Positions 1 through 63,463 of a stretch of DNA of 63,463 nucleotides are shown here, in pieces. The stretch is from Gemmatimonadota bacterium (GTDB taxonomy: Bacteria > Gemmatimonadota > Gemmatimonadetes > Gemmatimonadales > Gemmatimonadaceae), in assembly GCA_031127225.1 (NCBI GenBank), contig JARIEV010000005.1, positions 1 through 63,463 of the forward strand. The letters are read 5' to 3'. Positions within the stretch are counted from its first letter, which is position 1. Each line of letters begins with the position of its first letter. The position numbers were made by a program, and so were the translations under genes. The notes under the pieces were generated by a model that saw only the letters and a list, made by a program, of their open reading frames with translations, ran no database searches and was not told the DNA's origin.

Positions 1-119
1 ATCCCCTCGAGGCCCAGCGCGATCACGCCCACGCGCTCGGACATCACGCCGCCCGCGGCGGCGAGCAGATACGGAATCGCGATCCGGATGGTTTGCAGCA
101 GAAAGGCGAGGGCGATCAT
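1..119 (-). CDS. ABC transporter permease, BMP/nucleoside type, second permease (partial)
   Basis: Only the first 39 codons are present; the gene runs off the left edge of the window. The visible N-terminus is hydrophobic and carries the A-A-G-G-V-M-S-E-R-x-G-V-I-x-L-G-L-E-G signature of the second permease (NupQ/YufQ-like) of BMP-family importers, also shared with branched-chain amino-acid permeases. Its ATG overlaps the TGA of the upstream permease (ATGA at 116-119), so it is the distal gene of the transporter operon. In this family the two permeases form a heterodimeric inner-membrane channel. Substrate cannot be read from this fragment; nucleosides or purine-like compounds are the family expectation. 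Confidence 0.8.
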   Translation of the reverse strand, partial: MIALAFLLQTIRIAIPYLLAAAGGVMSERVGVIALGLEG

Positions 120-1294
120 GAGACCCCCTGGCGGGCATCGCGGTAAAACGCAGCCGTCACGCCGGCGGCCGCGGCGCGCAGCTGCTGCTGCACCGCCGGC
201 ACGGCCGTGGCCACGGCTAGAATGACCACCGCCGTAAGAATGTCGGTGAGCTGCTTGGGCACGATGGCATTGACCGCCAGTCCACCCTGCGACAGCGTGG
301 CGAACAACAGCGCTGCGCCCAGAATGCCCAGCGGATGATTGCGCCCCACGAGGGCCACCGCGATGCCAAGGAATCCGGCGCCGCCGGCGAACCCTTCTTC
401 GTAGTAGCCCTTGTAGCCGAGCACGAAGTTCACGCCGCCCAGCCCGGCCAGCGCACCGGAGAGTGCCATGCTCACCAGCAGCACGCGGGGGACGCGGACG
501 CCGCCGTACTCCGCGGCATCGGGCTGCAGCCCCACCGCGCGCAACGCATAGCCGCTACGGGTGCGGAACAGATACCACCAGCTGGCGACCGCCGCGAGCA
601 CGGCAAACACGATCGTGAGGTTCGCCGCACTGCCGCGGAACGCTGCAATGCCGTCGGCGAAGCGCGGCACCATGCCGGCGTGGATGGCGGGCGTGTGCAG
701 CGTCTCCGGCACGTGCAGTTTGGATGACACGAGCCAGTTCAACAGCGCGAGCACGATGAAGTTGAGCATGATCGTCACGATCACTTCGCTCGCCCCGAAC
801 CGTGCGCGCAGCGCGCCCGGCACCGCGCCGACTCCGGCCCCGACCAGCATGGCCGCGAGCAAACAGAGCGGCACGGCGAGCAGCGCCGGCGTATCGGCCG
901 GCAACAGCAGTCCCAGCACCGCCGCCCCGAACCCACCGGCAGCGAGTTGCCCCTCAGCGCCCACGTTGAACAACCCCGCGCGCGCCGCGAGGGCGAAGGC
1001 AAGTCCGGTGCAGGTGAGCGTCGTGGCCTTGTAGAGCACTTGGCCGATGCCGTACGCGTTGCCCCACGTGCCTTCGATCAGCAACGAGAACACCGCCGAC
1101 GGCGCTTCGCCGAAGCTCAGGATGAGCAGGTCGCCCACCACGGCGGCGAGGGCCAGCGCCACCAGCGGTGGCAGCAGGCTGCCGGCCAGCCCAAGCCCCG
1201 CCCGCGCCGGCAGCTCGGCCACCGCCCGCGCTTCGCTCGTACTCTGCATGTGGCGCGGCCCGCCGGGTTGTCCGCGCTGCGTGCCGTTGGTCAT
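116..1294 (-). CDS. ABC transporter permease, BMP/nucleoside type (first permease)
   Basis: About 392 residues with many hydrophobic helices; it matches the NupP/YufP/BmpB-like permease of BMP-family ABC importers. Recognisable stretches include [13 protein letters not shown] and the [13 protein letters not shown] coupling region near the middle. An in-frame start lies 15 codons further upstream, but the ATG at 1294 overlaps the ATPase stop (ATGA), the same junction seen throughout this operon, so I chose it. The gene sits between the duplicated ATPase and the second permease. Role: inner-membrane channel half, probably for nucleosides or related bases. Confidence 0.88.
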
Positions 1295-2856
1295 GCCGCC
1301 GCTCCCGTCATGTACGGACCCAGCTGTTCGGCGCTGCACGCGGCCGCTGGCAGCACGGTTACGAACCGTCCCCCGTACATCACGGCGATGCGGTCGGAGA
1401 GGGCGAGCACTTCGGGCAGGTCCGCGCTCACCAGCAGGATGGCGCGACCCGCATCGCGCGCCGCCCGCAGCTGCGCGTGAATGAACTCGATGGCTCCCAC
1501 GTCCACCCCGCGCGTGGGCTGTGCGGCGAGCAGCACGCTGAACTCGCGGCCCATCTCGCGCGCCACGACGATCTTCTGCTGATTGCCCCCCGACAGCGCA
1601 CGCGCCGGCAGCGATGGCACCGCCGGGCGGATGTCGAAGCGGTGCACCTGCTCGGCGGCGTGCTGCGCGATGCGCGCGGCGTCGAGGGTGCCGAACGTCC
1701 CGAATTGATGCTGACGACCGAGGATGAGGTTGTCGGCGATGCTGTAGTCCAGAATCAGCCCGCGGCGATGCCGGTCTTCGGGGATGTGCGAGAGTCCCAG
1801 ATCGGCACGCGCGCGCACGGACTGCCCGCTGACATCGTGCGATGACAAGTGGATGCGTCCCGCCTGCAGCGCGCGCAGCCCCGCGATCGCTTCGATCAGC
1901 TCCGTCTGTCCGTTGCCCTCCACGCCGGCGATCCCGAGAATCTCACCGGGGCGGATGTCGAAGCTGAGATCGTGCACCGCGCGCGCCCCGCGATCGGAGC
2001 GCACCGAGAGCCCGTGCACGCGCAGCGCGGGCGGGGCCGTATTCGCGGCGGCGGGCACCACCGGCGCCGCGGTGTCCGCCGTCGTGGTGCCGGTGATCAC
2101 ATCCAGCGGGAGGGCGACGTCGCGCCCCACCATCGCGCGCGCGATCTCGCGCGGCGTGGTACCGGCGGTGGCGAAGCGTGAGATCGTCATGCCGCCGCGC
2201 ATCACCGTGATCGTGTCTGATACCGCAATGACTTCGTCGAGCTTGTGCGTGATCAGGATCACCGTGCCACCGTCGGCCTTGAGCGCGCGCAGCACGGTCC
2301 ACAGGTCGCGCACTTCCGGCGGCGACAGCACCGCGGTGGGTTCGTCGAGAATGAGAATCTTCGCCCCGCGGTAGAGCGCCTTCAGGATCTCGACGCGCTG
2401 CGCTTCGCCCACGCTCAGGTCGGCCACGACGGCGGTGGGATCCACGTGCAGTCCGCAGCGCGCACACAGCGCTTCCACCTCGCGTACCGCGCGCTGTCGG
2501 TCGATCGTGAGGCCGCGTCGCGGCTCGACGCCGAGCACCACGTTTTCCGCCACCGTGAGCGTGGGCACCAGCATGAAGTGCTGATGCACCATGCCGACGC
2601 CGGCCGCGATGGCCGCCTGCGTGTTCCACCCCGTCACGTCGGTGCCCTGCACCAGTACTGCGCCGGCGTCGGGCGCATACATGCCGGCCAGCACGCGCAT
2701 CAGCGTGCTCTTGCCGGCGCCGTTCTCGCCCACCAGCGCGTGGATCTCACCACGAGCCACGTCGAGAAACGCATCGCGGTTGGCGACGACGGCGCCGAAC
2801 GTCTTTACGACGCCCGTCATCCGGATGGCCGGTGTGTCCTGGCTGTTCATCGTCAT
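1291..2856 (-). CDS. ABC transporter ATP-binding protein, duplicated ATPase (BMP/nucleoside importer)
   Basis: 521 residues containing two ABC ATPase domains in one chain, as in RbsA/NupA-type proteins. The N-terminal half has Walker [10 protein letters not shown], signature L-S-V-G-E-A-Q-R and Walker B I-L-I-L-D-E-P-T. The C-terminal half has a degenerate Walker [10 protein letters not shown], signature L-S-G-G-N-Q-Q-K and a weakened Walker B (V-L-L-A-A-Q-P-T), so only the first site looks fully competent, which is usual for this family. The start ATG overlaps the stop of the binding-protein gene and its stop overlaps the permease start, both by ATGA. It energises import by the two permeases. 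Confidence 0.93.
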
Positions 2857-3890
2857 CGCGTGTTCGGCACCTTGATGCGCCCGGCCACGATGTCAGCGGT
2901 AAGCGTGTCGAGGCGCGCGCGCACGGCGTCGGGAATGAGGGCTTTGTTGTTGGCGTCGTACACGTAGCCCACGCCGCGTTCGGCCAGCCCGAACTGCTGA
3001 ATGCCGCCCCGGAAGGTGCCGTCCTGCACGGCCTTGGCCGCTTGGAACACCGACTCGTCGATGCTTTTCACCATTGAGGTGAGCACGTGTCCGGGCGCTT
3101 CGCTGAACTGATCGGCATCGACACCGATGGCCAGCCGGCCGGTCGTGCGGGCCGCTTCGAACACGCCGAGTCCGGTGGAGCCCGAGGCATGGAAGATCAC
3201 GCGCACGCCCTGGCTGTACATCGCCAGCGCCATCTCCTTGCCGCGGCCGGGATTGCGGAAGGCCTCGGGGGTCACGCCGGCGTAGTTCACGATGACGGTG
3301 CAGTCCGGGCACACGTGCCGCACGCCGGCGCGGTAGCCGGCCTCGAACTTGTGAATGAGCGCAATGTCCATCCCGCCCACGAACCCGACTTTCTTGCTGC
3401 CGCCGACAAGCGCGGCCAGCGCCCCCACGAGAAACGATCCTTCTTCCTCGCGGAACTTGAGGGCTACCAGATTGGCCGGCATGGGCAGCGGAGTGCCCAC
3501 GCTGTCGGTAGCCACGGCGTAGTCCACGTCGGCAAAGCGGACCGTGGGGTACTCCTTGGCCAGCAGGTTGATGTCGTCGGTAAAGATGAACCCCACGCCG
3601 ACCACCAGATCGACCCCTTCCGCCGCGAGCAGGCGCAGTCCGGCTTCGCGATCGGAGCCTTCACCGGGCTCGATGTAGCGCACGCGGGCCCCCAGCGCTT
3701 TCGCCGCCCGCAGGCCGCCGAGGTAGGCCCCGTCGTTGAACGACTTGTCACCGCGCCCGCCGACGTCGAACACGATGCCGATGTCCAGACCGTCGGACGT
3801 ATCGGCCACCGTCGCCCCGGCGGGGTGGACGGTGAGCAGGGCAACGTGGGCGAGGAGCAGTGCCCCGATGAGAAAGAGGGTCCGGCGCAT
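2853..3890 (-). CDS. BMP/PnrA-family substrate-binding protein
   Basis: 345 residues from the ATG at 3890, the only start that places a hydrophobic signal peptide (L-F-L-I-G-A-L-L-L-A) at the N-terminus; the much longer open frame upstream is not signal-like. After it comes the BMP hallmark G-I-V-F-D-V-G-G-R-G-D-K-S-F-N-D. There is no lipobox cysteine, so I predict a soluble periplasmic protein and not the lipoprotein form common in spirochaetes and Firmicutes. It is first in the operon binding protein-ATPase-permease-permease. Family members (PnrA, BmpA, Med) bind purine nucleosides or, in some cases, autoinducers; substrate here is unproven. Confidence 0.9.
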   Translation of the reverse strand: MRRTLFLIGALLLAHVALLTVHPAGATVADTSDGLDIGIVFDVGGRGDKSFNDGAYLGGLRAAKALGARVRYIEPGEGSDREAGLRLLAAEGVDLVVGVGFIFTDDINLLAKEYPTVRFADVDYAVATDSVGTPLPMPANLVALKFREEEGSFLVGALAALVGGSKKVGFVGGMDIALIHKFEAGYRAGVRHVCPDCTVIVNYAGVTPEAFRNPGRGKEMALAMYSQGVRVIFHASGSTGLGVFEAARTTGRLAIGVDADQFSEAPGHVLTSMVKSIDESVFQAAKAVQDGTFRGGIQQFGLAERGVGYVYDANNKALIPDAVRARLDTLTADIVAGRIKVPNTR

Positions 3891-3966
3891 GGGCAGGAAG
3901 GTTCGCCGTGTGGCGCCCCAGCGGGAAGGGGCAGCGGCCGCGCATTCAGGGGCGTAGACACGGCCG

Positions 3967-5235
3967 CTATCGCGCGACCGGCCCCGCCCGCAGAAGGCCG
4001 TTGAGCATGTCGCTGGCAAACAAGCCGCTGGCCGACCAGTGGATGCCCCACACATACACCGGCACCCCGCCCGGGCCCGCATAGGTGGCCCGTTCGCGTC
4101 CCATGGACGTCAGGTCGCATCGGCCGTCACTGGTTTTCTGGGCGGCGGTGCAGGTGCCCAGGTCGCCCCGCACATCGAGCACGCGCACGCCGCCGTTGTA
4201 GTACGCGACGTACGCGAAGCCCTGTGCCTCGTCCACGGAAAAATTGTGCGTGCCGGCGCCGGGCACCGTGTACACCGCCACCTCCACGGGCGCCGAAGGG
4301 ACACTGATATCCACCACATGCACGTCCCCCGTGCTCGACGACCCGACGGCCCCGGGCCCCTCCTGACCCACGAGCAGGTACTTCCGATGTCCTGTGGCGG
4401 GATCGTGCAGCCACCACACATTGTGCGCCTGCCCGCCGACGGTGCGCGCGCGCCCCAGCAACCCTGGGGCCGCCACCGATCCGCCCTGTGCGCCGATGTC
4501 CCAGATCCCCACGCCGTCGCCCCATTCGGCGGTGAACAGCAGCCCGTCGCGCACGAACACGTCGTGCATGAGCGGCGCACCCAAGGCCTGCGACCAGACG
4601 GTCCGCGGGGAGGCGGGGACGGTCAGGTCGAGGACCACCAAGCGGGCAGGGACGCCATTGCCGGGATCGATGGAGCAGAACGCGTACAGCACGCCATTCA
4701 CCCGCGCCAGCTCCGCGGTGTGCACGCCGTACTGCAGCGCGCCCCCGGTGGTGCGCAGCAGCAGTTGCGGTGCCCGCGGGTTCGTCATGGCGTACAGCGC
4801 GATGCCGCCGTTGGGATTCGATTCGATCGCCACCAGCATCAGGGTGCCGTCGTCGGACACCTGGACATCGCCCAGCGTCGTGGCGGTGGCGACGATCACG
4901 CTGTCCACTAAGCGCGGCTGATTGGCGCTGACGTCCCAGATTTTGACGGCGTTGCCGCGCACGCCGCCGCGATTCCCCCACGTCGTGGTGTACGCCGTGC
5001 TGCCGCGGACCCACACCTCCGCCGTGTAGCGCTCGGGCACCGCCCCCTGTCCTACATGGGTCAGGACGCGCACGGGCGGCACAGGCGGGAGCACCGGCGT
5101 CGTGTCCACCGGAACACGCGGCGCCTGCGTGGGCGCGTCACTGGGGCCACCGCAGGCCGTCAGCAGCGCCGTCAGCAGCGCCACGGCGAGCAGGGCGCGG
5201 GAGCGGCCCCGGAGGGCGCGGGGGAACGACGTCAT
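3967..5235 (-). CDS. LVIVD-repeat beta-propeller lipoprotein
   Basis: 422 residues starting at ATG 5235, which gives a classic lipoprotein signal (A-L-L-T-A-L-L-T-A-C-G-G) with the lipobox cysteine near residue 24; the longer open frame upstream lies inside the next gene. The mature protein consists of repeated blades ending in motifs such as I-W-D-V-S, V-V-D-I-S-V-P, I-W-D-I-G and V-L-D-V-R-G, the LVIVD type, which fold as a beta-propeller in other exported proteins. No catalytic motif is visible. Its ATG overlaps the stop of the upstream outer-membrane-like gene, so both are probably made together and may meet at the cell surface. Function unknown. Confidence 0.72.
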   Translation of the reverse strand: MTSFPRALRGRSRALLAVALLTALLTACGGPSDAPTQAPRVPVDTTPVLPPVPPVRVLTHVGQGAVPERYTAEVWVRGSTAYTTTWGNRGGVRGNAVKIWDVSANQPRLVDSVIVATATTLGDVQVSDDGTLMLVAIESNPNGGIALYAMTNPRAPQLLLRTTGGALQYGVHTAELARVNGVLYAFCSIDPGNGVPARLVVLDLTVPASPRTVWSQALGAPLMHDVFVRDGLLFTAEWGDGVGIWDIGAQGGSVAAPGLLGRARTVGGQAHNVWWLHDPATGHRKYLLVGQEGPGAVGSSSTGDVHVVDISVPSAPVEVAVYTVPGAGTHNFSVDEAQGFAYVAYYNGGVRVLDVRGDLGTCTAAQKTSDGRCDLTSMGRERATYAGPGGVPVYVWGIHWSASGLFASDMLNGLLRAGPVAR

Positions 5236-6545
5236 GGGGGAGTCGGCACGGGAGACCCAACGCGGGAGACGACGGGCACAACATAGCGGCCCATCCGCCG
5301 CCGCATGGCGCCGGCGTGGATCCGCGCACCCACGCTCAGTGACCACTGGGTGGCCGATCCGTAGAACTCGGCCGGTACGAACACCGCCGGGGTGCGCCGC
5401 GCGACCGCCGTGGCACGGGCCACTTCCACGAACGGCATCAGGCGCGCCCGCCCCAGCCGTGGGACGCCACGCAGCCGTTGCGGCGGCGCGGCCAGCTGGA
5501 GCGTACCGATCGACCACCGCGTAATCCCGACGATCTGAAAGTCCACGTGGCCCTTGGCGGTGCGAAACAGATCCAGCAGGCGTTCGCCTTCCGGCCGCTC
5601 GGTGCGTTCCGCGCGCGCCGACAGCGCCCAGCCGCGGCGCACCGCCGTGGCCTCGGCGAGCACGCTCTCGAACCGGAACACGCGCTGTGTGCCCAGCGAC
5701 TCGTCGGTGCGCGCCACTTCGAGCAGGGCAGAGCGGAGTCCGTCGCCGCCGTGGTGGGTGTCATGCGCCGCGGAGGGCGTGGCCGCGGATCCATCGCGGT
5801 CCAGCCGGAGCGACGCGCTCTGCTGCCGGTGATCAAAGGCGCCCCCCTGCGTGAGCCCGGGGCTGCGCACGAAGGCCGTGCTCGCCTGCCATTCCACCGC
5901 GCGGTGCGGCGTCACGGTCAGGCGCGTACTGCGCGAATCGCCCACGCGTGACCACTGCGGGGCGGCGAACGGCCCGGTTGGCTCGTCGCCGTTGAACCAC
6001 CCCTGCTCGAGCACGATGCCGCGGTCGCCGCGCCCGTACGCGAGAGCGCCCAGAACCTGCACGCGCTCGAGGATCTGCGCGTGATGATGGTTGACCGGAT
6101 ACTTGATGAACGGGCGCATCATCGGGTCGTCGGTGCCGAACGGGACGAAGCCCTTACCCGCGCCGAACACGAGCCGGGCGCCCCCGCGCGACGGGCCTGC
6201 CACCGTGACCATGGCCTCGTGCACGAGCGTGTGCGGATGCCGCCGGTCGATGTATCCCTCGCCGTACATCCCCGCGTTGAGCTCGCCGCGACGCAGCGTG
6301 TACCCCTCGAGGTTCAACGTGCCGGTGAAGCGCACCCGTCCCCGCGCAGCGTCCGCCAGCAGATTGGGCTGCGTGAGGTAGCCCTCGGTGAGCGGCCGCC
6401 CCAGAAGGGCTGGGTCGGCCCGCGTGAGCACGCCGGCGGCCATGATGCCGACGGAATTCCGTCCCGTGGAACGGTCGTCACTGCTGGACCGGATCGCGGG
6501 CTGGGCGTCGGATACCGCGGGGCCGAGGAGGGCTCCCGCGAGCAT
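5232..6545 (-). CDS. Predicted outer-membrane beta-barrel protein of unknown function
   Basis: About 437 residues from ATG 6545, beginning with a hydrophobic stretch ending in V-S-D-A-Q-P that resembles a short signal peptide. A longer frame reaches ATG 6650, but that would leave only 23 bp to the divergent gene and would place a good -10 hexamer (TATGAT, 6603-6608) inside the coding region. The body alternates polar and hydrophobic residues with many aromatics, and contains G-E-G-Y-I-D-R-R-H-P-H-T followed by H-E-A, a conserved-looking motif with several histidines. I read it as a porin-like or beta-barrel protein; no named family is certain. It is translationally coupled (ATGA) to the LVIVD lipoprotein. 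Confidence 0.6.
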   Translation of the reverse strand: MLAGALLGPAVSDAQPAIRSSSDDRSTGRNSVGIMAAGVLTRADPALLGRPLTEGYLTQPNLLADAARGRVRFTGTLNLEGYTLRRGELNAGMYGEGYIDRRHPHTLVHEAMVTVAGPSRGGARLVFGAGKGFVPFGTDDPMMRPFIKYPVNHHHAQILERVQVLGALAYGRGDRGIVLEQGWFNGDEPTGPFAAPQWSRVGDSRSTRLTVTPHRAVEWQASTAFVRSPGLTQGGAFDHRQQSASLRLDRDGSAATPSAAHDTHHGGDGLRSALLEVARTDESLGTQRVFRFESVLAEATAVRRGWALSARAERTERPEGERLLDLFRTAKGHVDFQIVGITRWSIGTLQLAAPPQRLRGVPRLGRARLMPFVEVARATAVARRTPAVFVPAEFYGSATQWSLSVGARIHAGAMRRRMGRYVVPVVSRVGSPVPTPP

Positions 6546-6602
6546 GAGTGTGAGAGTGTTACCGGCGAACGGGCCACCCTGTATTCCGCAGCGCCGCCTG
6601 AA

Positions 6603-6608
6603 ATCATA
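6603..6608 (-). promoter_or_regulatory. Predicted -10 element for the outer-membrane/LVIVD gene pair
   Basis: TATGAT on the minus strand (5 of 6 to TATAAT), about 58 nt before the chosen ATG at 6545. No convincing -35 was found at 16-18 bp. Its position argues against the longer ORF start. Confidence 0.35.
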
Positions 6609-6673
6609 CTTTTGGGCGAGCTTGATGAATTCCTCCTCACGCACGGTCACGCGACTCCCGTTTCAATCCGTCT

Positions 6674-8011
6674 ATGAACCGAAATGTCACTGCCGGTCTT
6701 CTGTTGGCTGGCCTGCTTCCGATGCCGCTCGGCGGCCTCGCGGCGCAAACCCTCGAAGTCACGGCCTCCCCGGCCACGGCCACGATTTTCCGGGTGAAGG
6801 CGCAGGATAACTCGCTGATTCCGCTCAGCGCCGGCGCCGGCGCCGCGAAATTCAAGCTCGAGAAAAATGACCCGAATACCATCGTCGTGCGTCAGGAGGG
6901 ATTCCGTGACGTGCGACGGTCGTTTCCGAAAGATGCCGAGTACAAGGACAAGAAGTTCACGATCTTCCTGTCGAAGCGCATCGTGGAAGTGGCGGCCCTG
7001 CCGTACGATGCCACGATTTTTGTGAATGGGGAGTCGCGCGGTCAGCGCCTAGTGGAAGTCGAGGTCGACGAAGGGGGCTCGGCCACCGTGGAACTGCGGA
7101 AAACGGGCTTTGCCGCGATCAAGCGCGTGTATCGGTGGGAGAAGGGCAGCACCGAGTATCCGCCGGCACGCGACCGTTTCGAACTGGTGGACCGTCGCGT
7201 GTCCGTCATGGCTGCGCCGACGGGCGCTGAGATCTTCGTGGGCGAATCGAAGATGGGGGACGGTGATGCGGATGTCGTCGTCGCGCGCGGCGGATGCACC
7301 ACCATCCGTGTGCAGAAGGCGGGATGGAGTCCGACCGAGCGCCAGTACTGCAACAAAGAAGGCCTGCCCGATCCGCCGGCCAGTGACCGTGTGGCGCTTT
7401 CGGGGCGTATCGTCACGGTGAACGGCCCGGCCGGCGCGCGCATTTTCGTGAATCAGAAGCAGGCCGGCACCGGGTCGTTCCCCGTGAAAGTTCCCGATGG
7501 CGGCTGCGTCAAGGTGCACGTCGAGCAGCCCGGCTTCGTCAGCTGGGATCAGGAATTCTGTGCGCAGGATAACGCGCCGGTGCCGCCCCTCGAACAGGCC
7601 GTGGAGTTGGTCCCCGACGAGTCCTATGCGGCGTCGGTGGCCAGCGATCAGGCGAACGTGAACATCACGGTGGAAGTGAGCCCCAAGCTGGAGGAGCTCC
7701 AGGCGTGGAAGCTCCTCTCGAGTATCGTGCTGGGCAGCTTCGACATCCTCGAGAATTCGGACAGCCAGACCGGCTACCTGCGCACGGCGTGGCAGACCAA
7801 GTCCTGGGCCGCCACGGGTACCGTGATCCGCACGCGGATCATCGTCAAACGGCTCAGCGATTCACCGCTGCGTTACGTGGTGAAAATTGTGTCCGAGCAC
7901 AACAAAGACGCGCGGGTGTCGTCATCGGAGGACGAGAACTTCTATTCGTGGGATCGTCTGTTGAACACGTACAAGGATGTCATCAGCGAGATGCAGGCGC
8001 GCTTGAAGTAA
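6674..8011 (+). CDS. Exported PEGA-repeat protein
   Basis: 445 residues with a Sec signal peptide (A-G-L-L-L-A-G-L-L, cleavage near L-A-A-Q). About four successive PEGA-like modules follow, each with an A-x-I-F-V-N-G/N-Q-type core (for example T-I-F-V-N-G-E-S-R-G, E-I-F-V-G-E-S-K, R-I-F-V-N-Q-K-Q) and a G-F/G-W ending. PEGA domains are small beta-sandwiches found in surface-layer and envelope proteins. The last 130 residues are unlike PEGA and unrecognised. The gene is monocistronic, divergent from the outer-membrane gene and ended by a strong hairpin. Likely periplasmic or surface located; role unknown. Confidence 0.75.
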   Translation: MNRNVTAGLLLAGLLPMPLGGLAAQTLEVTASPATATIFRVKAQDNSLIPLSAGAGAAKFKLEKNDPNTIVVRQEGFRDVRRSFPKDAEYKDKKFTIFLSKRIVEVAALPYDATIFVNGESRGQRLVEVEVDEGGSATVELRKTGFAAIKRVYRWEKGSTEYPPARDRFELVDRRVSVMAAPTGAEIFVGESKMGDGDADVVVARGGCTTIRVQKAGWSPTERQYCNKEGLPDPPASDRVALSGRIVTVNGPAGARIFVNQKQAGTGSFPVKVPDGGCVKVHVEQPGFVSWDQEFCAQDNAPVPPLEQAVELVPDESYAASVASDQANVNITVEVSPKLEELQAWKLLSSIVLGSFDILENSDSQTGYLRTAWQTKSWAATGTVIRTRIIVKRLSDSPLRYVVKIVSEHNKDARVSSSEDENFYSWDRLLNTYKDVISEMQARLK

Positions 8012-8046
8012 CCGATGCACTGTGCGCCATCAGATATCCTGTAAAC

Positions 8047-8085
8047 CAACAACGCGGGCACCGGTTTCCGGTGCCCGCGTTGTTG
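8047..8085. terminator. Strong bidirectional hairpin between convergent genes
   Basis: An 18-bp perfect inverted repeat (8047-8064 and 8068-8085) with a 3-nt TTT loop. It lies between the stops of the PEGA gene (plus) and the TPR gene (minus). No U-tract follows on either strand. Confidence 0.8.
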
Positions 8086-8115
8086 TGACCGCAATCTCCG
8101 ATCGGCTTCGTTGCC

Positions 8116-9645
8116 TTACTTGAGCGGCTTGTACCGGTAGCTCATGATGCCAGCGCCCGTCGCCTTGATGGTGACCGACTTCGTCTCCCCCTTCTTGATC
8201 GGGCCCACCGCTTCGGTGGCCGTGGCCACCACCGCGCCGGCGAGGTCGAGGAACTCGGCCGTCACGCTGTACTGGCCGTCCTTGGCCGCGACCTGCTCAA
8301 GGCTGAGCACGAGCGACGCGTTGTCCTTGCGGCGATCGAAGCTCGTCACGTCCACCTTGACCGGCAGCGCTTCGGCAATTGTCTGGTACTTGACCAGCGA
8401 GTCCGTCCACGCCTTGGTCTCCACCGCCTTCTTGGCGGTCTGTGCCGCCTTGGCGATCCCCTGCGACGCGTACGCGAACAGCATCCAGGCTTCGGAGTTG
8501 TTCGGGTCGATGTCGACCAGCTTCCGCACCGGGGCGAACATCTGCATGAACTGGTCCTTGCCGTAGTACGCCGCCGCCACGTTGCGCTGCGCATCGCGGT
8601 TGTACGCGTTCCGCGTCGTGGCCGCTTCGAACAGCTTGAGCGCGTCGTCCGACTTGTTGGCTCGCGTCGCGATCACGCCGGCCGTGGTCAGCGCGATGTC
8701 CGAGGCCGACGTGGACGTGAGCAGCGCGGCGTAGACCGTGGGGATCTGCGCGGTGTCCTTCGCCGCCGTGAGCGCATCCGCCCACGAGAGCAGCAGGTTC
8801 GGCGCGTCCGGACTGTCCGGCGTGGCCGTCAGCAGGGTCTTGAATCCCTCGGCCGCCTCGCGCGCCGTGGCCTGCTGTTCGGCGCCCGTCTTCGCCTGCG
8901 CGTCCTCCAGCTGGCTCATCGCCGCGTAGTACATGCTGCTGTTCTTCAGGTCGCGGTACGTGGTGTCGTCGGCCGCGTACTTGATGACATGCTTCCAGTG
9001 CATGATGGCGTTGGCCCGGTTGTTCCGCGCGTTCGCGACGTTCGCCAGCACGTAGTGCGGGTACGGGTTGGTCGCGGCCATCATCATCGAGCGCTTCGCG
9101 AAGTACTCGGCCGAATCCAGATTGCCGCCGTTCGACGCATCGAGCGCGGCCTTAGTGGCGGCCAGCCACACTTCGTTCTGACGCATCGCGTTCACGTCAG
9201 ATTCGCACGCCGGGATCGCCGCGATCATCGCCTTGTACGAGCTGTCCATGTGGACGATGATGTCGTACGGCTGCGTGGGGTTCGTGATGAAGCCGAGTGC
9301 ACTGCGCGCCGGCGCGTCACCGATGCCGGGCTCGACACCCCACAGCGTGAGCGCCTGCACCAGCGAAAGATGGTAGCCGGCCGGGTTCTTGGCGTACCGC
9401 TCGGGCTTGGTGTCGAGCTCCTTCACGATGTCGCGCAACACCTTCTGGCGCGCCTCAGGTGTGGGCGCGCTCCGCGCGCTCTGGAACTTCAGCGACATCA
9501 GCGCGAGTTCCTTGGGATTATTCTGGTCGATCGTGCACGACGAGGCCACGCCGCCACCGGGCTGAGCCAGTGCCACGGACGGCACGAGAACTGCTCCGGA
9601 CAGCGACACGACGGTCGCCACACCGGCCATGAACGTCAAACGCAT
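8116..9645 (-). CDS. Exported tetratricopeptide-repeat protein
   Basis: 509 residues. The start is supported by an AGGAG ribosome-binding site about 7 nt before the ATG and by a Sec signal peptide (M-A-G-V-A-T-V-V-S-L, cleavage after A-L-A-Q). The mature part is largely helical with TPR-like pairs (for example A-K-R-S-M-M-M-A-A-T-N-P-Y-P-H-Y and P-N-N-S-E-A-W-M-L-F-A-Y-A-S-Q-G), followed by a C-terminal beta-type segment of about 90 residues. No catalytic residues are evident. TPR proteins of this type scaffold envelope complexes; no partner is shown by the neighbours. Confidence 0.72.
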   Translation of the reverse strand: MRLTFMAGVATVVSLSGAVLVPSVALAQPGGGVASSCTIDQNNPKELALMSLKFQSARSAPTPEARQKVLRDIVKELDTKPERYAKNPAGYHLSLVQALTLWGVEPGIGDAPARSALGFITNPTQPYDIIVHMDSSYKAMIAAIPACESDVNAMRQNEVWLAATKAALDASNGGNLDSAEYFAKRSMMMAATNPYPHYVLANVANARNNRANAIMHWKHVIKYAADDTTYRDLKNSSMYYAAMSQLEDAQAKTGAEQQATAREAAEGFKTLLTATPDSPDAPNLLLSWADALTAAKDTAQIPTVYAALLTSTSASDIALTTAGVIATRANKSDDALKLFEAATTRNAYNRDAQRNVAAAYYGKDQFMQMFAPVRKLVDIDPNNSEAWMLFAYASQGIAKAAQTAKKAVETKAWTDSLVKYQTIAEALPVKVDVTSFDRRKDNASLVLSLEQVAAKDGQYSVTAEFLDLAGAVVATATEAVGPIKKGETKSVTIKATGAGIMSYRYKPLK

Positions 9646-9724
9646 GACGTCTCCTGAATGCGAGAAAGTGCGGGAGAATGGGCCAGCAAGCCGGCCGGGG
9701 GGTACTGTTGGGGACCCAGTGTCC

Positions 9725-9730
9725 TACTTT
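9725..9730 (+). promoter_or_regulatory. Predicted -10 element close to the nadB start
   Basis: TACTTT ending 9 nt before the nadB ATG at 9740, with no Shine-Dalgarno sequence between. This is one of several such sites in the window. Confidence 0.35.
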
Positions 9731-9739
9731 GAAACTACT

Positions 9740-11263
9740 ATGACCAACCGGATCCGCACGCGGTTCCTTGTAATCGGCAGCGGCGTGGCTGGATTGCACG
9801 CCGCCTGGCGTGCGTCGGCCTATGGACCGGTGACGGTCCTCACCAAACGTACGCTGTTCGACTCCGCCACCGCCTACGCCCAGGGGGGCATTGCGGCCGC
9901 CCTCGGGGCAGGCGATTCGCCCGACCTCCACCGACAGGATACGCTCGCCGCCGGAGCAGCGCTGTGTGACGCCGAGGCGGTGCAGGTGCTCGTGCAAGAA
10001 GGGCCGGCCCGGGTGCGTGAACTGCAGGCGGCCGGCGCCCGGTTTGACCTCGACCCCGCCGGCGCCTTCGAGCTGGGCAAGGAAGCGGCCCACTCCCGCC
10101 ATCGCATCGTCCACGCGCAGGGGGACCAGACCGGCGCCGAGGTGGCGCGGACCCTCGTGGCCAAGGTGCTGGAGTCGCCCAACATCACCGTGGTCGAGAT
10201 GGCCCGTGTGCTCGACCTGATCGTGTTTGAGGACGAGGACGGGGTCCAGTGCGCCGGCGTTCGGGCCAGCATCGCCGGTCGGCCGGTCGAAATCGTGGCC
10301 GACGCGACGGTGCTGGCCACCGGCGGATGCGGTCAGATTTACCGATATACCACCAATCCGCAGGTCGCCACGGGCGACGGGTTCGCGATCGCGCACCGGG
10401 CGGGTGCCCGGCTGGCCGACATGGAGTTCGTCCAGTTCCACCCCACCGCGCTCGATACCCCCGAAAACCCGCTGGCGCTGATTTCCGAGGCGGTGCGGGG
10501 CGAGGGGGCCATCCTCCTCAACGGGCGGGGGCAGCGGTTTATGCCCGCTCGGCACCGGCTGGCGGAGCTTGCCCCACGCGACGTGGTGGCCCGCGAAATT
10601 TTCCGCGAACAGCAGCAGCACGGCACCGTGCTGTTGGACGCCACGAAGCTCGGTGCCGCCTTCGCCAGCCGCTTTCCGGGCATCCTGCAGCTGTGCCGGG
10701 CCCGTGGCATCGACCCCGTGCACGAGCCCATTCCGGTCACGCCGGCGGCGCATTACATGATGGGGGGCGTCATGACCGACCTCGCGGGCCGGTCCAGCAT
10801 CGCCCGCCTGTACGCCGTGGGCGAGGTGGCGCGCACCGGCGTCCATGGCGCCAACCGGCTGGCCTCGAACTCGCTGCTGGAAGGGCTGGTGTTCGCCGAG
10901 CGCGTGGCGCGCGATCTGGCCCAGACGCCGGAAGAGCTGCCCGTCCCTGAGCCGGCGGCGTGGACCGTGCCGGCGCTCGACGACCGCGGGGCCGCCCAAG
11001 TGGCCGCCGACGAAATCCGCGCCGTGATGTGGACCTACGCCTCGATCGCCCGGACCGCCTCCGGGCTGCGCCGCGCGCTCGCCGATCTGCACGCCATCGG
11101 CCACCGGCTGCCGCCGGGGGCCACGGAGGAGCGCAATCTGCACGCCACGGCGACGCTGGTGGCGGAGGCGTCGCTGTTGCGCAAGGAGTCGCGCGGTGGG
11201 CACTTCCGTAGCGATTTTCCCAAGACCCGCCGGAAGTGGCAGGGCAAGCACATCACGTGGTAA
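9740..11263 (+). CDS. nadB: L-aspartate oxidase
   Basis: 507 residues. It oxidises L-aspartate to iminoaspartate with FAD, the first step of the quinolinate route to NAD. The N-terminal dinucleotide fold F-L-V-I-G-S-G-V-A-G-L begins immediately after the chosen ATG; an in-frame ATG at 9629 would add an unconserved leader. Further family features are A-Q-G-G-I-A-A-A-L-G, the S-R-H-R-I-V-H-A-Q-G-D segment with catalytic-type His/Arg, M-E-F-V-Q-F-H-P-T and the C-terminal E-V-A-R-T-G-V-H-G-A-N-R-L-A-S-N-S-L flavin loop. It is followed after 10 bp by nadA and then nadC, giving the full pathway in one operon. Confidence 0.96.
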   Translation: MTNRIRTRFLVIGSGVAGLHAAWRASAYGPVTVLTKRTLFDSATAYAQGGIAAALGAGDSPDLHRQDTLAAGAALCDAEAVQVLVQEGPARVRELQAAGARFDLDPAGAFELGKEAAHSRHRIVHAQGDQTGAEVARTLVAKVLESPNITVVEMARVLDLIVFEDEDGVQCAGVRASIAGRPVEIVADATVLATGGCGQIYRYTTNPQVATGDGFAIAHRAGARLADMEFVQFHPTALDTPENPLALISEAVRGEGAILLNGRGQRFMPARHRLAELAPRDVVAREIFREQQQHGTVLLDATKLGAAFASRFPGILQLCRARGIDPVHEPIPVTPAAHYMMGGVMTDLAGRSSIARLYAVGEVARTGVHGANRLASNSLLEGLVFAERVARDLAQTPEELPVPEPAAWTVPALDDRGAAQVAADEIRAVMWTYASIARTASGLRRALADLHAIGHRLPPGATEERNLHATATLVAEASLLRKESRGGHFRSDFPKTRRKWQGKHITW

Positions 11264-11273
11264 CCGCGCTCAG

Positions 11274-12284
11274 ATGACTATCCTCGAAGCCCACTACGAT
11301 CCCGCGCTCGCCGACGAAATCCGCGCCCTCGCTGCGGCCCGGAATGCGGTGATTCTCGCGCACAACTACGAGCGCCCCGAGATCCAGGACGTGGCGCACT
11401 TCGTGGGCGACTCGCTGGGCCTGTCGCGCGAGGCCGCCCGCACCGAAGCAGACGTCATCGTGTTCTGCGGGGTGCACTTCATGGCCGAAACAGCCGCGAT
11501 TCTATCGCCGCAGAAAACGGTGCTGCTCCCCGATCTGGCCGCCGGCTGCTCGCTGGCCAGCACGATCGACGCCGCCCAGCTGCGCGCCTGGAAGGCTGAG
11601 CATCCGGACGCCGTGGTGGTGGCCTACGTGAACACCACCGCCGAGGTGAAGGCCGAGAGCGACTACTGTTGCACCTCCGGCAACGCCGTTGACGTGATCA
11701 ACGCCATCCCCGCGGACCGTGAGATTCTCTTTCTCCCCGACATGTTCCTGGGTGCGCACGTCCGCCGCGAAACCGGGCGCGAGAATATCCACGTGTGGAT
11801 GGGCGAGTGCCACGTGCACGCCGGGATCGACCCCGAGCACATCTCGCTCATGCGTGCGCAGCATCCGGGCGCCGAGTTTCTCATTCACCCCGAATGCGGC
11901 TGCGCGACCTCGGTGGTGGAGGCGATGAGCGCCGGGGCCATCGACCGCGAGAACGCGCACATCCTGTCCACCGAGGGGATGATCAACCGACCTGGGCAGA
12001 CCGATCAGGACACGTTCATCGTGGCCACGGAGATCGGCATTCTGCACCGGCTGCGCCGCGCCAATCCAACCAAGCACTTCATTGCGGCGAACGATCGGGC
12101 CCAATGTGCGTACATGAAGGTGACCACGTTGCCGAAAGTCCGTGACGCGCTGCTGTTTACGCAGTACCGTATCACGGTGCCTGACGACGTGGCGGCACGT
12201 GCGCGGCTTGCGATTGAGCGCATGGTCTCGATCGGCGGCAGTTCTGGCGTCAGTCCCTTTGGTCCCGAGGATCCCGGCGAATGA
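11274..12284 (+). CDS. nadA: Quinolinate synthase A
   Basis: 336 residues. It condenses iminoaspartate with dihydroxyacetone phosphate to quinolinate using a [4Fe-4S] cluster. The three expected cluster cysteines are in F-C-G-V-H-F-M, C-C-T-S-G-N-A-V and C-A-Y-M-K-V-T-T-L. Also visible are A-H-N-Y-E near the N-terminus, M-G-E-C-H-V-H and H-P-E-C-G-C. The ATG at 11274 fits the start of homologues; the longer frame upstream overlaps nadB. It accepts the unstable NadB product, so tight co-expression makes sense. Its stop overlaps the nadC start (ATGA). Confidence 0.96.
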   Translation: MTILEAHYDPALADEIRALAAARNAVILAHNYERPEIQDVAHFVGDSLGLSREAARTEADVIVFCGVHFMAETAAILSPQKTVLLPDLAAGCSLASTIDAAQLRAWKAEHPDAVVVAYVNTTAEVKAESDYCCTSGNAVDVINAIPADREILFLPDMFLGAHVRRETGRENIHVWMGECHVHAGIDPEHISLMRAQHPGAEFLIHPECGCATSVVEAMSAGAIDRENAHILSTEGMINRPGQTDQDTFIVATEIGILHRLRRANPTKHFIAANDRAQCAYMKVTTLPKVRDALLFTQYRITVPDDVAARARLAIERMVSIGGSSGVSPFGPEDPGE

Positions 12285-13234
12285 GTTCCTTTCACCCACC
12301 CCTGCGCCCCACGCCGCCGCACGGCTTTGCCACTGCCGCGTTGCGGACGCCCACGCCGCGCGACATGCGCGCCGTGTCGGCACTCGTGTTTCCGCTGTCA
12401 CCGGCCGAATGCACCGAGCATGTGCGTGTGGCCCTGCACGAAGATCAGGCGTCGAACGATCTGTCCACACTGGCCACGGTGGTCAGCAACCGGCGGGTGC
12501 GTGGCGCCATCGTCGCGCGCCGCGACGGTGTGATTGCCGGTGTCGCGCTCGCGGTCGAGGCCTTCCAGCAGCTCGACGACTCGGCCACGGTCCGCATCGA
12601 AGCGGAAGACGGCATGCGCGTGAAAGCCGGCGACACCGTGCTGCACATCAGCGGCCATGCGCGTGGCATGCTGGCGGCCGAGCGCACGGCGCTCAACTAT
12701 CTGCAGCACCTGTCCGGGATCGCCACGCTCACGGCCCGCTTCGTCGACGCGGTGTCGGGCACGTCGGCCAAAATCCTCGACACGCGCAAGACCACGCCCG
12801 GCTGGCGTACGCTGGAGAAGTACGCGGTGCGCGCCGGCGGCGGCGCCAATCATCGCATGGACCTGCGCAGCGGCGTGCTGATCAAGGACAATCACCTCGC
12901 CGCCATCGGCGGTGACATCGCGATGGCGGTGACGCGCGCGCGCGGACTTGCCATGAACGGCACACCGATCGAAGTGGAGTGCGACTCGCTCGCGCAAGTC
13001 GACGCCGCCATCGCTGCCGGCGCCGACTGGGTGCTGCTCGACAACATGTCACCCGACGTGCTTCGCGAGGCCGTTGCGCGCGCACGCGGTCGCGTGATCA
13101 CCGAGGCGTCGGGTGGCATCACGCTCGACACCGTGCGTCAGGTAGCCGAGACGGGCGTGGACCGCATTTCGGTTGGGGCGCTCACGCATTCGGCCCCGGC
13201 GCTCGATCTCGGCCTCGATTTCGACGGCCTCTAA
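12281..13234 (+). CDS. nadC: Nicotinate-nucleotide pyrophosphorylase (carboxylating)
   Basis: Up to 317 residues. It converts quinolinate and PRPP to nicotinate mononucleotide, CO2 and pyrophosphate. Family motifs are E-D-x-A-S-N-D-L-S-T near the N-terminus, E-R-T-A-L-N-Y-L-Q-H-L-S-G-I-A-T, D-T-R-K-T-T-P-G-W-R, H-R-M-D-L, V-E-V/E-C-D-S and the C-terminal E-A-S-G-G-I-T-L-D-T-V. The start at 12281 overlaps the nadA stop, but the first 28 residues are proline-rich and not part of the usual domain; ATG 12365 would give a more typical 289-residue protein. Last gene of the nadBAC set. Confidence 0.95.
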   Translation: MSSFHPPLRPTPPHGFATAALRTPTPRDMRAVSALVFPLSPAECTEHVRVALHEDQASNDLSTLATVVSNRRVRGAIVARRDGVIAGVALAVEAFQQLDDSATVRIEAEDGMRVKAGDTVLHISGHARGMLAAERTALNYLQHLSGIATLTARFVDAVSGTSAKILDTRKTTPGWRTLEKYAVRAGGGANHRMDLRSGVLIKDNHLAAIGGDIAMAVTRARGLAMNGTPIEVECDSLAQVDAAIAAGADWVLLDNMSPDVLREAVARARGRVITEASGGITLDTVRQVAETGVDRISVGALTHSAPALDLGLDFDGL

Positions 13235-13288
13235 CACCTCGTTTCCTGCTCCCTTGTGCGGCAGGTCCGCCGCACCGCGACTGCCGTG

Positions 13289-14230
13289 ATGCCTGTGCCA
13301 CTGCCACCGCTCACTGACCGCGCCGCCCGCATTTTGCTGGAAGGGCTCGTGGACTACGCCGGCCTCTTTCCGCCGGCGTCGCTGGCCATGACCAATGCCG
13401 TGCGCAACTACGCGCATTACCGTGCCGCCGGGACGGGCTGGATGCTGGGGCGTTTCATTTGCCCGGCGTCGTCGCTCGAGCAGTTCTCGCAGGCGGCCGA
13501 TCCGTTGTTGCCGCGCGATGCCGGCGCCATTCCGTGGCGCCTGTCGGTCACCGGCAGTGGTGACATGGCCGCCGATCTCGCGCAGATCGCGGCGTTCAAC
13601 GAGCGGCATCGCGTCTGCTTCGAAGAATGTGGGGCCACGGTCGACAGCTACGAATGCAAAGTCGCGAGCGCACACGAGGTGGAGCACGTTGCGGCGGCGA
13701 TCCCGGCGACGCTCGTGACGTACCTCGAGGTGCCGCTCGATGGCGATATCGAAGGGCTCGTAGCGGCGATCGCCCGCGTGGGGCGTCGCGCGAAAATCCG
13801 CACCGGTGGCACCACTGCCAATCTGATCCCGGACCCCGCGCGCATCGTGCGCTTTTTCGCCGCCTGCACCGCGTACGACGTGATCGCCAAGGCCACGGCC
13901 GGGCTGCATCATCCGCTGCGCGGCACCTACCGCCTCACCTACGAGCCGGACGCCGCCACCGGACGCATGTACGGCTTTCTCAACGTCGCCCTCGCCGCCG
14001 CCCTGCTCGGCAACGGCGGCCGCGACACCGACGCCCTGCGTCTGCTCGAGGAAGCCGATGCCGGTGCCATCACGTTCGACGAGATGCAGATCACCTGGCA
14101 CGGGCCTGACCATGCGGTCACGTTCCCGCGCGCGGCGCTGCAGCGCATGCGTGAGCGCGGCATGGTCAGCTTCGGGTCCTGCTCCTTCACCGAGCCGGTG
14201 GACGAAGCGCGCGCCCTCGGCTGGATCTGA
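13289..14230 (+). CDS. Conserved protein of unknown function, possibly an enzyme
   Basis: About 313 residues; I do not recognise a named family. Highly patterned motifs suggest a catalytic fold: D-Y-A-G-L-F-P-P-A near the N-terminus, L-E-V-P-L-D and K-I-R-T-G-G in the middle, K-A-T-A-G-L-H-H-P-L-R, and F-G-S-C-S-F-T-E-P-V near the end. The alternation of these with helices would fit a TIM-barrel-like enzyme, but that is inference. There is no signal peptide, so it should be cytoplasmic. A GTG at 13256 in frame would add 11 residues. It lies 54 bp after nadC and 63 bp before fumarylacetoacetase, whose own promoter-like site may separate them. Confidence 0.65.
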   Translation: MPVPLPPLTDRAARILLEGLVDYAGLFPPASLAMTNAVRNYAHYRAAGTGWMLGRFICPASSLEQFSQAADPLLPRDAGAIPWRLSVTGSGDMAADLAQIAAFNERHRVCFEECGATVDSYECKVASAHEVEHVAAAIPATLVTYLEVPLDGDIEGLVAAIARVGRRAKIRTGGTTANLIPDPARIVRFFAACTAYDVIAKATAGLHHPLRGTYRLTYEPDAATGRMYGFLNVALAAALLGNGGRDTDALRLLEEADAGAITFDEMQITWHGPDHAVTFPRAALQRMRERGMVSFGSCSFTEPVDEARALGWI

Positions 14231-14280
14231 TCACCCCTACCGGTCGTCACGACGCGCCAGCGCCGCCGGCGCCGGCGCGC

Positions 14281-14286
14281 TAGACT
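14281..14286 (+). promoter_or_regulatory. Predicted -10 element 7 nt before fumarylacetoacetase start
   Basis: TAGACT (4 of 6 to TATAAT) ends exactly 7 nt before the ATG at 14294. The intervening bases are C-rich with no Shine-Dalgarno sequence, so a leaderless transcript is predicted. Confidence 0.35.
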
Positions 14287-14293
14287 CCCCGAC

Positions 14294-15616
14294 ATGTCGA
14301 CTGACCAGACCCACGACCCCGCCCTGCGTTCCTGGGTGCCGACGGCGAATCTGCGCGGTGCGGATTTCCCGATCCAGAACCTCCCCTTCGGTGTGTTCCG
14401 GCGCGCCGGTACACGCGAGGCGCCCCGTGTGGGCGTGGCGATTGGCGCCGCGATCCTCGATGTCGCGGCATGCCTCGCAGCGGGCCTCTTCGCCGATGAT
14501 GTCGCGGCGCGTGACGCGGCCTCCGCGTGCGCCGCGCCGACGCTCAATGCACTGATGGCACGCGGTGCCGATGCCCGGCGCGCGTTGCGCGCTGCCGTCT
14601 CGGCGCTGCTGGCCGAGGAGGCCCCCGTGCACCGGCGGCAGATCGCCGAGCACGCGTTGGTGCTGCAAGCCGAGGCGGAGCTGTTTCTGCCGGCGCAGAT
14701 TGGCGACTACACCGACTTCTACGCGTCGGTGCACCACGCCACGAACGTGGGGTCGATGTTCCGCCCCGATCAGCCGCTGCTCCCCAACTACAAGTGGGTG
14801 CCGATCGGTTATCACGGCCGTGCCTCCAGCATCGTGGTCTCGGGCACACCGGTGCGCCGTCCGTCGGGACAGCGCAAAGGACCTGCCGACGACACGCCCA
14901 CCGTGGGTCCGTCCCGCTCGCTCGACTACGAACTGGAACTCGGCGCGTTTGTGAGCACCGGGAACGCGCTGGGCGAACCGATCGCGATGGCCGATGCCGA
15001 AGCGCATCTGTTCGGGGTGTGTCTGCTCAACGATTGGTCGGCGCGCGATCTGCAGGCGTGGGAATACCAGCCGCTGGGGCCGTTCCTGGCCAAGAACTTC
15101 GCCAGCACGATCAGCCCGTGGGTGGTCACCCTCGAGGCGCTCGCGCCGTTTCGCGCCCCGCTGGCCGATCGCGCCGAGGGTGATCCGGCACCGCTGCCCT
15201 ATCTCAGTCATCCCAACGATCGCGCCCACGGCGGATTCGCGGTGACCGTGGAGACGTGGCTGTGCACCGCGCGGATGCGTGCGGCCGGTGAGCCCGCCGT
15301 CCGTATCACGCAGGCGCAGGCCACCGATCTGTATTGGTCCATGGCACAGATGCTCGTGCATCACACCAGCAGCGGCTGCAATCTGCGCCCGGGCGATCTG
15401 CTGGGGAGCGGCACCATCTCCGGACCGGCCCGGGACAGCCGCGGGTGCCTGCTGGAGCTCACGTGGCGCGGGGCCGAGCCCCTCACGCTGCCGAACGGGG
15501 AAACGCGCGCCTTCCTCGAGGATGGCGACGAAGTCCAGCTCACCGCTTTCGCCGAGCGCGACGGGGCGGTTCGGATTGGCTTCGGTCGCTGCACGGGTGT
15601 GATCGTAGCGGCCTGA
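14294..15616 (+). CDS. fahA: Fumarylacetoacetase
   Basis: 440 residues, the usual size. It hydrolyses 4-fumarylacetoacetate to fumarate and acetoacetate, the last step of tyrosine breakdown. The N-terminal small domain (N-L-P-F-G-V-F) and the C-terminal FAH domain are both present; D-Y-T-D-F-Y-A-S-V-H-H-A-T contains the metal ligand Asp and catalytic His, and Y-E-L-E-L-G-A-F and L-L-N-D-W-S-A-R-D-L-Q supply the other metal-binding acids. No homogentisate dioxygenase or maleylacetoacetate isomerase is in the window, so the rest of the pathway must lie elsewhere. Confidence 0.95.
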   Translation: MSTDQTHDPALRSWVPTANLRGADFPIQNLPFGVFRRAGTREAPRVGVAIGAAILDVAACLAAGLFADDVAARDAASACAAPTLNALMARGADARRALRAAVSALLAEEAPVHRRQIAEHALVLQAEAELFLPAQIGDYTDFYASVHHATNVGSMFRPDQPLLPNYKWVPIGYHGRASSIVVSGTPVRRPSGQRKGPADDTPTVGPSRSLDYELELGAFVSTGNALGEPIAMADAEAHLFGVCLLNDWSARDLQAWEYQPLGPFLAKNFASTISPWVVTLEALAPFRAPLADRAEGDPAPLPYLSHPNDRAHGGFAVTVETWLCTARMRAAGEPAVRITQAQATDLYWSMAQMLVHHTSSGCNLRPGDLLGSGTISGPARDSRGCLLELTWRGAEPLTLPNGETRAFLEDGDEVQLTAFAERDGAVRIGFGRCTGVIVAA

Positions 15617-15643
15617 GGAACGTCGCATTCGGACCTAGCCGTG

Positions 15644-15649
15644 TATCTT
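15644..15649 (+). promoter_or_regulatory. Predicted -10 element for the NarL-type regulator
   Basis: TATCTT followed by TTCC, the same core as the near-start sites in this window but placed about 73 nt before the ATG at 15723, so this unit would have an ordinary leader. No clear -35. Confidence 0.3.
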
Positions 15650-15722
15650 TTCCGCATATTCAAAACGAGGGAGGCCGACGGCTGATCCTCGCATTGCCCC
15701 CCCGCCTGCTGCACATTGGCAC

Positions 15723-16418
15723 ATGCGCCCAGACTTGATTCGTGTCGTGCTGGTGGACGATCACCAGATTGTTCGTGCCGGCCTCAAAGCCGTGCTCTCC
15801 ACTGCCAAGGACATCACCGTCGTCGGTGAGGGCAGTAATGGCAAGGATGCCCTCGCCCTCGCCGACCGCGCCAACCCGCACGTGATCGTGATGGACCTCT
15901 CCATGCCCGACATGGATGGGCTCACGGCCACGCGCGAACTCCAGAAGGCGAACGCGCTGCGCGTCATGCCGGTCGATGAACCCAGCACCCGGCGGGTGCT
16001 GGTGCTCACCATGCACACCGAAGACGAACATCTCGTCGCGCTACTCGAAGCCGGTGCCTCGGGCTATCTGCTCAAGTCGGTCGCCGACCGTGAGCTCGTC
16101 GACGCCGTGCGCACCGTGGCCGCGGGCGACGTGTACGTGCAGCCCACCGCGGCCCGCGCGCTGGCCCGCGGGCTGGCCCGGCGTGATGGCAACGCCGAGG
16201 AGCGCACGCGCTTCGAGAAGCTCACCGATCGCGAGCAGGTGGTGCTGCGTATGGTGGCCGAAGGCTTCACGGCCCCCGAAATCGGCGAGCATCTCACGAT
16301 CTCGCCGAAAACCGTGGACACCTACAAGCAGCGGATCGGCGAGAAGCTCGGCCTCTCGCACCGCACCGACTACGTGAAGTTCGCGCTCAAGCTGGGGCTG
16401 CTCAAGAACGACGCGTAA
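15723..16418 (+). CDS. NarL/FixJ-family response regulator (orphan)
   Basis: 231 residues. N-terminal receiver domain with acidic pair D12-D13, phospho-acceptor D58 (V-I-V-M-D-L-S-M-P) and the G-Y-L-L-K-S lysine; it carries an insertion of about 15 residues after the fourth strand region (M-P-V-D-E-P-S-T-R-R). The C-terminal LuxR-type helix-turn-helix (L-T-D-R-E-Q-V-V-L-R-M-V-A-E-G, I-S-P-K-T-V-D-T-Y) binds DNA. No histidine kinase is adjacent, so the signal is unknown. Its last 17 bp overlap the 3' end of the convergent acyl-CoA dehydrogenase gene. Confidence 0.92.
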   Translation: MRPDLIRVVLVDDHQIVRAGLKAVLSTAKDITVVGEGSNGKDALALADRANPHVIVMDLSMPDMDGLTATRELQKANALRVMPVDEPSTRRVLVLTMHTEDEHLVALLEAGASGYLLKSVADRELVDAVRTVAAGDVYVQPTAARALARGLARRDGNAEERTRFEKLTDREQVVLRMVAEGFTAPEIGEHLTISPKTVDTYKQRIGEKLGLSHRTDYVKFALKLGLLKNDA

Positions 16419-18267
16419 CCGCGCGCTCCTGCTCGGCCTTCACCAGACTCCACGCGGGCATCGGCGGCGACGGCACGTCCAGCAGCGCATCGCTGGACCC
16501 GTAGCCGTGTTCCTCACGCACACGTGCGGCGATGTCGCGGCGCAGATCGTCGATCGCCGCGCCGGCGTCGCCGGTGAGCTCGAGGCGCGTGGCGCGGAAG
16601 CGCCGCCCTGACTCGAGGCAGAACAGGGCCGTCAGCGCGATCTCGCGCGTACATGCCCCGGCGCCACGCTCCTCGATCAGCCGCTGGGTGCGGGCGATCG
16701 TCACCGTGCGCGCGTATACCTCGATCGCCATGTTCGCGAGACGCTCCACCACCAGCTGGCGGTGGATAATGTCCTTTTTGTGCGCCACGATCATCTTCTG
16801 CGTCGCGTCGGCCAGCTCCGCGACGTGCTGTTCCACGAAGTCCGCATGCGTGCGCAGCGCGGCGTGCAGCGACACGGCGAAGCGGTCCTTCCGCCCCAGC
16901 GCCGTCGCAACGCGTCCGGCGGCGTAGCTCGACACCAGCACCCAATTCTGAATCGGATTTTTGAGCGCGCCCGACAGCTCCTTGAGCTCCTCCGCCGTGC
17001 CCTGAATGCCGTTCAAGCCCACGAACAGCCGCAGCACCTCGTTGGCCCCCTCGAAGATGCGGTTGATGCGCGCATCGCGCAGGTAGCGCTCGTAGGGCCA
17101 CGGCTTCACGAATCCGCGCCCGCCGGCCAGCTGCACCAGTTCATCGGCCGTGCGCCACACGAGTTCGCTCGCGAACACCTTCGCGCACGCCGCTTCGAGC
17201 GACGCGTCCACCTCGTCGGCGTCGAGCGCCGCCGCGAGCGCGCCCACCATGGCGTCCACCGCGTACGTCTCCGCCGCGATCGTTGCCATCTTGCGCTGCG
17301 TGATCTCGAACGACGCGAGCGGGCCGCCGAATTGTGTGCGCGCCTCCGCATAGCGTGTGAACTCGGCCAGTAGCCGCTTGCATCCCGACGCACACCCGGC
17401 GGCCAGTGACAAGCGGCCCGCGTTGAGTGCGTTCACCGCCACGCGGAACCCTTTTCCGACCTCGCCGAGGACGTGGTCGTCGGGGACGAACAGCTCGTCG
17501 AACACCAGCTCCGCCTGCGTGGACGCACGGATGCCGAGCTTGCGGATCGTGCCGTCGATGCGGAACCCCGGCATGTCGGGGCGCACAATGAAAGCCGTGG
17601 GGCGCATGACCGTCTGGCCGTCCCGCACGATCGGCGTTTGCGCGAAGGTCGCGATCATGCCGGCGCGCTGCCCGTTGCCGATCCAGTGTTTGCGGCCGTT
17701 CAGCACCCAGCCGGTGTTGTCGTCGCTGCGGCGCGCCGTCGTCACGATGTGCTGCGCATCCGAACCCGTTTCCGGTTCGGTCAGCGCGTAGGCCGCGAGC
17801 ATGTCGCCGCGGGCGAGGGCCGGCAGATAGCGTGATTTCTGCGCGTCGTTGCCGAACAGCACGAGCGCCTTGCCGCCCAGGCCGCAGTGTACCCCGATGA
17901 GCACGCCCAGCGACGCGTCGATCGAGGCCACCGCGCCGAACACGCGCGCATAGGCGCTGGCCGACAGTCCGAGTCCGCCGTACTCCGTGGGGGTGGTGAG
18001 CCCCAGCAACCCCGCCTCGGCGAATGCGCGGATCACCGGTTCACCCACGGTTTCGTCCTCGTCCATCTGCCGCGGGTCGATCAGTCCCGACGCGACCATC
18101 GCATTGAGCGACTCCACGAGGCGGTGCACCGTGGCCGCTTCGTCCGGGCGCCGCGCGTCGAGGGTGGCGGGATACGGAAAGAGCAGGTGGTCGGTGATCT
18201 CACCCTGAAAGAGATCACGCAAAAACGACGGCTTGGCGGTGCTCGCCGACGACGGGGAGGCGCTCAT
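16402..18267 (-). CDS. Acyl-CoA dehydrogenase, VLCAD/ACAD9-like
   Basis: 621 residues, much longer than short/medium-chain enzymes (about 380), because of a C-terminal helical extension of about 180 residues as in mitochondrial VLCAD and ACAD9. Core features: Y-G-G-L-G-L-S-A-S near the start, A-Y-A-L-T-E-P-E-T-G-S-D flavin segment, G-R-K-H-W-I-G-N-G, Q-F-G-G-P-L-A-S-F-E-I-T-Q, and R-D-A-R-I-N-R-I-F-E-G-A-N-E-V-L-R with the catalytic-type glutamate. It would catalyse the first FAD-linked step of beta-oxidation of long-chain acyl-CoA. A GGAG site precedes the ATG. No ETF or other beta-oxidation gene is adjacent. Confidence 0.92.
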   Translation of the reverse strand: MSASPSSASTAKPSFLRDLFQGEITDHLLFPYPATLDARRPDEAATVHRLVESLNAMVASGLIDPRQMDEDETVGEPVIRAFAEAGLLGLTTPTEYGGLGLSASAYARVFGAVASIDASLGVLIGVHCGLGGKALVLFGNDAQKSRYLPALARGDMLAAYALTEPETGSDAQHIVTTARRSDDNTGWVLNGRKHWIGNGQRAGMIATFAQTPIVRDGQTVMRPTAFIVRPDMPGFRIDGTIRKLGIRASTQAELVFDELFVPDDHVLGEVGKGFRVAVNALNAGRLSLAAGCASGCKRLLAEFTRYAEARTQFGGPLASFEITQRKMATIAAETYAVDAMVGALAAALDADEVDASLEAACAKVFASELVWRTADELVQLAGGRGFVKPWPYERYLRDARINRIFEGANEVLRLFVGLNGIQGTAEELKELSGALKNPIQNWVLVSSYAAGRVATALGRKDRFAVSLHAALRTHADFVEQHVAELADATQKMIVAHKKDIIHRQLVVERLANMAIEVYARTVTIARTQRLIEERGAGACTREIALTALFCLESGRRFRATRLELTGDAGAAIDDLRRDIAARVREEHGYGSSDALLDVPSPPMPAWSLVKAEQERAVTRRS

Positions 18268-18297
18268 GGACCGGCACTCCGGAAGCGGAAACGAAGG

Positions 18298-18326
18298 ACG
18301 GGGCGCCTCAGTACGAAGCGCCCCGT
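18298..18326 (-). terminator. Hairpin terminator after the Ig-like lipoprotein gene
   Basis: A 9-bp GC-rich stem (18298-18306 with 18318-18326) and 11-nt loop, about 45 nt downstream of the stop of the minus-strand gene ending at 18371. No U-tract. Confidence 0.55.
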
Positions 18327-18370
18327 GGGGAAAGCTAGACCGCTGGCCGGTGGCCGCGTCAGGGGGCGCG

Positions 18371-20095
18371 CTACGGAGCGCGCACCGCCGGTGCGATCGG
18401 CCCGCCGACCGTGACCTGCACCCGCGTGGCCTTGCCTTCGTTCTGGTTGTTGTTGTTCACCACCTGCAGCGTGAGTGTCGCTTGGCCGATCGCGATGCCG
18501 CTGACGCTCACGAGCGTGGACTGCGCGTTGGCCGTACCCACGGACACCCCAGGCGTGTCGCTGGTGACCACGACGTTCCGGTTGCGCAGCGTATTGCCGC
18601 GGCTGTCCAGCAAGGTGATGGCGAACGCACTCGTCACGCCGCGGCTGACCGTGAACGCCGCGTTCGTGAGGTTCGCGACGATCGTGTCGACCGGCGTCTG
18701 CTGGATGATCACCGTGCTCTGCCCGAGGCGCGCCTCCGCCGTGGCCCCGATGTTCACCGTGCCCGCGGCGATGGCGGTCACCAGACCCGTGCTCGAGACC
18801 GTCGCCTTCGTCGGGTCGCTGGTCAGCCACTCGAGCGGACGATCGGAGACCTCGCGGCCGGTGGAGTCGGTGACAACCGCGCGCAGCTGCGTCGTGGCCC
18901 CTTCCTGTACGGAGACCTGCACCGGCGACAGCGTCACCGTGGCCACCGGCACGTTCGTCACCGAAAGTTGGACCGTGTCCGAGACCCCTTCCGCCGTGGC
19001 GATCACCCGCGCCGTCCCGAGCGAGAGTCCGGTCACGATGCCGGCCTGCGTCACGCCGATCACCGTGGGCGTATTCGTGGTCCACGTGGTGATGCGTCCC
19101 GACGGTACCTGCGAATTCGTGGAATCGAGCAGCGCCGCCGAGAAGCCGCGCGGAATGCCCAGGCGGAGCGATCCGGTGCGCTGCTGGATCACGACCTGCA
19201 CGATGCGTGGGTCGACCGCCTGAATGCTCGCGCTGCAGGTGACCTGCGCGTTTTCGGCCGGCGACGCCGTGATGGTGGCGGTGCCGGCCTTCCGCGTGGT
19301 GGCGAGGCCGGTGTTGGATACCACGGCCACAATCTCGTTGCTGCTCGTCCACACAATCGGACGGCCCTGCGACGGGATGACATTGTTGGCGGTGTCGCGC
19401 ACCACGAGCGTCGGTTGCACGCTCTGGGACACCGTGACTTTCGACGACGACGGGCTCAGCGAACAGCTACCGATCGGGATGTCCGTCACGGTGATGTTGG
19501 CACTGCCCACCGTCTGGTCGGCCGTGGCCGTCACGACGACACTGCCCGGCGCGATCGCCGTGACCTTGCCGCTCTGATCGACCGACAGGATTGACGAGTT
19601 GCTGCTACTCCACCGGAACGTGCTACTGGTGATGATGGTGTTCTGGTTGTTGCGTGCCGTCGCCACGAGGTCCCGCGTGTTGGTGCGGCGCAGCGTGAGC
19701 ACGGACGGGTTGATGATCACCGTGGCCGCGACTTCCGGCGTCACGGTCACGGGGACCGAGGCGCTCTTGCCGTCGGCGACGGCCGAGACCGTGGCGCCGC
19801 CAATCCCGACCGCGATCACGTTCCCCTCCGTGGTCACCGTGGCGACCGCGGTGTTGCTGGAGGAGTAGGCGATCTTCTTGTTGCGGATCGAATTGCCGTC
19901 GCAATCGAAGGCGGTGCCCACGATGGCCGAGGCACTGTTCACCGGCAGTGTCAGTGTGGCCGGTGCCACCGAGACGGTGCAGGCATCCGGCGTGACCTTG
20001 AGGTCGAGGCAGCCGGCGAGCCCGAGCAGGGCCAGCGCAGCAGCGGTCGCGCGAATCGTCGCGCGGGTGTTCGCAATGGGGGCAGCGACCCGCAT
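18371..20095 (-). CDS. Multi-domain Ig-like (Big_2 type) lipoprotein
   Basis: About 574 residues from ATG 20095, chosen because it puts a lipoprotein signal (A-A-L-A-L-L-G-L-A-G-C) at the N-terminus; the frame extends 20 codons further. The rest is five or six bacterial Ig-like repeats, with recurring elements such as V-S-V-A-P-A-T-L-T-L-P-V, A-I-A-P-G-S-V-V-V-T-A-T-A, W-T-S-S-N-E and W-L-T-S-D-P-T-K-A-T-V. Such proteins display stalk-like domains at the cell surface, sometimes for adhesion; no binding domain is evident here. Monocistronic, with a terminator hairpin downstream. Confidence 0.82.
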   Translation of the reverse strand: MRVAAPIANTRATIRATAAALALLGLAGCLDLKVTPDACTVSVAPATLTLPVNSASAIVGTAFDCDGNSIRNKKIAYSSSNTAVATVTTEGNVIAVGIGGATVSAVADGKSASVPVTVTPEVAATVIINPSVLTLRRTNTRDLVATARNNQNTIITSSTFRWSSSNSSILSVDQSGKVTAIAPGSVVVTATADQTVGSANITVTDIPIGSCSLSPSSSKVTVSQSVQPTLVVRDTANNVIPSQGRPIVWTSSNEIVAVVSNTGLATTRKAGTATITASPAENAQVTCSASIQAVDPRIVQVVIQQRTGSLRLGIPRGFSAALLDSTNSQVPSGRITTWTTNTPTVIGVTQAGIVTGLSLGTARVIATAEGVSDTVQLSVTNVPVATVTLSPVQVSVQEGATTQLRAVVTDSTGREVSDRPLEWLTSDPTKATVSSTGLVTAIAAGTVNIGATAEARLGQSTVIIQQTPVDTIVANLTNAAFTVSRGVTSAFAITLLDSRGNTLRNRNVVVTSDTPGVSVGTANAQSTLVSVSGIAIGQATLTLQVVNNNNQNEGKATRVQVTVGGPIAPAVRAP

Positions 20096-20388
20096 GCAGG
20101 TCCGTCCTGTCAACAAAAGTGAATGAGCCATCCCGGAAGATCGCCCGGATGGCAATGTCCAACCTAGACGCGCAGTGGGGGCCAGCCGTAACCGTTACAG
20201 CGCTGGCACGCGACGGCGGCTTGAGAGAAGGTGTCCGGCTGCCCCCGTAGCGGCAAGCGGCGTCGGCTGCGCGCCGGTGATCGTGCGTACCCGCCATCGT
20301 CGTCGTGGTGCCGCGTCCTGCCGCGGCCGCCTGCGCACCCGACACGGTAGCGGGACACTCCCGCCGCCGTGCAACTTACCCCGCGCTG
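20096..20388. other. Divergent intergenic region, 293 bp
   Basis: It separates the Ig-like lipoprotein (minus) from the glycosyltransferase (plus) and must hold both promoters. I found no convincing -10/-35 pair, no stable hairpin and no credible small ORF. Confidence 0.4.
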
Positions 20389-21984
20389 ATGACGATACCG
20401 GTTGACCGTGCCACCACACTCTCCCGCGAGGCCCCTGCCGTCTCGTGGACTGCCGCGATGGCTTGGATCCTCGCGGCGGCCGTGCTACGTACCGGACTCA
20501 GCGGTCTCGTACCGCTGCTCCCCGACGAGACGTACTACTGGGAGTGGTCGCGACAGCTCGCCGCCGGCTACTTCGATCATCCCCCCGGCATCGCGCTTCT
20601 GATTGCCGGCGGCACCGCCCTGCTCGGCGACACCCACGCCGGGGTACGCGCCGGCCCGGGGATGGCCGCTGTGCTCATGCATCTGGCGGCGGTTGCGTGC
20701 GCGTGGCAATTGGGGGGACGTGGCGCAGCGGGCCAGCGGGCCGCCACCCGCGCCGCCGCGCTGGTGACCCTGCTCCCGATCGCCACCTTGGGCCTGGTGC
20801 TGGCCACCCCCGACGCGGTGCTCTTCGCCGCCACCATGTTCGCCCTGTTCGGGGTCGAGCGCGCCCTCGCGGCACCGCTCCGCTCACGGCAGAGCCTCGC
20901 GTGGTGGACGGTGGCCGGCCTCGGTCTCGGCGCCGCGTTTGTGGCCAAGTACACCGCCGTGCTGCTCCCGATGGGACTGGTGGTGGCGTGCCTGCTGCAC
21001 CCGGCGTTGCGTCGCCGTTTTGCCGAGCCCGGGCCGTGGATCGCGTCGGTGGTGGCGCTGGCCCTGTTCGCGCCGGTGGTGGCGTGGAACGCATCGAACG
21101 ACTGGGCGTCCTTCCGCTTCCAGCTCGGTCACGGCTTCACCCCCAGTGCGCGGGGCAATCCCCTCTCCCGCGAGCTCGAGATGGTGGGCGGACAGATCGG
21201 CCTCGCGTCGCCGATCCTGTTCCTGCTCATGGCGGCCGCCGTCTGGCTGGCCATGCGCGACGGGTGGCGTATGCGCCGCGACCTCGATCCCACTGATGTC
21301 ATGACGCGCCGCTTCGCCCTGGCGGTCATTGCCGTGGTACCGCTGGCGTTCTTTGCCGTGAGCGCGTGGCGTCGGTCGGTGGAAGCCAACTGGCCGGCCA
21401 TGATCTATCCCGGGGCCATGATGCTGCTGGCCACCGCCGAGCAGCCGTGGTCGCACGGCCGCTGGTGGCGTCGTGGACAGGTGCTGGCCGCCGCGCTGAT
21501 CGTGGTGGTGGTGTGGCAGGCGGCCACGCCCATGCTGCCCGTGCCGCCGCGCAAGGATCCCATCGCGCGGGCGCATGGCTGGGACGTGCTGGCCCGCGCC
21601 GTGCAGCAGAGCCGGCAGGACGAGTTTCTGGCGGGGACCGCCGGTCGCTGGGTGGCCGCCGATCGCTATCAGGATGCGTCGGAACTCGCGTTTCACCTCC
21701 CCGATCAGCCCCGCGTGTTTGCGCTCAACCTCGGCGGCCGCACCAACCAGTACGATCTCTGGCCGAACGCCGCCGACGCCATCCGCCCCGGCGACGGGCT
21801 CGTGGTGGCGTTCGATGCCGATGCGAAGGGCGATTCCCTCGCCGGCGTGGTCGGCCGGTGGTTTGCCGCCACGAAACAAGGGGCCACGGTTCCGCTGCGG
21901 CGCGGGGACGGCGTGGTGACTACGCGTCGCCTCTGGCTCTTCCGCACGGCGCAGTTCGTACCGCCACGCGTGACGAAGCGCTGA
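20389..21984 (+). CDS. Glycosyltransferase family 39/83-type membrane protein (PMT/ArnT-like)
   Basis: About 531 residues with roughly ten hydrophobic helices. The hallmark of PMT_2/ArnT proteins lies in the first external loop: L-L-P-D-E-T-Y-Y-W-E-W-S followed by G-Y-F-D-H-P-P, where the D-E pair is the catalytic or metal-linked site. These enzymes use polyprenyl-phosphate sugars to glycosylate proteins or lipid A on the periplasmic side. The start at 20389 removes an unlikely proline/arginine-rich leader of 28 residues. Its TGA overlaps the crcB ATG by one base. Substrate is not inferable. Confidence 0.85.
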   Translation: MTIPVDRATTLSREAPAVSWTAAMAWILAAAVLRTGLSGLVPLLPDETYYWEWSRQLAAGYFDHPPGIALLIAGGTALLGDTHAGVRAGPGMAAVLMHLAAVACAWQLGGRGAAGQRAATRAAALVTLLPIATLGLVLATPDAVLFAATMFALFGVERALAAPLRSRQSLAWWTVAGLGLGAAFVAKYTAVLLPMGLVVACLLHPALRRRFAEPGPWIASVVALALFAPVVAWNASNDWASFRFQLGHGFTPSARGNPLSRELEMVGGQIGLASPILFLLMAAAVWLAMRDGWRMRRDLDPTDVMTRRFALAVIAVVPLAFFAVSAWRRSVEANWPAMIYPGAMMLLATAEQPWSHGRWWRRGQVLAAALIVVVVWQAATPMLPVPPRKDPIARAHGWDVLARAVQQSRQDEFLAGTAGRWVAADRYQDASELAFHLPDQPRVFALNLGGRTNQYDLWPNAADAIRPGDGLVVAFDADAKGDSLAGVVGRWFAATKQGATVPLRRGDGVVTTRRLWLFRTAQFVPPRVTKR

Positions 21985-22370
21985 TGAACAGGCTCACGCT
22001 GCCCCTCGTCACCGCGGTCGCGCTCGGGGGCGCGATCGGTTCGGTGGCGCGCTACGCCGTGGGTGTGTGGCTGGCGCGAGCGGGCGGCACCTTTCCGGTG
22101 GCCACCCTGCTCATCAACGTCACCGGCAGCTTTCTCATCGGCCTGTTCGCGCGCCTGTTCGAGGCGCCCGATGCCAATCCTGTGCTGCGTGCCGCACTGA
22201 CCGTCGGATTGTGCGGTGGCTTCACCACCTTCTCCACCTTCAGCGCCGAAACCATCGCGCTGTTGCAGCAGGGGCGGGCCGCACGCGCCGCCGTGTACGT
22301 CACCGTCAGCATCGTGGCCGGTGTGCTCGCCACGTTCGCGGGGCTGCTCCTTGGCCGCACGGCGCGGTAG
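21984..22370 (+). CDS. crcB: Fluoride ion channel CrcB/Fluc
   Basis: 128 residues and four hydrophobic helices, the usual Fluc size; two antiparallel subunits form the channel that expels fluoride. Family motifs are G-G-A-I-G-S-V-A-R-Y, L-I-N-V-T-G-S-F-L-I-G and G-L-C-G-G-F-T-T-F-S-T-F-S. The ATG shares one base with the stop of the glycosyltransferase (TGATG), so it is translationally coupled. I see no fluoride riboswitch before it, consistent with expression from the upstream promoter. Next gene starts 44 bp later. Confidence 0.95.
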   Translation: MNRLTLPLVTAVALGGAIGSVARYAVGVWLARAGGTFPVATLLINVTGSFLIGLFARLFEAPDANPVLRAALTVGLCGGFTTFSTFSAETIALLQQGRAARAAVYVTVSIVAGVLATFAGLLLGRTAR

Positions 22371-22414
22371 CCCACTCACTGTTCGCTCCTCCTGTCGATA
22401 CCCACCGCCCTCCG

Positions 22415-23806
22415 ATGACCGCTCCCACGATCCCCGCCGATCTCGCTGCCTGGTGCAGCGCCCACGAAGCGCGCGCGCAGGACGAACTGTTCGCGTTCCT
22501 GCGTATTCCGAGTGTGAGCGCTCGCACCGAGCACACGGCCGATTGCGCCGCGGCGGCGCAGTTCGTGGCGGATGCCCTCACGCGCATCGGGTTTACGACG
22601 ACCATCGAACCCACGCCGGGCCATCCAGTGGTGGTTGGTGAATGGCGCGGCGCCGGTGGCGACGCGCCCACGCTCCTGGTGTACGGACATTACGACGTGC
22701 AGCCCGCCGAACCCCTTGAGCTGTGGACCTCGCCCGCCTTCGAACCCACGGTGCGCGATGGACGCATCTATGCGCGCGGCTCAGTTGACGACAAGGGCCA
22801 GCTGTACCTGCACATCAAGGCCCTCGAAGCGCATCTCGCCGTGCGCGGGACGCTGCCCGTGAATGTGATCGTGCTGGCGGAAGGGGAGGAGGAAGTGGGC
22901 AGCGTGAATCTCGAGGCCTTTCTCGAGCGTGAGCAGGCGCGGCTCGCCTGCGATGCCGTGGTGATCTCCGACTCCACCATGTTCGCACCGGGCATCCCCA
23001 GCATCCTGTCGTCGCTACGCGGCATGGCGTATCTCGAAATCACCGTGCGCGGCGCCAGCGGTGATCTGCATTCCGGCATGTACGGTGGCGCGGTCGTGAA
23101 TCCGGCCATGGCGCTGGCCCGCATTCTGGCCACCATGCACGACGCCGACGGCCGCATCGCCATTCCGGGCTTCTACGACAACGTGCAGCCGTTCCCTGAG
23201 GCGGTGCGTGCGCAGATGCGCGCGTTGCCGTTCAGCGACGACACGCTGATGCACGAAGTCGGTGTGACGGCGCTGGGGGGTGAACCGGGGTACACCACGC
23301 TCGAGCGGTTGTGGACGCGCCCCACGTGCGAAGTGAACGGCCTGCTCAGCGGCTACACCGGCGAAGGTGCGAAGACCGTGCTCCCGGCCGTCGCGATGGC
23401 AAAGGTGAGCTTCCGCCTCGTGCCCGATCAGGCGCCCGAGGCGATCGGCGATCTGGTTCGCACACATGTGGAGCGGATGGCGCCGGCAGGTGTGACCGTC
23501 ACGGTCGAACATCTGCACGGCGGGCGTCCGTGGCGCGCCGATCTGCAGGGCCCGATCATCGAAGCCGGCAAGCGCGCGCTCGAAGCGGCCTTCGGTCGCG
23601 AGCCGGTCATCACCGGGGAAGGCGGGAGCATCCCCGTGGTCGGTGATTTCGAACGCATTCTCGGTGCGCCCGTGCTCCTGATGGGCTTCGGGCTTCCCGG
23701 CGAAAATGCGCACGCGCCCGACGAGTGGATCAGCGTGGCGAACTATCTCGGGGGCATCCGCGCGGCCGCCACCTTACTCGACGAGTATCGGGCGGCCACG
23801 CGGTAA
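22415..23806 (+). CDS. M20-family dipeptidase (CNDP/PepV-like metallopeptidase)
   Basis: 463 residues from ATG 22415; the open frame continues upstream through crcB in another frame and is not real. Metal-binding motifs of clan MH are intact: Y-G-H-Y-D-V-Q-P, S-V-D-D-K-G-Q, E-G-E-E-E-V-G-S and V-I-S-D-S-T, with a lid domain between. The C-terminal G-E-G-G-S-I-P-V-V-G-D-F is typical of the carnosinase-like branch. It probably hydrolyses dipeptides or N-acyl amino acids in the cytoplasm; there is no signal peptide. It ends 23 bp from the convergent chemoreceptor gene. Confidence 0.9.
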   Translation: MTAPTIPADLAAWCSAHEARAQDELFAFLRIPSVSARTEHTADCAAAAQFVADALTRIGFTTTIEPTPGHPVVVGEWRGAGGDAPTLLVYGHYDVQPAEPLELWTSPAFEPTVRDGRIYARGSVDDKGQLYLHIKALEAHLAVRGTLPVNVIVLAEGEEEVGSVNLEAFLEREQARLACDAVVISDSTMFAPGIPSILSSLRGMAYLEITVRGASGDLHSGMYGGAVVNPAMALARILATMHDADGRIAIPGFYDNVQPFPEAVRAQMRALPFSDDTLMHEVGVTALGGEPGYTTLERLWTRPTCEVNGLLSGYTGEGAKTVLPAVAMAKVSFRLVPDQAPEAIGDLVRTHVERMAPAGVTVTVEHLHGGRPWRADLQGPIIEAGKRALEAAFGREPVITGEGGSIPVVGDFERILGAPVLLMGFGLPGENAHAPDEWISVANYLGGIRAAATLLDEYRAATR

Positions 23807-23829
23807 GACCGCTGGCGTTTGGCGTGCGG

Positions 23830-25815
23830 TCAGAATGAACTGAGGATGTCGTCCGACGCGTCATCGTCGTCGAACGGGATCATCGCGGCCGCGTTCATCG
23901 GCAGCACTTCGTCCTGCGGCGCACGCATCCCGTAGGACGAGGACGCGGAGGGGCGCGGCTTGATCGGTCCCTTCGCCGCCGGACGCACCGGCGCCGCCGG
24001 ACGCACCGGCACCTTGGCCTTGGTCGCGCGCGACAGTGCCCGCGGCGACGCGAACGCCGGCGAATCGTTCAGCGCGGCCTGACGCCGCGACGTCGGACGT
24101 TCGCCGTACGGCGACTCGGCGCGGTGCCCCGCCGCGCCGCCATCGTACTGCGACGCCAAGTCCTGCATCTCCGCGGCCTGCGCCGACAGCTCGGCCGCCG
24201 CACTCGCCGATTCCTCGGCGTTCGCGGCGGTGCGCTGCGTAAGCCCGGCAATCTGTTCCATCGACGATGAGACCTCCGCCAGCTCGCGCTCCTGCTCGGC
24301 GGCGCCCTCGGCGATGTCGTTCATGATGGTGGACGCCCGCTGCACGCCCGTGCGGATCTCCTGTAGTCGTCGCGTAACAGACGCGTTGAGCTGCACGCCG
24401 GTCTCGGCCTTCTGGACGGATTCGTCGATCAGTGCGGCCGTGTTGCGCGAGGCATCCGAGGCGCGGATCGCGAGACTGCGCACTTCATCGGCCACCACCG
24501 CAAAGCCCTTGCCTGCGTCACCGGCGCGCGCCGCTTCGACAGCGGCATTGAGCGCCAGCAGATTGGTCTGGAAGGCGATTTCGTCGATCGTCTTCACGAT
24601 CTTCGCGGTCGCGTCGGCGGACCGCTTGATCTCGTCCACGGCGGTCGCCAGTGCGGCCATCCGCTCCACGCCCTGTTCGCTGTCGAGCGTGGCCCGCTCC
24701 ATGGCGGCGCGTGCCTCGTTGGCGTCGGCCACGTTGGCCTTCGTGCGGTCGCCCACGACCTTCAAGCGGTTGGACACCTGATCGATCGCGCCCGCCTGAT
24801 CGGTGGCGCCGCTTGCCAGATCCTGACTGCCGTCGCCGATCTCGCGTGCGGCCGAGTTCACCTGACCGATCGCGGTGGTGAGGGACGCAAACACTTCGGA
24901 AATGTTGTCGAGCGCCAGATTGAGCGAATCCTTGATCGCGGCATGCTCGCCGACGTACGGGCCCGTCACGCGGGCCGACAGATCGCGTCGCGCCACGCGC
25001 TCGAGCACCTGCTTGGCCTCGCTGAGCGGCTGCACCACGGCGTCGAGCATGCCGTTCGTGTCGGTCACCAGTTGCGCGTAGGCGCCGCGGAATTGCTCGG
25101 GGCGTCCCCGATGCGCGAGATTCCCCTGACGGGCCGCGTCGCTCACGCCACTGATCTCGCCCACGATCCCCTGCAGCGTGCCGGCAGCGTCGTTGATGCT
25201 TTTCGACAGCACGTCGTCGTCCGAACGCACGGCGACGGTCGCGGTCAGGTCGCCGGCGGCGAGCCGGTCGGCCGCGCGCGCCACGCCGCCGAGATAGTCG
25301 ATCAGCTCGCGGAAGGCCTTGGCGAGCGCACCGATCTCGTCGTCCCCGGTGATCTCGATCCGCTGCGAGAGGCGGCCACGGGCGATCTGCGTGGCGGCCT
25401 TCGCGAGGGTCTGGAGCGCATCGGCGATGCTCCGCAGCGTGCTCAGCGAGAGCACGCCGAGCACGAGCAGCGACACCGCCAACACTGCGCCCGTCACCCA
25501 GCGTTCCGTGGCCTGCGCGGCGCGCGCCTGGGCCGTGTAGGCCGCAAAGGCATCCCCAAAGGCCTGCACGGTGGCGGCATCATCGCGGGCCGTGCCGGCG
25601 CCCGTCGTCCCCTGCGTAGTCGGCGCCTGATCGAGGTGCCCCTGCAGCCGCCGGCTGGCCTCGAGTGCGGGCGCGGACGCCTGCTCGATCAGCGCAAGCC
25701 GCGCCGCCGACTGGCGTCCGAGCACGACGGTGGTGCCGAGCGTGACCAGAAAGCCGAGGGCGGCAACAGCCGGCAGGACCAGAATTCTGGCCCGGAGGGA
25801 AAGCGATCGGAGCAT
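23830..25815 (-). CDS. Methyl-accepting chemotaxis protein with multiple HAMP modules
   Basis: 661 residues. One helix near residue 15 and a second near residue 115 bracket a short periplasmic segment of about 75 residues. After the second helix I count a HAMP ([15 protein letters not shown]), a second (A-A-G-D-L-T-A-T-V), a degenerate third (A-R-Q-G-N-L-A-H-R) and a fourth (A-R-R-D-L-S-A-R-V), then the signalling domain with tip [17 protein letters not shown]. The C-terminal 110 residues are Pro/Ala/Arg-rich and end in an acidic tail ([10 protein letters not shown]); no CheR-binding pentapeptide of the NWETF kind. No che genes are nearby. Confidence 0.93.
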
Positions 25816-26004
25816 GGAGTCTGACGGGTGACGACGTGAGGCAACCGGCCCGCGCGACTTCGCCCGTGCTCGATAGGCTAGGGTATCGGGATCGCGGTCC
25901 CGGCACTTGAGTTGCGCGCCCTTTCTGGCACCGCGCCGTCACACCACCGGCGGATTTGTCACGCCACCGGCACGCGAGCGTCGGCGTGACCGCCCCCGAA
26001 TCGA

Positions 26005-26043
26005 CCACGGGCCGGACGACGGTGATCGTCGTCCGGCCCGTGG
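26005..26043 (-). terminator. Hairpin terminator after rho
   Basis: A 17-bp perfect inverted repeat (26005-26021 with 26027-26043) and 5-nt loop, 25 nt after the rho stop. There is no U-tract on the minus strand, so it may act as an mRNA 3'-end stabiliser or a Rho-assisted site and not an intrinsic terminator. Confidence 0.7.
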
Positions 26044-26067
26044 CGGTGAAGCGTGGTTAGCGTCCGG

Positions 26068-28239
26068 TCAGAGCCCGTCGAGCAGGGAGTCGTTGTTGGA
26101 CGTGCCGGCGATCCGCTTGATGAGCCATTCCATGCCGGCTTGGGGCGGCAGCTGGTGCAGGCCGCGGCGCAGCAGGTGCACTTTGTCCAGCTGATCAGGG
26201 CGATAGAGCTTCTCTTCGCGGCGCGTTCCGCTGGTGCCGATGTCGAACGCCGGGAAGATGCGCCGGTCGGCCAGCGAGCGATCGAGCTTGATCTCGCAGT
26301 TGCCGGTGCCCTTGAACTCCTCGAAGATCACGTCGTCCATGCGCGAGCCAGTCTCGACGAGCGCCGTGGAGATGATCGTGAGCGAGCCGCCGCCGTGCTG
26401 CGGCGCGATCATGCGGGCCGATCCGAAGAACGCCTTCGGCTTCTGCATCGCATTGCTGTCGAGGCCACCGGACATCGTCCGCCCGGTGCCGCGCTCCACG
26501 GTGTTGTAGGCGCGGGCCAGACGGGTGATCGAGTCGAGCACGATCACGACATCCTTGCCCTGTTCCACCATGCGCCGCGCCCGCTCGAGGGTCATTTCGG
26601 CCACTTCCACGTGCCGCTTGGGCGGCATGTCGAAGCTGGAGGCCACGACCTCGCCGTACCCCCACGTGATCATCTCGCTCACTTCTTCGGGGCGCTCATC
26701 CACCAGCAGCACCAACAGCGCCGCCTGCGGATGGTTGATGGCCACGCCTTCTACGATCGCCTGCAGCAGCGTGGTCTTGCCGGCACGGGCGGGGGCCACG
26801 ATGAGCGCCCGCTGGCCGTAGCCGATCGGTGCAATCAGGTCGATCGCGCGACGCGTGAGTTCGGGGCCGGTTTTCGCCGGGCGGCCCGTTTCCAGCGTGA
26901 GCTTCCGATCGGGATAGCTCGCCGTGAGCGTGTTGAAGTCGGCGCGCTTCTCGAGCACGACGGGCGAGCCGTCGTTGAGTTGCTGCACTTCGATGATGAC
27001 CTGACGACCGCGCGGATCGCGCCCGTAGGTCACGTCGAGCTTATCGCCACGTCGCAGCTGATGCAGACGCACCAGCGCCGGCGGCACGAACGGATCGGTC
27101 GGATCCGGCAGATAGCTGTTGATGGCACGGCGGAGGAATCCACCGTCGCGGGACGGGTCAAACCACCCCGACATCGTACCATCGGCCACCGTGGGCGTGG
27201 ATGGCATCGACGGTGCACGCTCGGCGCGCTCCGTACCACCTTCGCCACCCGGTGCCCCTCCGTCACGTCCACCGTCACGTCCGCCACGTCGGAAGCGGTT
27301 GCGTCCGCGGCGCCCGCTGCGCCGGAGCGCGCCGTCACCGCCGCGATCCTGCCCACCGCGATCCTGGCCACCGCGATCCTGGCCGCCGCGATCCTGGCCA
27401 CCGCGATCCTGGCCGCCGCGATCCTGTCCGCCGCGATCCTGTCCGCCACGCTCGGGACGGTCTCCGCCCCCGTGCGGGGCGCTCTGGCCACTCGGCGCGC
27501 CACCCTGCTGCTCGGGGCGGTCTCCCCGCGGTCCACGGTCGCCGCGGTCACCACGATGCCGGCCGCGGTCCCGATGCCGTCCGCCGCGCTCCGGGCGGTC
27601 GCCAAACGGGCGCTCCCCACGCGATTCCGGGCGCTCACTGCCCCCGGACGGCGGATTCGCCGGCGGGTTGGCGGGACGATCGAAGGCGCGGTCGTAGCGG
27701 TCGGCGCTGTCGGAGCGCGGGCGTTCCGCCGCCGGATCTGCAAACGCCGCCGACGACGGCGGCACGTAGCGATGCTCGGGTCGTGATTCTGCGCGCGGCT
27801 CGTGGCGCGGTTCCGGTCGCGGCTCCGACGGAGCCTCGGCGCGGGGCGACGGCTCGCGGACCACGCGCGGGGCGTCGTCAGCTCCTCTGTCTGCTACCGC
27901 CGGCGCCGACGCGCCATCTCCGGCATCCACACGCGGGCGGCGCGGGGGCCGGCCGCGACGAGGGCGCGCGCCCTCGTCCGCTGCGCCGGACGACTCGCTG
28001 GCTACCGGCGCTCCACTACTCGGCACTCCGCTGGTCGGCGCACCGCTCGCCGGTGAACCGCTGGTCGGCGAACCGCCGTCGGCGGGCGGCGCGGCCACGC
28101 GCCGTGGCGCGCGGGTCGACGGCGTGCGCGCCGCCGGCGCCGATGGGGCATCGCGGTATGGATTGTCGTCCCCGCCAGCATCAGGGGACGGTGCGGCGCT
28201 GGCGCGGCTGCGGCGAATCGGTGGTTTGCGTTCGGTCAT
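26068..28239 (-). CDS. rho: Transcription termination factor Rho with long disordered N-terminus
   Basis: 723 residues from ATG 28239, against about 420 in E. coli; the frame stays open much further upstream, but without Rho features. Residues 1 to about 350 are low-complexity (Pro, Arg, Gly, Asp, Ser) and include seven copies of G-Q-D-R-G (about 266-300). The core follows: RNA-binding domain (F-L-R-R-A-I-N-S-Y, V-P-P-A-L-V-R), Walker A A-P-A-R-A-G-K-T with K488, Walker B V-I-V-L-D-S-I-T-R and R-loop G-T-G-N-C-E-I. E. coli has A-P-P-K-A-G-K-T, so the P-loop here has Arg where Lys is usual. It terminates untranslated transcripts as a hexameric RNA helicase. Confidence 0.96.
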   Translation of the reverse strand: MTERKPPIRRSRASAAPSPDAGGDDNPYRDAPSAPAARTPSTRAPRRVAAPPADGGSPTSGSPASGAPTSGVPSSGAPVASESSGAADEGARPRRGRPPRRPRVDAGDGASAPAVADRGADDAPRVVREPSPRAEAPSEPRPEPRHEPRAESRPEHRYVPPSSAAFADPAAERPRSDSADRYDRAFDRPANPPANPPSGGSERPESRGERPFGDRPERGGRHRDRGRHRGDRGDRGPRGDRPEQQGGAPSGQSAPHGGGDRPERGGQDRGGQDRGGQDRGGQDRGGQDRGGQDRGGQDRGGDGALRRSGRRGRNRFRRGGRDGGRDGGAPGGEGGTERAERAPSMPSTPTVADGTMSGWFDPSRDGGFLRRAINSYLPDPTDPFVPPALVRLHQLRRGDKLDVTYGRDPRGRQVIIEVQQLNDGSPVVLEKRADFNTLTASYPDRKLTLETGRPAKTGPELTRRAIDLIAPIGYGQRALIVAPARAGKTTLLQAIVEGVAINHPQAALLVLLVDERPEEVSEMITWGYGEVVASSFDMPPKRHVEVAEMTLERARRMVEQGKDVVIVLDSITRLARAYNTVERGTGRTMSGGLDSNAMQKPKAFFGSARMIAPQHGGGSLTIISTALVETGSRMDDVIFEEFKGTGNCEIKLDRSLADRRIFPAFDIGTSGTRREEKLYRPDQLDKVHLLRRGLHQLPPQAGMEWLIKRIAGTSNNDSLLDGL
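27341..27445. repeat. Seven tandem 15-bp repeats inside rho
   Basis: Seven adjacent copies of a 15-bp unit beginning CCGCGATCCTG (plus-strand sense), with variation limited to the last four bases. On the coding strand each copy encodes G-Q-D-R-G. The near-identity at DNA level, including third positions, points to recent expansion by slippage, so copy number may vary between strains. Confidence 0.9.
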
Positions 28240-28722
28240 TCGAAAACTGCAAGTGGGACAGTGGGCTCCGATCCGATCTGGAAGGGAGCGCGGCGCCGCG
28301 CCACGCATAAGGGCATGCGAAGCCGGGCCGGATGTTCGATGCCCCGGAAGGCATAGGTGCGCGAAAAGCGCGGGGAATTGCGGGTCGCTACGGACGGGTT
28401 GCGGAGAGCCGTCGCACTTGCCGAAACAGCAGTGGATGCCGTCCGGTACCTCGGGGGAGCGCGATTGCCTCGCGTCTCCGGTCGTGTGGGGATGCCGCTG
28501 ACGAACGACGGATCCCCGGCCGGCCGATTCACGCCTTCTGGAACGCCGGCGCCGCATGGTTTTCACCAGGGCGCTACCAGACGGTGTCGGTGGGCTCTCG
28601 TCACGCGCACGTCGAACTGCCGTACGTGACCACTGGAGTATTACGATCAGGGGGCCATCGCGCAACCCGTCTCTGACCGCTGTGACCTGCCGTGACTGCC
28701 GGTCCCATCTACTTTTCGTGCT
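28240..28722. other. Divergent intergenic region upstream of rho, 483 bp
   Basis: This gap precedes rho (minus) and the TPR-like gene (plus). Short open frames occur on both strands (for example 28357-28629 plus and 28236-28532 minus) but show no recognisable domain, ribosome-binding site or conserved composition. In E. coli, rho is autoregulated by attenuation in a long leader; a similar arrangement would fit the length here, but I see no specific element proving it. No tRNA-like or riboswitch-like fold was recognised. Confidence 0.4.
28710..28715 (+). promoter_or_regulatory. Predicted -10 element 7 nt before the TPR-like gene
   Basis: TACTTT ends exactly 7 nt before the ATG at 28723, with no Shine-Dalgarno sequence; a leaderless start is predicted. 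A second TATGAT hexamer overlaps the start codon itself. Confidence 0.35.
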
Positions 28723-29316
28723 ATGATCGCACCCCCTCTCGACCTCCCGGCCGCGCTCGCCGATGCCGTCGGCGCCTACGAGGCCTCCGGCAATATCGGT
28801 GGACTCATGGAGCGCCTGCACACGCTCCGAGCCACTGTCACCCCCGATGCCCTCGTGGCGGCCGCGGAGCCGTGGCTGCATATGCCGGAGGTGGCGGGCC
28901 CCCTCTACGAACGGGTCGTCGACGAGCAGCCCGGCAATGCCCGTGCCCTCGTCATTCTGGCCAACGCCTACTGGCTGTCGGGCCGCGGCCCGGAACTCGT
29001 CGGGGAACTGGCCGCACGCGCCCTCGCCGCCGACCCGCTCAATCGCGGCGCGTGGCACCTGTGGGCCCTCACGGAATCCAATCAGCGTGATCGCACCATC
29101 CGCTGGTTGCAGGTCACGCAACGCTTCCCTGACGATCTGCTGGCCAAGGCCGCGCTGGCCGACAACGCGAGTTCGCTGGCCGCCGCCGAGCACGACAAGG
29201 AAGCGCTGGCGCTCGCCATTGCCAGCTACGAAGAGCTGTGGGCCAATTCACCCACCGAACAGCAGCGTGCCGCGCTCGAAACGGCGCTCGCCACCCTCCG
29301 CAACTATTCGCTGTGA
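28723..29316 (+). CDS. TPR-like helical repeat protein of unknown function
   Basis: 197 residues, no signal peptide, almost entirely helical by composition. Two or three TPR-like units are visible, for example A-R-A-L-V-I-L-A-N-A-Y-W-L-S-G-R-G and A-L-A-L-A-I-A-S-Y-E-E-L-W-A-N-S. This suggests a cytoplasmic protein-protein interaction role. Its TGA overlaps the GTG of the AhpD-like gene (GTGA), so the two are probably co-translated and may work together. No more specific function can be given. Confidence 0.68.
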   Translation: MIAPPLDLPAALADAVGAYEASGNIGGLMERLHTLRATVTPDALVAAAEPWLHMPEVAGPLYERVVDEQPGNARALVILANAYWLSGRGPELVGELAARALAADPLNRGAWHLWALTESNQRDRTIRWLQVTQRFPDDLLAKAALADNASSLAAAEHDKEALALAIASYEELWANSPTEQQRAALETALATLRNYSL

Positions 29317-29744
29317 CCGACGCCCCGACGCCCGGCACCCCGACGCCCGGCACCTCGATGCCAAGCACGCCGCCGCACGATCACGTGGAAAGCGACGCCC
29401 TCGCCGAGTTCCGCCTGTTCCGTGAGCGGATGAACACGCGCATCCTCGGCGAGAACAATCTGGTCATCAATCGCTTCTTCAATCTCGACGGTCGCGCCTA
29501 CGAAGGCGGTGTGCTGAGTGTCAAGACGAAGGAGCTGCTCGGACTCGTCGCCTCGCTCGTGCTGCGCTGCGATGATTGCATTACCTACCACATCGTGCGC
29601 TGCGCCGAGGAAGGCGTGTCGCGCGACGAAGTGTTCGAGACCATGAGCATCGGTCTCATCGTCGGCGGCAGCATCGTCATTCCACATCTGCGGCGCGCCG
29701 TCGATCGCTGGGATGAAACCGAGAAGATGCGCGGCACGACCTAA
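29313..29744 (+). CDS. Carboxymuconolactone decarboxylase/AhpD-family protein
   Basis: 143 residues from GTG 29313, chosen because it overlaps the preceding stop; the frame's ATG at 29238 lies deep in the upstream gene. The first 25 residues are Pro/Thr-rich and unconserved. The AhpD-type active site C86-D-D-C-I-T-Y-H93 is intact, followed by A-E-E-G-V-S-R-D-E-V, which is typical of the CMD family. Family members are peroxidase-linked thiol reductases or decarboxylases; the CxxC-x3-H arrangement favours a redox role. Forms small helical oligomers in known cases. Confidence 0.88.
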   Translation: MTDAPTPGTPTPGTSMPSTPPHDHVESDALAEFRLFRERMNTRILGENNLVINRFFNLDGRAYEGGVLSVKTKELLGLVASLVLRCDDCITYHIVRCAEEGVSRDEVFETMSIGLIVGGSIVIPHLRRAVDRWDETEKMRGTT

Positions 29745-29759
29745 CGGCCGGCGAGCGCG

Positions 29760-30752
29760 CTACGGCTTCGCGACGGTGTTCGGGTTGCCGTCGGACACGT
29801 AGCGTGCCCACGTGCCGGGCTTGTCCATCTGGTCGAGCGTGTTGGACAGTTTGGTACCACCCTGCAGCGGCACCCGCGGCAACGATTTTGGATTGAACGA
29901 TGGATCGTGCGGGCTGCGCGCCGGGCCGCCGGACACTTCGAACACCGCCTCATGGCGGTAGCGCACGTCGCGCTTGCTCTTCTTGTCGTACCACGCGCCG
30001 TTGAACGCGAGCGCACGGTTCTTCGGCCACAATCCGTAGGGCAGCGCCAACCCGCGCACCGTGTAGCCGGGCACGGCGGAGTCAATCGCCATGGCGGCGC
30101 GTGCGAGTTGCTCCTGCACTACGGCATCGGAATACTTGCTGAGCTTCGCGTGCCACAACGTGTGATTGCATAGCTCGAAACCCTGCTGCACGAGAAAGCG
30201 GAGCTTCGGAAACCGCCACTCGGTTTTCTGGCCGTCGATCCCCTTGTCGCCGAAGAACGCGTGCCCTGCCTCGGCCGCCGGCAGGGCGCAAAAGAGGCCC
30301 TTGGGTTTCCAGTCGGGGTGCGCCTTGATGAAGTCGAGCAGCATGCCGACGGCGCTCGTGGGATCGACCACCAGCGTCCCGCTGCGTTCGATGTAGCGGA
30401 ACTGACTCGGTGAGGCATCGTCGAACGTGAACAGCACCGGCGTCTTGCCGGCTGGTACGTTCATCGTTTTGTCGAGCAGCTCCGACAGGTTCACCGGCAC
30501 ATAGCCGCGCGCGTGTAACTCGCGCAGTTCGGCGCGGAAGCGCTCGCGCGACACCTTGTAGGTGCCGTCAGCGGCCACCACCTGATGCCATTCCACGATC
30601 GGAAAGCGACCCAGTTCATTGGGCACGCGGGCGGCGGCGGAGGACGCCGCGCCGCTTGGCACTGCGCCCGACACGACGGACTGCGGACGCGCCTGCGCGG
30701 GGAGCAGCGACGGGACGGCCAGCATGGCCGTGACAATGACCTGCCTGAGCAT
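29760..30752 (-). CDS. Exported polysaccharide deacetylase (NodB homology, CE4)
   Basis: About 330 residues from ATG 30752, which supplies a Sec signal peptide ending L-L-P-A-Q-A. The NodB domain shows motif 1 as F-T-F-D-D-A (usual T-F-D-D-G) and motif 2 as N-H-T-L-W-H, with the aspartate and two histidines that bind metal all present. Later, Y-D-K-K-S-K and L-A-L-P-Y-G-L-W-P resemble motif 3/4 regions. It likely removes N-acetyl groups from peptidoglycan or an exopolysaccharide in the periplasm. It faces the AhpD-like gene across a 15-bp convergent gap. Confidence 0.85.
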   Translation of the reverse strand: MLRQVIVTAMLAVPSLLPAQARPQSVVSGAVPSGAASSAAARVPNELGRFPIVEWHQVVAADGTYKVSRERFRAELRELHARGYVPVNLSELLDKTMNVPAGKTPVLFTFDDASPSQFRYIERSGTLVVDPTSAVGMLLDFIKAHPDWKPKGLFCALPAAEAGHAFFGDKGIDGQKTEWRFPKLRFLVQQGFELCNHTLWHAKLSKYSDAVVQEQLARAAMAIDSAVPGYTVRGLALPYGLWPKNRALAFNGAWYDKKSKRDVRYRHEAVFEVSGGPARSPHDPSFNPKSLPRVPLQGGTKLSNTLDQMDKPGTWARYVSDGNPNTVAKP

Positions 30753-30957
30753 TGACGCGCGTGGTGCGGTGTGGGCGGGACGGATGCGGATGAGACGGTC
30801 CTGACGTGCGATAGTGCCAGCGGAAGAGACGGACCTGCAAGCTAACAATCCGCCGCCGCATGGCGCGACGCCCACCAACCCGCCACTCGTGATGTGGCGC
30901 ACGCTCCCGCCGCAGGCCGTCTGCGCGGCGCGTGATCAGGCACCGGAGCGTCACCAG

Positions 30958-32268
30958 CTACAGCAGCCCCAGCCACTCCCGCTCGAAGCCGCCGTAGCCA
31001 GGGAAGATCTTCGGCAGCTGTGCCGCGCCGAGATGCTTGGACGCGATTTCGCTGAACACCGCCCGGAAGTCGGTGGTGAGCGCGAGATCGCGCCCTTCGT
31101 AGAGCTGTTCCGGCGCCAACCCCGGCCAGCGGCCATGCACCGTCTGCGTCGACCGCAGCGATCCGCCGATCACGAACATCGCGCCGGCGTGGCCGTGGTC
31201 GGTGCCGCCGGTACCGTTCTGTCGCACCGTGCGACCGAACTCCGAGCAGGTGAGAATCACCACGTCATCCATGCGGTCGCCCAGATCGGCCACCAGAGCG
31301 GTGATGCTCTGCGAGAAGTCGCTGAGGCGCGTGGCCAGCTGGCCTTGCGCTCCGCCCTGATTCACGTGCGTGTCCCAGCCGCCCACGTCGGCAAAGGCCA
31401 CTTCGAGACCCACGCCCGACTTGATCAACTGCGCGATCTGCAACAGTCGCTGACCGAACTGCGAACGCGGATACTCCACGCCGGCGGTCGGCCGGTACTG
31501 CTGCGGATTGGCGGCCCGCAGCACCTTCAGTGCTTCGAACATGTCGCTGCCGCTGCCGTGCACCAGATCCGACGAGCCCGTGCGATACAGCGCCTCGATG
31601 CGACGCTGCGCTTCACCACCGTTGGTGCGGATCGAGAATTCGTCGATGGAATTCATCGCCACCACCGGACTCGCGCCCTCGAGAATGCGCGGCGTCTGCG
31701 CCGTCATCGCAACGGCACGGAACGGCGCCGGTGCGGTGGCGCCCGGCGCACACGCCCCCGCCTCACACGTGCCCACCACCGCGAGATACCGATTCAGCCA
31801 GCCGTCGGTGGTGCCTTTGCGGTCGGGCGTGCCGGTTTCCATGTAGTCCTGCGCGTCGAAGTGCGAGCGCGTGGCACTCGGACTTCCCACCGCATGAATC
31901 GGCGCCAGCAGGCCGCGATCCCACAGCGGCTTGAACGACGCCAGCGACGGATGCAGCCCGTAGAACCCATCGAGATCGATCGCGCCCGCTGCGTTCGTCG
32001 CGCCGCCCACCCGCGCGGGTGTGGCAATCGCGAGCTGCGGTCGCGCCGCGTAGTATCGCTTGTCGCCGAATGGCACCAGCACGTTGAGCGCATCGGCCGC
32101 CCCACGCTGAAAGAGCACGATCAGCGTCTTGCCGCGCACGGCCCGCGGCAACTCCATCGCCAGTGCAGTACGCCGCAGGAAACTCGGCGACAGCCCGAGC
32201 GTGACCAGCGACAGCGCGCCACCCTTGAGAAACACCCGGCGATTCACCGGATTGTTGAAGGCAGACAT
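30958..32268 (-). CDS. DUF1501-family protein with Tat signal
   Basis: 436 residues. The N-terminus has a twin-arginine signal (N-R-R-V-F-L-K-G-G-A followed by a hydrophobic stretch), so it is exported folded, probably with a metal. The body is DUF1501, a family related to the alkaline phosphatase/sulfatase fold: L-I-V-L-F-Q-R-G-A-A-D-A-L-N near the start, D-A-Q-D-Y-M-E-T-G, G-G-W-D-T-H, and T-C-S-E-F-G-R-T with G-T-D-H-G-H later. It starts 14 bp after the DUF1800 gene, the partner it accompanies in many genomes. Biochemical activity of the pair is not established to my knowledge. Confidence 0.9.
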   Translation of the reverse strand: MSAFNNPVNRRVFLKGGALSLVTLGLSPSFLRRTALAMELPRAVRGKTLIVLFQRGAADALNVLVPFGDKRYYAARPQLAIATPARVGGATNAAGAIDLDGFYGLHPSLASFKPLWDRGLLAPIHAVGSPSATRSHFDAQDYMETGTPDRKGTTDGWLNRYLAVVGTCEAGACAPGATAPAPFRAVAMTAQTPRILEGASPVVAMNSIDEFSIRTNGGEAQRRIEALYRTGSSDLVHGSGSDMFEALKVLRAANPQQYRPTAGVEYPRSQFGQRLLQIAQLIKSGVGLEVAFADVGGWDTHVNQGGAQGQLATRLSDFSQSITALVADLGDRMDDVVILTCSEFGRTVRQNGTGGTDHGHAGAMFVIGGSLRSTQTVHGRWPGLAPEQLYEGRDLALTTDFRAVFSEIASKHLGAAQLPKIFPGYGGFEREWLGLL

Positions 32269-32282
32269 GATCGGGTTCCCGC

Positions 32283-34205
32283 TCAGCGGCGTTGAAATTC
32301 AGGAGCCCCGAGCGCGAGGCCTACGATCTGCGTGAGTCCGGTGAGCGAGGGCAATGCTCCGATCGACTGCGTGAGCGTGCCACCGCGTTCCGGTCGCACC
32401 GCTTCGCGACCCGCCGCCTGCTGCTGTTGCGCCGCCGGCGCCCGGGCAGCGCGTCGCGCACTGGCGCCCTGCCGTCGCGCGTTCGCTGTCATATCACCGC
32501 TGGCCATGCCATTCATCATGGGCGTATCGTCGTCGGCGGTGAGCAGCGAATCGTTCGCGCCGCCATGTTGCTGCAGGAACGGGTTGGTGCCCGTCAGCAG
32601 CACCTGTCGCGTGTCCGACGACACCGCACCACCGAACAGCTCCTCGATCACGGCGTCCACCTGATCGTCACGTGACGACGTCGCGATCTGCGCGGTGAGT
32701 GGCCACGCCGACAGCCTGATCCCCGGCACGCGCCCGGATGCTGCGGCCAGTCCGAAGTTGATGCGGTTGAGAATCGCGCCGGTGTTCATCCACGCGTCGC
32801 CGGTTTCCGGATAGCCGTTCGGCGCCTGATGGCCGAAGATCGGCTGGCCCAACCGGCTCACCAGCTGCGACGTGCGCGGCGTAGCATCCGGCGGCGCGTC
32901 CATCGCGCGCATCGTGCTCGCGACCAGTTCGAACGGTGACTTCACCTTGGCGCGATAGCTGGCCGACGCGAAGAACTCCGGGCTCGTCACGATGGTGCGC
33001 ACCACGTCGCGGATGTCGCCATTGGTACGACGGAACGTGGCCGCCGCGCGCTCCACCAGCGCCGCTGGTGGGGTGTCACTCACGAAGCGCCGTGCCAACT
33101 TGGTGGCGATGAACTTTGCCGTACTCGGATGCGACGCCAGCAGATCGAGCACCGCCTCGCCTTCCTCGATGCCTCTGTGTGCGGCGAACGACTGGCCGAG
33201 GATGGTCTTGGCACTTGCATCATGCACGTCGCCGCGAAAGGCAAAGCCGCCACCCTGCGCACCGCGCGCGATCGTCCATCCGGTCAGGGCGCGCGCCACC
33301 TCGATGACGTCCTGCTGCGTGTAACCGCCGTCCACGCCCAGCGTGTGCAGCTCCATCAGTTCGCGCGCGTAGTTCTCGTTGAGACCACGCCGACGTTGCG
33401 CGGCCTGCTGCAGCTGCGGATTCTGCGCGAGGCGCTGCTGCACGGCCGCGGCCCGACGGGCGGCCTGTCGCGCATTCATCGGGCGCTGCGCGGCGCGCAA
33501 TGTGGGACGGCCGCTGTCGGCCACGCTCTGCCAGTTGTCGAGGTAGTACAGCATAGCCGGGCTCTTGGCCACGGCGCCCAGCAGGTCGCGGAACGTGCCG
33601 AGGGCATGCGGGCGGATCGTCTGGGCGTCGTACGCCGGGAGGAAGTAGCGCGTGCGATCCTTGCCAGCGAACACATTGAAGTGATTCTCCCAGAAGTCGA
33701 CCATGACCTCCTGCAACTGGCGCTCGCTCACCACCGCGCGCGCCACCCGGCTCGACGCGAGTTCGCCCAGAAAGGCATACGACGGGCGCCCCTGCTGGCG
33801 CCGTCGTACCGTGTCCTCCATCGCCATGGCGGCGTCGCGGCGCTGCATCTGTACCCGCACCACCGCAGCCGGCGGAAAGTCGGCCAGCAGCTGTTCACCG
33901 GTCCGGCCAAGGGTCGGGAAGCGCCCCAGCAGCTGCTCCACGGCCGCATCCGGAATGCGCTCCGGGTACAGCTGCCGGTCAATCCACGCGTCCACCCCCA
34001 CGGCGCGCACGGCGTCCACGTCGCCGGGGCGGGCACCGAACGCGAGGCGGTTGAGCACGTGGTGGACCTGTTGGTCGGCCGTCTGCTCACGCGGGGCGGG
34101 CTGGGCCGCTACGCCGCGCGGGCTGGCCGCCGTGTGGAGCAGGAACGCCACACCCACGGGCCAGAGGGCCGGTCGGAGCATCGGGAACAGGCGGACGATC
34201 GACAT
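32283..34205 (-). CDS. DUF1800-family exported protein
   Basis: About 640 residues from ATG 34205, which has a GAGGGTG ribosome-binding site and begins a signal peptide; the open frame upstream to 35387 overlaps plus-strand genes and is spurious. DUF1800 motifs are all present: H-V-L-N-R-L-A-F-G-A-R-P, F-W-E-N-H-F-N-V-F, S-P-A-M-L-Y-Y-L-D-N, N-E-N-Y-A-R-E-L-M-E-L-H-T-L-G-V and A-L-T-G-W. A Gln/Ala/Arg-rich low-complexity insertion lies near the C-terminus. First gene of the DUF1800-DUF1501 operon; likely periplasmic. Function unknown. Confidence 0.9.
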   Translation of the reverse strand: MSIVRLFPMLRPALWPVGVAFLLHTAASPRGVAAQPAPREQTADQQVHHVLNRLAFGARPGDVDAVRAVGVDAWIDRQLYPERIPDAAVEQLLGRFPTLGRTGEQLLADFPPAAVVRVQMQRRDAAMAMEDTVRRRQQGRPSYAFLGELASSRVARAVVSERQLQEVMVDFWENHFNVFAGKDRTRYFLPAYDAQTIRPHALGTFRDLLGAVAKSPAMLYYLDNWQSVADSGRPTLRAAQRPMNARQAARRAAAVQQRLAQNPQLQQAAQRRRGLNENYARELMELHTLGVDGGYTQQDVIEVARALTGWTIARGAQGGGFAFRGDVHDASAKTILGQSFAAHRGIEEGEAVLDLLASHPSTAKFIATKLARRFVSDTPPAALVERAAATFRRTNGDIRDVVRTIVTSPEFFASASYRAKVKSPFELVASTMRAMDAPPDATPRTSQLVSRLGQPIFGHQAPNGYPETGDAWMNTGAILNRINFGLAAASGRVPGIRLSAWPLTAQIATSSRDDQVDAVIEELFGGAVSSDTRQVLLTGTNPFLQQHGGANDSLLTADDDTPMMNGMASGDMTANARRQGASARRAARAPAAQQQQAAGREAVRPERGGTLTQSIGALPSLTGLTQIVGLALGAPEFQRR

Positions 34206-34274
34206 GCGGGCACCCTCGGCAGAAGTCGTCCCGTGTGACGCACGGTGGGTGGCATCGTTAAGCACGCCACCCTG

Positions 34275-34280
34275 TATCTT
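34275..34280 (+). promoter_or_regulatory. Predicted -10 element near the start of a small membrane protein gene
   Basis: TATCTT ends 9 nt before the ATG at 34290; same hexamer as before lpdA and the squalene synthase gene. No Shine-Dalgarno sequence is present. Confidence 0.35.
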
Positions 34281-34289
34281 TCTCGGAAT

Positions 34290-34769
34290 ATGGCCCACGG
34301 CACTGCGCCCCGTCGCTTCACCCAGCTGTTCGATGCGGCCCTCGCCGCCGGCACGCTCACCGCGATTGCCACCGGTGGCGCTCTGCTCGGCCTCGGCTGG
34401 CGCGACGGGGAGGCCGGCCGCGTGTTCCGTCTGGCCGGCCGCGGGTTGTTGGAGCGGTTCGGCGTGGCGTCCTCCGCGGCACCGCTCACTTCGGTCGCAC
34501 TTGGCTACCTCCATCACCTCGTGGTCGCCACGGTCTGGGGCGTCGCGCTGGCGCTGCTCGTGCTCCCCCTGCGTGGGGTTGCGCGCCTCCTCGCCGCTCT
34601 CGTCGCCGCGGCCGCTTACAGCCTCCTCGCCTTCCTCGTGCTCCCGTCGGCCCTGCGCATCGGGTACGGTGTGACGGCAACGGTACCCGGTGCGGTTTCC
34701 ATCGGAGCGGCCGTCGGGGTTGCGTTGTTGGGTGGTGTCTGGGTCGCGATCGGCGAAGGGCACGACTGA
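34290..34769 (+). CDS. Small integral membrane protein of unknown function
   Basis: 159 residues from ATG 34290 with four predicted transmembrane helices (around residues 12-36, 66-95, 100-125 and 133-155). No conserved charged motif or family is recognised. The paired histidines in G-Y-L-H-H-L at the start of helix 2 are the only conspicuous polar feature. It is divergent from the DUF1800 gene and 118 bp before the next plus-strand gene. An in-frame ATG at 34245 exists but would swallow the promoter-like hexamer. Confidence 0.6.
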   Translation: MAHGTAPRRFTQLFDAALAAGTLTAIATGGALLGLGWRDGEAGRVFRLAGRGLLERFGVASSAAPLTSVALGYLHHLVVATVWGVALALLVLPLRGVARLLAALVAAAAYSLLAFLVLPSALRIGYGVTATVPGAVSIGAAVGVALLGGVWVAIGEGHD

Positions 34770-34887
34770 CCGTCGCGCGCCGTTGGTGTTGCTCATCACG
34801 AGGTAGCCAGTCATGTCCGTGGACGGCGCACGGGGATCGACGCAGCTCCTTGTCTCGCACGACCAATTTTTCAGGGAGGCAGGCACA

Positions 34888-35475
34888 ATGGACGTCCTCG
34901 TTCGACTCGAGGCCCGTCCGGGCGATTCGCCGGTGTTAGCGCACGTGAACTCGATTCCCGTGCTCCCATTCGGTACCCGCTCGCGACGTGAAGTCGTGAC
35001 ACTGTACGGTGAAGCCAACGCGCAATCACTCGCGTTGGCCATCGCCGCCACGGTCGAGAGTGAGAAACTGGAAGCACACACCGGCGTCGTCCGCCACCTG
35101 GGTGTCTGGCCCGGCCGCGGCGCGGTCGGTGATGCGGCGTGGCGTGATGACGCCACCGGCCGGCTGATCACGCTCGATCTCGATATCCCGCTGCGTACAC
35201 TCGAGGCCCGCGCCGTCGAGTTGCTCGGTGCCTGCGGCGCCACGCTGCGTCGTGTCGCCGCCGGTCTCGCGATGCCGGACTGGCCCGAAGGCACCGAACG
35301 GGCGCTCAGCTTTTCCGTGGCCACAGCGTCCACCTCCATGCTCGCGTCAGCGGTTGCATCGGCTGCGGCATCGGCTGGCAACGACACCGCAGCGGACGAC
35401 GAGGCGGGCGCGGAATCCTGGCTCGACTCGCTCCGGCAGGCCGATGCCTACACCTATGACACCGAGGGTGACTGA
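34888..35475 (+). CDS. Conserved hypothetical cytoplasmic protein
   Basis: 195 residues from ATG 34888, supported by an AGGGAGG ribosome-binding site at 34873-34879; an ATG at 34813 would add 25 residues but lacks one. The protein has a folded-looking N-terminal part of about 130 residues (D-V-L-V-R-L-E-A-R-P, L-D-L-D-I-P-L-R-T-L-E-A-R-A) and an Ala/Ser/Asp-rich acidic tail. No signal peptide or helix is predicted. I do not recognise a family. A hairpin ends the unit 27 bp downstream. Confidence 0.6.
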   Translation: MDVLVRLEARPGDSPVLAHVNSIPVLPFGTRSRREVVTLYGEANAQSLALAIAATVESEKLEAHTGVVRHLGVWPGRGAVGDAAWRDDATGRLITLDLDIPLRTLEARAVELLGACGATLRRVAAGLAMPDWPEGTERALSFSVATASTSMLASAVASAAASAGNDTAADDEAGAESWLDSLRQADAYTYDTEGD

Positions 35476-35501
35476 TCACCTCTGCCTCGTCTGCGCAACA
35501 C

Positions 35502-35540
35502 GACGGGCCGCGAACACCCTCACGGTGATCGCGGCCCGTC
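35502..35540. terminator. Hairpin between convergent genes
   Basis: A 12-bp perfect stem (35502-35513 with 35529-35540) and 15-nt loop, between the stop of the plus-strand gene at 35475 and the thyX stop at 35569. No clear U-tract; may serve both strands. Confidence 0.65.
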
Positions 35541-35568
35541 TGTATTCGGCCGATGGTGCCGGCTCGCC

Positions 35569-36378
35569 TTACACCTTGTGGTAGCTGATGCGCGCCGCTT
35601 CCCGCCGGTCGGCGCCTTCGTAGATCTCGAAGTCACTGAAGAACGCCGGCGCTTCGTGTTGCAGCACGCGCAATGCCATCACCGCCAGCCGGCGGATTTC
35701 CAGCTCGGCCCCTTCACTGGACCGCAGCTCCAGCATGGTGCGCCACGCGCGGGCGTTGGCCGTGACCACGATCTTGGTTTCGGTGCTGTTCGGCAGCACG
35801 CCACGCGCCGCTTCCCGCGCCATTTTGCGGCGGTGCACCTTGTCGTCCACCCATGCGTAGCGCGTCATCAGCGCATCGACCAGCGCGATGTAGCTCTCCA
35901 CCGCGCTGGTCACCTGCGCCCGCCACGCCTGCTCGAGCGGGGCATCACCGATCATGGCCGGCGGCATCACGAACTGCGCATCGCTTTCGTCCACGTAGCG
36001 CTGCGACAGCTGCGAATACGCGAAGCCGGCGCGGTGGCGTACCAGTTCGTGGGTGAGCGAGCGGCTCACCCCCTCGAAGAGCAGGGAATAGTTGGCGTGT
36101 TCGAGCACGCTGCCATGTCCCTGTTTCTTGATGTTCTCGAGGTATTCGCGCGTGGAGCGTCCCGCCGGATTGCGCTGGCTCATGTAGCACAGACGCCCCG
36201 CGAATTCGGCCAGCCGCTCGCCGTCCGTGGACTCCCCGATCCACTGCACGGGCAGGTGGCTGGCCTCGGTGAACTGCGGACGGGAGAGCACGGTGATCGC
36301 GGGCTCGCGGAGAATCGCGGCGTCAGAGAGCGGCATGGAAGCGAAATCGGGGGAATGGAGCACGGGCTTGCGGCCCAC
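35569..36378 (-). CDS. thyX: Flavin-dependent thymidylate synthase
   Basis: 269 residues. It methylates dUMP to dTMP with methylenetetrahydrofolate, FAD and NADPH, replacing ThyA. The ThyX motif R114-H-R with following serines S122/S125 (R-H-R-A-G-F-A-Y-S-Q-L-S) is intact, along with H-G-S-V-L-E-H and R-x-x-L-P-N-S-T-E-T. The start is GTG 36378: a near-consensus TATTAT lies 6 nt before it, which fits a leaderless message; ATG 36336 is an alternative that removes 14 residues. No thyA is in the window. Confidence 0.95.
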   Translation of the reverse strand: MGRKPVLHSPDFASMPLSDAAILREPAITVLSRPQFTEASHLPVQWIGESTDGERLAEFAGRLCYMSQRNPAGRSTREYLENIKKQGHGSVLEHANYSLLFEGVSRSLTHELVRHRAGFAYSQLSQRYVDESDAQFVMPPAMIGDAPLEQAWRAQVTSAVESYIALVDALMTRYAWVDDKVHRRKMAREAARGVLPNSTETKIVVTANARAWRTMLELRSSEGAELEIRRLAVMALRVLQHEAPAFFSDFEIYEGADRREAARISYHKV

Positions 36379-36384
36379 CAGTCC

Positions 36385-36390
36385 ATAATA
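36385..36390 (-). promoter_or_regulatory. Predicted -10 element 6 nt before the thyX GTG start
   Basis: TATTAT on the minus strand (5 of 6 to TATAAT) ends 6 nt before GTG 36378. No Shine-Dalgarno sequence; a leaderless transcript is predicted. Confidence 0.42.
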
Positions 36391-36467
36391 TCGCCAAATC
36401 CGGCCCCGGCGTACCCATTATTCGATCGCGCTGGGGCAATCGCTCGGCGGTGCCTCCGCGGGCGGTA

Positions 36468-37610
36468 CTAGAACAGCTGCACCCACGAGCGGTGCTTCGA
36501 GCGCGCCGGCTGGCCGAGGGCGCCCAGCGCCTGATTGACCGCGCACTGCGAAAAGGTGAGCGCCGCGTTGCCGGTGATGGACGTTGTCTGGTTATCCGCA
36601 TTCCGCGAGACGACCGACCCGAAGATCTTTGTCGTGCCCAGGGCGACGAGCTCGTCGCGGACGAGAATGATGCCGGCAAAGGTAAAGTTGCCGTTGATGC
36701 GCAGGCTGCCATCAACGATCAGGATTCCCTGTCCGCGGCCCGACGACAACGAAAGGTCGCCCGCTGAATAAATGATGGGGAAATAGCTCTGGCAGCCCAC
36801 CACGACGCCCCCGCCGGTCCGGCTCGGCTCGCCCCAGTTGTTGCTGCCGTAGGTGCACGCGCTCGCACTCCCCGACGGCGATGGATTGGAGGAGCTCGTG
36901 GCACTGATGTTGGCGCGGGCCGCGAGGGACGCCCACGTCTCGCCGCCGAAGGTCGTGAGGGCCCCGGCGCTGCTCAGTGAGGCATCAGCTCTGTTGCCAC
37001 CGACCGTCAGCGTTTTTGGGCCTTGCACCGAATCGACACTCGCGCCCGGCTTGTAGCTGATGGCAAACGTGTCGCGCGCCGCTGCACAGCCGGTCCACCC
37101 CGTGGGGGGGGTATTCTTGCCGGATACCGCCGCCGATCCCTGCATATCGATGTTCCCCAGCAACGCCAGCGCGCCGCCCGGAATCATGGTGGGCGCCGAC
37201 ATGCGCACCAGCATCGCCACCTGCCGCTGCGATTCCAGCTGCCCGTTCCCCACGCTCGAACGCCCCAGCGAGCTCACAAGGAATGTGGTCCCGTTCAGGC
37301 GCATCACCGCCACCCGCGCGGTATCACCGGTGACGACGGCCACTTTGCTCGAGTCGATCGCGCCCACGGCCATCGTACCGCGCGTGGACGGCCAGCTCTC
37401 CAGCGTGCCGTTCAGCCCGTACTCGGCAATCGTGAGGGCGCGTTGCTGCATCAGCATGTTCCGCCCGGCCTTGAACTCCTGCATCGTGCCCATCACCGCG
37501 CTCGTGGAAAGCACGGCCAGCAGAATCATGGCGATGAGCACCAGCAGCAGGGCGCTCCCACGACGGGTACGGCGCCGTTGGCGCGGCGCGATCTGAGAAC
37601 GGACGGTCAT
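36468..37610 (-). CDS. Type IV pilus PilX/GspK-like minor pilin protein
   Basis: 380 residues. N-terminal prepilin-like region R-R-T-R-R-G with the hydrophobic helix S-A-L-L-L-V-L-I-A-M-I-L directly after the predicted cleavage glycine. It lacks the glutamate at mature position 5, as is usual for PilX/GspK tip subunits. The body is a beta-rich domain with two or three cysteines (W-T-G-C, S-A-C-T-Y, V-V-G-C) and ends with a segment resembling polymer-forming proteins (I-L-I-V-D-G-S-L-R-I-N-G-N). Last gene of the four-gene minor pilin operon; its ATG overlaps the preceding stop (ATGA). Confidence 0.78.
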   Translation of the reverse strand: MTVRSQIAPRQRRRTRRGSALLLVLIAMILLAVLSTSAVMGTMQEFKAGRNMLMQQRALTIAEYGLNGTLESWPSTRGTMAVGAIDSSKVAVVTGDTARVAVMRLNGTTFLVSSLGRSSVGNGQLESQRQVAMLVRMSAPTMIPGGALALLGNIDMQGSAAVSGKNTPPTGWTGCAAARDTFAISYKPGASVDSVQGPKTLTVGGNRADASLSSAGALTTFGGETWASLAARANISATSSSNPSPSGSASACTYGSNNWGEPSRTGGGVVVGCQSYFPIIYSAGDLSLSSGRGQGILIVDGSLRINGNFTFAGIILVRDELVALGTTKIFGSVVSRNADNQTTSITGNAALTFSQCAVNQALGALGQPARSKHRSWVQLF

Positions 37611-38512
37611 CGGCGGTTCCGGAGCGCGACACTGATCGTTAACGAATCCTGCACCGACGTCGTCCCTGACCCCACGACGCCGGAGCTGCGCTCACCATCG
37701 GCGCGCGCGGTGACATCGATGCGCGCGATGCTGCGTGACGAGGCGACGGCGGTGATGGCGGTCCCGACGCTGTCGTACATCGCAAAGCCAAGGCCGCCGG
37801 TGCCGGCCGCACTGGCCGCCTGGAAGGGGCCGGCAATGGGCACCGCCGTTCCCCACGCGCCGGCGGTGTACTCGGTGCGCTCGAGGTAGCTGTTCCCCGA
37901 CGCTTGCGTGGCCAGGGCGTAGCGGGTGGTGCGCAGCAGCCGCAGCGCCGAGCCCGCGAGCACTGAGTCGGCGAGCGTCGGGGTCACGGTCAGGCGGGTG
38001 CGTGCCTTGGCGGCATCGAGCGCGGCGTCGAGATACGGCGACGCGGGACAATAGGTGGTGCTGCTCGCGATCGCCGTGATGCGATGCGACGACCAGAATT
38101 CACCCTTCACGCCGGAGGAGTCGCTGCGCAGCACCACCACCGTGTCACCCACGGCCGGATCGGACGTCCAGCTGGACAGCTGGATTCGGCCCATGTTGGC
38201 CGGCGCGAGATCGAGCTGCGTCCGTGACGGGGTGGCACACACCACCGCCGACCCCAGCATGTTGCGGAACGTGATGGACATCTTGTTGAAGGTCACCACG
38301 TCGCCGCCCGCCGACGACACCGCCCGCAGCTCCGCCGACATCACGTTTACCGCGGTGCGCAATTCGCGGCGGACATCCATCTGCTGCGTGGTACGCTGGT
38401 AGAAGCGCTGCTGCCCCATCATGACCGTAGCCACGAGCGTCCCGAGCAAACCCAGGATCGTCATCGTGATCAACAATTCGACCAGGGTGAAGCCGCGCCG
38501 GCCGGTGCTCAT
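37607..38512 (-). CDS. PilW/GspJ-like minor prepilin
   Basis: 301 residues from ATG 38512. The type IV prepilin signature is clear: R-R-G then F-T-L-V-E-L-L-I-T-M-T, with glutamate at mature position 5 and a long hydrophobic helix. The body resembles PilW/GspJ (A-V-N-V-M-S-A-E-L-R-A-V near residue 50) and has three cysteines. It would be processed by a PilD-type peptidase, which is not in the window. Both ends overlap neighbours by ATGA, consistent with equal expression of the tip-complex subunits. Confidence 0.85.
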   Translation of the reverse strand: MSTGRRGFTLVELLITMTILGLLGTLVATVMMGQQRFYQRTTQQMDVRRELRTAVNVMSAELRAVSSAGGDVVTFNKMSITFRNMLGSAVVCATPSRTQLDLAPANMGRIQLSSWTSDPAVGDTVVVLRSDSSGVKGEFWSSHRITAIASSTTYCPASPYLDAALDAAKARTRLTVTPTLADSVLAGSALRLLRTTRYALATQASGNSYLERTEYTAGAWGTAVPIAGPFQAASAAGTGGLGFAMYDSVGTAITAVASSRSIARIDVTARADGERSSGVVGSGTTSVQDSLTISVALRNRR

Positions 38513-38904
38513 CGGCAGGCCACCATCGTCGTGTACACGATCGGGGTGGCTTGCCGCGGAATGGTCACCGTGACCCGCACGGTGGCTGTGCTGACGCCCT
38601 GCGTAACGAGCCACGATTCCTGAATTCCTTTGGTGGTACGGGTGGCGGAGGCCACGCCGGCCAAGGCCAGATTGGCGCACGACAGACTGGACAGCGAGTC
38701 CAGCCGGGCCTGTGCGACGGCCGCGGCCACCGTCTGGCGCCGCCCGCCGCCCACTTGCTTGGCGATCGCGTTCGAGGTGCTGAGCAGCCCGCCGATGGCG
38801 ACCATCAGCAGCACGAAGGCGATCAACACTTCGATGATCGACGCCCCGCGCCGCGGGCGCGGGCATGTGGGGGGCGTGCGTCCGCTGCCCATGGCGCGGC
38901 TCAC
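38509..38904 (-). CDS. PilV/GspI-like minor prepilin
   Basis: 131 residues from GTG 38904, chosen because it overlaps the preceding stop (GTGA); ATG 38892 is four codons later. Prepilin signature R-R-G then A-S-I-I-E-V-L-I-A-F-V with glutamate at mature position 5. The rest is short, with two cysteines (L-S-C-A-N, V-A-C-R at the very C-terminus) that could pair. It matches PilV/GspI in size and order within the cluster. Confidence 0.82.
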   Translation of the reverse strand: MSRAMGSGRTPPTCPRPRRGASIIEVLIAFVLLMVAIGGLLSTSNAIAKQVGGGRRQTVAAAVAQARLDSLSSLSCANLALAGVASATRTTKGIQESWLVTQGVSTATVRVTVTIPRQATPIVYTTMVACR

Positions 38905-39410
38905 AGGCGGCACCCGCGCCGCAACACCACGCCGGCGCCGCTCACGCACACCGTGTCGGCGTAGGCGCCCACGGTGAGTTGGTACTTGGCGATCGTGGCC
39001 CGCACCGGGGTCACGAGGCCGCGGGCGTCGAATACCACGGACGTCGGGGCGCCATCGAGTGCAACGAGGCTCGTCCCGAACGTGGCGCTCATGAGCGCGG
39101 GGCGCATCACGGTCGTGGAGGCGCTGGTGAGTCCACTGAGCACCGTCACGCCCACGGCGTTCCCGCTCAGGGAGAGCGTGGCCTGTTTGCCCTTCTGCAT
39201 GGCCGAGGCGCGCGCGGTCGCGAACGACGCTTCGAGGAGGTCGTGGCTCGCGCGCAACGTGGTCCGTGCCTTGAGTTCGGTGAGTCGCGGCACGGTGAAC
39301 ATCGCCAAAACCCCCATGATCACAATGACCAAGAGGACTTCCGGGAGGGTGAACCCGCGGCGGGGGGGCGGCAAAAAATGTGTCGGCAACGTGAATGGCA
39401 GTGTCGGCAT
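38901..39410 (-). CDS. GspH/FimT-like prepilin
   Basis: About 169 residues from ATG 39410. The prepilin signature is P-R-R-G then F-T-L-P-E-V-L-L-V-I-V-I, with glutamate at mature position 5. Downstream A-R-A-S-A-M-Q-K-G-K and V-F-D-A-R-G-L-V-T fit the GspH/FimT family, including a C-terminal C-V-S-G-A-G...R-R-G-C-R-L cysteine pair. First gene of the operon GspH-PilV-PilW-PilX. A GTG at 39425 in frame is an alternative start. No secretin, ATPase or major pilin gene lies in this window, so the machinery is encoded elsewhere. Confidence 0.85.
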   Translation of the reverse strand: MPTLPFTLPTHFLPPPRRGFTLPEVLLVIVIMGVLAMFTVPRLTELKARTTLRASHDLLEASFATARASAMQKGKQATLSLSGNAVGVTVLSGLTSASTTVMRPALMSATFGTSLVALDGAPTSVVFDARGLVTPVRATIAKYQLTVGAYADTVCVSGAGVVLRRGCRL

Positions 39411-39599
39411 TAGACGACCGGACACACACCCGCGTTACGTGCGGAGATGAAATGTTTTGCCGGGGGAACGGCTGGTCGTGCCAGCGTTCCCGTTCCAGCG
39501 GCCGAGGCGGACCGACTCAAAACCGGAAAAACGATTCGTTTATGAGAAGGTGGCGCGTATTTGGCAGTAAACTGTCGCAGTAGTGCAACGATAAACCGG

Positions 39600-41237
39600 C
39601 TATGACGCGATGCCGTCCAACCGGAACCGGTTCCACGTCCGGGAACGCTCGATGTCGTCCAGCACCACCCGCGCTTCGGCCGGTAGCGCCGGCGCCTCGG
39701 GGTCATGCCGCAGGATCCCGATGGACTGATCCCCGTCGCGTGCCACCTTGCACCCCGGGTTGAGCACCCCCGACGGGTCCGCGGCCTCCTTCACGTGCGC
39801 AAACGCGGCGCGCGCCTCGAGGCTCCACAGCCGGTCCAGCAGCGGGGCGCGCAGGCGCCCGTCCCCGTGTTCCCCCGCCAGCGTCCCTCCCAGCGCCGCC
39901 GTGAGCTCACACACGTGGTCCAGCACGCCGTGCACGCGGTCGCGCCAGCCGGACTCGGTCACGTCCACCAGCGGATTCACATGCGCGTGTGCGTCGCCCG
40001 CATGACCGAAGATCACCCCACGTATGCCGAACCGGTCCAGCGCGCGACGCACCCCGCGCACGTAATCGGGGAAGCGATCCGGGGGGACGCAGCCGTCCTC
40101 GATGAACTGCATGGAGCGCAGGCGCGGTGCGAGGCGCGAGAGGATCGGGCTGGCCGCGTGCCGCAGCGCCCAGAGTCGGTGCTCCTCGTCGGCCGATACC
40201 GCGGTGTGCACCGCCCGCGCACCGTGCCCCTGTGCGCGCGCCGCCAGGCGGGTCACCGCGTGGAGGGCCTCGCCGGCCGTCTCGCCTTCCACCTCCATCA
40301 GCAGCACCGCCTCCGCGTCCAGCGGGATCCCCGTCGGACCGTCCGTCTCGGCCACATCGAGGAAGGTGCGGTCGAGCAGCTCGCAGGCGGTGGCGCCGTC
40401 AAAATGGGCCGACACCGCACAGTCGGTGGCGGCTTCGAGCGTGTCGAAGGTGGCCAGCACGGTCGCCGTGGCGCCCGCGACCGGGATGAGCGCCAGCTCC
40501 ACCTCGGTGAAGAGCGCCAGCGTCCCCTCGCTCCCCACCAGCAGGTCCACGAGATGGCCCTCGGGGCGCAGGGCCGCCGCAATCGCGTACCCCGACGATT
40601 CCTTGCGCACGCCGGGATGCGTCAGGGCCTGCGCCGGGATCGCCCCCCCCACCTGCTCGCCGATCTGCCGCAGCGCAGCGGCCAGTCGGCGAACCGCCGG
40701 TACACCGACCGGCCACGGGGCGTCGCGCCGCACCCACACGTCGGTGCCGTCGTCGAAGACGCACCGCACCGCCGTGACCCACGGGCGCGTGGCCCCGAAC
40801 CGCAGCGTCCGGGCGCCGGCGGCGTTGGCGCCGACCATACCGCCGATCGTGCAGAAGCGCCCGCTGGACGGATCCACCGGGAAGCGCAGCCCGCACCGGC
40901 GCGCCGCGTCGTCGATCTCGCCGCGCGTGGCCCCGGCGCCGGTCCGGATCCGGCGCGCGTCGGTGTCCACCGCCCCCACGTGGCGCAGCCGGCTCAGGTC
41001 AACTATGACGCCCGGTCCCACCGCACCGGCGGCCATCCCGCTGCCCGAGCCGCGCGGGATCAGCGCGATCCCCTCGCGCTTGCTCCAGCGCACCAGCGCC
41101 GGCACGTCATCCGCGTCGGCCGGGACCGCGACCGCTGCCGGAACACAGCGGGCGATCCCCGCCCCTTCGGCGTAGAGCGCGCGGGCCAGCAGATCGGTGC
41201 GAAACACACCGCGGAACTCCGGAGGAGAATCGATCAC
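39600..41237 (-). CDS. FAD-binding oxidoreductase, GlcD/D-lactate dehydrogenase type
   Basis: About 545 residues from GTG 41237, which has a TTGGAGG ribosome-binding site; the frame extends 23 codons further without one. The N-terminal PCMH flavin domain shows V-P-A-D-A-D-D-V, I-P-R-G-S-G-S-G-M-A-A-G and G-G-M-V-G-A-N-A-A-G; the C-terminal GlcD-type domain ends in G-E-H-G-D-G-R-L and P-S-G-V-L-N-P-G-C-K. It probably oxidises a 2-hydroxyacid such as glycolate or D-lactate. There are no fused Fe-S cysteine motifs and no GlcE/GlcF partner nearby, so the electron acceptor is unclear. Confidence 0.9.
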   Translation of the reverse strand: MIDSPPEFRGVFRTDLLARALYAEGAGIARCVPAAVAVPADADDVPALVRWSKREGIALIPRGSGSGMAAGAVGPGVIVDLSRLRHVGAVDTDARRIRTGAGATRGEIDDAARRCGLRFPVDPSSGRFCTIGGMVGANAAGARTLRFGATRPWVTAVRCVFDDGTDVWVRRDAPWPVGVPAVRRLAAALRQIGEQVGGAIPAQALTHPGVRKESSGYAIAAALRPEGHLVDLLVGSEGTLALFTEVELALIPVAGATATVLATFDTLEAATDCAVSAHFDGATACELLDRTFLDVAETDGPTGIPLDAEAVLLMEVEGETAGEALHAVTRLAARAQGHGARAVHTAVSADEEHRLWALRHAASPILSRLAPRLRSMQFIEDGCVPPDRFPDYVRGVRRALDRFGIRGVIFGHAGDAHAHVNPLVDVTESGWRDRVHGVLDHVCELTAALGGTLAGEHGDGRLRAPLLDRLWSLEARAAFAHVKEAADPSGVLNPGCKVARDGDQSIGILRHDPEAPALPAEARVVLDDIERSRTWNRFRLDGIAS

Positions 41238-41353
41238 CCTCCAACCTCGTGTCCTGCCGTCCCGTGCGGCAAGTCCGCGGCGGGCCCGTTCTGTGCCGGC
41301 GCGCACACGACGTTGCGCTCACCCGTGCGCTCACGCACCTGCGCCGGCTGTCG

Positions 41354-41359
41354 TATCTT
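41354..41359 (+). promoter_or_regulatory. Predicted -10 element 7 nt before the squalene-synthase-like gene
   Basis: TATCTT ends exactly 7 nt before the ATG at 41367; the spacer is CCCGCCC, so there is no ribosome-binding site. Leaderless transcript predicted. Confidence 0.42.
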
Positions 41360-41366
41360 CCCGCCC

Positions 41367-42434
41367 ATGACTCTGCCGACCGCCGTCTCCGCCGCGCTGG
41401 CCCAGCGCGATGCCGCCCGCTTCTGCGTGGCGATCCTGCCGGCGGTGTCCCGCACCTTCGCCCTCGGCATCAAGGTGCTTCCCGGGGCGCTCGGACAGGC
41501 GGTCCTCGACGCCTATCTGCTGTGCCGGATCGCCGACACGGTCGAGGATGCGCCGTCGGTCGATCCGCAGGTCAAGGCTGCGCTGTTTGACGACTTCCTG
41601 GCGGCCTTCGATGACGCCGCGGCGCTCGCGCGGTTTCTGCAGGGGGTGAAGCCGCTCGTCGGCGACGAGGCGCATTTGGCGCTCACGCTCAACGCCGATC
41701 TCGTGTTCGCCCACTTCTCGGTACTGCCGCCCAAAACGCGCGCCGTCGTGCAGAAGTGGGTCGCGGAGATGGCGATCGGCATGCGCAAGTTCGTGCTGCT
41801 GTATCCCGACGGCATCCGCATCCAGACCATCGAGGAATACAAAGAGTACTGCTACTACGTGGCGGGAACGGTGGGCTACATGCTCACCGATTTGTGGCAC
41901 GAGCACTCGAGTAGCATCGGCGCCAAGCGCTACGCGATTCTGCGCGAGCGGTGCCGCGCGTTCGCCGAGGCGCTGCAGACGGTGAACATCCTGAAGGATG
42001 TCGCGGTCGATGCGGAGAAGGAGAACTCGGTGTACGTACCCGAGGAACTGCTGCGCGCGCACGGCAGCTCGCAAAGCCGCATTCTCGCGCCCGAGCTCAT
42101 CGCGAAGAATCGCGAAGCGCTCACGCAGCTCATCCAGCTGGCATGGCACGATCTGGAAGAGGCGCGCATGTATCTGCTGCTCATTCCGCGGCGCGCCATC
42201 TCGATTCGTCTCTTCTGTATTCTGCCGCTGTTGCTGGCCTACGCCACGCTGCGCGATCTGGTGAAGAGCAACGCCATGCTCGAGCCGGGTGGCTCGGTGA
42301 AGATCTCGCGTCGCGAAGTGAAGTCGCTGCTGATGACCGGCTCCATGCTCGTGATGAGCAACATGGGCGTGCGCTGGCTGGTGGAACGGGTGCGCCGGCG
42401 CGCCTTCGTGCTGGAGCTGGTTACCGCGCCGTAA
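41367..42434 (+). CDS. Squalene synthase-like trans-isoprenyl diphosphate synthase
   Basis: 355 residues. Two Asp-rich metal motifs are present: D57-T-V-E-D61 and D211-V-A-V-D215 (within N-I-L-K-D), plus Y-C-Y-Y-V-A-G-T-V-G at 161-170. The C-terminal R-L-F-C-I-L-P (281-287) and G-G-S-V-K-I-S-R-R-E (308-317) correspond to regions of eukaryotic squalene synthase that bacterial CrtB phytoene synthases lack, and the residue spacing matches the eukaryotic enzyme closely. It should condense two farnesyl diphosphates head to head to squalene or a related C30 product. No hopanoid, sterol or carotenoid gene is adjacent. It ends overlapping the next gene by 14 bp, tail to tail. Confidence 0.9.
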   Translation: MTLPTAVSAALAQRDAARFCVAILPAVSRTFALGIKVLPGALGQAVLDAYLLCRIADTVEDAPSVDPQVKAALFDDFLAAFDDAAALARFLQGVKPLVGDEAHLALTLNADLVFAHFSVLPPKTRAVVQKWVAEMAIGMRKFVLLYPDGIRIQTIEEYKEYCYYVAGTVGYMLTDLWHEHSSSIGAKRYAILRERCRAFAEALQTVNILKDVAVDAEKENSVYVPEELLRAHGSSQSRILAPELIAKNREALTQLIQLAWHDLEEARMYLLLIPRRAISIRLFCILPLLLAYATLRDLVKSNAMLEPGGSVKISRREVKSLLMTGSMLVMSNMGVRWLVERVRRRAFVLELVTAP

Positions 42435-43236
42435 TCTGCTCGACCACTTTCTGCAGCAGGTTGGGCGACTCTTTCATGCGATCCTGCTCCAGCTCGTCGA
42501 GGAGCTGCTCGATGCGCAGATGCATGCGGTCGACCGCGTTGCGATAGGCGCGTCGCAGCGCGCGCCAGCCGAGAAACCCACCGCCGCCGACGAAGGCGGT
42601 GAGGCCGGCGAGGATGCCGGTGCCGGCGCCGGTGCTGACCAGAACAAGCACCGGAACCGCGATGCCGGCATAGAGCAATCCGAGCGCGATCACCAGCGCC
42701 ACGGCCTGATTGCGCTGCATGCGGCGCATCCCGGCGATGTCCGCATCGAGTCGCACTACGCTGCGCGCGCTGTCGATCGCCGTGACGCTGGCCGTTACCT
42801 GATCCACCCGCACGAGATCGAAGCGCCGGCCGCCCACGCCGAACGAGCGCAGAAAATTGCCGAACGGATCGTGGCGTGGCTCCCAGCTTTGGCGGTTGCC
42901 AACGCGACGACGTGTCGAGAGCGATTCCATGCGCGGCATCCATGCATCGAGCCGACGCAGGATGTCGTCGGGCGTGCCGGGCACCGTGCGCTGCGCGCCC
43001 AGTGACGCCGGTCCGAGACTGTCGAGCAGCGGGCCCGTTTCGATCTCCGTCATGGGCAAGCGCGCCCGTTCCTCGGCGAGCGCCTGCCGCACGTGCGCCG
43101 CGTCGAGCCCCACCTCCTTGGCAATGTCGAGCAGCCGCTCGTCCGAGACGCGCTCGTCGGTCTCGCCGCTGGTGGTTTGCAGTTCGCTGGCGCGGGCGAG
43201 CACACGCTCGAGCGCCGTCCGGGGAATATCGGTCAT
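42421..43236 (-). CDS. Membrane protein of unknown function
   Basis: 271 residues. The N-terminal 60 residues are charged and helical (E-R-V-L-A-R-A-S-E-L, A-H-V-R-Q-A-L-A-E-E). A central soluble part follows, then a hydrophobic stretch around residues 175-220 (V-A-L-V-I-A-L-G-L-L-Y-A-G-I-A and G-A-G-T-G-I-L-A-G-L) that should form two helices, and a C-terminal amphipathic helix (R-M-H-L-R-I-E-Q-L-L-D-E-L-E). No family recognised. Last gene of the minus-strand block beginning at 46162, 34 bp after the lipoprotein-like gene. Confidence 0.62.
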   Translation of the reverse strand: MTDIPRTALERVLARASELQTTSGETDERVSDERLLDIAKEVGLDAAHVRQALAEERARLPMTEIETGPLLDSLGPASLGAQRTVPGTPDDILRRLDAWMPRMESLSTRRRVGNRQSWEPRHDPFGNFLRSFGVGGRRFDLVRVDQVTASVTAIDSARSVVRLDADIAGMRRMQRNQAVALVIALGLLYAGIAVPVLVLVSTGAGTGILAGLTAFVGGGGFLGWRALRRAYRNAVDRMHLRIEQLLDELEQDRMKESPNLLQKVVEQITAR

Positions 43237-43260
43237 GGATCAGGAAGGTCTGATGAGGCT

Positions 43261-43282
43261 CAGATACCGCTCAGATACCGCT
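43261..43282. repeat. Tandem 11-bp duplication at a gene end
   Basis: Two perfect copies of CAGATACCGCT, the second containing most of the stop region of the 386-residue gene. A short local duplication, probably without function. Confidence 0.75.
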
Positions 43283-44431
43283 CAGCACGATGTCCACCTG
43301 ACGCTGCACGGCCTCGCGAATCACCGGCGGCAGCGCAAACGTGCGATCGAAGGCGCGCAGGCGCGACGCCGTGTCGGCGGCATCGGGGCGCACGCCGGCC
43401 TGGGCCAGATAGTAGCGTCGATAACCGTCGAGCAACTCCGGCGCGACGGCCGCCAGCAGCATCGCGCCGGCCTGCACCTGCCCCACGGCGACGTAGCGGT
43501 CCGCTGTTCCCGCCCGTTGCTCGGCCGGCGTCGTGTTGTCGCTGACCACCGTGCCCACCAGCGATCCGGTGGTCTCGTGCGCGAACACATACAGCACCTC
43601 GGGCGCGTCGTCGGGGCGCTCCGGAAACGGCACGGTCACCATGGCGCGGCGCGTGGGACCCGTTGCCGCGCGCCCCTCGCCGCCGATGGGCAGCGACAAC
43701 AACAGATCGCCCTGACGCTGGGCGGTGTTATTCAGGAATCGCTCGAACTTCGCACGGTAGACCCGCTGCCAGAGGCTGTCCACCGCCGTGATCACCGCCC
43801 CCCGCGTGCGGATGGCGCGTGCATGCTCCGCGCCGAAGAATCGCTCCTGTTCGTCAATGACCCCGACCAGAAAGAGCCGCAGCCATTCGCGGTCGGGCGC
43901 CGCCGGAAACATCGACGCCAGCAGCGCTACGCGCGCTTGTGTCTCACGGTCCGGCGCGCGCCGCGGGTCGCCCTCGGCCTGCAGGAAGCGCTCGATGGCG
44001 TACCGCATCGCATCCCAGTTCGAAAACTCGAACGGCAGGAACTGGGCCGAGAGGTAGCCACCCGACACGGCAAGCCGCTTGACCAGCGTGGGGCGGTTTG
44101 CGTCAAGCGCGGTGAGCAGGTTGCGCTGGTTCTTCACCACGACCAGCGAGTCGCGGTAGCCGCGGCGATACAGTGGCACGGTGGCACTGTCGGTGCCGAT
44201 CATCGCGAACGCGTGGAGCCACAGGTCCACGTGGGAGAGCGTGCGCACCGGCCAGCGCACCTCGGGCGGCATCGTGGAGGGACTCGCGGCTGTCGCGCCG
44301 ACCGTTGCGGCGCCATTCGGGGCGCGTGGCAGACCGACTGGCACAGCGGTCGCACAGGCAGTGGCGGACGCGCACGCGCCACAGAACAGCGCACGCCGAG
44401 CCCAGCGCGGAGAAGTCAACACGAGACGCAT
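43271..44431 (-). CDS. Exported or lipoprotein-like protein of unknown function
   Basis: 386 residues. The N-terminus is basic then hydrophobic with closely spaced cysteines (F-C-G-A-C-A-S-A-T-A-C), compatible with a lipoprotein signal although the exact lipobox is ambiguous. The body is mixed alpha/beta, with P-L-Y-R-R-G-Y-R-D-S, F-P-A-A-P-D-R-E-W and an Y-V-F-A-H-E-T-T-G-S segment whose H-E pair might bind metal; a full HExxH zinc site is absent. No family recognised. A TATACT hexamer lies 5 nt before the ATG, so the gene may have its own leaderless promoter within the block. Confidence 0.62.
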   Translation of the reverse strand: MRLVLTSPRWARRALFCGACASATACATAVPVGLPRAPNGAATVGATAASPSTMPPEVRWPVRTLSHVDLWLHAFAMIGTDSATVPLYRRGYRDSLVVVKNQRNLLTALDANRPTLVKRLAVSGGYLSAQFLPFEFSNWDAMRYAIERFLQAEGDPRRAPDRETQARVALLASMFPAAPDREWLRLFLVGVIDEQERFFGAEHARAIRTRGAVITAVDSLWQRVYRAKFERFLNNTAQRQGDLLLSLPIGGEGRAATGPTRRAMVTVPFPERPDDAPEVLYVFAHETTGSLVGTVVSDNTTPAEQRAGTADRYVAVGQVQAGAMLLAAVAPELLDGYRRYYLAQAGVRPDAADTASRLRAFDRTFALPPVIREAVQRQVDIVLSGI

Positions 44432-44436
44432 ACACG

Positions 44437-44442
44437 AGTATA
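44437..44442 (-). promoter_or_regulatory. Predicted -10 element 5 nt before the 386-residue gene
   Basis: TATACT on the minus strand (5 of 6 to TATAAT), 5 nt before ATG 44431. No -35 identified. Confidence 0.35.
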
Positions 44443-44464
44443 CACCCCGCGTCGCGCGCAGGAT

Positions 44465-45091
44465 TCAGCCGGCCCGGCGAACGGGCTCGGCGAGGTCGGG
44501 CAAATCGGCGCCGCGGCCGCACGTGACACAAAAACGCCAGTTCACATCCAGCTCGGTGCTGCACGCCGGGCATTGCCGCTTCGTCATGTCGAGGCCGCAA
44601 TGCGGGCAGAAGATCATGTGCCGGTTGTCGGGCAGGCGGTTGCCGCAAAACCGGCAACTGCAGTGCGGCGTGGTCCCGCCCGGCCCAAGGTCAGGACGCG
44701 CCGCACCGCTGCGCGCCACCGACGACAGGCGTTCGCTGCCGATTTCGGTGGCCGGTGCCGCCAGCGTCAGCGACGTGGTGCCCCACGCACGGACGAGCGA
44801 CAGCGAGGGGGACGGTGAGGCGAGGGCCTGCACGCAGGCCACCTGCAAATCGACCTCGGTGTGCAGATACCCCCGTTCGCCGGCGATCAGGCGGAGCACC
44901 GCCCGTTCGAACACATCGGCGCCGCCGTCGGCCATTTCACGCCGTGCCTCACGAAACGGCAACAGCCGCTCCTCGAGATCAACGAGCGTGAAACCCTGCG
45001 AGAGCAGGTGCGGGTACTGGGTCCGCACCACCCGGGCGAGCCGGAAGGCGAGGCGGTCGAGATCGTCCAGCGATCGGGACGCGACGCTCAC
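44465..45091 (-). CDS. Double zinc-ribbon protein
   Basis: 208 residues. The N-terminal 100 residues are helical with no known motif. The C-terminal 70 residues hold four CxxC knuckles: C-R-F-C-G, C-P-H-C-G, C-P-A-C-S and C-V-T-C-G, forming two consecutive zinc ribbons of the DZR type. These bind nucleic acid or protein in other systems. The ATG overlaps the stop of the upstream 60-residue membrane gene (ATGA), so the two are co-translated. Function otherwise unknown. Confidence 0.72.
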   Translation of the reverse strand: MSVASRSLDDLDRLAFRLARVVRTQYPHLLSQGFTLVDLEERLLPFREARREMADGGADVFERAVLRLIAGERGYLHTEVDLQVACVQALASPSPSLSLVRAWGTTSLTLAAPATEIGSERLSSVARSGAARPDLGPGGTTPHCSCRFCGNRLPDNRHMIFCPHCGLDMTKRQCPACSTELDVNWRFCVTCGRGADLPDLAEPVRRAG

Positions 45092-45270
45092 TTGCCGTCC
45101 GCCGTCTTGAACCGCCCGTCCACGTCATTGCCCATACGGTCACGCGTCTCCCCGCCGATACGATCGAGCGTGCGCTCGACAATGTGCTGTTCGTGCACAT
45201 GGGCGTCCTTCCATCCGTAGCCGTACCCGATGGCGATCCCGACCGAGAGTATGAGCAAAACTTTAAACAT
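45088..45270 (-). CDS. Small single-helix membrane protein
   Basis: 60 residues starting at ATG 45270. The first 22 residues form one hydrophobic helix rich in glycine and tyrosine (L-L-I-L-S-V-G-I-A-I-G-Y-G-Y-G), followed by a charged tail with several histidines (D-A-H-V-H-E-Q-H) and an amphipathic stretch. It lies 41 bp after the RNase HI-like gene and overlaps the zinc-ribbon gene, so it belongs to the same block. Too short for a family assignment. Confidence 0.6.
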   Translation of the reverse strand: MFKVLLILSVGIAIGYGYGWKDAHVHEQHIVERTLDRIGGETRDRMGNDVDGRFKTADGK

Positions 45271-45311
45271 GGGTTTGCCGGTGTGGGCCCGCCGCCGCTG
45301 CGCCGGATGCC

Positions 45312-45950
45312 TTACGGTATCCGACGCGCCATCGCGGCGCGGGGTAACGCCGGCGAGGCGGTGAAGCGGTCCGTATCGGGGAACGCGGCCAGTGGCGCGC
45401 GCTTGGTATTGGCCCGCAGCGGCTGGGCGTTCCACCACTCCTCGAACGACGACAGTACGAGTCCGTCCGAGCGGTCCTGCACGGCGGCGGCACGGGTCGC
45501 GAGGTGGTTGGCGTACTCGTTCTGCGGATGACCGGCATGTCCCTTCACCCACGCCCACTGGGTTTCGTGGGCGGCCACGGCGGCCACCGCGGCCTGCCAC
45601 AGCTCCACGTTTTCCACCGGTCCCTGCGCCCGCTTCCACCCGCGCGCCATCCATCCGCGCACCCACGAGGTCATGCCGTCCACGATGTACCGCGAGTCGG
45701 TGGTGAACAGCACCGACAGGGTATTCCCCTTCCGGGACATCGCGTCGAACGTGTCGATCACCGAGCGGAGCGCCATCCGGTTGTTCGTGGTGTCCGGCTC
45801 GGACGCCCACAGGTCGAAGCGCTGGATCGAGCCATCGGTTTTCCGGAATTCGATCAGGGCGCCCAACCCTCCCGGCGTGTCACCGCGCTGGCCGTTGCCC
45901 AAACAGGACTCGTCGGCGTACACCGCCACCAGCGGATGCGTCGCGCTCAC
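45312..45950 (-). CDS. rnhA: Ribonuclease HI homologue with altered active site
   Basis: 212 residues, longer than E. coli RNase HI (155) because of a C-terminal tail of about 50 residues. The fold is unmistakable: Y-A-D-E-S-C-L-G-N, T-T-N-N-R-M, T-T-D-S-R-Y, a handle region W-x-x-R-G-W-K-R-A and W-V-K-G-H-A-G-H-P. Of the four catalytic carboxylates, two are kept (D13 and D85), but the position of E. coli E48 is Ala (A60, codon 45771-45773) and that of D134 is Asn (N148, codon 45507-45509). The catalytic-loop His (H138) remains. Activity is therefore doubtful. Overlaps the upstream 71-residue gene by ATGA. Confidence 0.9.
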   Translation of the reverse strand: MSATHPLVAVYADESCLGNGQRGDTPGGLGALIEFRKTDGSIQRFDLWASEPDTTNNRMALRSVIDTFDAMSRKGNTLSVLFTTDSRYIVDGMTSWVRGWMARGWKRAQGPVENVELWQAAVAAVAAHETQWAWVKGHAGHPQNEYANHLATRAAAVQDRSDGLVLSSFEEWWNAQPLRANTKRAPLAAFPDTDRFTASPALPRAAMARRIP

Positions 45951-46162
45951 CGCACGATCTCCAAGCCGTCCAGTTCGTCTAAATAGATCTCGAGCGCACT
46001 CCCCGTGCTCGGGTGCCGCGCCACGATCTGCTCGCGTCCGGCCACCAAGCGCAGGCGCTCAGGGATCACGAGGAATTCGCTGCCGCGGCGGCGCAGCTGC
46101 AGCCGCGTCCCATCGGTGATGGCGCGTTCGAGACGGTCGTACTGCGAGACGGAGAGCTGCAT
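45947..46162 (-). CDS. Small beta-rich protein, partner of the RNase HI homologue
   Basis: 71 residues. A short helix (Y-D-R-L-E-R-A-I) is followed by strands with basic residues (L-Q-L-R-R-R-G-S-E-F-L-V-I-P, L-R-L-V-A-G-R-E-Q-I-V-A-R) and an acidic C-terminal turn (Y-L-D-E-L-D-G-L-E). The size and charge pattern would suit a small Sm- or SH3-like barrel, but this is inference. The stop overlaps the RNase HI start, so the two are probably made in equal amounts. No family recognised. Confidence 0.6.
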   Translation of the reverse strand: MQLSVSQYDRLERAITDGTRLQLRRRGSEFLVIPERLRLVAGREQIVARHPSTGSALEIYLDELDGLEIVR

Positions 46163-46241
46163 AGGTCACTGCAAGGTACTGAAGGGTGGTACTGCGGCAG
46201 GGGGGGGCTGCGGAGACTGGGATGTGACTCCGCCAATGGTG

Positions 46242-47408
46242 TTACCGTCCCCACCCCTCGCACACTGATTCCAGCACGTCCGTGGCGCGCGTGATCTGCT
46301 CCAGTTCCACCCACTCCGTGGCCGAATGCGCACGGGCGATATCGCCGGGGCCGAAGCAGAGCGCCGGAATCCCCGCTTCGGCGAACAGGGCGGCGTCGGT
46401 CCAGCACGACAGGCCCGCGATCCGTGGCTCGAGCGCTTGCGATGCGCAGGCCCGCGAGACGGCGCCGATGAGCGGCGCGTCGGCGGACAGATCGAGCGGG
46501 GGTTGCGCACACACCAGTGAAAGTTCGGCGCAGAAGCCTGCACGGGTTGCTGACAGCACATCGCACAGCGCCTGTACCTCGGCCAGCGCCTGCGCCCCGG
46601 TCTCCCCCGGCAGCGTCCGCCGCTCGATCCGTACGACGCAGCGTTCGGCGTACGTGGACCACCCCGTCCCGCCGGTGATGGACGACACATGGAGCGAGGC
46701 GCGCCCCAGCAGCGGATGCGCGCGGGTCGTCAGGACATCAGCCTCGAAGCGGTCGAGCGCGGCCACCAGCATCGCCGCGTTGCGGTTGGCGTCGATGCCC
46801 ACGTCGTAGCGGCTGCCATGCGCCGCACGGCCGTGCACCACCACCTCAATCCACGCGAACCCTTTGTGCGCCGGCGTCACCGCCAGACGCGTCGGCTCGG
46901 TGATGATCGCGCCGGTAGCCTGCACCCCATGTGCCAGAAACGCCCGCGTGCCGATCGACTCGTATTCCTCATCGCACACGGCTGCCACAATGATTTCACT
47001 CGCGAGCGCTCCCCGCGCCGCGGCGCGCGCCGCCGCGACGCACATCGCGGCGATGCCCCCCTTCATGTCGGTGGCCCCACGTCCGTAGAGACTGCCGTCG
47101 CGGACCTCCGGTGTAAACGGCGCATGCGTCATGCCATCGGTGCCGACCACATCGAGATGCCCGTTCAGCACCAGCGGCGAACAGCCGGCGGGGCCGATGC
47201 GCGCAATGACGTTGGCGCGCCCCGGCGCCACCTCCTGCTGCCACACCGCAAAGCCCCACGTCTCGAGGACACCCGCGAGGTACGTCGCACAGGCACGCTC
47301 GCCGGGGCCGTCGGGCACCAGCGAGGGATTCCGGGAGTCGATCGCGACCAGCGCGGCGGTCAGCGCCACGGGGTCGAGCGGCACGGGGTCGAGCGGCAGA
47401 GGAGACAT
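46242..47408 (-). CDS. M20-family ArgE/DapE-type deacylase
   Basis: 388 residues from ATG 47408; an earlier ATG at 47453 lies inside the kinase gene. Metal ligands of the family are present: L-N-G-H-L-D-V-V-G, G-R-G-A-T-D-M-K-G-G, D-E-E-Y-E-S-I-G and T-E-P-T. It most resembles acetylornithine deacetylase or succinyl-diaminopimelate desuccinylase, but the exact substrate cannot be chosen; arginine or lysine genes are not adjacent. It begins 13 bp after the GHMP kinase gene, so the two share an operon, an unusual pairing. Confidence 0.88.
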   Translation of the reverse strand: MSPLPLDPVPLDPVALTAALVAIDSRNPSLVPDGPGERACATYLAGVLETWGFAVWQQEVAPGRANVIARIGPAGCSPLVLNGHLDVVGTDGMTHAPFTPEVRDGSLYGRGATDMKGGIAAMCVAAARAAARGALASEIIVAAVCDEEYESIGTRAFLAHGVQATGAIITEPTRLAVTPAHKGFAWIEVVVHGRAAHGSRYDVGIDANRNAAMLVAALDRFEADVLTTRAHPLLGRASLHVSSITGGTGWSTYAERCVVRIERRTLPGETGAQALAEVQALCDVLSATRAGFCAELSLVCAQPPLDLSADAPLIGAVSRACASQALEPRIAGLSCWTDAALFAEAGIPALCFGPGDIARAHSATEWVELEQITRATDVLESVCEGWGR

Positions 47409-47421
47409 GACGTCGTACAGT

Positions 47422-48381
47422 CTACGGGTTCGGCTCGTGTCGCGACACCGCACCCGTCGCCCACTCGACGCCGGTGGTCGCGACCTGCCAGGGCAGCAGC
47501 TCGCCGAAGGGCCGTACGGCGGCGGCTACGCGCGCGGCGTCACCCGGCGGGCTGAAGACGAGCACGCACCCCCCGCCGCTCGCGCCGAGTGCCTTGAGCC
47601 CCTGCGCGCCGGCATCGCGCGCCGCGTCGGCGAGCGCGTCGATGCGCGCCGTTGTGATGCGCGGGTGCAGCGCGCGCTGGTGCACCCAGTGTTCATCCAC
47701 CAGCGTGGCCAGCAGTGTCACGTCGCCCGCGATCAGCGCGCCGCGCATCCCGCGCGCCAGCACCGCCATCCGGTCGAGCGCATGCACCACTCGTGGGACG
47801 CGCGCACGGTACGCCTCGAGGACCGCCGTGATGGTATCGCCCGAGAGGCGCGACTCGCCTGTGTACACCAGCAGGAGACGCGATTCGAGATCGGTGCGGC
47901 ACGCATCGGAGAGTGGAATCCGCTCCACCGATACGGCGCGATCGAACGTGAGGCCGAGGGCGCCGCCGTAGGCGGCGGCGTAGTGGTCCTGTCGTCCGCC
48001 GGCGATCCCAAGTTCCTCGACTTCGGTGGCCCGGCTCCACTCGGCGATGGCCGACCGATCGGGGAGTGGGGCGGTGGACGCACCCCGTGTCGCGGCGAGT
48101 GCCGCGGCCAATGCAACACCGGCGGCCGCTGAGCCGCCCAGTCCGGCACCAATCGGAAAATCGCTCGTGATGGCAACGTGGCCATCGAAGGCGGCGCGGC
48201 GGAGCGCGGCCGCGACCAAGGGAAGGCGGTCCGTCTCGGCTGGCCCGGGGCGGAGCATCACGCGGCTGCGTCGCTCGATGGCGAGGTTACAAACGAAACC
48301 GCCCCGCTCTTCGGGGTAGGGCGGGACATCTGTCCACCCACCCCCGAAGTCGAGGCGACTCGGGGCCGACGCGACGAGCAC
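47422..48381 (-). CDS. GHMP-family sugar kinase, HddA-like (D-glycero-D-manno-heptose 7-phosphate kinase type)
   Basis: 319 residues from GTG 48381, preceded by a purine-rich GAAGAAGAAG stretch. The N-terminal A-P-S-R-L-D-F-G-G-G-W-T-D-V-P-P is the mark of the HddA/fucokinase branch of GHMP kinases. The ATP loop is P-I-G-A-G-L-G-G-S-A-A and motif 3 is L-G-A-S-G-G-G-C-V. It should phosphorylate a heptose phosphate or related sugar used in surface glycans or LPS core. Other ADP/GDP-heptose genes are not in the window. It starts 6 bp after the Ala/Lys-rich gene. Confidence 0.87.
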   Translation of the reverse strand: MLVASAPSRLDFGGGWTDVPPYPEERGGFVCNLAIERRSRVMLRPGPAETDRLPLVAAALRRAAFDGHVAITSDFPIGAGLGGSAAAGVALAAALAATRGASTAPLPDRSAIAEWSRATEVEELGIAGGRQDHYAAAYGGALGLTFDRAVSVERIPLSDACRTDLESRLLLVYTGESRLSGDTITAVLEAYRARVPRVVHALDRMAVLARGMRGALIAGDVTLLATLVDEHWVHQRALHPRITTARIDALADAARDAGAQGLKALGASGGGCVLVFSPPGDAARVAAAVRPFGELLPWQVATTGVEWATGAVSRHEPNP

Positions 48382-48386
48382 GCCGC

Positions 48387-49298
48387 TTACTTCTTCTTCG
48401 CGGGCGCCTTCTTGGCGGGAGCCTTCGCGGCCTTCTTGGCGGGTGCCTTGGCCGCGGGCTTGGCAGCGGCCTTGGCGGCCGGCTTGGCCGGCGCCTTAGC
48501 GACCGGCTTCGCGGGGGTCTTGGCCGCGGGCTTCGCTGGCGCCTTCGCGGCCGGCTTGGCTGGCGCCTTGGCCACCTGCTTCGCGGGGGCCTTCGCGGCC
48601 GGCTTGGCTGCGGTCTTGGCCGGTGCCTTGGCGGCCGCCGGGGCCTTCTCGGTCTTCGCGGGCGCCGCCGCCTTTGCCGGCGCTACCGGTTCCACGCTCG
48701 CGGCCGGCTTCGCGTCGGCGGCGGGCTTGGTCTCGACCACCGCCGGCGCTTCGACCTTGGCCGCCGCCACGCGCGGCGCCTTCGGCTCGAGCGGGGCAAA
48801 GATGACCTTATCGGACGGCTTCTGGGAGTCGATGCGCATGGCCGCGCGCGCTTCCAGTGCCGCTTCGGCGGCCGCAGCCGGCGCGGTCACGGCCTTGGGA
48901 AGCTGGCCGAGTGGGACCGGCTTCGGCGGCGCCGCCTTCGGGCCGGGGACGGGCAGCGCGCCGTGCTTGGCGATGTAGGCCGCTTCGGCCTGCTGGATCA
49001 GCACGTCGGCCTCCTCCTGTCCCATCTGGCCGCGGCGCACCATGTAGTTGATCAGGTCGCGGGCGCTTTCGATGGCAAAGGGACTGAAGCCCGCCGCCGC
49101 GCCGATCACCTCGCGCATCGCACCGGCCATCTTGCTGCCCGCCTCGATGCTGATCTCGTGCGCCCGCTGCGCCATCTCGGCCGCCGTGTCGCGCGCGTCA
49201 GCAGCCCGGTGTCCAGGCCCGCGGCGCGGAGCTGGACTGGCGGGAGGGGCATCACCATCGGTGATGATATCGTCGTCAGCCTGCGGCAAATCGGCCAT
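48387..49298 (-). CDS. Histone H1/PhaF-like Ala-Lys-Pro-rich protein
   Basis: 303 residues from ATG 49298. The N-terminal 150 residues contain a helical domain (A-R-D-L-I-N-Y-M-V-R-R-G-Q-M-G followed by E-E-A-D-V-L-I-Q) reminiscent of phasin-type or nucleoid proteins. The C-terminal 100 residues are repeats of P-A-A-K-A-P-A-K, ending K-K-A-P-A-K-K-K, which bind DNA electrostatically in AlgP, HctB and PhaF. The combination matches PhaF-like proteins that link storage granules to the nucleoid, but a plain nucleoid protein is equally possible. No PHA genes lie nearby. Confidence 0.75.
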   Translation of the reverse strand: MADLPQADDDIITDGDAPPASPAPRRGPGHRAADARDTAAEMAQRAHEISIEAGSKMAGAMREVIGAAAGFSPFAIESARDLINYMVRRGQMGQEEADVLIQQAEAAYIAKHGALPVPGPKAAPPKPVPLGQLPKAVTAPAAAAEAALEARAAMRIDSQKPSDKVIFAPLEPKAPRVAAAKVEAPAVVETKPAADAKPAASVEPVAPAKAAAPAKTEKAPAAAKAPAKTAAKPAAKAPAKQVAKAPAKPAAKAPAKPAAKTPAKPVAKAPAKPAAKAAAKPAAKAPAKKAAKAPAKKAPAKKK

Positions 49299-49414
49299 GG
49301 GTCGAACGCACTCCTTCCGCCAGCAATGAAGGTAGAGGTGTCGCCCGACGCGACTCGGACCACAGGACATGCTGTCCCACCCGAGTACTGCCCGCGACTA
49401 CCAGAACGGGGGTA

Positions 49415-49420
49415 ACTATA
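49415..49420 (-). promoter_or_regulatory. Predicted -10 element for the histone-like gene
   Basis: TATAGT on the minus strand (5 of 6 to TATAAT), about 117 nt before ATG 49298, in an AT-richer stretch than its surroundings. A CTTGCA is 17 bp upstream as a weak -35. Confidence 0.35.
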
Positions 49421-49556
49421 TGATTCTCCGACATCTATGCAAGTCATCCGGACGTGATTTGCGAGGTAGACATCGTATAACGGTGCGACCGACCGGGACG
49501 GCGATCCATCGGTGCGGCGTCATTTTATCATCTTTGTTGGATGTTTAACGCTACAC

Positions 49557-49562
49557 CATAAA
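49557..49562 (+). promoter_or_regulatory. Predicted promoter of the CoA-transferase gene
   Basis: CATAAA as -10 with TTGTTG at 49534-49539 as -35, spacing 17 bp, 17 nt before the ATG at 49580. The divergent region 49299-49579 (281 bp) is unusually AT-rich in its right half and holds no credible gene. Confidence 0.35.
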
Positions 49563-49579
49563 GTCTCTTTTAGGTCACT

Positions 49580-50710
49580 ATGGCGACATTACCGCTGTCA
49601 GGTGTCAGAATTCTCGACTTGTCCCGGGTGCTGGCCGGACCGCATTGCAGCATGTCGCTGGGCGATCTCGGGGCGCAGGTGATCAAAGTCGAGCGCCGCG
49701 GTGCGGGCGACGATACGCGCGGCTGGGGGCCGCCCTTCGCCTCCGACGGCCAGTCCGCGTACTTCCTGAGCACCAACCGGAACAAGCTCTCCCTCGCCGC
49801 CGACTTTCGGTCCCCCGCGGATCTCGCCTTGGTGCTGGAGCTCATCGCGACCGCCGATGTGGTGATCGAGAACTTCTTACCCGGTGTTTTGTCGCGATCG
49901 GGTATTGATGCTGATTTGTTGCTGTCGCAAAACAGCCGATTGCTCTGGTGCACGATCTCCGGCTTCGGTCCTGACAGTCCGCGGCCGGGCTATGATTTCG
50001 TGGTGCAGGCGGAGTGCGGATGGATGGCGATCACCGGCGAGCCGGATGGCCCTCCTATGAAAGCCGGCGTCGCGCTGGTGGATCTGATGGCCGGCAAGGA
50101 TGCCGCCATTGCGGTGCTGGGCGCGCTGGCTGGACGCGACCGTCTCCACACCGTCGCCGACCGGCGGCTGCATGTGGCCCTCCGCGACTCGGCCCTCGCG
50201 GCCCTGGCCAACGTGGCGCAGAACGCGCTGGTCTCGGGGCGCGACGCCGTGCGCTGGGGGAATGCGCATGCCAATCTGGTGCCGTATCAACTGTTCATGG
50301 CGGCCGACCGCCCCTTCGTGCTCGCCGTCGGTGCGGACGCCCAGTGGCCTGCCGCGGCGTGCGCGCTGGGACTGCCTGCGCTGGCGGCCGATCCGGCACT
50401 GGCGACCAACGCCGGACGACTGGCGTCCCGGGCGCGCGTGGTCGAGGCGGTGAGCGCGGCGGCGGTGCACCAGCCGGCCGCCGTGTGGATCGCCGCCCTC
50501 GAGCGGGTGGGAGTGCCCTGTGGCCTCGTGCGCGGTGTGCAGGAGGCGCTGCGCGACAGCGGGGCGTCGCCGTACACCGGCGTGTCGCCGCAGGGGCATG
50601 GTTCCGTTCGCTACGCACCGCCATTCCTGGACGCCCACGGCGAACTGATCCGTGCATTCCACTGGAGTGCGTTCGACCACGTGCCGATACTGCCCGCAGG
50701 GCCCGTGTGA
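49580..50710 (+). CDS. CaiB/BaiF-family (class III) CoA-transferase
   Basis: 376 residues. It begins with the family signature L-S-G-V-R-I-L-D-L-S-R-V-L-A-G-P, then G-D-L-G-A-Q-V-I-K-V-E-R and N-R-N-K-L-S-L-A. The catalytic aspartate is D168 in V-A-L-V-D-L-M-A-G. These enzymes move CoA between carboxylic acids through an Asp-linked anhydride/thioester. Alpha-methylacyl-CoA racemases share the fold, so substrate and even reaction class are open. Monocistronic or followed by the ECF sigma gene after 108 bp with its own promoter. Confidence 0.92.
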   Translation: MATLPLSGVRILDLSRVLAGPHCSMSLGDLGAQVIKVERRGAGDDTRGWGPPFASDGQSAYFLSTNRNKLSLAADFRSPADLALVLELIATADVVIENFLPGVLSRSGIDADLLLSQNSRLLWCTISGFGPDSPRPGYDFVVQAECGWMAITGEPDGPPMKAGVALVDLMAGKDAAIAVLGALAGRDRLHTVADRRLHVALRDSALAALANVAQNALVSGRDAVRWGNAHANLVPYQLFMAADRPFVLAVGADAQWPAAACALGLPALAADPALATNAGRLASRARVVEAVSAAAVHQPAAVWIAALERVGVPCGLVRGVQEALRDSGASPYTGVSPQGHGSVRYAPPFLDAHGELIRAFHWSAFDHVPILPAGPV

Positions 50711-50806
50711 CGTCTTCCGCGCCCATTCGTCTTTCCCGCGAGACGATCGGCGATGTTCTGCCTGTCGCGTTTGTCGGGAGGGGTGTCAATCCTGATTCTG
50801 CGGCGT

Positions 50807-50812
50807 TATCCT
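50807..50812 (+). promoter_or_regulatory. Predicted -10 element before the ECF sigma gene
   Basis: TATCCT (4 of 6), with GTGTCA 18 bp upstream as a possible -35. It ends 6 nt before GTG 50819, which is in frame two codons before ATG 50825; a leaderless start at the GTG is possible. Confidence 0.35.
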
Positions 50813-50824
50813 AGCGCCGTGAAC

Positions 50825-51385
50825 ATGACGGAACAAGAACCCACGCCCGCCGACGTCGATACGGATCAGGACGTCATCTCCCGCATTCTGGCGGGGGAGC
50901 GCGAAGCTTTCGCGACGCTGATCGGCCGGTATAGCGATCCGCTGTATCGGCATGCCTTGGGCATGACGGGAAGTCCCGACGTGGCCGAGGACATTCTCCA
51001 GACGTCGTTCATCAAGGCCTATCACCACCTCGGTGAAGTCCGCGGTCGATTCGATGCCTGGCTGTTCCGGATCGTTGCAAACGGGTGCAAGGACTGGCTG
51101 AAGAACATTCGGCGCACGCACCTGAGCTACGACGAAGACGACCAGCCCTCCAGCTTCGCGAGTCCCGATGAGGATCTCGACCGCACCGAAATGCGGACGG
51201 ACCTCGACTCCGCCCTCGCGCAACTGGCCCCATCGCTTCGGGAGGCCTTCATCATGAAACACGTTGAAGGACGCTCCTACGAAGAAATGGCGGATCTCTT
51301 GGGAACCACCGTGGGAGCACTGAAGATGCGCGTGCATCGGGCACGCGAAGCCCTTCAGACCTTGCTCGAGGAGAAATACGCCTGA
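50825..51385 (+). CDS. ECF-type RNA polymerase sigma factor
   Basis: 186 residues from ATG 50825 (GTG 50819 is an alternative). Sigma-70 region 2 is clear: Y-S-D-P-L-Y-R-H-A-L-G, A-E-D-I-L-Q-T-S-F-I-K-A-Y and F-D-A-W-L-F-R-I-V-A-N; region 4 follows with L-A-P-S-L-R-E-A-F-I-M-K-H-V-E-G and M-A-D-L-L-G-T-T-V-G-A-L-K-M-R-V-H-R-A-R. Regions 1 and 3 are absent, so it is an extracytoplasmic-function sigma factor. Its TGA overlaps the ATG of the putative anti-sigma gene by one base. Target promoters are unknown. Confidence 0.94.
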   Translation: MTEQEPTPADVDTDQDVISRILAGEREAFATLIGRYSDPLYRHALGMTGSPDVAEDILQTSFIKAYHHLGEVRGRFDAWLFRIVANGCKDWLKNIRRTHLSYDEDDQPSSFASPDEDLDRTEMRTDLDSALAQLAPSLREAFIMKHVEGRSYEEMADLLGTTVGALKMRVHRAREALQTLLEEKYA

Positions 51386-51831
51386 TGCTCGACCGTCATG
51401 AAGCGCACAATGACCGTGATTTCGGTCAGGATATGCCCACGCGCGACACCGCGCGGGGGACCGATCGTCCGATGGCAGATCGCGAAGTGCCGCTTCCCGG
51501 GACGGCCGCTGCGGCTGGCACCTCGCTCGTGATCCACCAGTGGCTCGATGGCGAGGCCAGCGAAGCCGAGGCGCGCCGCGCTGACGCGGGTCAGGTGAAG
51601 TTGTGGAACCGCGTCACCGCAGAAGCCGACCAGCGGCGTCGCATGACGACGCCGGCCCACCTCGCAGCGAACATCATGGCGGCCATTCCCGCCGCCTCGA
51701 CGGCGACGAGAGCGGTCTCGGGCACGGCGAGCGCGTCAAGCGATGCGGCGCGCGGCCTCCCGATGGGCACCGCCGCTGCGATCGGCGCCGGGCTGTTTGT
51801 AACCGGTGTCATGATCGGCAAGCTGCTGTAA
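51385..51831 (+). CDS. Putative membrane-anchored anti-sigma factor
   Basis: 148 residues, starting at the TGATG overlap with the sigma gene. Its middle contains an anti-sigma-like helix, I-H-Q-W-L-D-G-E-A-S-E-A-E-A-R-R, followed by W-N-R-V-T-A-E-A-D-Q-R-R-R. It has no cysteine, so it is not a zinc-binding (ZAS) anti-sigma. The last 25 residues form a hydrophobic helix (A-A-I-G-A-G-L-F-V-T-G-V-M-I-G), placing the body in the cytoplasm. Gene order and topology argue that it binds the adjacent sigma factor; sequence similarity is too low to be sure. Confidence 0.7.
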   Translation: MLDRHEAHNDRDFGQDMPTRDTARGTDRPMADREVPLPGTAAAAGTSLVIHQWLDGEASEAEARRADAGQVKLWNRVTAEADQRRRMTTPAHLAANIMAAIPAASTATRAVSGTASASSDAARGLPMGTAAAIGAGLFVTGVMIGKLL

Positions 51832-51881
51832 CGAAAGCTCCCAGACGGCCAACTGCTGAGTGAGCAGGGCGGAGGGTATCA

Positions 51882-51920
51882 GGGAGGAGGAAGCAGTCAC
51901 TGCTCCCTCCTCCCTTTTTA
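51882..51920 (+). terminator. Intrinsic terminator after the sigma/anti-sigma pair
   Basis: A 15-bp stem (51882-51896 with 51900-51914, one A-C mismatch) with a TCA loop, followed by TTTTTATT. This is the only hairpin in the window with a proper U-tract. It also faces the convergent lpdA gene, on whose strand no U-tract follows. Confidence 0.88.
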
Positions 51921-51960
51921 TTCTCCTGCCTGCCGCCTGAAGCTGTTGGCCGTTCGGGTC

Positions 51961-53373
51961 CTACATGTGAATCGCGCGTCCCAGCGCCGCCAGCGCCGCT
52001 TCCTTGACCGTCTCGCTGAGCGTCGGATGTGAGTGCACCGTAATGCCGATGTCCTCCGCACTGCCGCGGTATTCCATCGCCAGCACCACTTCACTCAGCA
52101 AATCCGCGACGTTGGGTCCGATCATGTGGCACCCCAGAATTTCGTCGGTGTCCCGGTCCACGACGAATTTCACGAAGCCTTGCGTGGCGCCCATCGTGCG
52201 CGCCTTGCCGTTGGCACTGAACGGGAACTTGCCCACGCGATAGGGGCGTCCGCTCGCCTTGACCTCCTGCTCGGTCAGTCCCACGGTGGCGAGTTCGGGC
52301 CACGTGTAGACGATGCCCGGGACGGTGCGATGGTGCATATGCACCGGCTTGCCGGCGATCACTTCGGCGGCGACCACCCCTTCTTCTTCTGCTTTGTGCG
52401 CCAGCAGCTTGCCGCCGCACACGTCGCCGATCGCGTACACCCCCGGCAGGTTGGTGCGCTGCTGGTCGTCCACGACAATTTCGCCGCGCGTACCCATCGC
52501 GAGCCCGAGTGCCGCCGGATCGACGCCGCCGAGCAGCGGCTTCCGCCCGACAGAGACCAGCACGTAGTCGGCGTCGATGTGGGACGCCACGCCGTCCTTC
52601 TCCACATGCACCCGCACGCCGTCGGCTTGCACATCGGCGCCCGTCACCTTGGTGCCCGTGTGGATCTCGAGCCCCTGCTTCCGGAAGATCTTGTCGGCTT
52701 CCTTCACCAGCTCGTCGTCGTTGCCGGTGAGAATCGTGGGCGCGAACTCCACCACCGTGACCTTGGCACCGAGCCGGCGCCACACGGAGCCCAGCTCGAG
52801 ACCGATCACGCCGCCGCCCACGACCACGAGATGCTTCGGCACTTCCGGAATCGACAGCGCGCCCACATTCGACAACACCCGTTGTTCGTCGAACTTGAGG
52901 AACGGCAACTGCACCGGCACGGAGCCGGTGGCGATGATCACCGATGTGCCCTTCCAGTGCGAGATCGTGCCGTCGGCGGCCTTCACTTCAACCACGTTCC
53001 CCGGCTGCAGCGTGCCGTAGCCCTTGGCCCACGTCACCTTGTTCTTCTTGAAGAGGAACTCGACCCCCTTGGTGTTCTGGGCCACGACGTCCGTCTTGCG
53101 GGCCATCATCGTCGGCAGATCGATGGCCGTACTGCCCACGACAATGCCGTGCTCGGCGGCATGCAGGCGCAGCCACTCGTAGTGCTCCGAGCTCTGCAAC
53201 AGGGCCTTGGAGGGGATGCACCCCACATTCACGCAGGTGCCGCCCAGCGTCTTGTCGAATTCGACGCAGGTCACGGAGAGGCCGAGTTGCGCGGCGCGGA
53301 TCGAGGCGACATAGCCGCCGGGGCCGCCGCCGAGGACCACGACGTCGGCGGTGTGGAGGGTCGGGGAAGTCAT
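51961..53373 (-). CDS. lpdA: Dihydrolipoyl dehydrogenase (E3)
   Basis: 470 residues. It reoxidises dihydrolipoamide of 2-oxoacid dehydrogenase complexes with FAD and NAD+. The FAD fold V-V-V-L-G-G-G-P-G-G-Y-V-A and the redox disulfide C47-V-N-V-G-C52 are at the N-terminus; NAD-binding V-V-V-G-G-G-V-I-G-L-E-L-G lies centrally and the catalytic H-x-H-P-T-L-S-E near the C-terminus. The ATG is 7 nt after a TATCTT hexamer, a probable leaderless start. It lies 352 bp from the sucB-like gene on the same strand, separated by a large hairpin, so the two are not one operon. Confidence 0.97.
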   Translation of the reverse strand: MTSPTLHTADVVVLGGGPGGYVASIRAAQLGLSVTCVEFDKTLGGTCVNVGCIPSKALLQSSEHYEWLRLHAAEHGIVVGSTAIDLPTMMARKTDVVAQNTKGVEFLFKKNKVTWAKGYGTLQPGNVVEVKAADGTISHWKGTSVIIATGSVPVQLPFLKFDEQRVLSNVGALSIPEVPKHLVVVGGGVIGLELGSVWRRLGAKVTVVEFAPTILTGNDDELVKEADKIFRKQGLEIHTGTKVTGADVQADGVRVHVEKDGVASHIDADYVLVSVGRKPLLGGVDPAALGLAMGTRGEIVVDDQQRTNLPGVYAIGDVCGGKLLAHKAEEEGVVAAEVIAGKPVHMHHRTVPGIVYTWPELATVGLTEQEVKASGRPYRVGKFPFSANGKARTMGATQGFVKFVVDRDTDEILGCHMIGPNVADLLSEVVLAMEYRGSAEDIGITVHSHPTLSETVKEAALAALGRAIHM

Positions 53374-53380
53374 ACCGGAA

Positions 53381-53386
53381 AAGATA
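53381..53386 (-). promoter_or_regulatory. Predicted -10 element 7 nt before lpdA
   Basis: TATCTT on the minus strand ends exactly 7 nt before ATG 53373; no Shine-Dalgarno sequence. Same hexamer and spacing as before the squalene-synthase-like gene. Confidence 0.42.
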
Positions 53387-53646
53387 ATTGCGCGCGATTC
53401 ATTTGCGCGACGCGACCGCTGGTGGGGATCACGCCGACGCGCGACGCGTTACCTGCCGCCGGCAGGGGCGTCCTGCGGATGACGGCACGCGCGGCGTACA
53501 GCGGTTCCACGCCGTGATGTGCCACTCCGTATGCAATGGCTGGCCGCGACTCCAATCCTCGCATTGAAACGCGCGCCAGATGTGCCCGACGTCCCGAGCG
53601 GCAACGCTTTGGGGCGTCGTGGTGCGTTTCTGAGGTGAAGGAGGGA

Positions 53647-53697
53647 GTACGAAGAGGGGGTAGGGAGTCCGCGGACTCTCTACCCCCCTCTTCGTAC
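53647..53697 (-). terminator. Very long hairpin after sucB
   Basis: Arms 53647-53670 and 53673-53697 pair over 24 bp with one bulged base and one G-U pair, leaving a 2-nt loop. It begins 29 nt after the sucB stop on the minus strand. No U-tract follows. Confidence 0.75.
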
Positions 53698-53725
53698 CCC
53701 GTAGACCGTACCCCTTCCTTCGCTG

Positions 53726-54937
53726 TTACAGGAGCATCGACGCCGGATCTTCGATCAGTTCCTTGAACCGCACGAGGAACAGCACCGCCTGCTGGCCGTC
53801 GATCATGCGATGATCGTACGACAGCGCGATGTACATCATGGGACGGATTTCGACCTTGCCGTTGATCGCCACCGGGCGGTCCTGCGTTTTGTGCAGCCCG
53901 AGGATGCCGACCTGCGGATAGTTGATGATCGGCGTGGAGAGCAGCGAGCCGAACACGCCACCGTTGGTGATCGTAAACGAGCCGCCGGTGAGGTCGTCCA
54001 TGGACAGCTTGCCGTCGCGTGCGCGCTTGGCCACGGCCGCGATGTCCTTGCCGATCTGCACGATGCTCTTTTTGTCGGCGTCCTTCACGTTCGGCACCAC
54101 GAGACCGGCATCGCTGGCCACTGCGATGCCCATGTTTACGTAATGCTTGTACACGATCGTGTCGCCGTCGATCTGCGCGTTCACGGCCGGATAGGCCTCC
54201 AGCGCGAGGCAGGCCGCCTTCACGAAGAACGGCATGTACGACAGCTTGACGCCCTGTTCCTTCTCGACGCGATCCTTGAGACGCTCACGGAGGGCCGTGA
54301 TGGCCGTCATGTCGATCTCGTTGAACGTCGTCAGGTGCGCCGTCTGCTGCTGCGAGAGCAACAGATTCTCGGCGATCCGCTTGCGGCGCGTCGTCATCTT
54401 TTCGCGCGTCTCGCGCGTGCCCGACGGTGCCGCGGCGGCCGCGGGCGCCGACGGTGCCGCCGCGGGTGCCACCTTCGCGGGAGCCGGCGCGGCCGGTGCC
54501 GCCAGTGCGGCGACCACGTCCGGCTTCGAGACCACGCCGCCGCGTCCGGTGCCCGACACGTCGGCGGGGTTGATCCCGGCTTCGGTGGCCAGGCGCGCAG
54601 CGGCCGGCGACACTTTCACCTCGCCGCCGGCGGGCGTCACCGCGGCCGGTGCCACCACCGCGGCCGGTGCCGCTGCCGGGGAAGCCGCCACGGCCGCGCC
54701 CGCGCCGGCGGTGATTTCGCCGAGCGCGTCGCCGACGTTCACCACGTCACCTTCGCCTTTGTGCCGCGTCGTCAGGACGCCGGCCTCGAGCGCCGGCACT
54801 TCGACGGTGATCTTGTCGGTTTCGAGCTCGACAAGGGTGTCGCCGGCGGCGATCGCATCGCCTTCCTTCTTGAGCCAGCGGGAGACGGTCGCCTCGACGA
54901 TGGACTCGCCGAGCGGTGGAACTTTGATGGACGACAT
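53726..54937 (-). CDS. sucB: Dihydrolipoamide succinyltransferase (E2 of 2-oxoglutarate dehydrogenase)
   Basis: 403 residues from ATG 54937. One lipoyl domain at the N-terminus with lipoyl lysine K42 in E-L-E-T-D-K-I; then Ala/Pro-rich linkers around an E3-binding domain (V-S-P-A-A-A-R-L-A); then the catalytic domain ending in S-Y-D-H-R-M-I-D-G. The [11 protein letters not shown] start is typical of SucB/OdhB and less so of pyruvate E2, which usually has several lipoyl domains. No E1 gene is in the window. A TATATT hexamer at 54982-54987 is a possible -10. Confidence 0.9.
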
Positions 54938-54981
54938 GAGGCGGAACGGTCGTAGTGGACGGTCGAGGGGAGCGTGAACGG

Positions 54982-54987
54982 AATATA
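54982..54987 (-). promoter_or_regulatory. Predicted -10 element for sucB
   Basis: TATATT (5 of 6 to TATAAT) on the minus strand, 44 nt before ATG 54937. No clear -35. Confidence 0.35.
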
Positions 54988-55088
54988 GGCTTCGGACCGC
55001 CTGTGCAGGGGAGGGCGGGCGCCGCACTCCCGTTTCGGGCAGGGTCAGGGGAGATTCCGCAGGCGTCTTCTCCTCCAGCCCCCGTGCC

Positions 55089-56135
55089 ATGACCATGCGT
55101 GCCCTGACGATCGATGCCCACGGTGGGCTGGAGCAACTGCGCGTCCGCGACGACCTGCCTATTCCGTCGATCGAGCGCGCCGACGAGGTGCGGGTGCGCA
55201 TCAAGGCCGCGGCGCTCAACCGGCTCGATCTCTGGGTGCTCGGTGGCGTGCCCGGCGTGACGATCCAACCGGGGTGGGTGCTGGGCTCCGATGGTGCCGG
55301 CGTCGTCGAGTCCGTCGGGACGGCGGTGCAGGGGATCGCGCCCGGCGATCACGTCCTGCTCAATCCGGGGCTCGTGGACCGCTCGTGCCGTTGCGATTAC
55401 TGCCGCGACGACGACCAGCCGCTGTGTCTGACCTACGGGATCATGGGGGAGCACCGGCACGGCACGATCGCCGACTACGTGGTGGTGCCGGCCGCCAACG
55501 TGCGCGTGATTCCGGCCACGATTCCGTTCGCCACGGCCGCGGCCTTCCCGCTGGCCACCCTCACGGCGTGGCGCATGGTCGTGACCCGCGCGCGAGTGCA
55601 GCCCGGCGATCAGGTCCTGATCTGGGGGATTGGCGGCGGCGTGGCGCTGGCGGCGCTGCAGATCGCCAAGCGCCTCGGCGCGACGGTGTGGGTGACCTCG
55701 GGCAGTCCCGAGAAGCTCGCGCGCGCCGAGGCCCTGGGCGCTGATCACCTGCTCGACCACCGGCAGCCGGAGCTCGGGCGTGCCATCCGAGCCCGGACCG
55801 GGAAGCGCGGGGTGGATGTGGTCATCGATTCCGTCGGCGAAGCGACCTGGTCGCAATCGCTCGTCGCCCTCGGCAAGCGCGGGCGACTGGTGACCTGCGG
55901 CGGCACCAGCGGCCCGTTCGTGCAGCTCGATGTACGCCGGATGTTCTGGAATCAGTGGACCTTGATGGGGTCGACAATGGGCAGCGATGCCGAGTTCGAT
56001 GCCATGACGGCGGTGTTCCGCGAGGGAGGGCTGATGCCGCCGGTGGACTCCGTCTGGAATATGGCGGAGTCGGCCAAGGCGTTCGACCGGCTCTCGTCGG
56101 GCGCGCAGTTCGGCAAGGTGGTCGTCGCGCTGTGA
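55089..56135 (+). CDS. Medium-chain (MDR) alcohol dehydrogenase/quinone oxidoreductase family protein
   Basis: 348 residues. The GroES-like N-terminal domain has G-S-D-G-A-G-V-V-E and a four-cysteine structural zinc lobe (C-R-C-D-Y-C and L-C near residue 105-115). The usual catalytic zinc cysteine near residue 40 is replaced (A-L-N-R-L-D-L-W), so it resembles quinone oxidoreductases more than classical alcohol dehydrogenases. The nucleotide fold is [12 protein letters not shown] and the S-G-S-P-E-K-L segment suggests NADP preference. Substrate unknown. The stop overlaps the following zinc-ribbon gene by GTGA. ATG 55095 is an equally possible start. Confidence 0.9.
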
Positions 56136-56356
56136 CCGACACCGCGCGGTTCACGGCGGCCGAAGAGCAGGCCATCCGCGACACCGTCCAGCGTGGGGGA
56201 ACCCCGTCCTGCCCGCGGTGCGAGGTCCCGATGACGCGGCGGCCGATCGGCGGCGGCTCGTTCGGACTCGGCTATCAGCGGCAGCGCGAGTGGCTGCTGT
56301 GTGCCCAGTGCCGGCGCAGTGTCATCTTCGACGTGAAGCGGGGCACCCGCCTGTAG
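56132..56356 (+). CDS. Small zinc-ribbon protein
   Basis: 74 residues from GTG 56132, which overlaps the preceding stop; the frame's only upstream ATG is inside the dehydrogenase gene. A short N-terminal helix (A-A-E-E-Q-A-I-R-D) is followed by a C-P-R-C...C-A-Q-C pair that should bind one zinc. The remainder is basic. Function unknown, but the coupling to the MDR gene suggests joint expression. Confidence 0.65.
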   Translation: MTDTARFTAAEEQAIRDTVQRGGTPSCPRCEVPMTRRPIGGGSFGLGYQRQREWLLCAQCRRSVIFDVKRGTRL

Positions 56357-56363
56357 CCCCTCC

Positions 56364-57305
56364 GTGGCGGCGGTGCGCCTCGCTAGTTTTGAGGGAGATC
56401 CGCAGGTCTCCCTTCTCCGCCCGACATTGCGACAGCAACCATTCCCCGATCCGCTGCAGCTCGCGTCCGCCGCGACGCAAACGGATGCGGGTCAGGCCGC
56501 CCTCACGTCCACCTTTACGGAGCGTCTCGAGCAGAGCTTCGCCCTGCTCGGCGAGTTCGTGCCGGCGCTGTTCGGCGCGCTGGTCATTCTGTTCGCCGGG
56601 TATCTCGTCGCGAAAGTGATCGAGAAAGGCACGGCGCGTCTGCTGCGCCGCATGCACTTCAATCAGCTCCTCGAGCGCGGCGGTGTGCTGCAGGCCGTGG
56701 AGCGTTCCGGCTCGCACCTCAATCCCGCCAAGGTCATCGCCAACCTGCTGTTCTGGTGCGTGATGTTTGCGGTGCTGCTGGTGGCTGCCAACGCGATCGG
56801 GCTCGAGTCGCTGGCCAATGTGTTCTCCGAGCTGGTGAGCTACATCCCGAGCGTCATCGCGGCGATCGTGATCATCATTCTCGGCATTGTGCTGGGTGGC
56901 TTCGTGGGTGGCCTGATCATGGCATCCGCCGGCGGCCTGCATGGTGGGCCGTGGCTGGCGCGTACCGGTCGGGGTGGGGTGATCGTGCTGGCGGTGTTCA
57001 TGGCGTTGCAGGAGCTGGGGATCGCCACCGACATCGTCACGACGGCCTTCGCGATTCTGTTCGGGGCGGTGGCGCTGGCGCTGTCGCTGGCGTTCGGGCT
57101 CGGGAACCGCGACCTCGCCGGCGAAGTCACGCGCGAGTGGTATCAGCGCTACCAGGCCGAGCGCCGCGCGATCGATGCGGAGGCGGCGGCGGAGGAGGCC
57201 GAAGACGCGGCCGAGGAGTTGGCGGAGGATCGCGCGGAGGAACACGCGGACGCGGTCGCTGATCCGGCGTCCGGTCCGGTGTCTGATCCGGCCACGCCGG
57301 CGTGA
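56364..57305 (+). CDS. MscS-related membrane protein with conserved TM-helix domain
   Basis: Up to 313 residues, starting at GTG 56364; a later start is possible. Four to five hydrophobic helices are evident, the first being F-V-P-A-L-F-G-A-L-V-I-L-F-A-G-Y-L, with G-x-x-x-G-rich helices (I-L-G-I-V-L-G-G-F-V-G-G) later. This matches the small-channel 'conserved TM helix' family related to MscS, without the MscS beta domain. The C-terminal 60 residues are an acidic, Ala/Glu-rich coiled tail. Possibly an osmotic-stress channel; evidence is structural only. The stop overlaps the next start by GTGA. Confidence 0.7.
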   Translation: MAAVRLASFEGDPQVSLLRPTLRQQPFPDPLQLASAATQTDAGQAALTSTFTERLEQSFALLGEFVPALFGALVILFAGYLVAKVIEKGTARLLRRMHFNQLLERGGVLQAVERSGSHLNPAKVIANLLFWCVMFAVLLVAANAIGLESLANVFSELVSYIPSVIAAIVIIILGIVLGGFVGGLIMASAGGLHGGPWLARTGRGGVIVLAVFMALQELGIATDIVTTAFAILFGAVALALSLAFGLGNRDLAGEVTREWYQRYQAERRAIDAEAAAEEAEDAAEELAEDRAEEHADAVADPASGPVSDPATPA

Positions 57306-58246
57306 TCGGGTCTCGCCGTCGGTGGTCCGCCGCCCTGACGCTGGCCGTTGCGGCGCTGGTGTTGCCGGCCGGTGGCGTGCTGCCCGGGCAACCGGCGCCG
57401 AAGACCTCGGCGCCGAAGCCATCGGCGTCCAAGCCATCGGCGCCGAAGGCCGCGCCGGTGTCCAAGGCGGAAGCGGATCGTGCGGCTGCCGCGACCGCGG
57501 CCGCGACTGCCGCGTTCCTTGACGCAGAAGCCCGGGCCGCGGTGCGGACGGTGGATGGGCTGCGGGGCGAGTACCTCGCGCGCGCGTCATGGGCCGAATT
57601 GGGGGATCGCTGCAACCCCGGCTCGCTGCGCGTCTTCGCCGCTGACACGACGCCGGTGCAGCGGCAGGCGCTGCAGGCGCTTGTGGAACGGATGGAGCAG
57701 GTGATTCTGGTGCATGGGGTCGGCTACACGCTGGCCACCCCGGAGGCGCGCGCGCTGCTGCGTGTGATCGTGGGTTGGGAGGCCGGCATCGACCGACCGC
57801 GGTGGGACGAGGACGGCGCCGGTGTGCACCGCGCGCTGGCCACCGGTCTGACCGGCGAGGTGCCCGATCCGACGTCGGCGGGCTGTCTGCCATCGCCCGT
57901 GCAGCGCGATACCGTCACGTTCGTGGTCCCCGGCTTCACCGACATGGAATTCCCCAACGCGGCGCGGCCGCGCGTGAAGGCGTACCTGGGCCGTGAGGCA
58001 CCGCAGCGGGCGCGGGACGAGTTCTATACCGCGGTGGGCAGCCGGACCCCGGAGGCGGAATTGTCGTACATCCGGATCGCGCCGGTCGTGATCTGGCGGG
58101 GCTACGCGCTGGTGGGGGTCGACCGGCCGCGCGAGCGGGGCGGCATCGAGATCGGCGTCGGCAGCAATGGCGGCGCGGCCTATCTACTCCGTCGCGTCGG
58201 GCGGGAGTGGCGGCTGCTCTCGATCGTCCGGAGCCGGGGATCCTGA
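57302..58246 (+). CDS. Exported protein of unknown function
   Basis: 314 residues from GTG 57302 (GTGA overlap). The N-terminus is a Sec signal (R-R-R-W-S-A-A-L-T-L-A-V-A-A-L-V), followed by a low-complexity linker of repeated A-P-K-P-S-A-S-K-P type and an Ala-rich helix. The remaining 240 residues include two cysteines (G-D-R-C-N-P, S-A-G-C-L-P) that may form a disulfide. The C-terminal part looks beta-rich. No family recognised. Ends 160 bp before gyrA with no visible terminator. Confidence 0.62.
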   Translation: MIGSRRRWSAALTLAVAALVLPAGGVLPGQPAPKTSAPKPSASKPSAPKAAPVSKAEADRAAAATAAATAAFLDAEARAAVRTVDGLRGEYLARASWAELGDRCNPGSLRVFAADTTPVQRQALQALVERMEQVILVHGVGYTLATPEARALLRVIVGWEAGIDRPRWDEDGAGVHRALATGLTGEVPDPTSAGCLPSPVQRDTVTFVVPGFTDMEFPNAARPRVKAYLGREAPQRARDEFYTAVGSRTPEAELSYIRIAPVVIWRGYALVGVDRPRERGGIEIGVGSNGGAAYLLRRVGREWRLLSIVRSRGS

Positions 58247-58319
58247 CCCGGTTGCGGGCGCACTTTGAGGTCGATTAGTAAGTGTTTGTGGAATAAGGAT
58301 TTACAGCGGGGTTACAGCG

Positions 58320-58348
58320 TTGTGATTGCGCTTCCGGTCGTGTACATT
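58320..58348 (+). promoter_or_regulatory. Predicted gyrA promoter
   Basis: TTGTGA (58320-58325, 4 of 6) and TACATT (58343-58348, 4 of 6) with the ideal 17-bp spacing, 58 nt before the gyrA ATG. Confidence 0.45.
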
Positions 58349-58406
58349 TCCTGATGACGTGCTGCGGTCCCGCGCGTCGTTCCACGACTCTTCTGCCCGT
58401 CGTCAC

Positions 58407-60941
58407 ATGACTGCACCGAACGCACGCGAACGTATCCTGCCGCGCCTCATCGATGAGGAAGTGAAGGAATCGTTCATCAACTATTCCATGAGCGTCATCG
58501 TGTCGCGCGCGCTGCCTGATGTGCGCGACGGGCTCAAGCCGGTGCATCGTCGTGTGCTGTACGCGATGAACGAGCTGGGGTTGTTGCCGGGGCGGCCGTT
58601 CAAGAAATCGGCCACGGTCGTGGGCGATGTGCTGGGTAAGTATCACCCGCACGGCGACAGCAGCGTGTACGACGCGCTCGTGCGCATGGTGCAGACGTTC
58701 TCGTTGCGCTATCCGCTGGTGGACGGCCAGGGCAACTTCGGCTCGATGGACGGCGACAATGCGGCCGCGTATCGCTACACCGAGGCGCGTCTGACGCGCA
58801 TGTCGGTGGAGATGCTCACCGACATCGACAAGAATACCGTCGACTTCGCCCCCAACTTCGACGACCGGCTGCAGGAGCCGCGGGTGCTCCCCTCGGGGCT
58901 GCCCAACCTGCTCGTCAACGGGTCGTCGGGCATCGCCGTCGGTATGGCGACGAACATCCCGCCGCACAATCTGCGTGAAGTCGTCAGCGCCGTCATCGCG
59001 ATGATCGACAACCCCGACATCGAGCCGGCGGCGCTGCGCGGGCTGGTGCGCGGCCCCGATTTCCCGACGGGCGGCTACATCTACGGCCGCGCGGGTATCG
59101 CCGATTATCAGGACACGGGGCGCGGACGCATTGTGATGCGCGCGAAGGCCGTGATCGAGGAGAAGGAATCCAGCGGCCGATCGCAGATCGTCGTCACGGA
59201 AGTGCCGTATCAGGTGAACAAGGCGAAGCTCGTGATCGATATCGCCGAACTGGTGCGTGACCAGAAGCTCACCGGTATCAGTGCGCTCCGCGACGAATCC
59301 GACCGCGACGGTATCCGCGTGGTTATCGAACTCAAGCGCGATGCCATCCCGCGGGTGGTGCTCAACCAGCTGTACAAGCACACAGCCATGCAGAGCACGT
59401 TCGGCGTGATCATGCTTGCGCTGGTGCCCGATGTGAACACCCGGCAGCTGGTGCCCAAGGTGCTCACGCTCCGTCAGTGCCTGGGACACTACATCGAGCA
59501 CCGCCACGAAGTGATCGTGCGGCGCACGCAGTTCGATCTCGATAAGGCGCTTGAGCGCGAGCACATCCTCGAAGGGCTTAAGATCGCCGTCGACAACATC
59601 GACGAAGTGATCCGCATGATCCGCGCGGCCGACGACACGCCCACGGCGAGTCTGCAGCTGCAGGCGCGCTTCGGGCTGTCCGAGCGGCAGGCGGAAGCGA
59701 TCCTCAACATGCGTCTGGCGAAGCTCACCGGTCTTGAGCGCGACAAGCTCGAGGAAGAGCTCATCGAGGTGCGCGCGTTCATCGTCGAGATGCGCGGCAT
59801 CCTGGAGTCGCGCCCGCGCCGCATGGAGATCATGAAGGGCGAGTTGCTCAAGCTGATGGAGACCTACGGCGACGAGCGCCGCACGGAGATCGTGAGCGAC
59901 GAAGGCGAGTTCTCGATCGAAGACCTGATCGCCGAGGAGGAGATGGTCGTGACCATCTCGCACAACGGCTACATCAAGCGCACGCCGCTGTCGCTGTACA
60001 ACCGGCAGGGGCGCGGCGGCCGCGGCAAGTCCAGCGCGGACCTCAAGGAAAACGACTTCATCGAGCGCTTCTACGTGGCGAGCACGCACACGTACATGCT
60101 CATCTTCACCGACGACGGCCGCTGCTTCTGGCTCAAGGTGCACGAACTGCCGCAGGCCGGGCGCGCCACGCGTGGGAAGCCGATCGTCAACCTGATCAAC
60201 GTCACCCCTGACACGCGCATCCGCGCCATCGTGCTGACGCGCGAATTCAGCGACACCGAATTCCTGCTGTTCTGCACGCGCAACGGGACGGTCAAGAAGA
60301 CGGCGCTGTCGCAGTACAGCAATCCACGCTCGAACGGTATCAAGGCCATCAAGGTCGAAGAGGGCGACGAGCTGATGGACGTGCAGGTGACGTCGGGGAG
60401 CAACGATGTGGTGCTCGCCACGCGCCACGGCCTCTCGGTGCGTTTCCACGAGAGCGATGTCCGTGAGATGGGCCGCGACACCACGGGCGTGAAGGGCGTG
60501 GAGCTGCGCCCGGGCGACCAGCTGGTGGGCATGGTCGTGATCAAGCGCGAGGCGACGCTGCTCGTCGTGACCGAAAAGGGGCTTGGCAAGTGCAGCGAAG
60601 TGAGCGAGTACCGCGTGCAGAAGCGCGGCGGCAAGGGCATTCTCACGCTCAACCGCACCGCCAAGACCGGCGATGTGGTCGCGCTGATGGAAGTCGTGCC
60701 GGAAGACGAGCTGATGCTGATGACGCGGCAGGGCGTGGCGATCCGTTCGCGCGTCAGCGAGATCCGCGTGACCGGTCGTGCGGCGCAGGGGGTGAAGCTC
60801 GTGGCGCTTGACGATCAGGACGTGGTGCAGGCCGTGGCGCGCGTGATTCCGGATGACAAGGATGACGTCGAAGGGATGGACGGTGCCGAGGGGGATGCGC
60901 CGGTCGGCGAGCTGGATCTCGGAGCCGGTCCCGACGCGTGA
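58407..60941 (+). CDS. gyrA: DNA gyrase subunit A
   Basis: 844 residues from ATG 58407; an earlier in-frame start at 58326 would overlap the promoter. Catalytic tyrosine is Y124 (A-Y-R-Y-T-E). The quinolone-resistance region reads H-G-D-S85-S-V-Y-D89, with the susceptible Ser and Asp at the two key positions. The C-terminal pinwheel has the GyrA box as Q-G-R-G-G-R-G (usual Q-R-R-G-G-K-G) and a second box-like Q-K-R-G-G-K-G further on. The GyrA box marks it as gyrase and not topoisomerase IV. An acidic tail ends the protein. gyrB is not in the window. Confidence 0.97.
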
Positions 60942-60957
60942 TCCGTTCCACGCGCTG

Positions 60958-62433
60958 ATGCCTGTTTCCCGCATTCTCGTCGCAGACGACGATGTCGCCG
61001 TCCTCGAATCCGTCACCTGGTTGTTGCAGGAGAACGGGTACGAGGTGGTGCCCGCCAATGGCGGGATGGCGTGTCTCGATCAACTGGAGAAGCGGTCGCC
61101 CGATCTGTTGCTGCTCGACATCCTGATGCCGGATGCCGACGGGTGTCAGTTGCTCGAGCGCATCAAGAGCGACGAGCGCTGGCGTGACCTGCCGGTGCTG
61201 ATGCTGTCCGCGCAGCCGCCCGAAGAAGCATCGGTGCGGTCGCTGGGACTGGGGGCGGCCGACTTCATCCGCAAGCCGTACCGCCCCAAGGAACTGCTCG
61301 CGCGCGTCCAGGCGCAGCTGCGCTCGGGGGCTATCCTGCGTTCCACGCGCCTTGCGCTGGCGCGCACCGAAGAGGCACTCGTGCGTGCGCAGCAGGATGC
61401 CGACAGCCGGCGGAAGCTGGTCGACATCCTGCATGAGGTCACGGGCGACCTGTCGGTGAGTGAACTCTTCCACCTGCTCGTGCGTCGGGCGGCGCGCGCG
61501 CTCGGGGTGTCGCACTGCTCGATCGTGCTCGCGCGGCCGGGCGAGCCGTCGGCGGTGGTTGTGGCGGCCTTTGAAAATCCGGGGCTGCAGCACCTCACCA
61601 TTCAGCTCGATCGTTATCCCGAGCTCCGCGCCGCGCTCGACTCCGGGCAGCCGGTACTGGTGGAGGACCTCGATACCCATCCCCTGTACGAGGGCGTGCG
61701 GCATGTCTGGGGCATTGAAGGGCTCGAGGTCCCGATCCGGTCGGTGATCGCGCTCCCGTTCACGATCGACCGCGGCCAGTACGGCGTGTTCCTCGTGCGC
61801 CGGACGCGCGATCAGGACCGCTTCGGGCCGGCCGATCTGGAATTCGCCCAGGCGGTGATCACCGCCGCCGTGGCGGTCATTCAGCGCGCGCAGATGGTGG
61901 AGAGCACGATGGCGGACAACGCCCGGCTCGAGCAGCTGGCGCAGACGGATCCCCTCACGCAGCTCCTCAACCGCCGCGCGCTCACCGAGCGGATCACGGC
62001 CGAGATGGAGCGCGCGCTGCGCTACGATTCCACGATGGCGCTGCTCATGATCGACCTCGACCACTTCAAGCGCGTCAACGATACATACGGGCACCTTGTG
62101 GGTGATGACGTGCTGCGTGACGTAGGGCAGCTGCTCACGGACACCATCCGCGGCAGCGACATCGTGGCGCGCTATGGGGGTGAGGAGTTTCTCGTGCTCC
62201 TGCCGGAAACCGACGAGGCCGGCGCGGTGTCCTTCGCGGAGCGCATCCGCGAGGCGGTGGAATCGCATGCATTCGAACGGGACGGCGAGGATCCGCCTCT
62301 GCGGATCACCGCCAGCATCGGGGTGGCGGTGTTCCCCGCCGCCCGTATCGAAAGTGTGGAGGATCTCTTCTCGCGCGCTGACACCGCCCTGTATCGCGCG
62401 AAGGCCGACGGCCGGAATCGCGTTCGACAGTAA
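60958..62433 (+). CDS. Response-regulator diguanylate cyclase (REC-GAF-GGDEF)
   Basis: 491 residues from ATG 60958, 16 bp after gyrA. The receiver domain has the acidic triad and phospho-acceptor D54 (L-L-L-L-D-I-L-M-P). A GAF-like domain follows (S-V-S-E-L-F-H-L-L through R-S-V-I-A-L-P-F). The C-terminal GGDEF domain has an intact active site G407-G-E-E-F411 and an inhibitory I-site R398-G-S-D401 five residues before it. It should make cyclic di-GMP from two GTP when phosphorylated. No cognate kinase is adjacent. The short spacing suggests read-through from gyrA. Confidence 0.94.
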   Translation: MPVSRILVADDDVAVLESVTWLLQENGYEVVPANGGMACLDQLEKRSPDLLLLDILMPDADGCQLLERIKSDERWRDLPVLMLSAQPPEEASVRSLGLGAADFIRKPYRPKELLARVQAQLRSGAILRSTRLALARTEEALVRAQQDADSRRKLVDILHEVTGDLSVSELFHLLVRRAARALGVSHCSIVLARPGEPSAVVVAAFENPGLQHLTIQLDRYPELRAALDSGQPVLVEDLDTHPLYEGVRHVWGIEGLEVPIRSVIALPFTIDRGQYGVFLVRRTRDQDRFGPADLEFAQAVITAAVAVIQRAQMVESTMADNARLEQLAQTDPLTQLLNRRALTERITAEMERALRYDSTMALLMIDLDHFKRVNDTYGHLVGDDVLRDVGQLLTDTIRGSDIVARYGGEEFLVLLPETDEAGAVSFAERIREAVESHAFERDGEDPPLRITASIGVAVFPAARIESVEDLFSRADTALYRAKADGRNRVRQ

Positions 62434-62513
62434 TCCTTGTCGGAGCCCGTTGCCGATGCGCGGTGAATGTTGCCATCGTATTCGTTCCCTCTGCCCAAAT
62501 CCGGAGTGTTCCT

Positions 62514-63463
62514 GTGCGCATGCTCGTGCTTGGCGCGGGGCTGCAAGGCACCGCCTGTGCGTTCGATTTGTTGTCCAATGCCGCGGTGCGGCAGGTCGTC
62601 CTGGCCGACGTCCGCATCGCGGGGCTGCCCGCGTTCCTGACGCCTTTCGTCGGTGACCGCCTGCTCCCGACTGCGCTAGACGTACGGGACGCTGATGCGG
62701 TCCGCGCGGCCTTTGCGCAATGTGATGCCGTGATGAGTGCGATCCCGTACTACTTCAACGCCGAGCTGGCCCGTCTCGCCGTTGAGGTCGGTGTTCACTT
62801 CTGCGATCTCGGTGGGAACACCGGCATCGTGCAGGAGCAGAAGCAGCTCGACGCGGCCGCCAAGGCGCGGGGGATCAGCGTGATTCCTGACACGGGACTG
62901 GCGCCGGGGATGGTCAACGTGATCGCACAGCACGGCATCGACCAGTTCGACCGTGTGGAGAGCGTCAAACTGTTCGTGGGCGGGTTGCCCCAGGAGCCGG
63001 AGCCGCCGCTCGGGTATCAGATCGCGTACTCCATCGAGGGCATGGTGGACTACTACACCACGCCGTCGCTGGTGGTGCGGGATGGCCAGCCGGCGCACGT
63101 CACCGCGCTGTCGGAGCTCGAGCCCGTGCGCTTCCCGGCACCGGTCGGTGAGCTCGAAGCGTTTCACACGGCGGGCGGCCTCTCCACCATGGTGTACCGC
63201 TATGCCGGCGTGATCCCCACCATGGAGTACAAGACGCTGCGCTATCCCGGTCACGCGCGCGTGATGCAAGCGATCCGCGATCTGGGGCTGCTCGACAGCA
63301 CGGCAGTGGAGGTGAAGGGGCAGCAGGTCGTACCACGCGATGTGTTCGTGCGCGTTGCCGGCGAGGCGCTGCGCAAGGGCAAGCCGGATCTCGTGGCGCT
63401 GCGCGTGGTGGTGCATGGCACGGTTGATGGCGTCGCGGCCACCCGCGGCTGGGAGGTGCTGGA
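62514..63463 (+). CDS. Saccharopine dehydrogenase-like oxidoreductase (partial)
   Basis: The first 316 residues are present; the gene continues past the right edge. GTG 62514 is chosen because a CCGGAG ribosome-binding site lies 7 nt upstream; ATG 62520 is two codons later. The NAD(P)-binding start M-L-V-L-G-A-G-L-Q-G-T-A and the segments C-D-A-V-M-S-A-I-P-Y-Y, H-F-C-D-L-G-G-N-T and D-T-G-L-A-P-G-M are those of the saccharopine dehydrogenase/L-lysine 6-dehydrogenase group. It probably acts in lysine breakdown, although related proteins make carboxynorspermidine. Confidence 0.88.
   Translation, partial: MRMLVLGAGLQGTACAFDLLSNAAVRQVVLADVRIAGLPAFLTPFVGDRLLPTALDVRDADAVRAAFAQCDAVMSAIPYYFNAELARLAVEVGVHFCDLGGNTGIVQEQKQLDAAAKARGISVIPDTGLAPGMVNVIAQHGIDQFDRVESVKLFVGGLPQEPEPPLGYQIAYSIEGMVDYYTTPSLVVRDGQPAHVTALSELEPVRFPAPVGELEAFHTAGGLSTMVYRYAGVIPTMEYKTLRYPGHARVMQAIRDLGLLDSTAVEVKGQQVVPRDVFVRVAGEALRKGKPDLVALRVVVHGTVDGVAATRGWEVL

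Follow-up and report, generated by a model that had tools for sequence, protein, structure and literature searches.

Does an RNase HI homologue that lacks two of the four canonical active-site carboxylates still cut RNA, or has it become a protein of another kind? The question is raised by rnhA, at 45312..45950 on the (-) strand of the window, by which we mean the whole 63,463-nucleotide stretch analyzed (contig JARIEV010000005.1 of a Gemmatimonadota bacterium). A first-pass annotation of this DNA had noted Ala and Asn where E. coli RNase HI has E48 and D134, and had offered two readings: a binder of RNA-DNA hybrids that does not cleave them, or an enzyme that recruits its metal through another residue, E14 being a candidate.

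The rnhA product and its active-site residues

The gene encodes, from a GTG start, a 212-aa protein that we class as an RNase HI of the LC9 (DEDN) type. Pfam RNase_H, its sole Pfam match, covers residues 8-155 (1.6e-28; 100.1 bits, cut-off 25.8); the RNase HII profile PF01351 is unmatched, and the NCBIfam ribonuclease HI model NF001236 matches at 3.1e-39 with 133.9 bits, under its equivalog cut-off of 160. An AlphaFold2 model (mean pLDDT 91.9; alignment of 44 sequences) has 4ibn and E. coli RNase HI as its top fold matches in the PDB, which places the protein in the RNase HI fold. This fold and the substrate-handling motifs are common to the window protein and the E. coli enzyme (DEDD), and the annotation was right to call both intact.

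Aligned pairwise, the window protein and E. coli RNase HI are 44% identical, and the alignment pairs D10 with D13, G11 with E14, E48 with A60, D70 with D85, H124 with H138 and D134 with N148; at positions 10, 48, 70 and 134 of the canonical DEDD pattern, the window protein has D, A, D and N. On the (-) strand, the codons are GAC at 45912..45914 for D13, GAG at 45909..45911 for E14, GCG at 45771..45773 for A60, GAC at 45696..45698 for D85, CAT for H138 and AAC at 45507..45509 for N148. Alignment and codons agree on the two substitutions as first annotated, and the counterparts of D10 and D70 and the catalytic-loop His are likewise kept. The presumed metal site comprises D13, E14, D85 and N148, with E14 as the presumed relocated catalytic glutamate; H138 is the His of the catalytic loop.

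The best match among solved structures is 4ibn, both by sequence (phmmer, E 2.3e-74, residues 5-209) and by fold (E 9.3e-27, TM 0.87, rmsd 2.2, 60% identity). Its PDB title is LC9-RNase H1, "type 1 RNase H with the type 2 active-site motif." We took the LC9 type to have a strand beta-1 Glu beside the first Asp, to lack Glu at 48, and to carry Asp at 70 and Asn at 134; E14, A60, D85 and N148 align to the same residues of 4ibn, and residues 7-16, the stretch that holds E14, form a strand in the AlphaFold2 model. The motifs YADES, NNRMALRS, TTDSR and NEYANHLA are identical in the two proteins, and we found no active-site differences between them. Past its RNase H domain the window protein continues in an extension (about residues 159-212; 45315..45476, (-) strand), which 4ibn has as well.

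Conservation and descent in the Gemmatimonadota

RNases HI were sampled at the level of the window's genus, family, order and class, together with 80 named-record loci, the best in the genome collection; most of these 80 carry the title Gemmatimonadetes, Gemmatimonadaceae or Gemmatimonas, and nearly all are assigned by title to the Gemmatimonadota. In the combined alignment, E14 and A60 occur together in all 185 distinct relatives of this kind, which we call the DE-A type, while Gly at position 11 always goes with Glu at 48 among the RNases HI examined here. Position 148 (E. coli 134) is Asn in 160 of the 185 and Asp in the other 25, and Asn stands there in 79 of 79 named-record sequences that start before the motif. 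Fixation among homologues, which the annotation had proposed to check, is thus complete for A60 and incomplete for N148. By E. coli numbering, T43, N44, D70, H124 and N130 do not vary across the 185 sequences, and neither does D10. In the E. coli enzyme, D134 pairs with R138 (PMC4032109); at the position of R138, every DE-A sequence but one has T, V, I or M.

Because relatives carry the same residues at both sites, a sequencing error at A60 or N148 was ruled out. The gene is kept by purifying selection, as dN/dS against seven relatives is 0.09-0.20. All six RNases HI examined from mobile elements (five plasmid, one phage) have the canonical motif; among viral contigs, DE-type relatives appeared only as weak partial matches (27%), and a DNA motif search for the type in viruses returned one chance match in an unrelated ORF.

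In a midpoint-rooted tree of 129 rows, from which columns 11, 48 and 134 were left out, the DE-A type forms one side of a single branch with support 97, a split that carries a long-branch warning. Position 134 changes between Asp and Asn 13 times on this tree, and at least seven of these changes are forced by well-supported branches. The sequence of 4ibn falls among members of the family to which the window belongs (f1), adjoining L003 from one of its genomes. Because of this placement, the source of LC9-RNase H1 was probably an uncultured member of that family, Gemmatimonadaceae, a name that for the LC9 placement is based on the record titles of near relatives.

The DE-A arrangement is the norm in most of the Gemmatimonadota families sampled, and the exceptions lie in families other than f1. 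In three genomes of family f5 (G292, G258 and G203), the sole RNase_H match is a canonical DGED RNase HI, though other genomes of their genus codes carry the DE-A type. These DGED proteins (L039, L040, L041; L217-L219) have an N-terminal CxxC...CxxH stretch, a Lys-rich linker and a very long branch, and it looks as if they replaced the DE-A type in the three genomes. In families f8 and f11, all RNase H matches were short and weak, and those that could be aligned belong to the DGED kind. Separately, locus L132 (CALQGY020000049.1) is titled Candidatus Kuenenia stuttgartiensis, a planctomycete; it has the same gene order, with 53-88% protein identity, and the record is probably a misnamed MAG.

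RNase H complement and gene neighborhood

A profile search of the assembly gave rnhA as its sole PF00075 match. The annotation had suggested looking for a second rnhA or an rnhB: no other PF00075 match was found, nor was rnhB (PF01351) in this assembly, which is 83.65% complete. Among relatives, rnhB is present in 94 of 100. A 13-kb rnhB stretch from a same-genus relative matches the window's genome as far as query position 4183, at base 13386, the last of contig C155, and the match resumes at query position 8762, at base 9 of contig C35; the relative's rnhB lies at 6192-6734 of the stretch, within the gap. Because its expected place falls between these two contigs, rnhB is probably present in the window's genome and unassembled. 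On the same two grounds, its frequency in relatives and the gap at its place, we rejected the idea that the window RNase HI replaces RNase HII.

Directly upstream of rnhA lies a 71-aa ORF (45947..46162, (-) strand) whose stop overlaps the GTG of rnhA (GTGA). It is kept in this place in all named relatives L128-L165 except L151, whose contig begins inside rnhA, and it has no Pfam or NCBIfam match; it is an uncharacterised gene, probably coupled to rnhA. On the other side, a protein of 208 aa (44465-45091, (-) strand) carries a double zinc ribbon at its C terminus; in close relatives it is usually found downstream of rnhA, and an ORF of about 60 aa (45088-45270) lies between the two. A 327-aa protein at 48387-49370 (-) matches nothing in Pfam or NCBIfam and carries a long repeat tail rich in Ala, Lys and Pro (AAKAPAKP...); a homologue lies close to rnhA in many relatives.

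Catalysis, alternatives and known systems

The window protein is the cell's RNase HI, and very probably uses the usual metal-ion mechanism to cut the RNA in RNA-DNA hybrids, at a site of D13, E14, D85 and N148 in which E14 would replace E48. The glutamate would be supplied, as in RNase H2, from strand beta-1, beside the first Asp, rather than from helix A as in E. coli, and the loss at A60 would thereby be offset. Evidence on the window protein directly comprises its fold, its residues, the coupling of E14 to A60, conservation, purifying selection and a solved homologue of 60% identity; metal binding and cleavage by the protein itself we infer from the work on LC9-RNase H1. In that study, the second glutamate is reportedly shifted from helix A to strand beta-1 beside the first Asp, as in RNase H2. 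Since the window protein equals 4ibn at every such residue, the suggestion that E14 recruits the metal was sound, and it is strengthened by the invariance of E14 with A60 and by the type 2 motif named in the title of 4ibn.

The annotation's premise that loss of E48 abolishes activity was too strong as a general statement, as E48 and D134 are both dispensable for the Mn2+-dependent activity of E. coli RNase HI (PMC4032109). The E. coli enzyme with N or H at 134 retains activity, at a reduced level (PMC4032109), and N148 therefore does not speak for a dead enzyme. That two of four carboxylates are missing was therefore correct as to the residues and overstated as to the loss: E48 appears to have moved to E14, and D134 is replaceable by N or H.

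These points bear on two other readings. If the two catalytic acids were simply lost, the protein would do no more than bind or protect RNA-DNA hybrids; Ala and Asn at the E48 and D134 positions would fit this, the E. coli E48A/D134N mutants 1wsg and 1wsi rank with the closest solved structures in both sequence and fold, and conservation by itself would suit a conserved binding role too. We nevertheless consider such a non-cleaving binder extremely improbable, because E14 never varies and always accompanies A60, the His of the catalytic loop does not vary either, no other RNase H1 was found in the genome, and the solved relative 4ibn, with the same residues, is described in the title of its paper as having a DEDN active site. 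A pseudo-enzyme was rejected on the E14/A60 coupling, the conservation and the match to 4ibn taken together.

An active enzyme might instead have shifted its preference, its RNase H2-like Glu bringing a preference for Mn2+ or some cutting at RNA-DNA junctions and so taking over part of the work of RNase H2. The relatives' own RNase HII likewise has adjacent Asp-Glu as its motif (GVDEVGRGP), and Mn2+ supports the activity of E. coli enzymes mutated at E48 and/or D134 (PMC4032109). The absence of rnhB from the assembly would suit this reading as well, but its presence in nearly all relatives and the contig gap at its expected place speak against it. Moreover, LC9-RNase H1 is said to have enzymatic properties like those of RNase H1 and not H2, and we regard a shifted preference as very improbable.

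For the reading that we prefer, a cleaving RNase HI with a relocated glutamate, the distribution of residues suggests a history: the site would have been rewired once in several Gemmatimonadota families, the glutamate passing from helix A to strand beta-1 and becoming fixed, and the rewiring would then have relaxed the fourth carboxylate, such that Asp and Asn interchanged repeatedly. The first half of this account is supported; that the metal or substrate preference of the rewired site would also lie nearer that of RNase H2 is unlikely. More generally, a catalytic residue missing from an alignment may have moved, so neighboring positions should be checked before a protein is called a pseudo-enzyme. 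The natural series of DE-A-D-D and DE-A-D-N sites, with its seven or more switches, also offers a test of the role of the fourth carboxylate in metal-dependent nucleases.

Among known systems, E. coli RNase HI has G11, E48 and D134 where the window protein has E14, A60 and N148, and it ends shortly past the domain, whereas the window protein continues into a C-terminal extension. The E. coli mutants E48A/D134N and E48A (1wsg, 1wsi, 1wse) share the substitutions at E48 and D134 but are without the additional Glu beside D10 that the window protein has in E14. RNase HII (rnhB, PF01351) resembles the window protein in the adjacent Asp-Glu at the start of its domain, but is a separate family, and the likeness of the two sites would be convergent.

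The closest system is the metagenome-derived LC9-RNase H1, which shares the domain, the D-E / A / D / H / N residues and the C-terminal extension, and comes from another species than the window protein. Its paper speaks in the title of an "atypical DEDN active site motif" (Nguyen et al., FEBS Lett 587:1418, 2013). The relocated-glutamate arrangement is thus already published, and the window protein is a further case of it. What the comparison of relatives would add is that the arrangement is fixed over several Gemmatimonadota families with a strict coupling of E14 to A60, that the fourth site has apparently switched repeatedly between Asp and Asn, and that LC9-RNase H1 probably originated in the Gemmatimonadota, which gives a metagenomic enzyme a probable taxonomic home.
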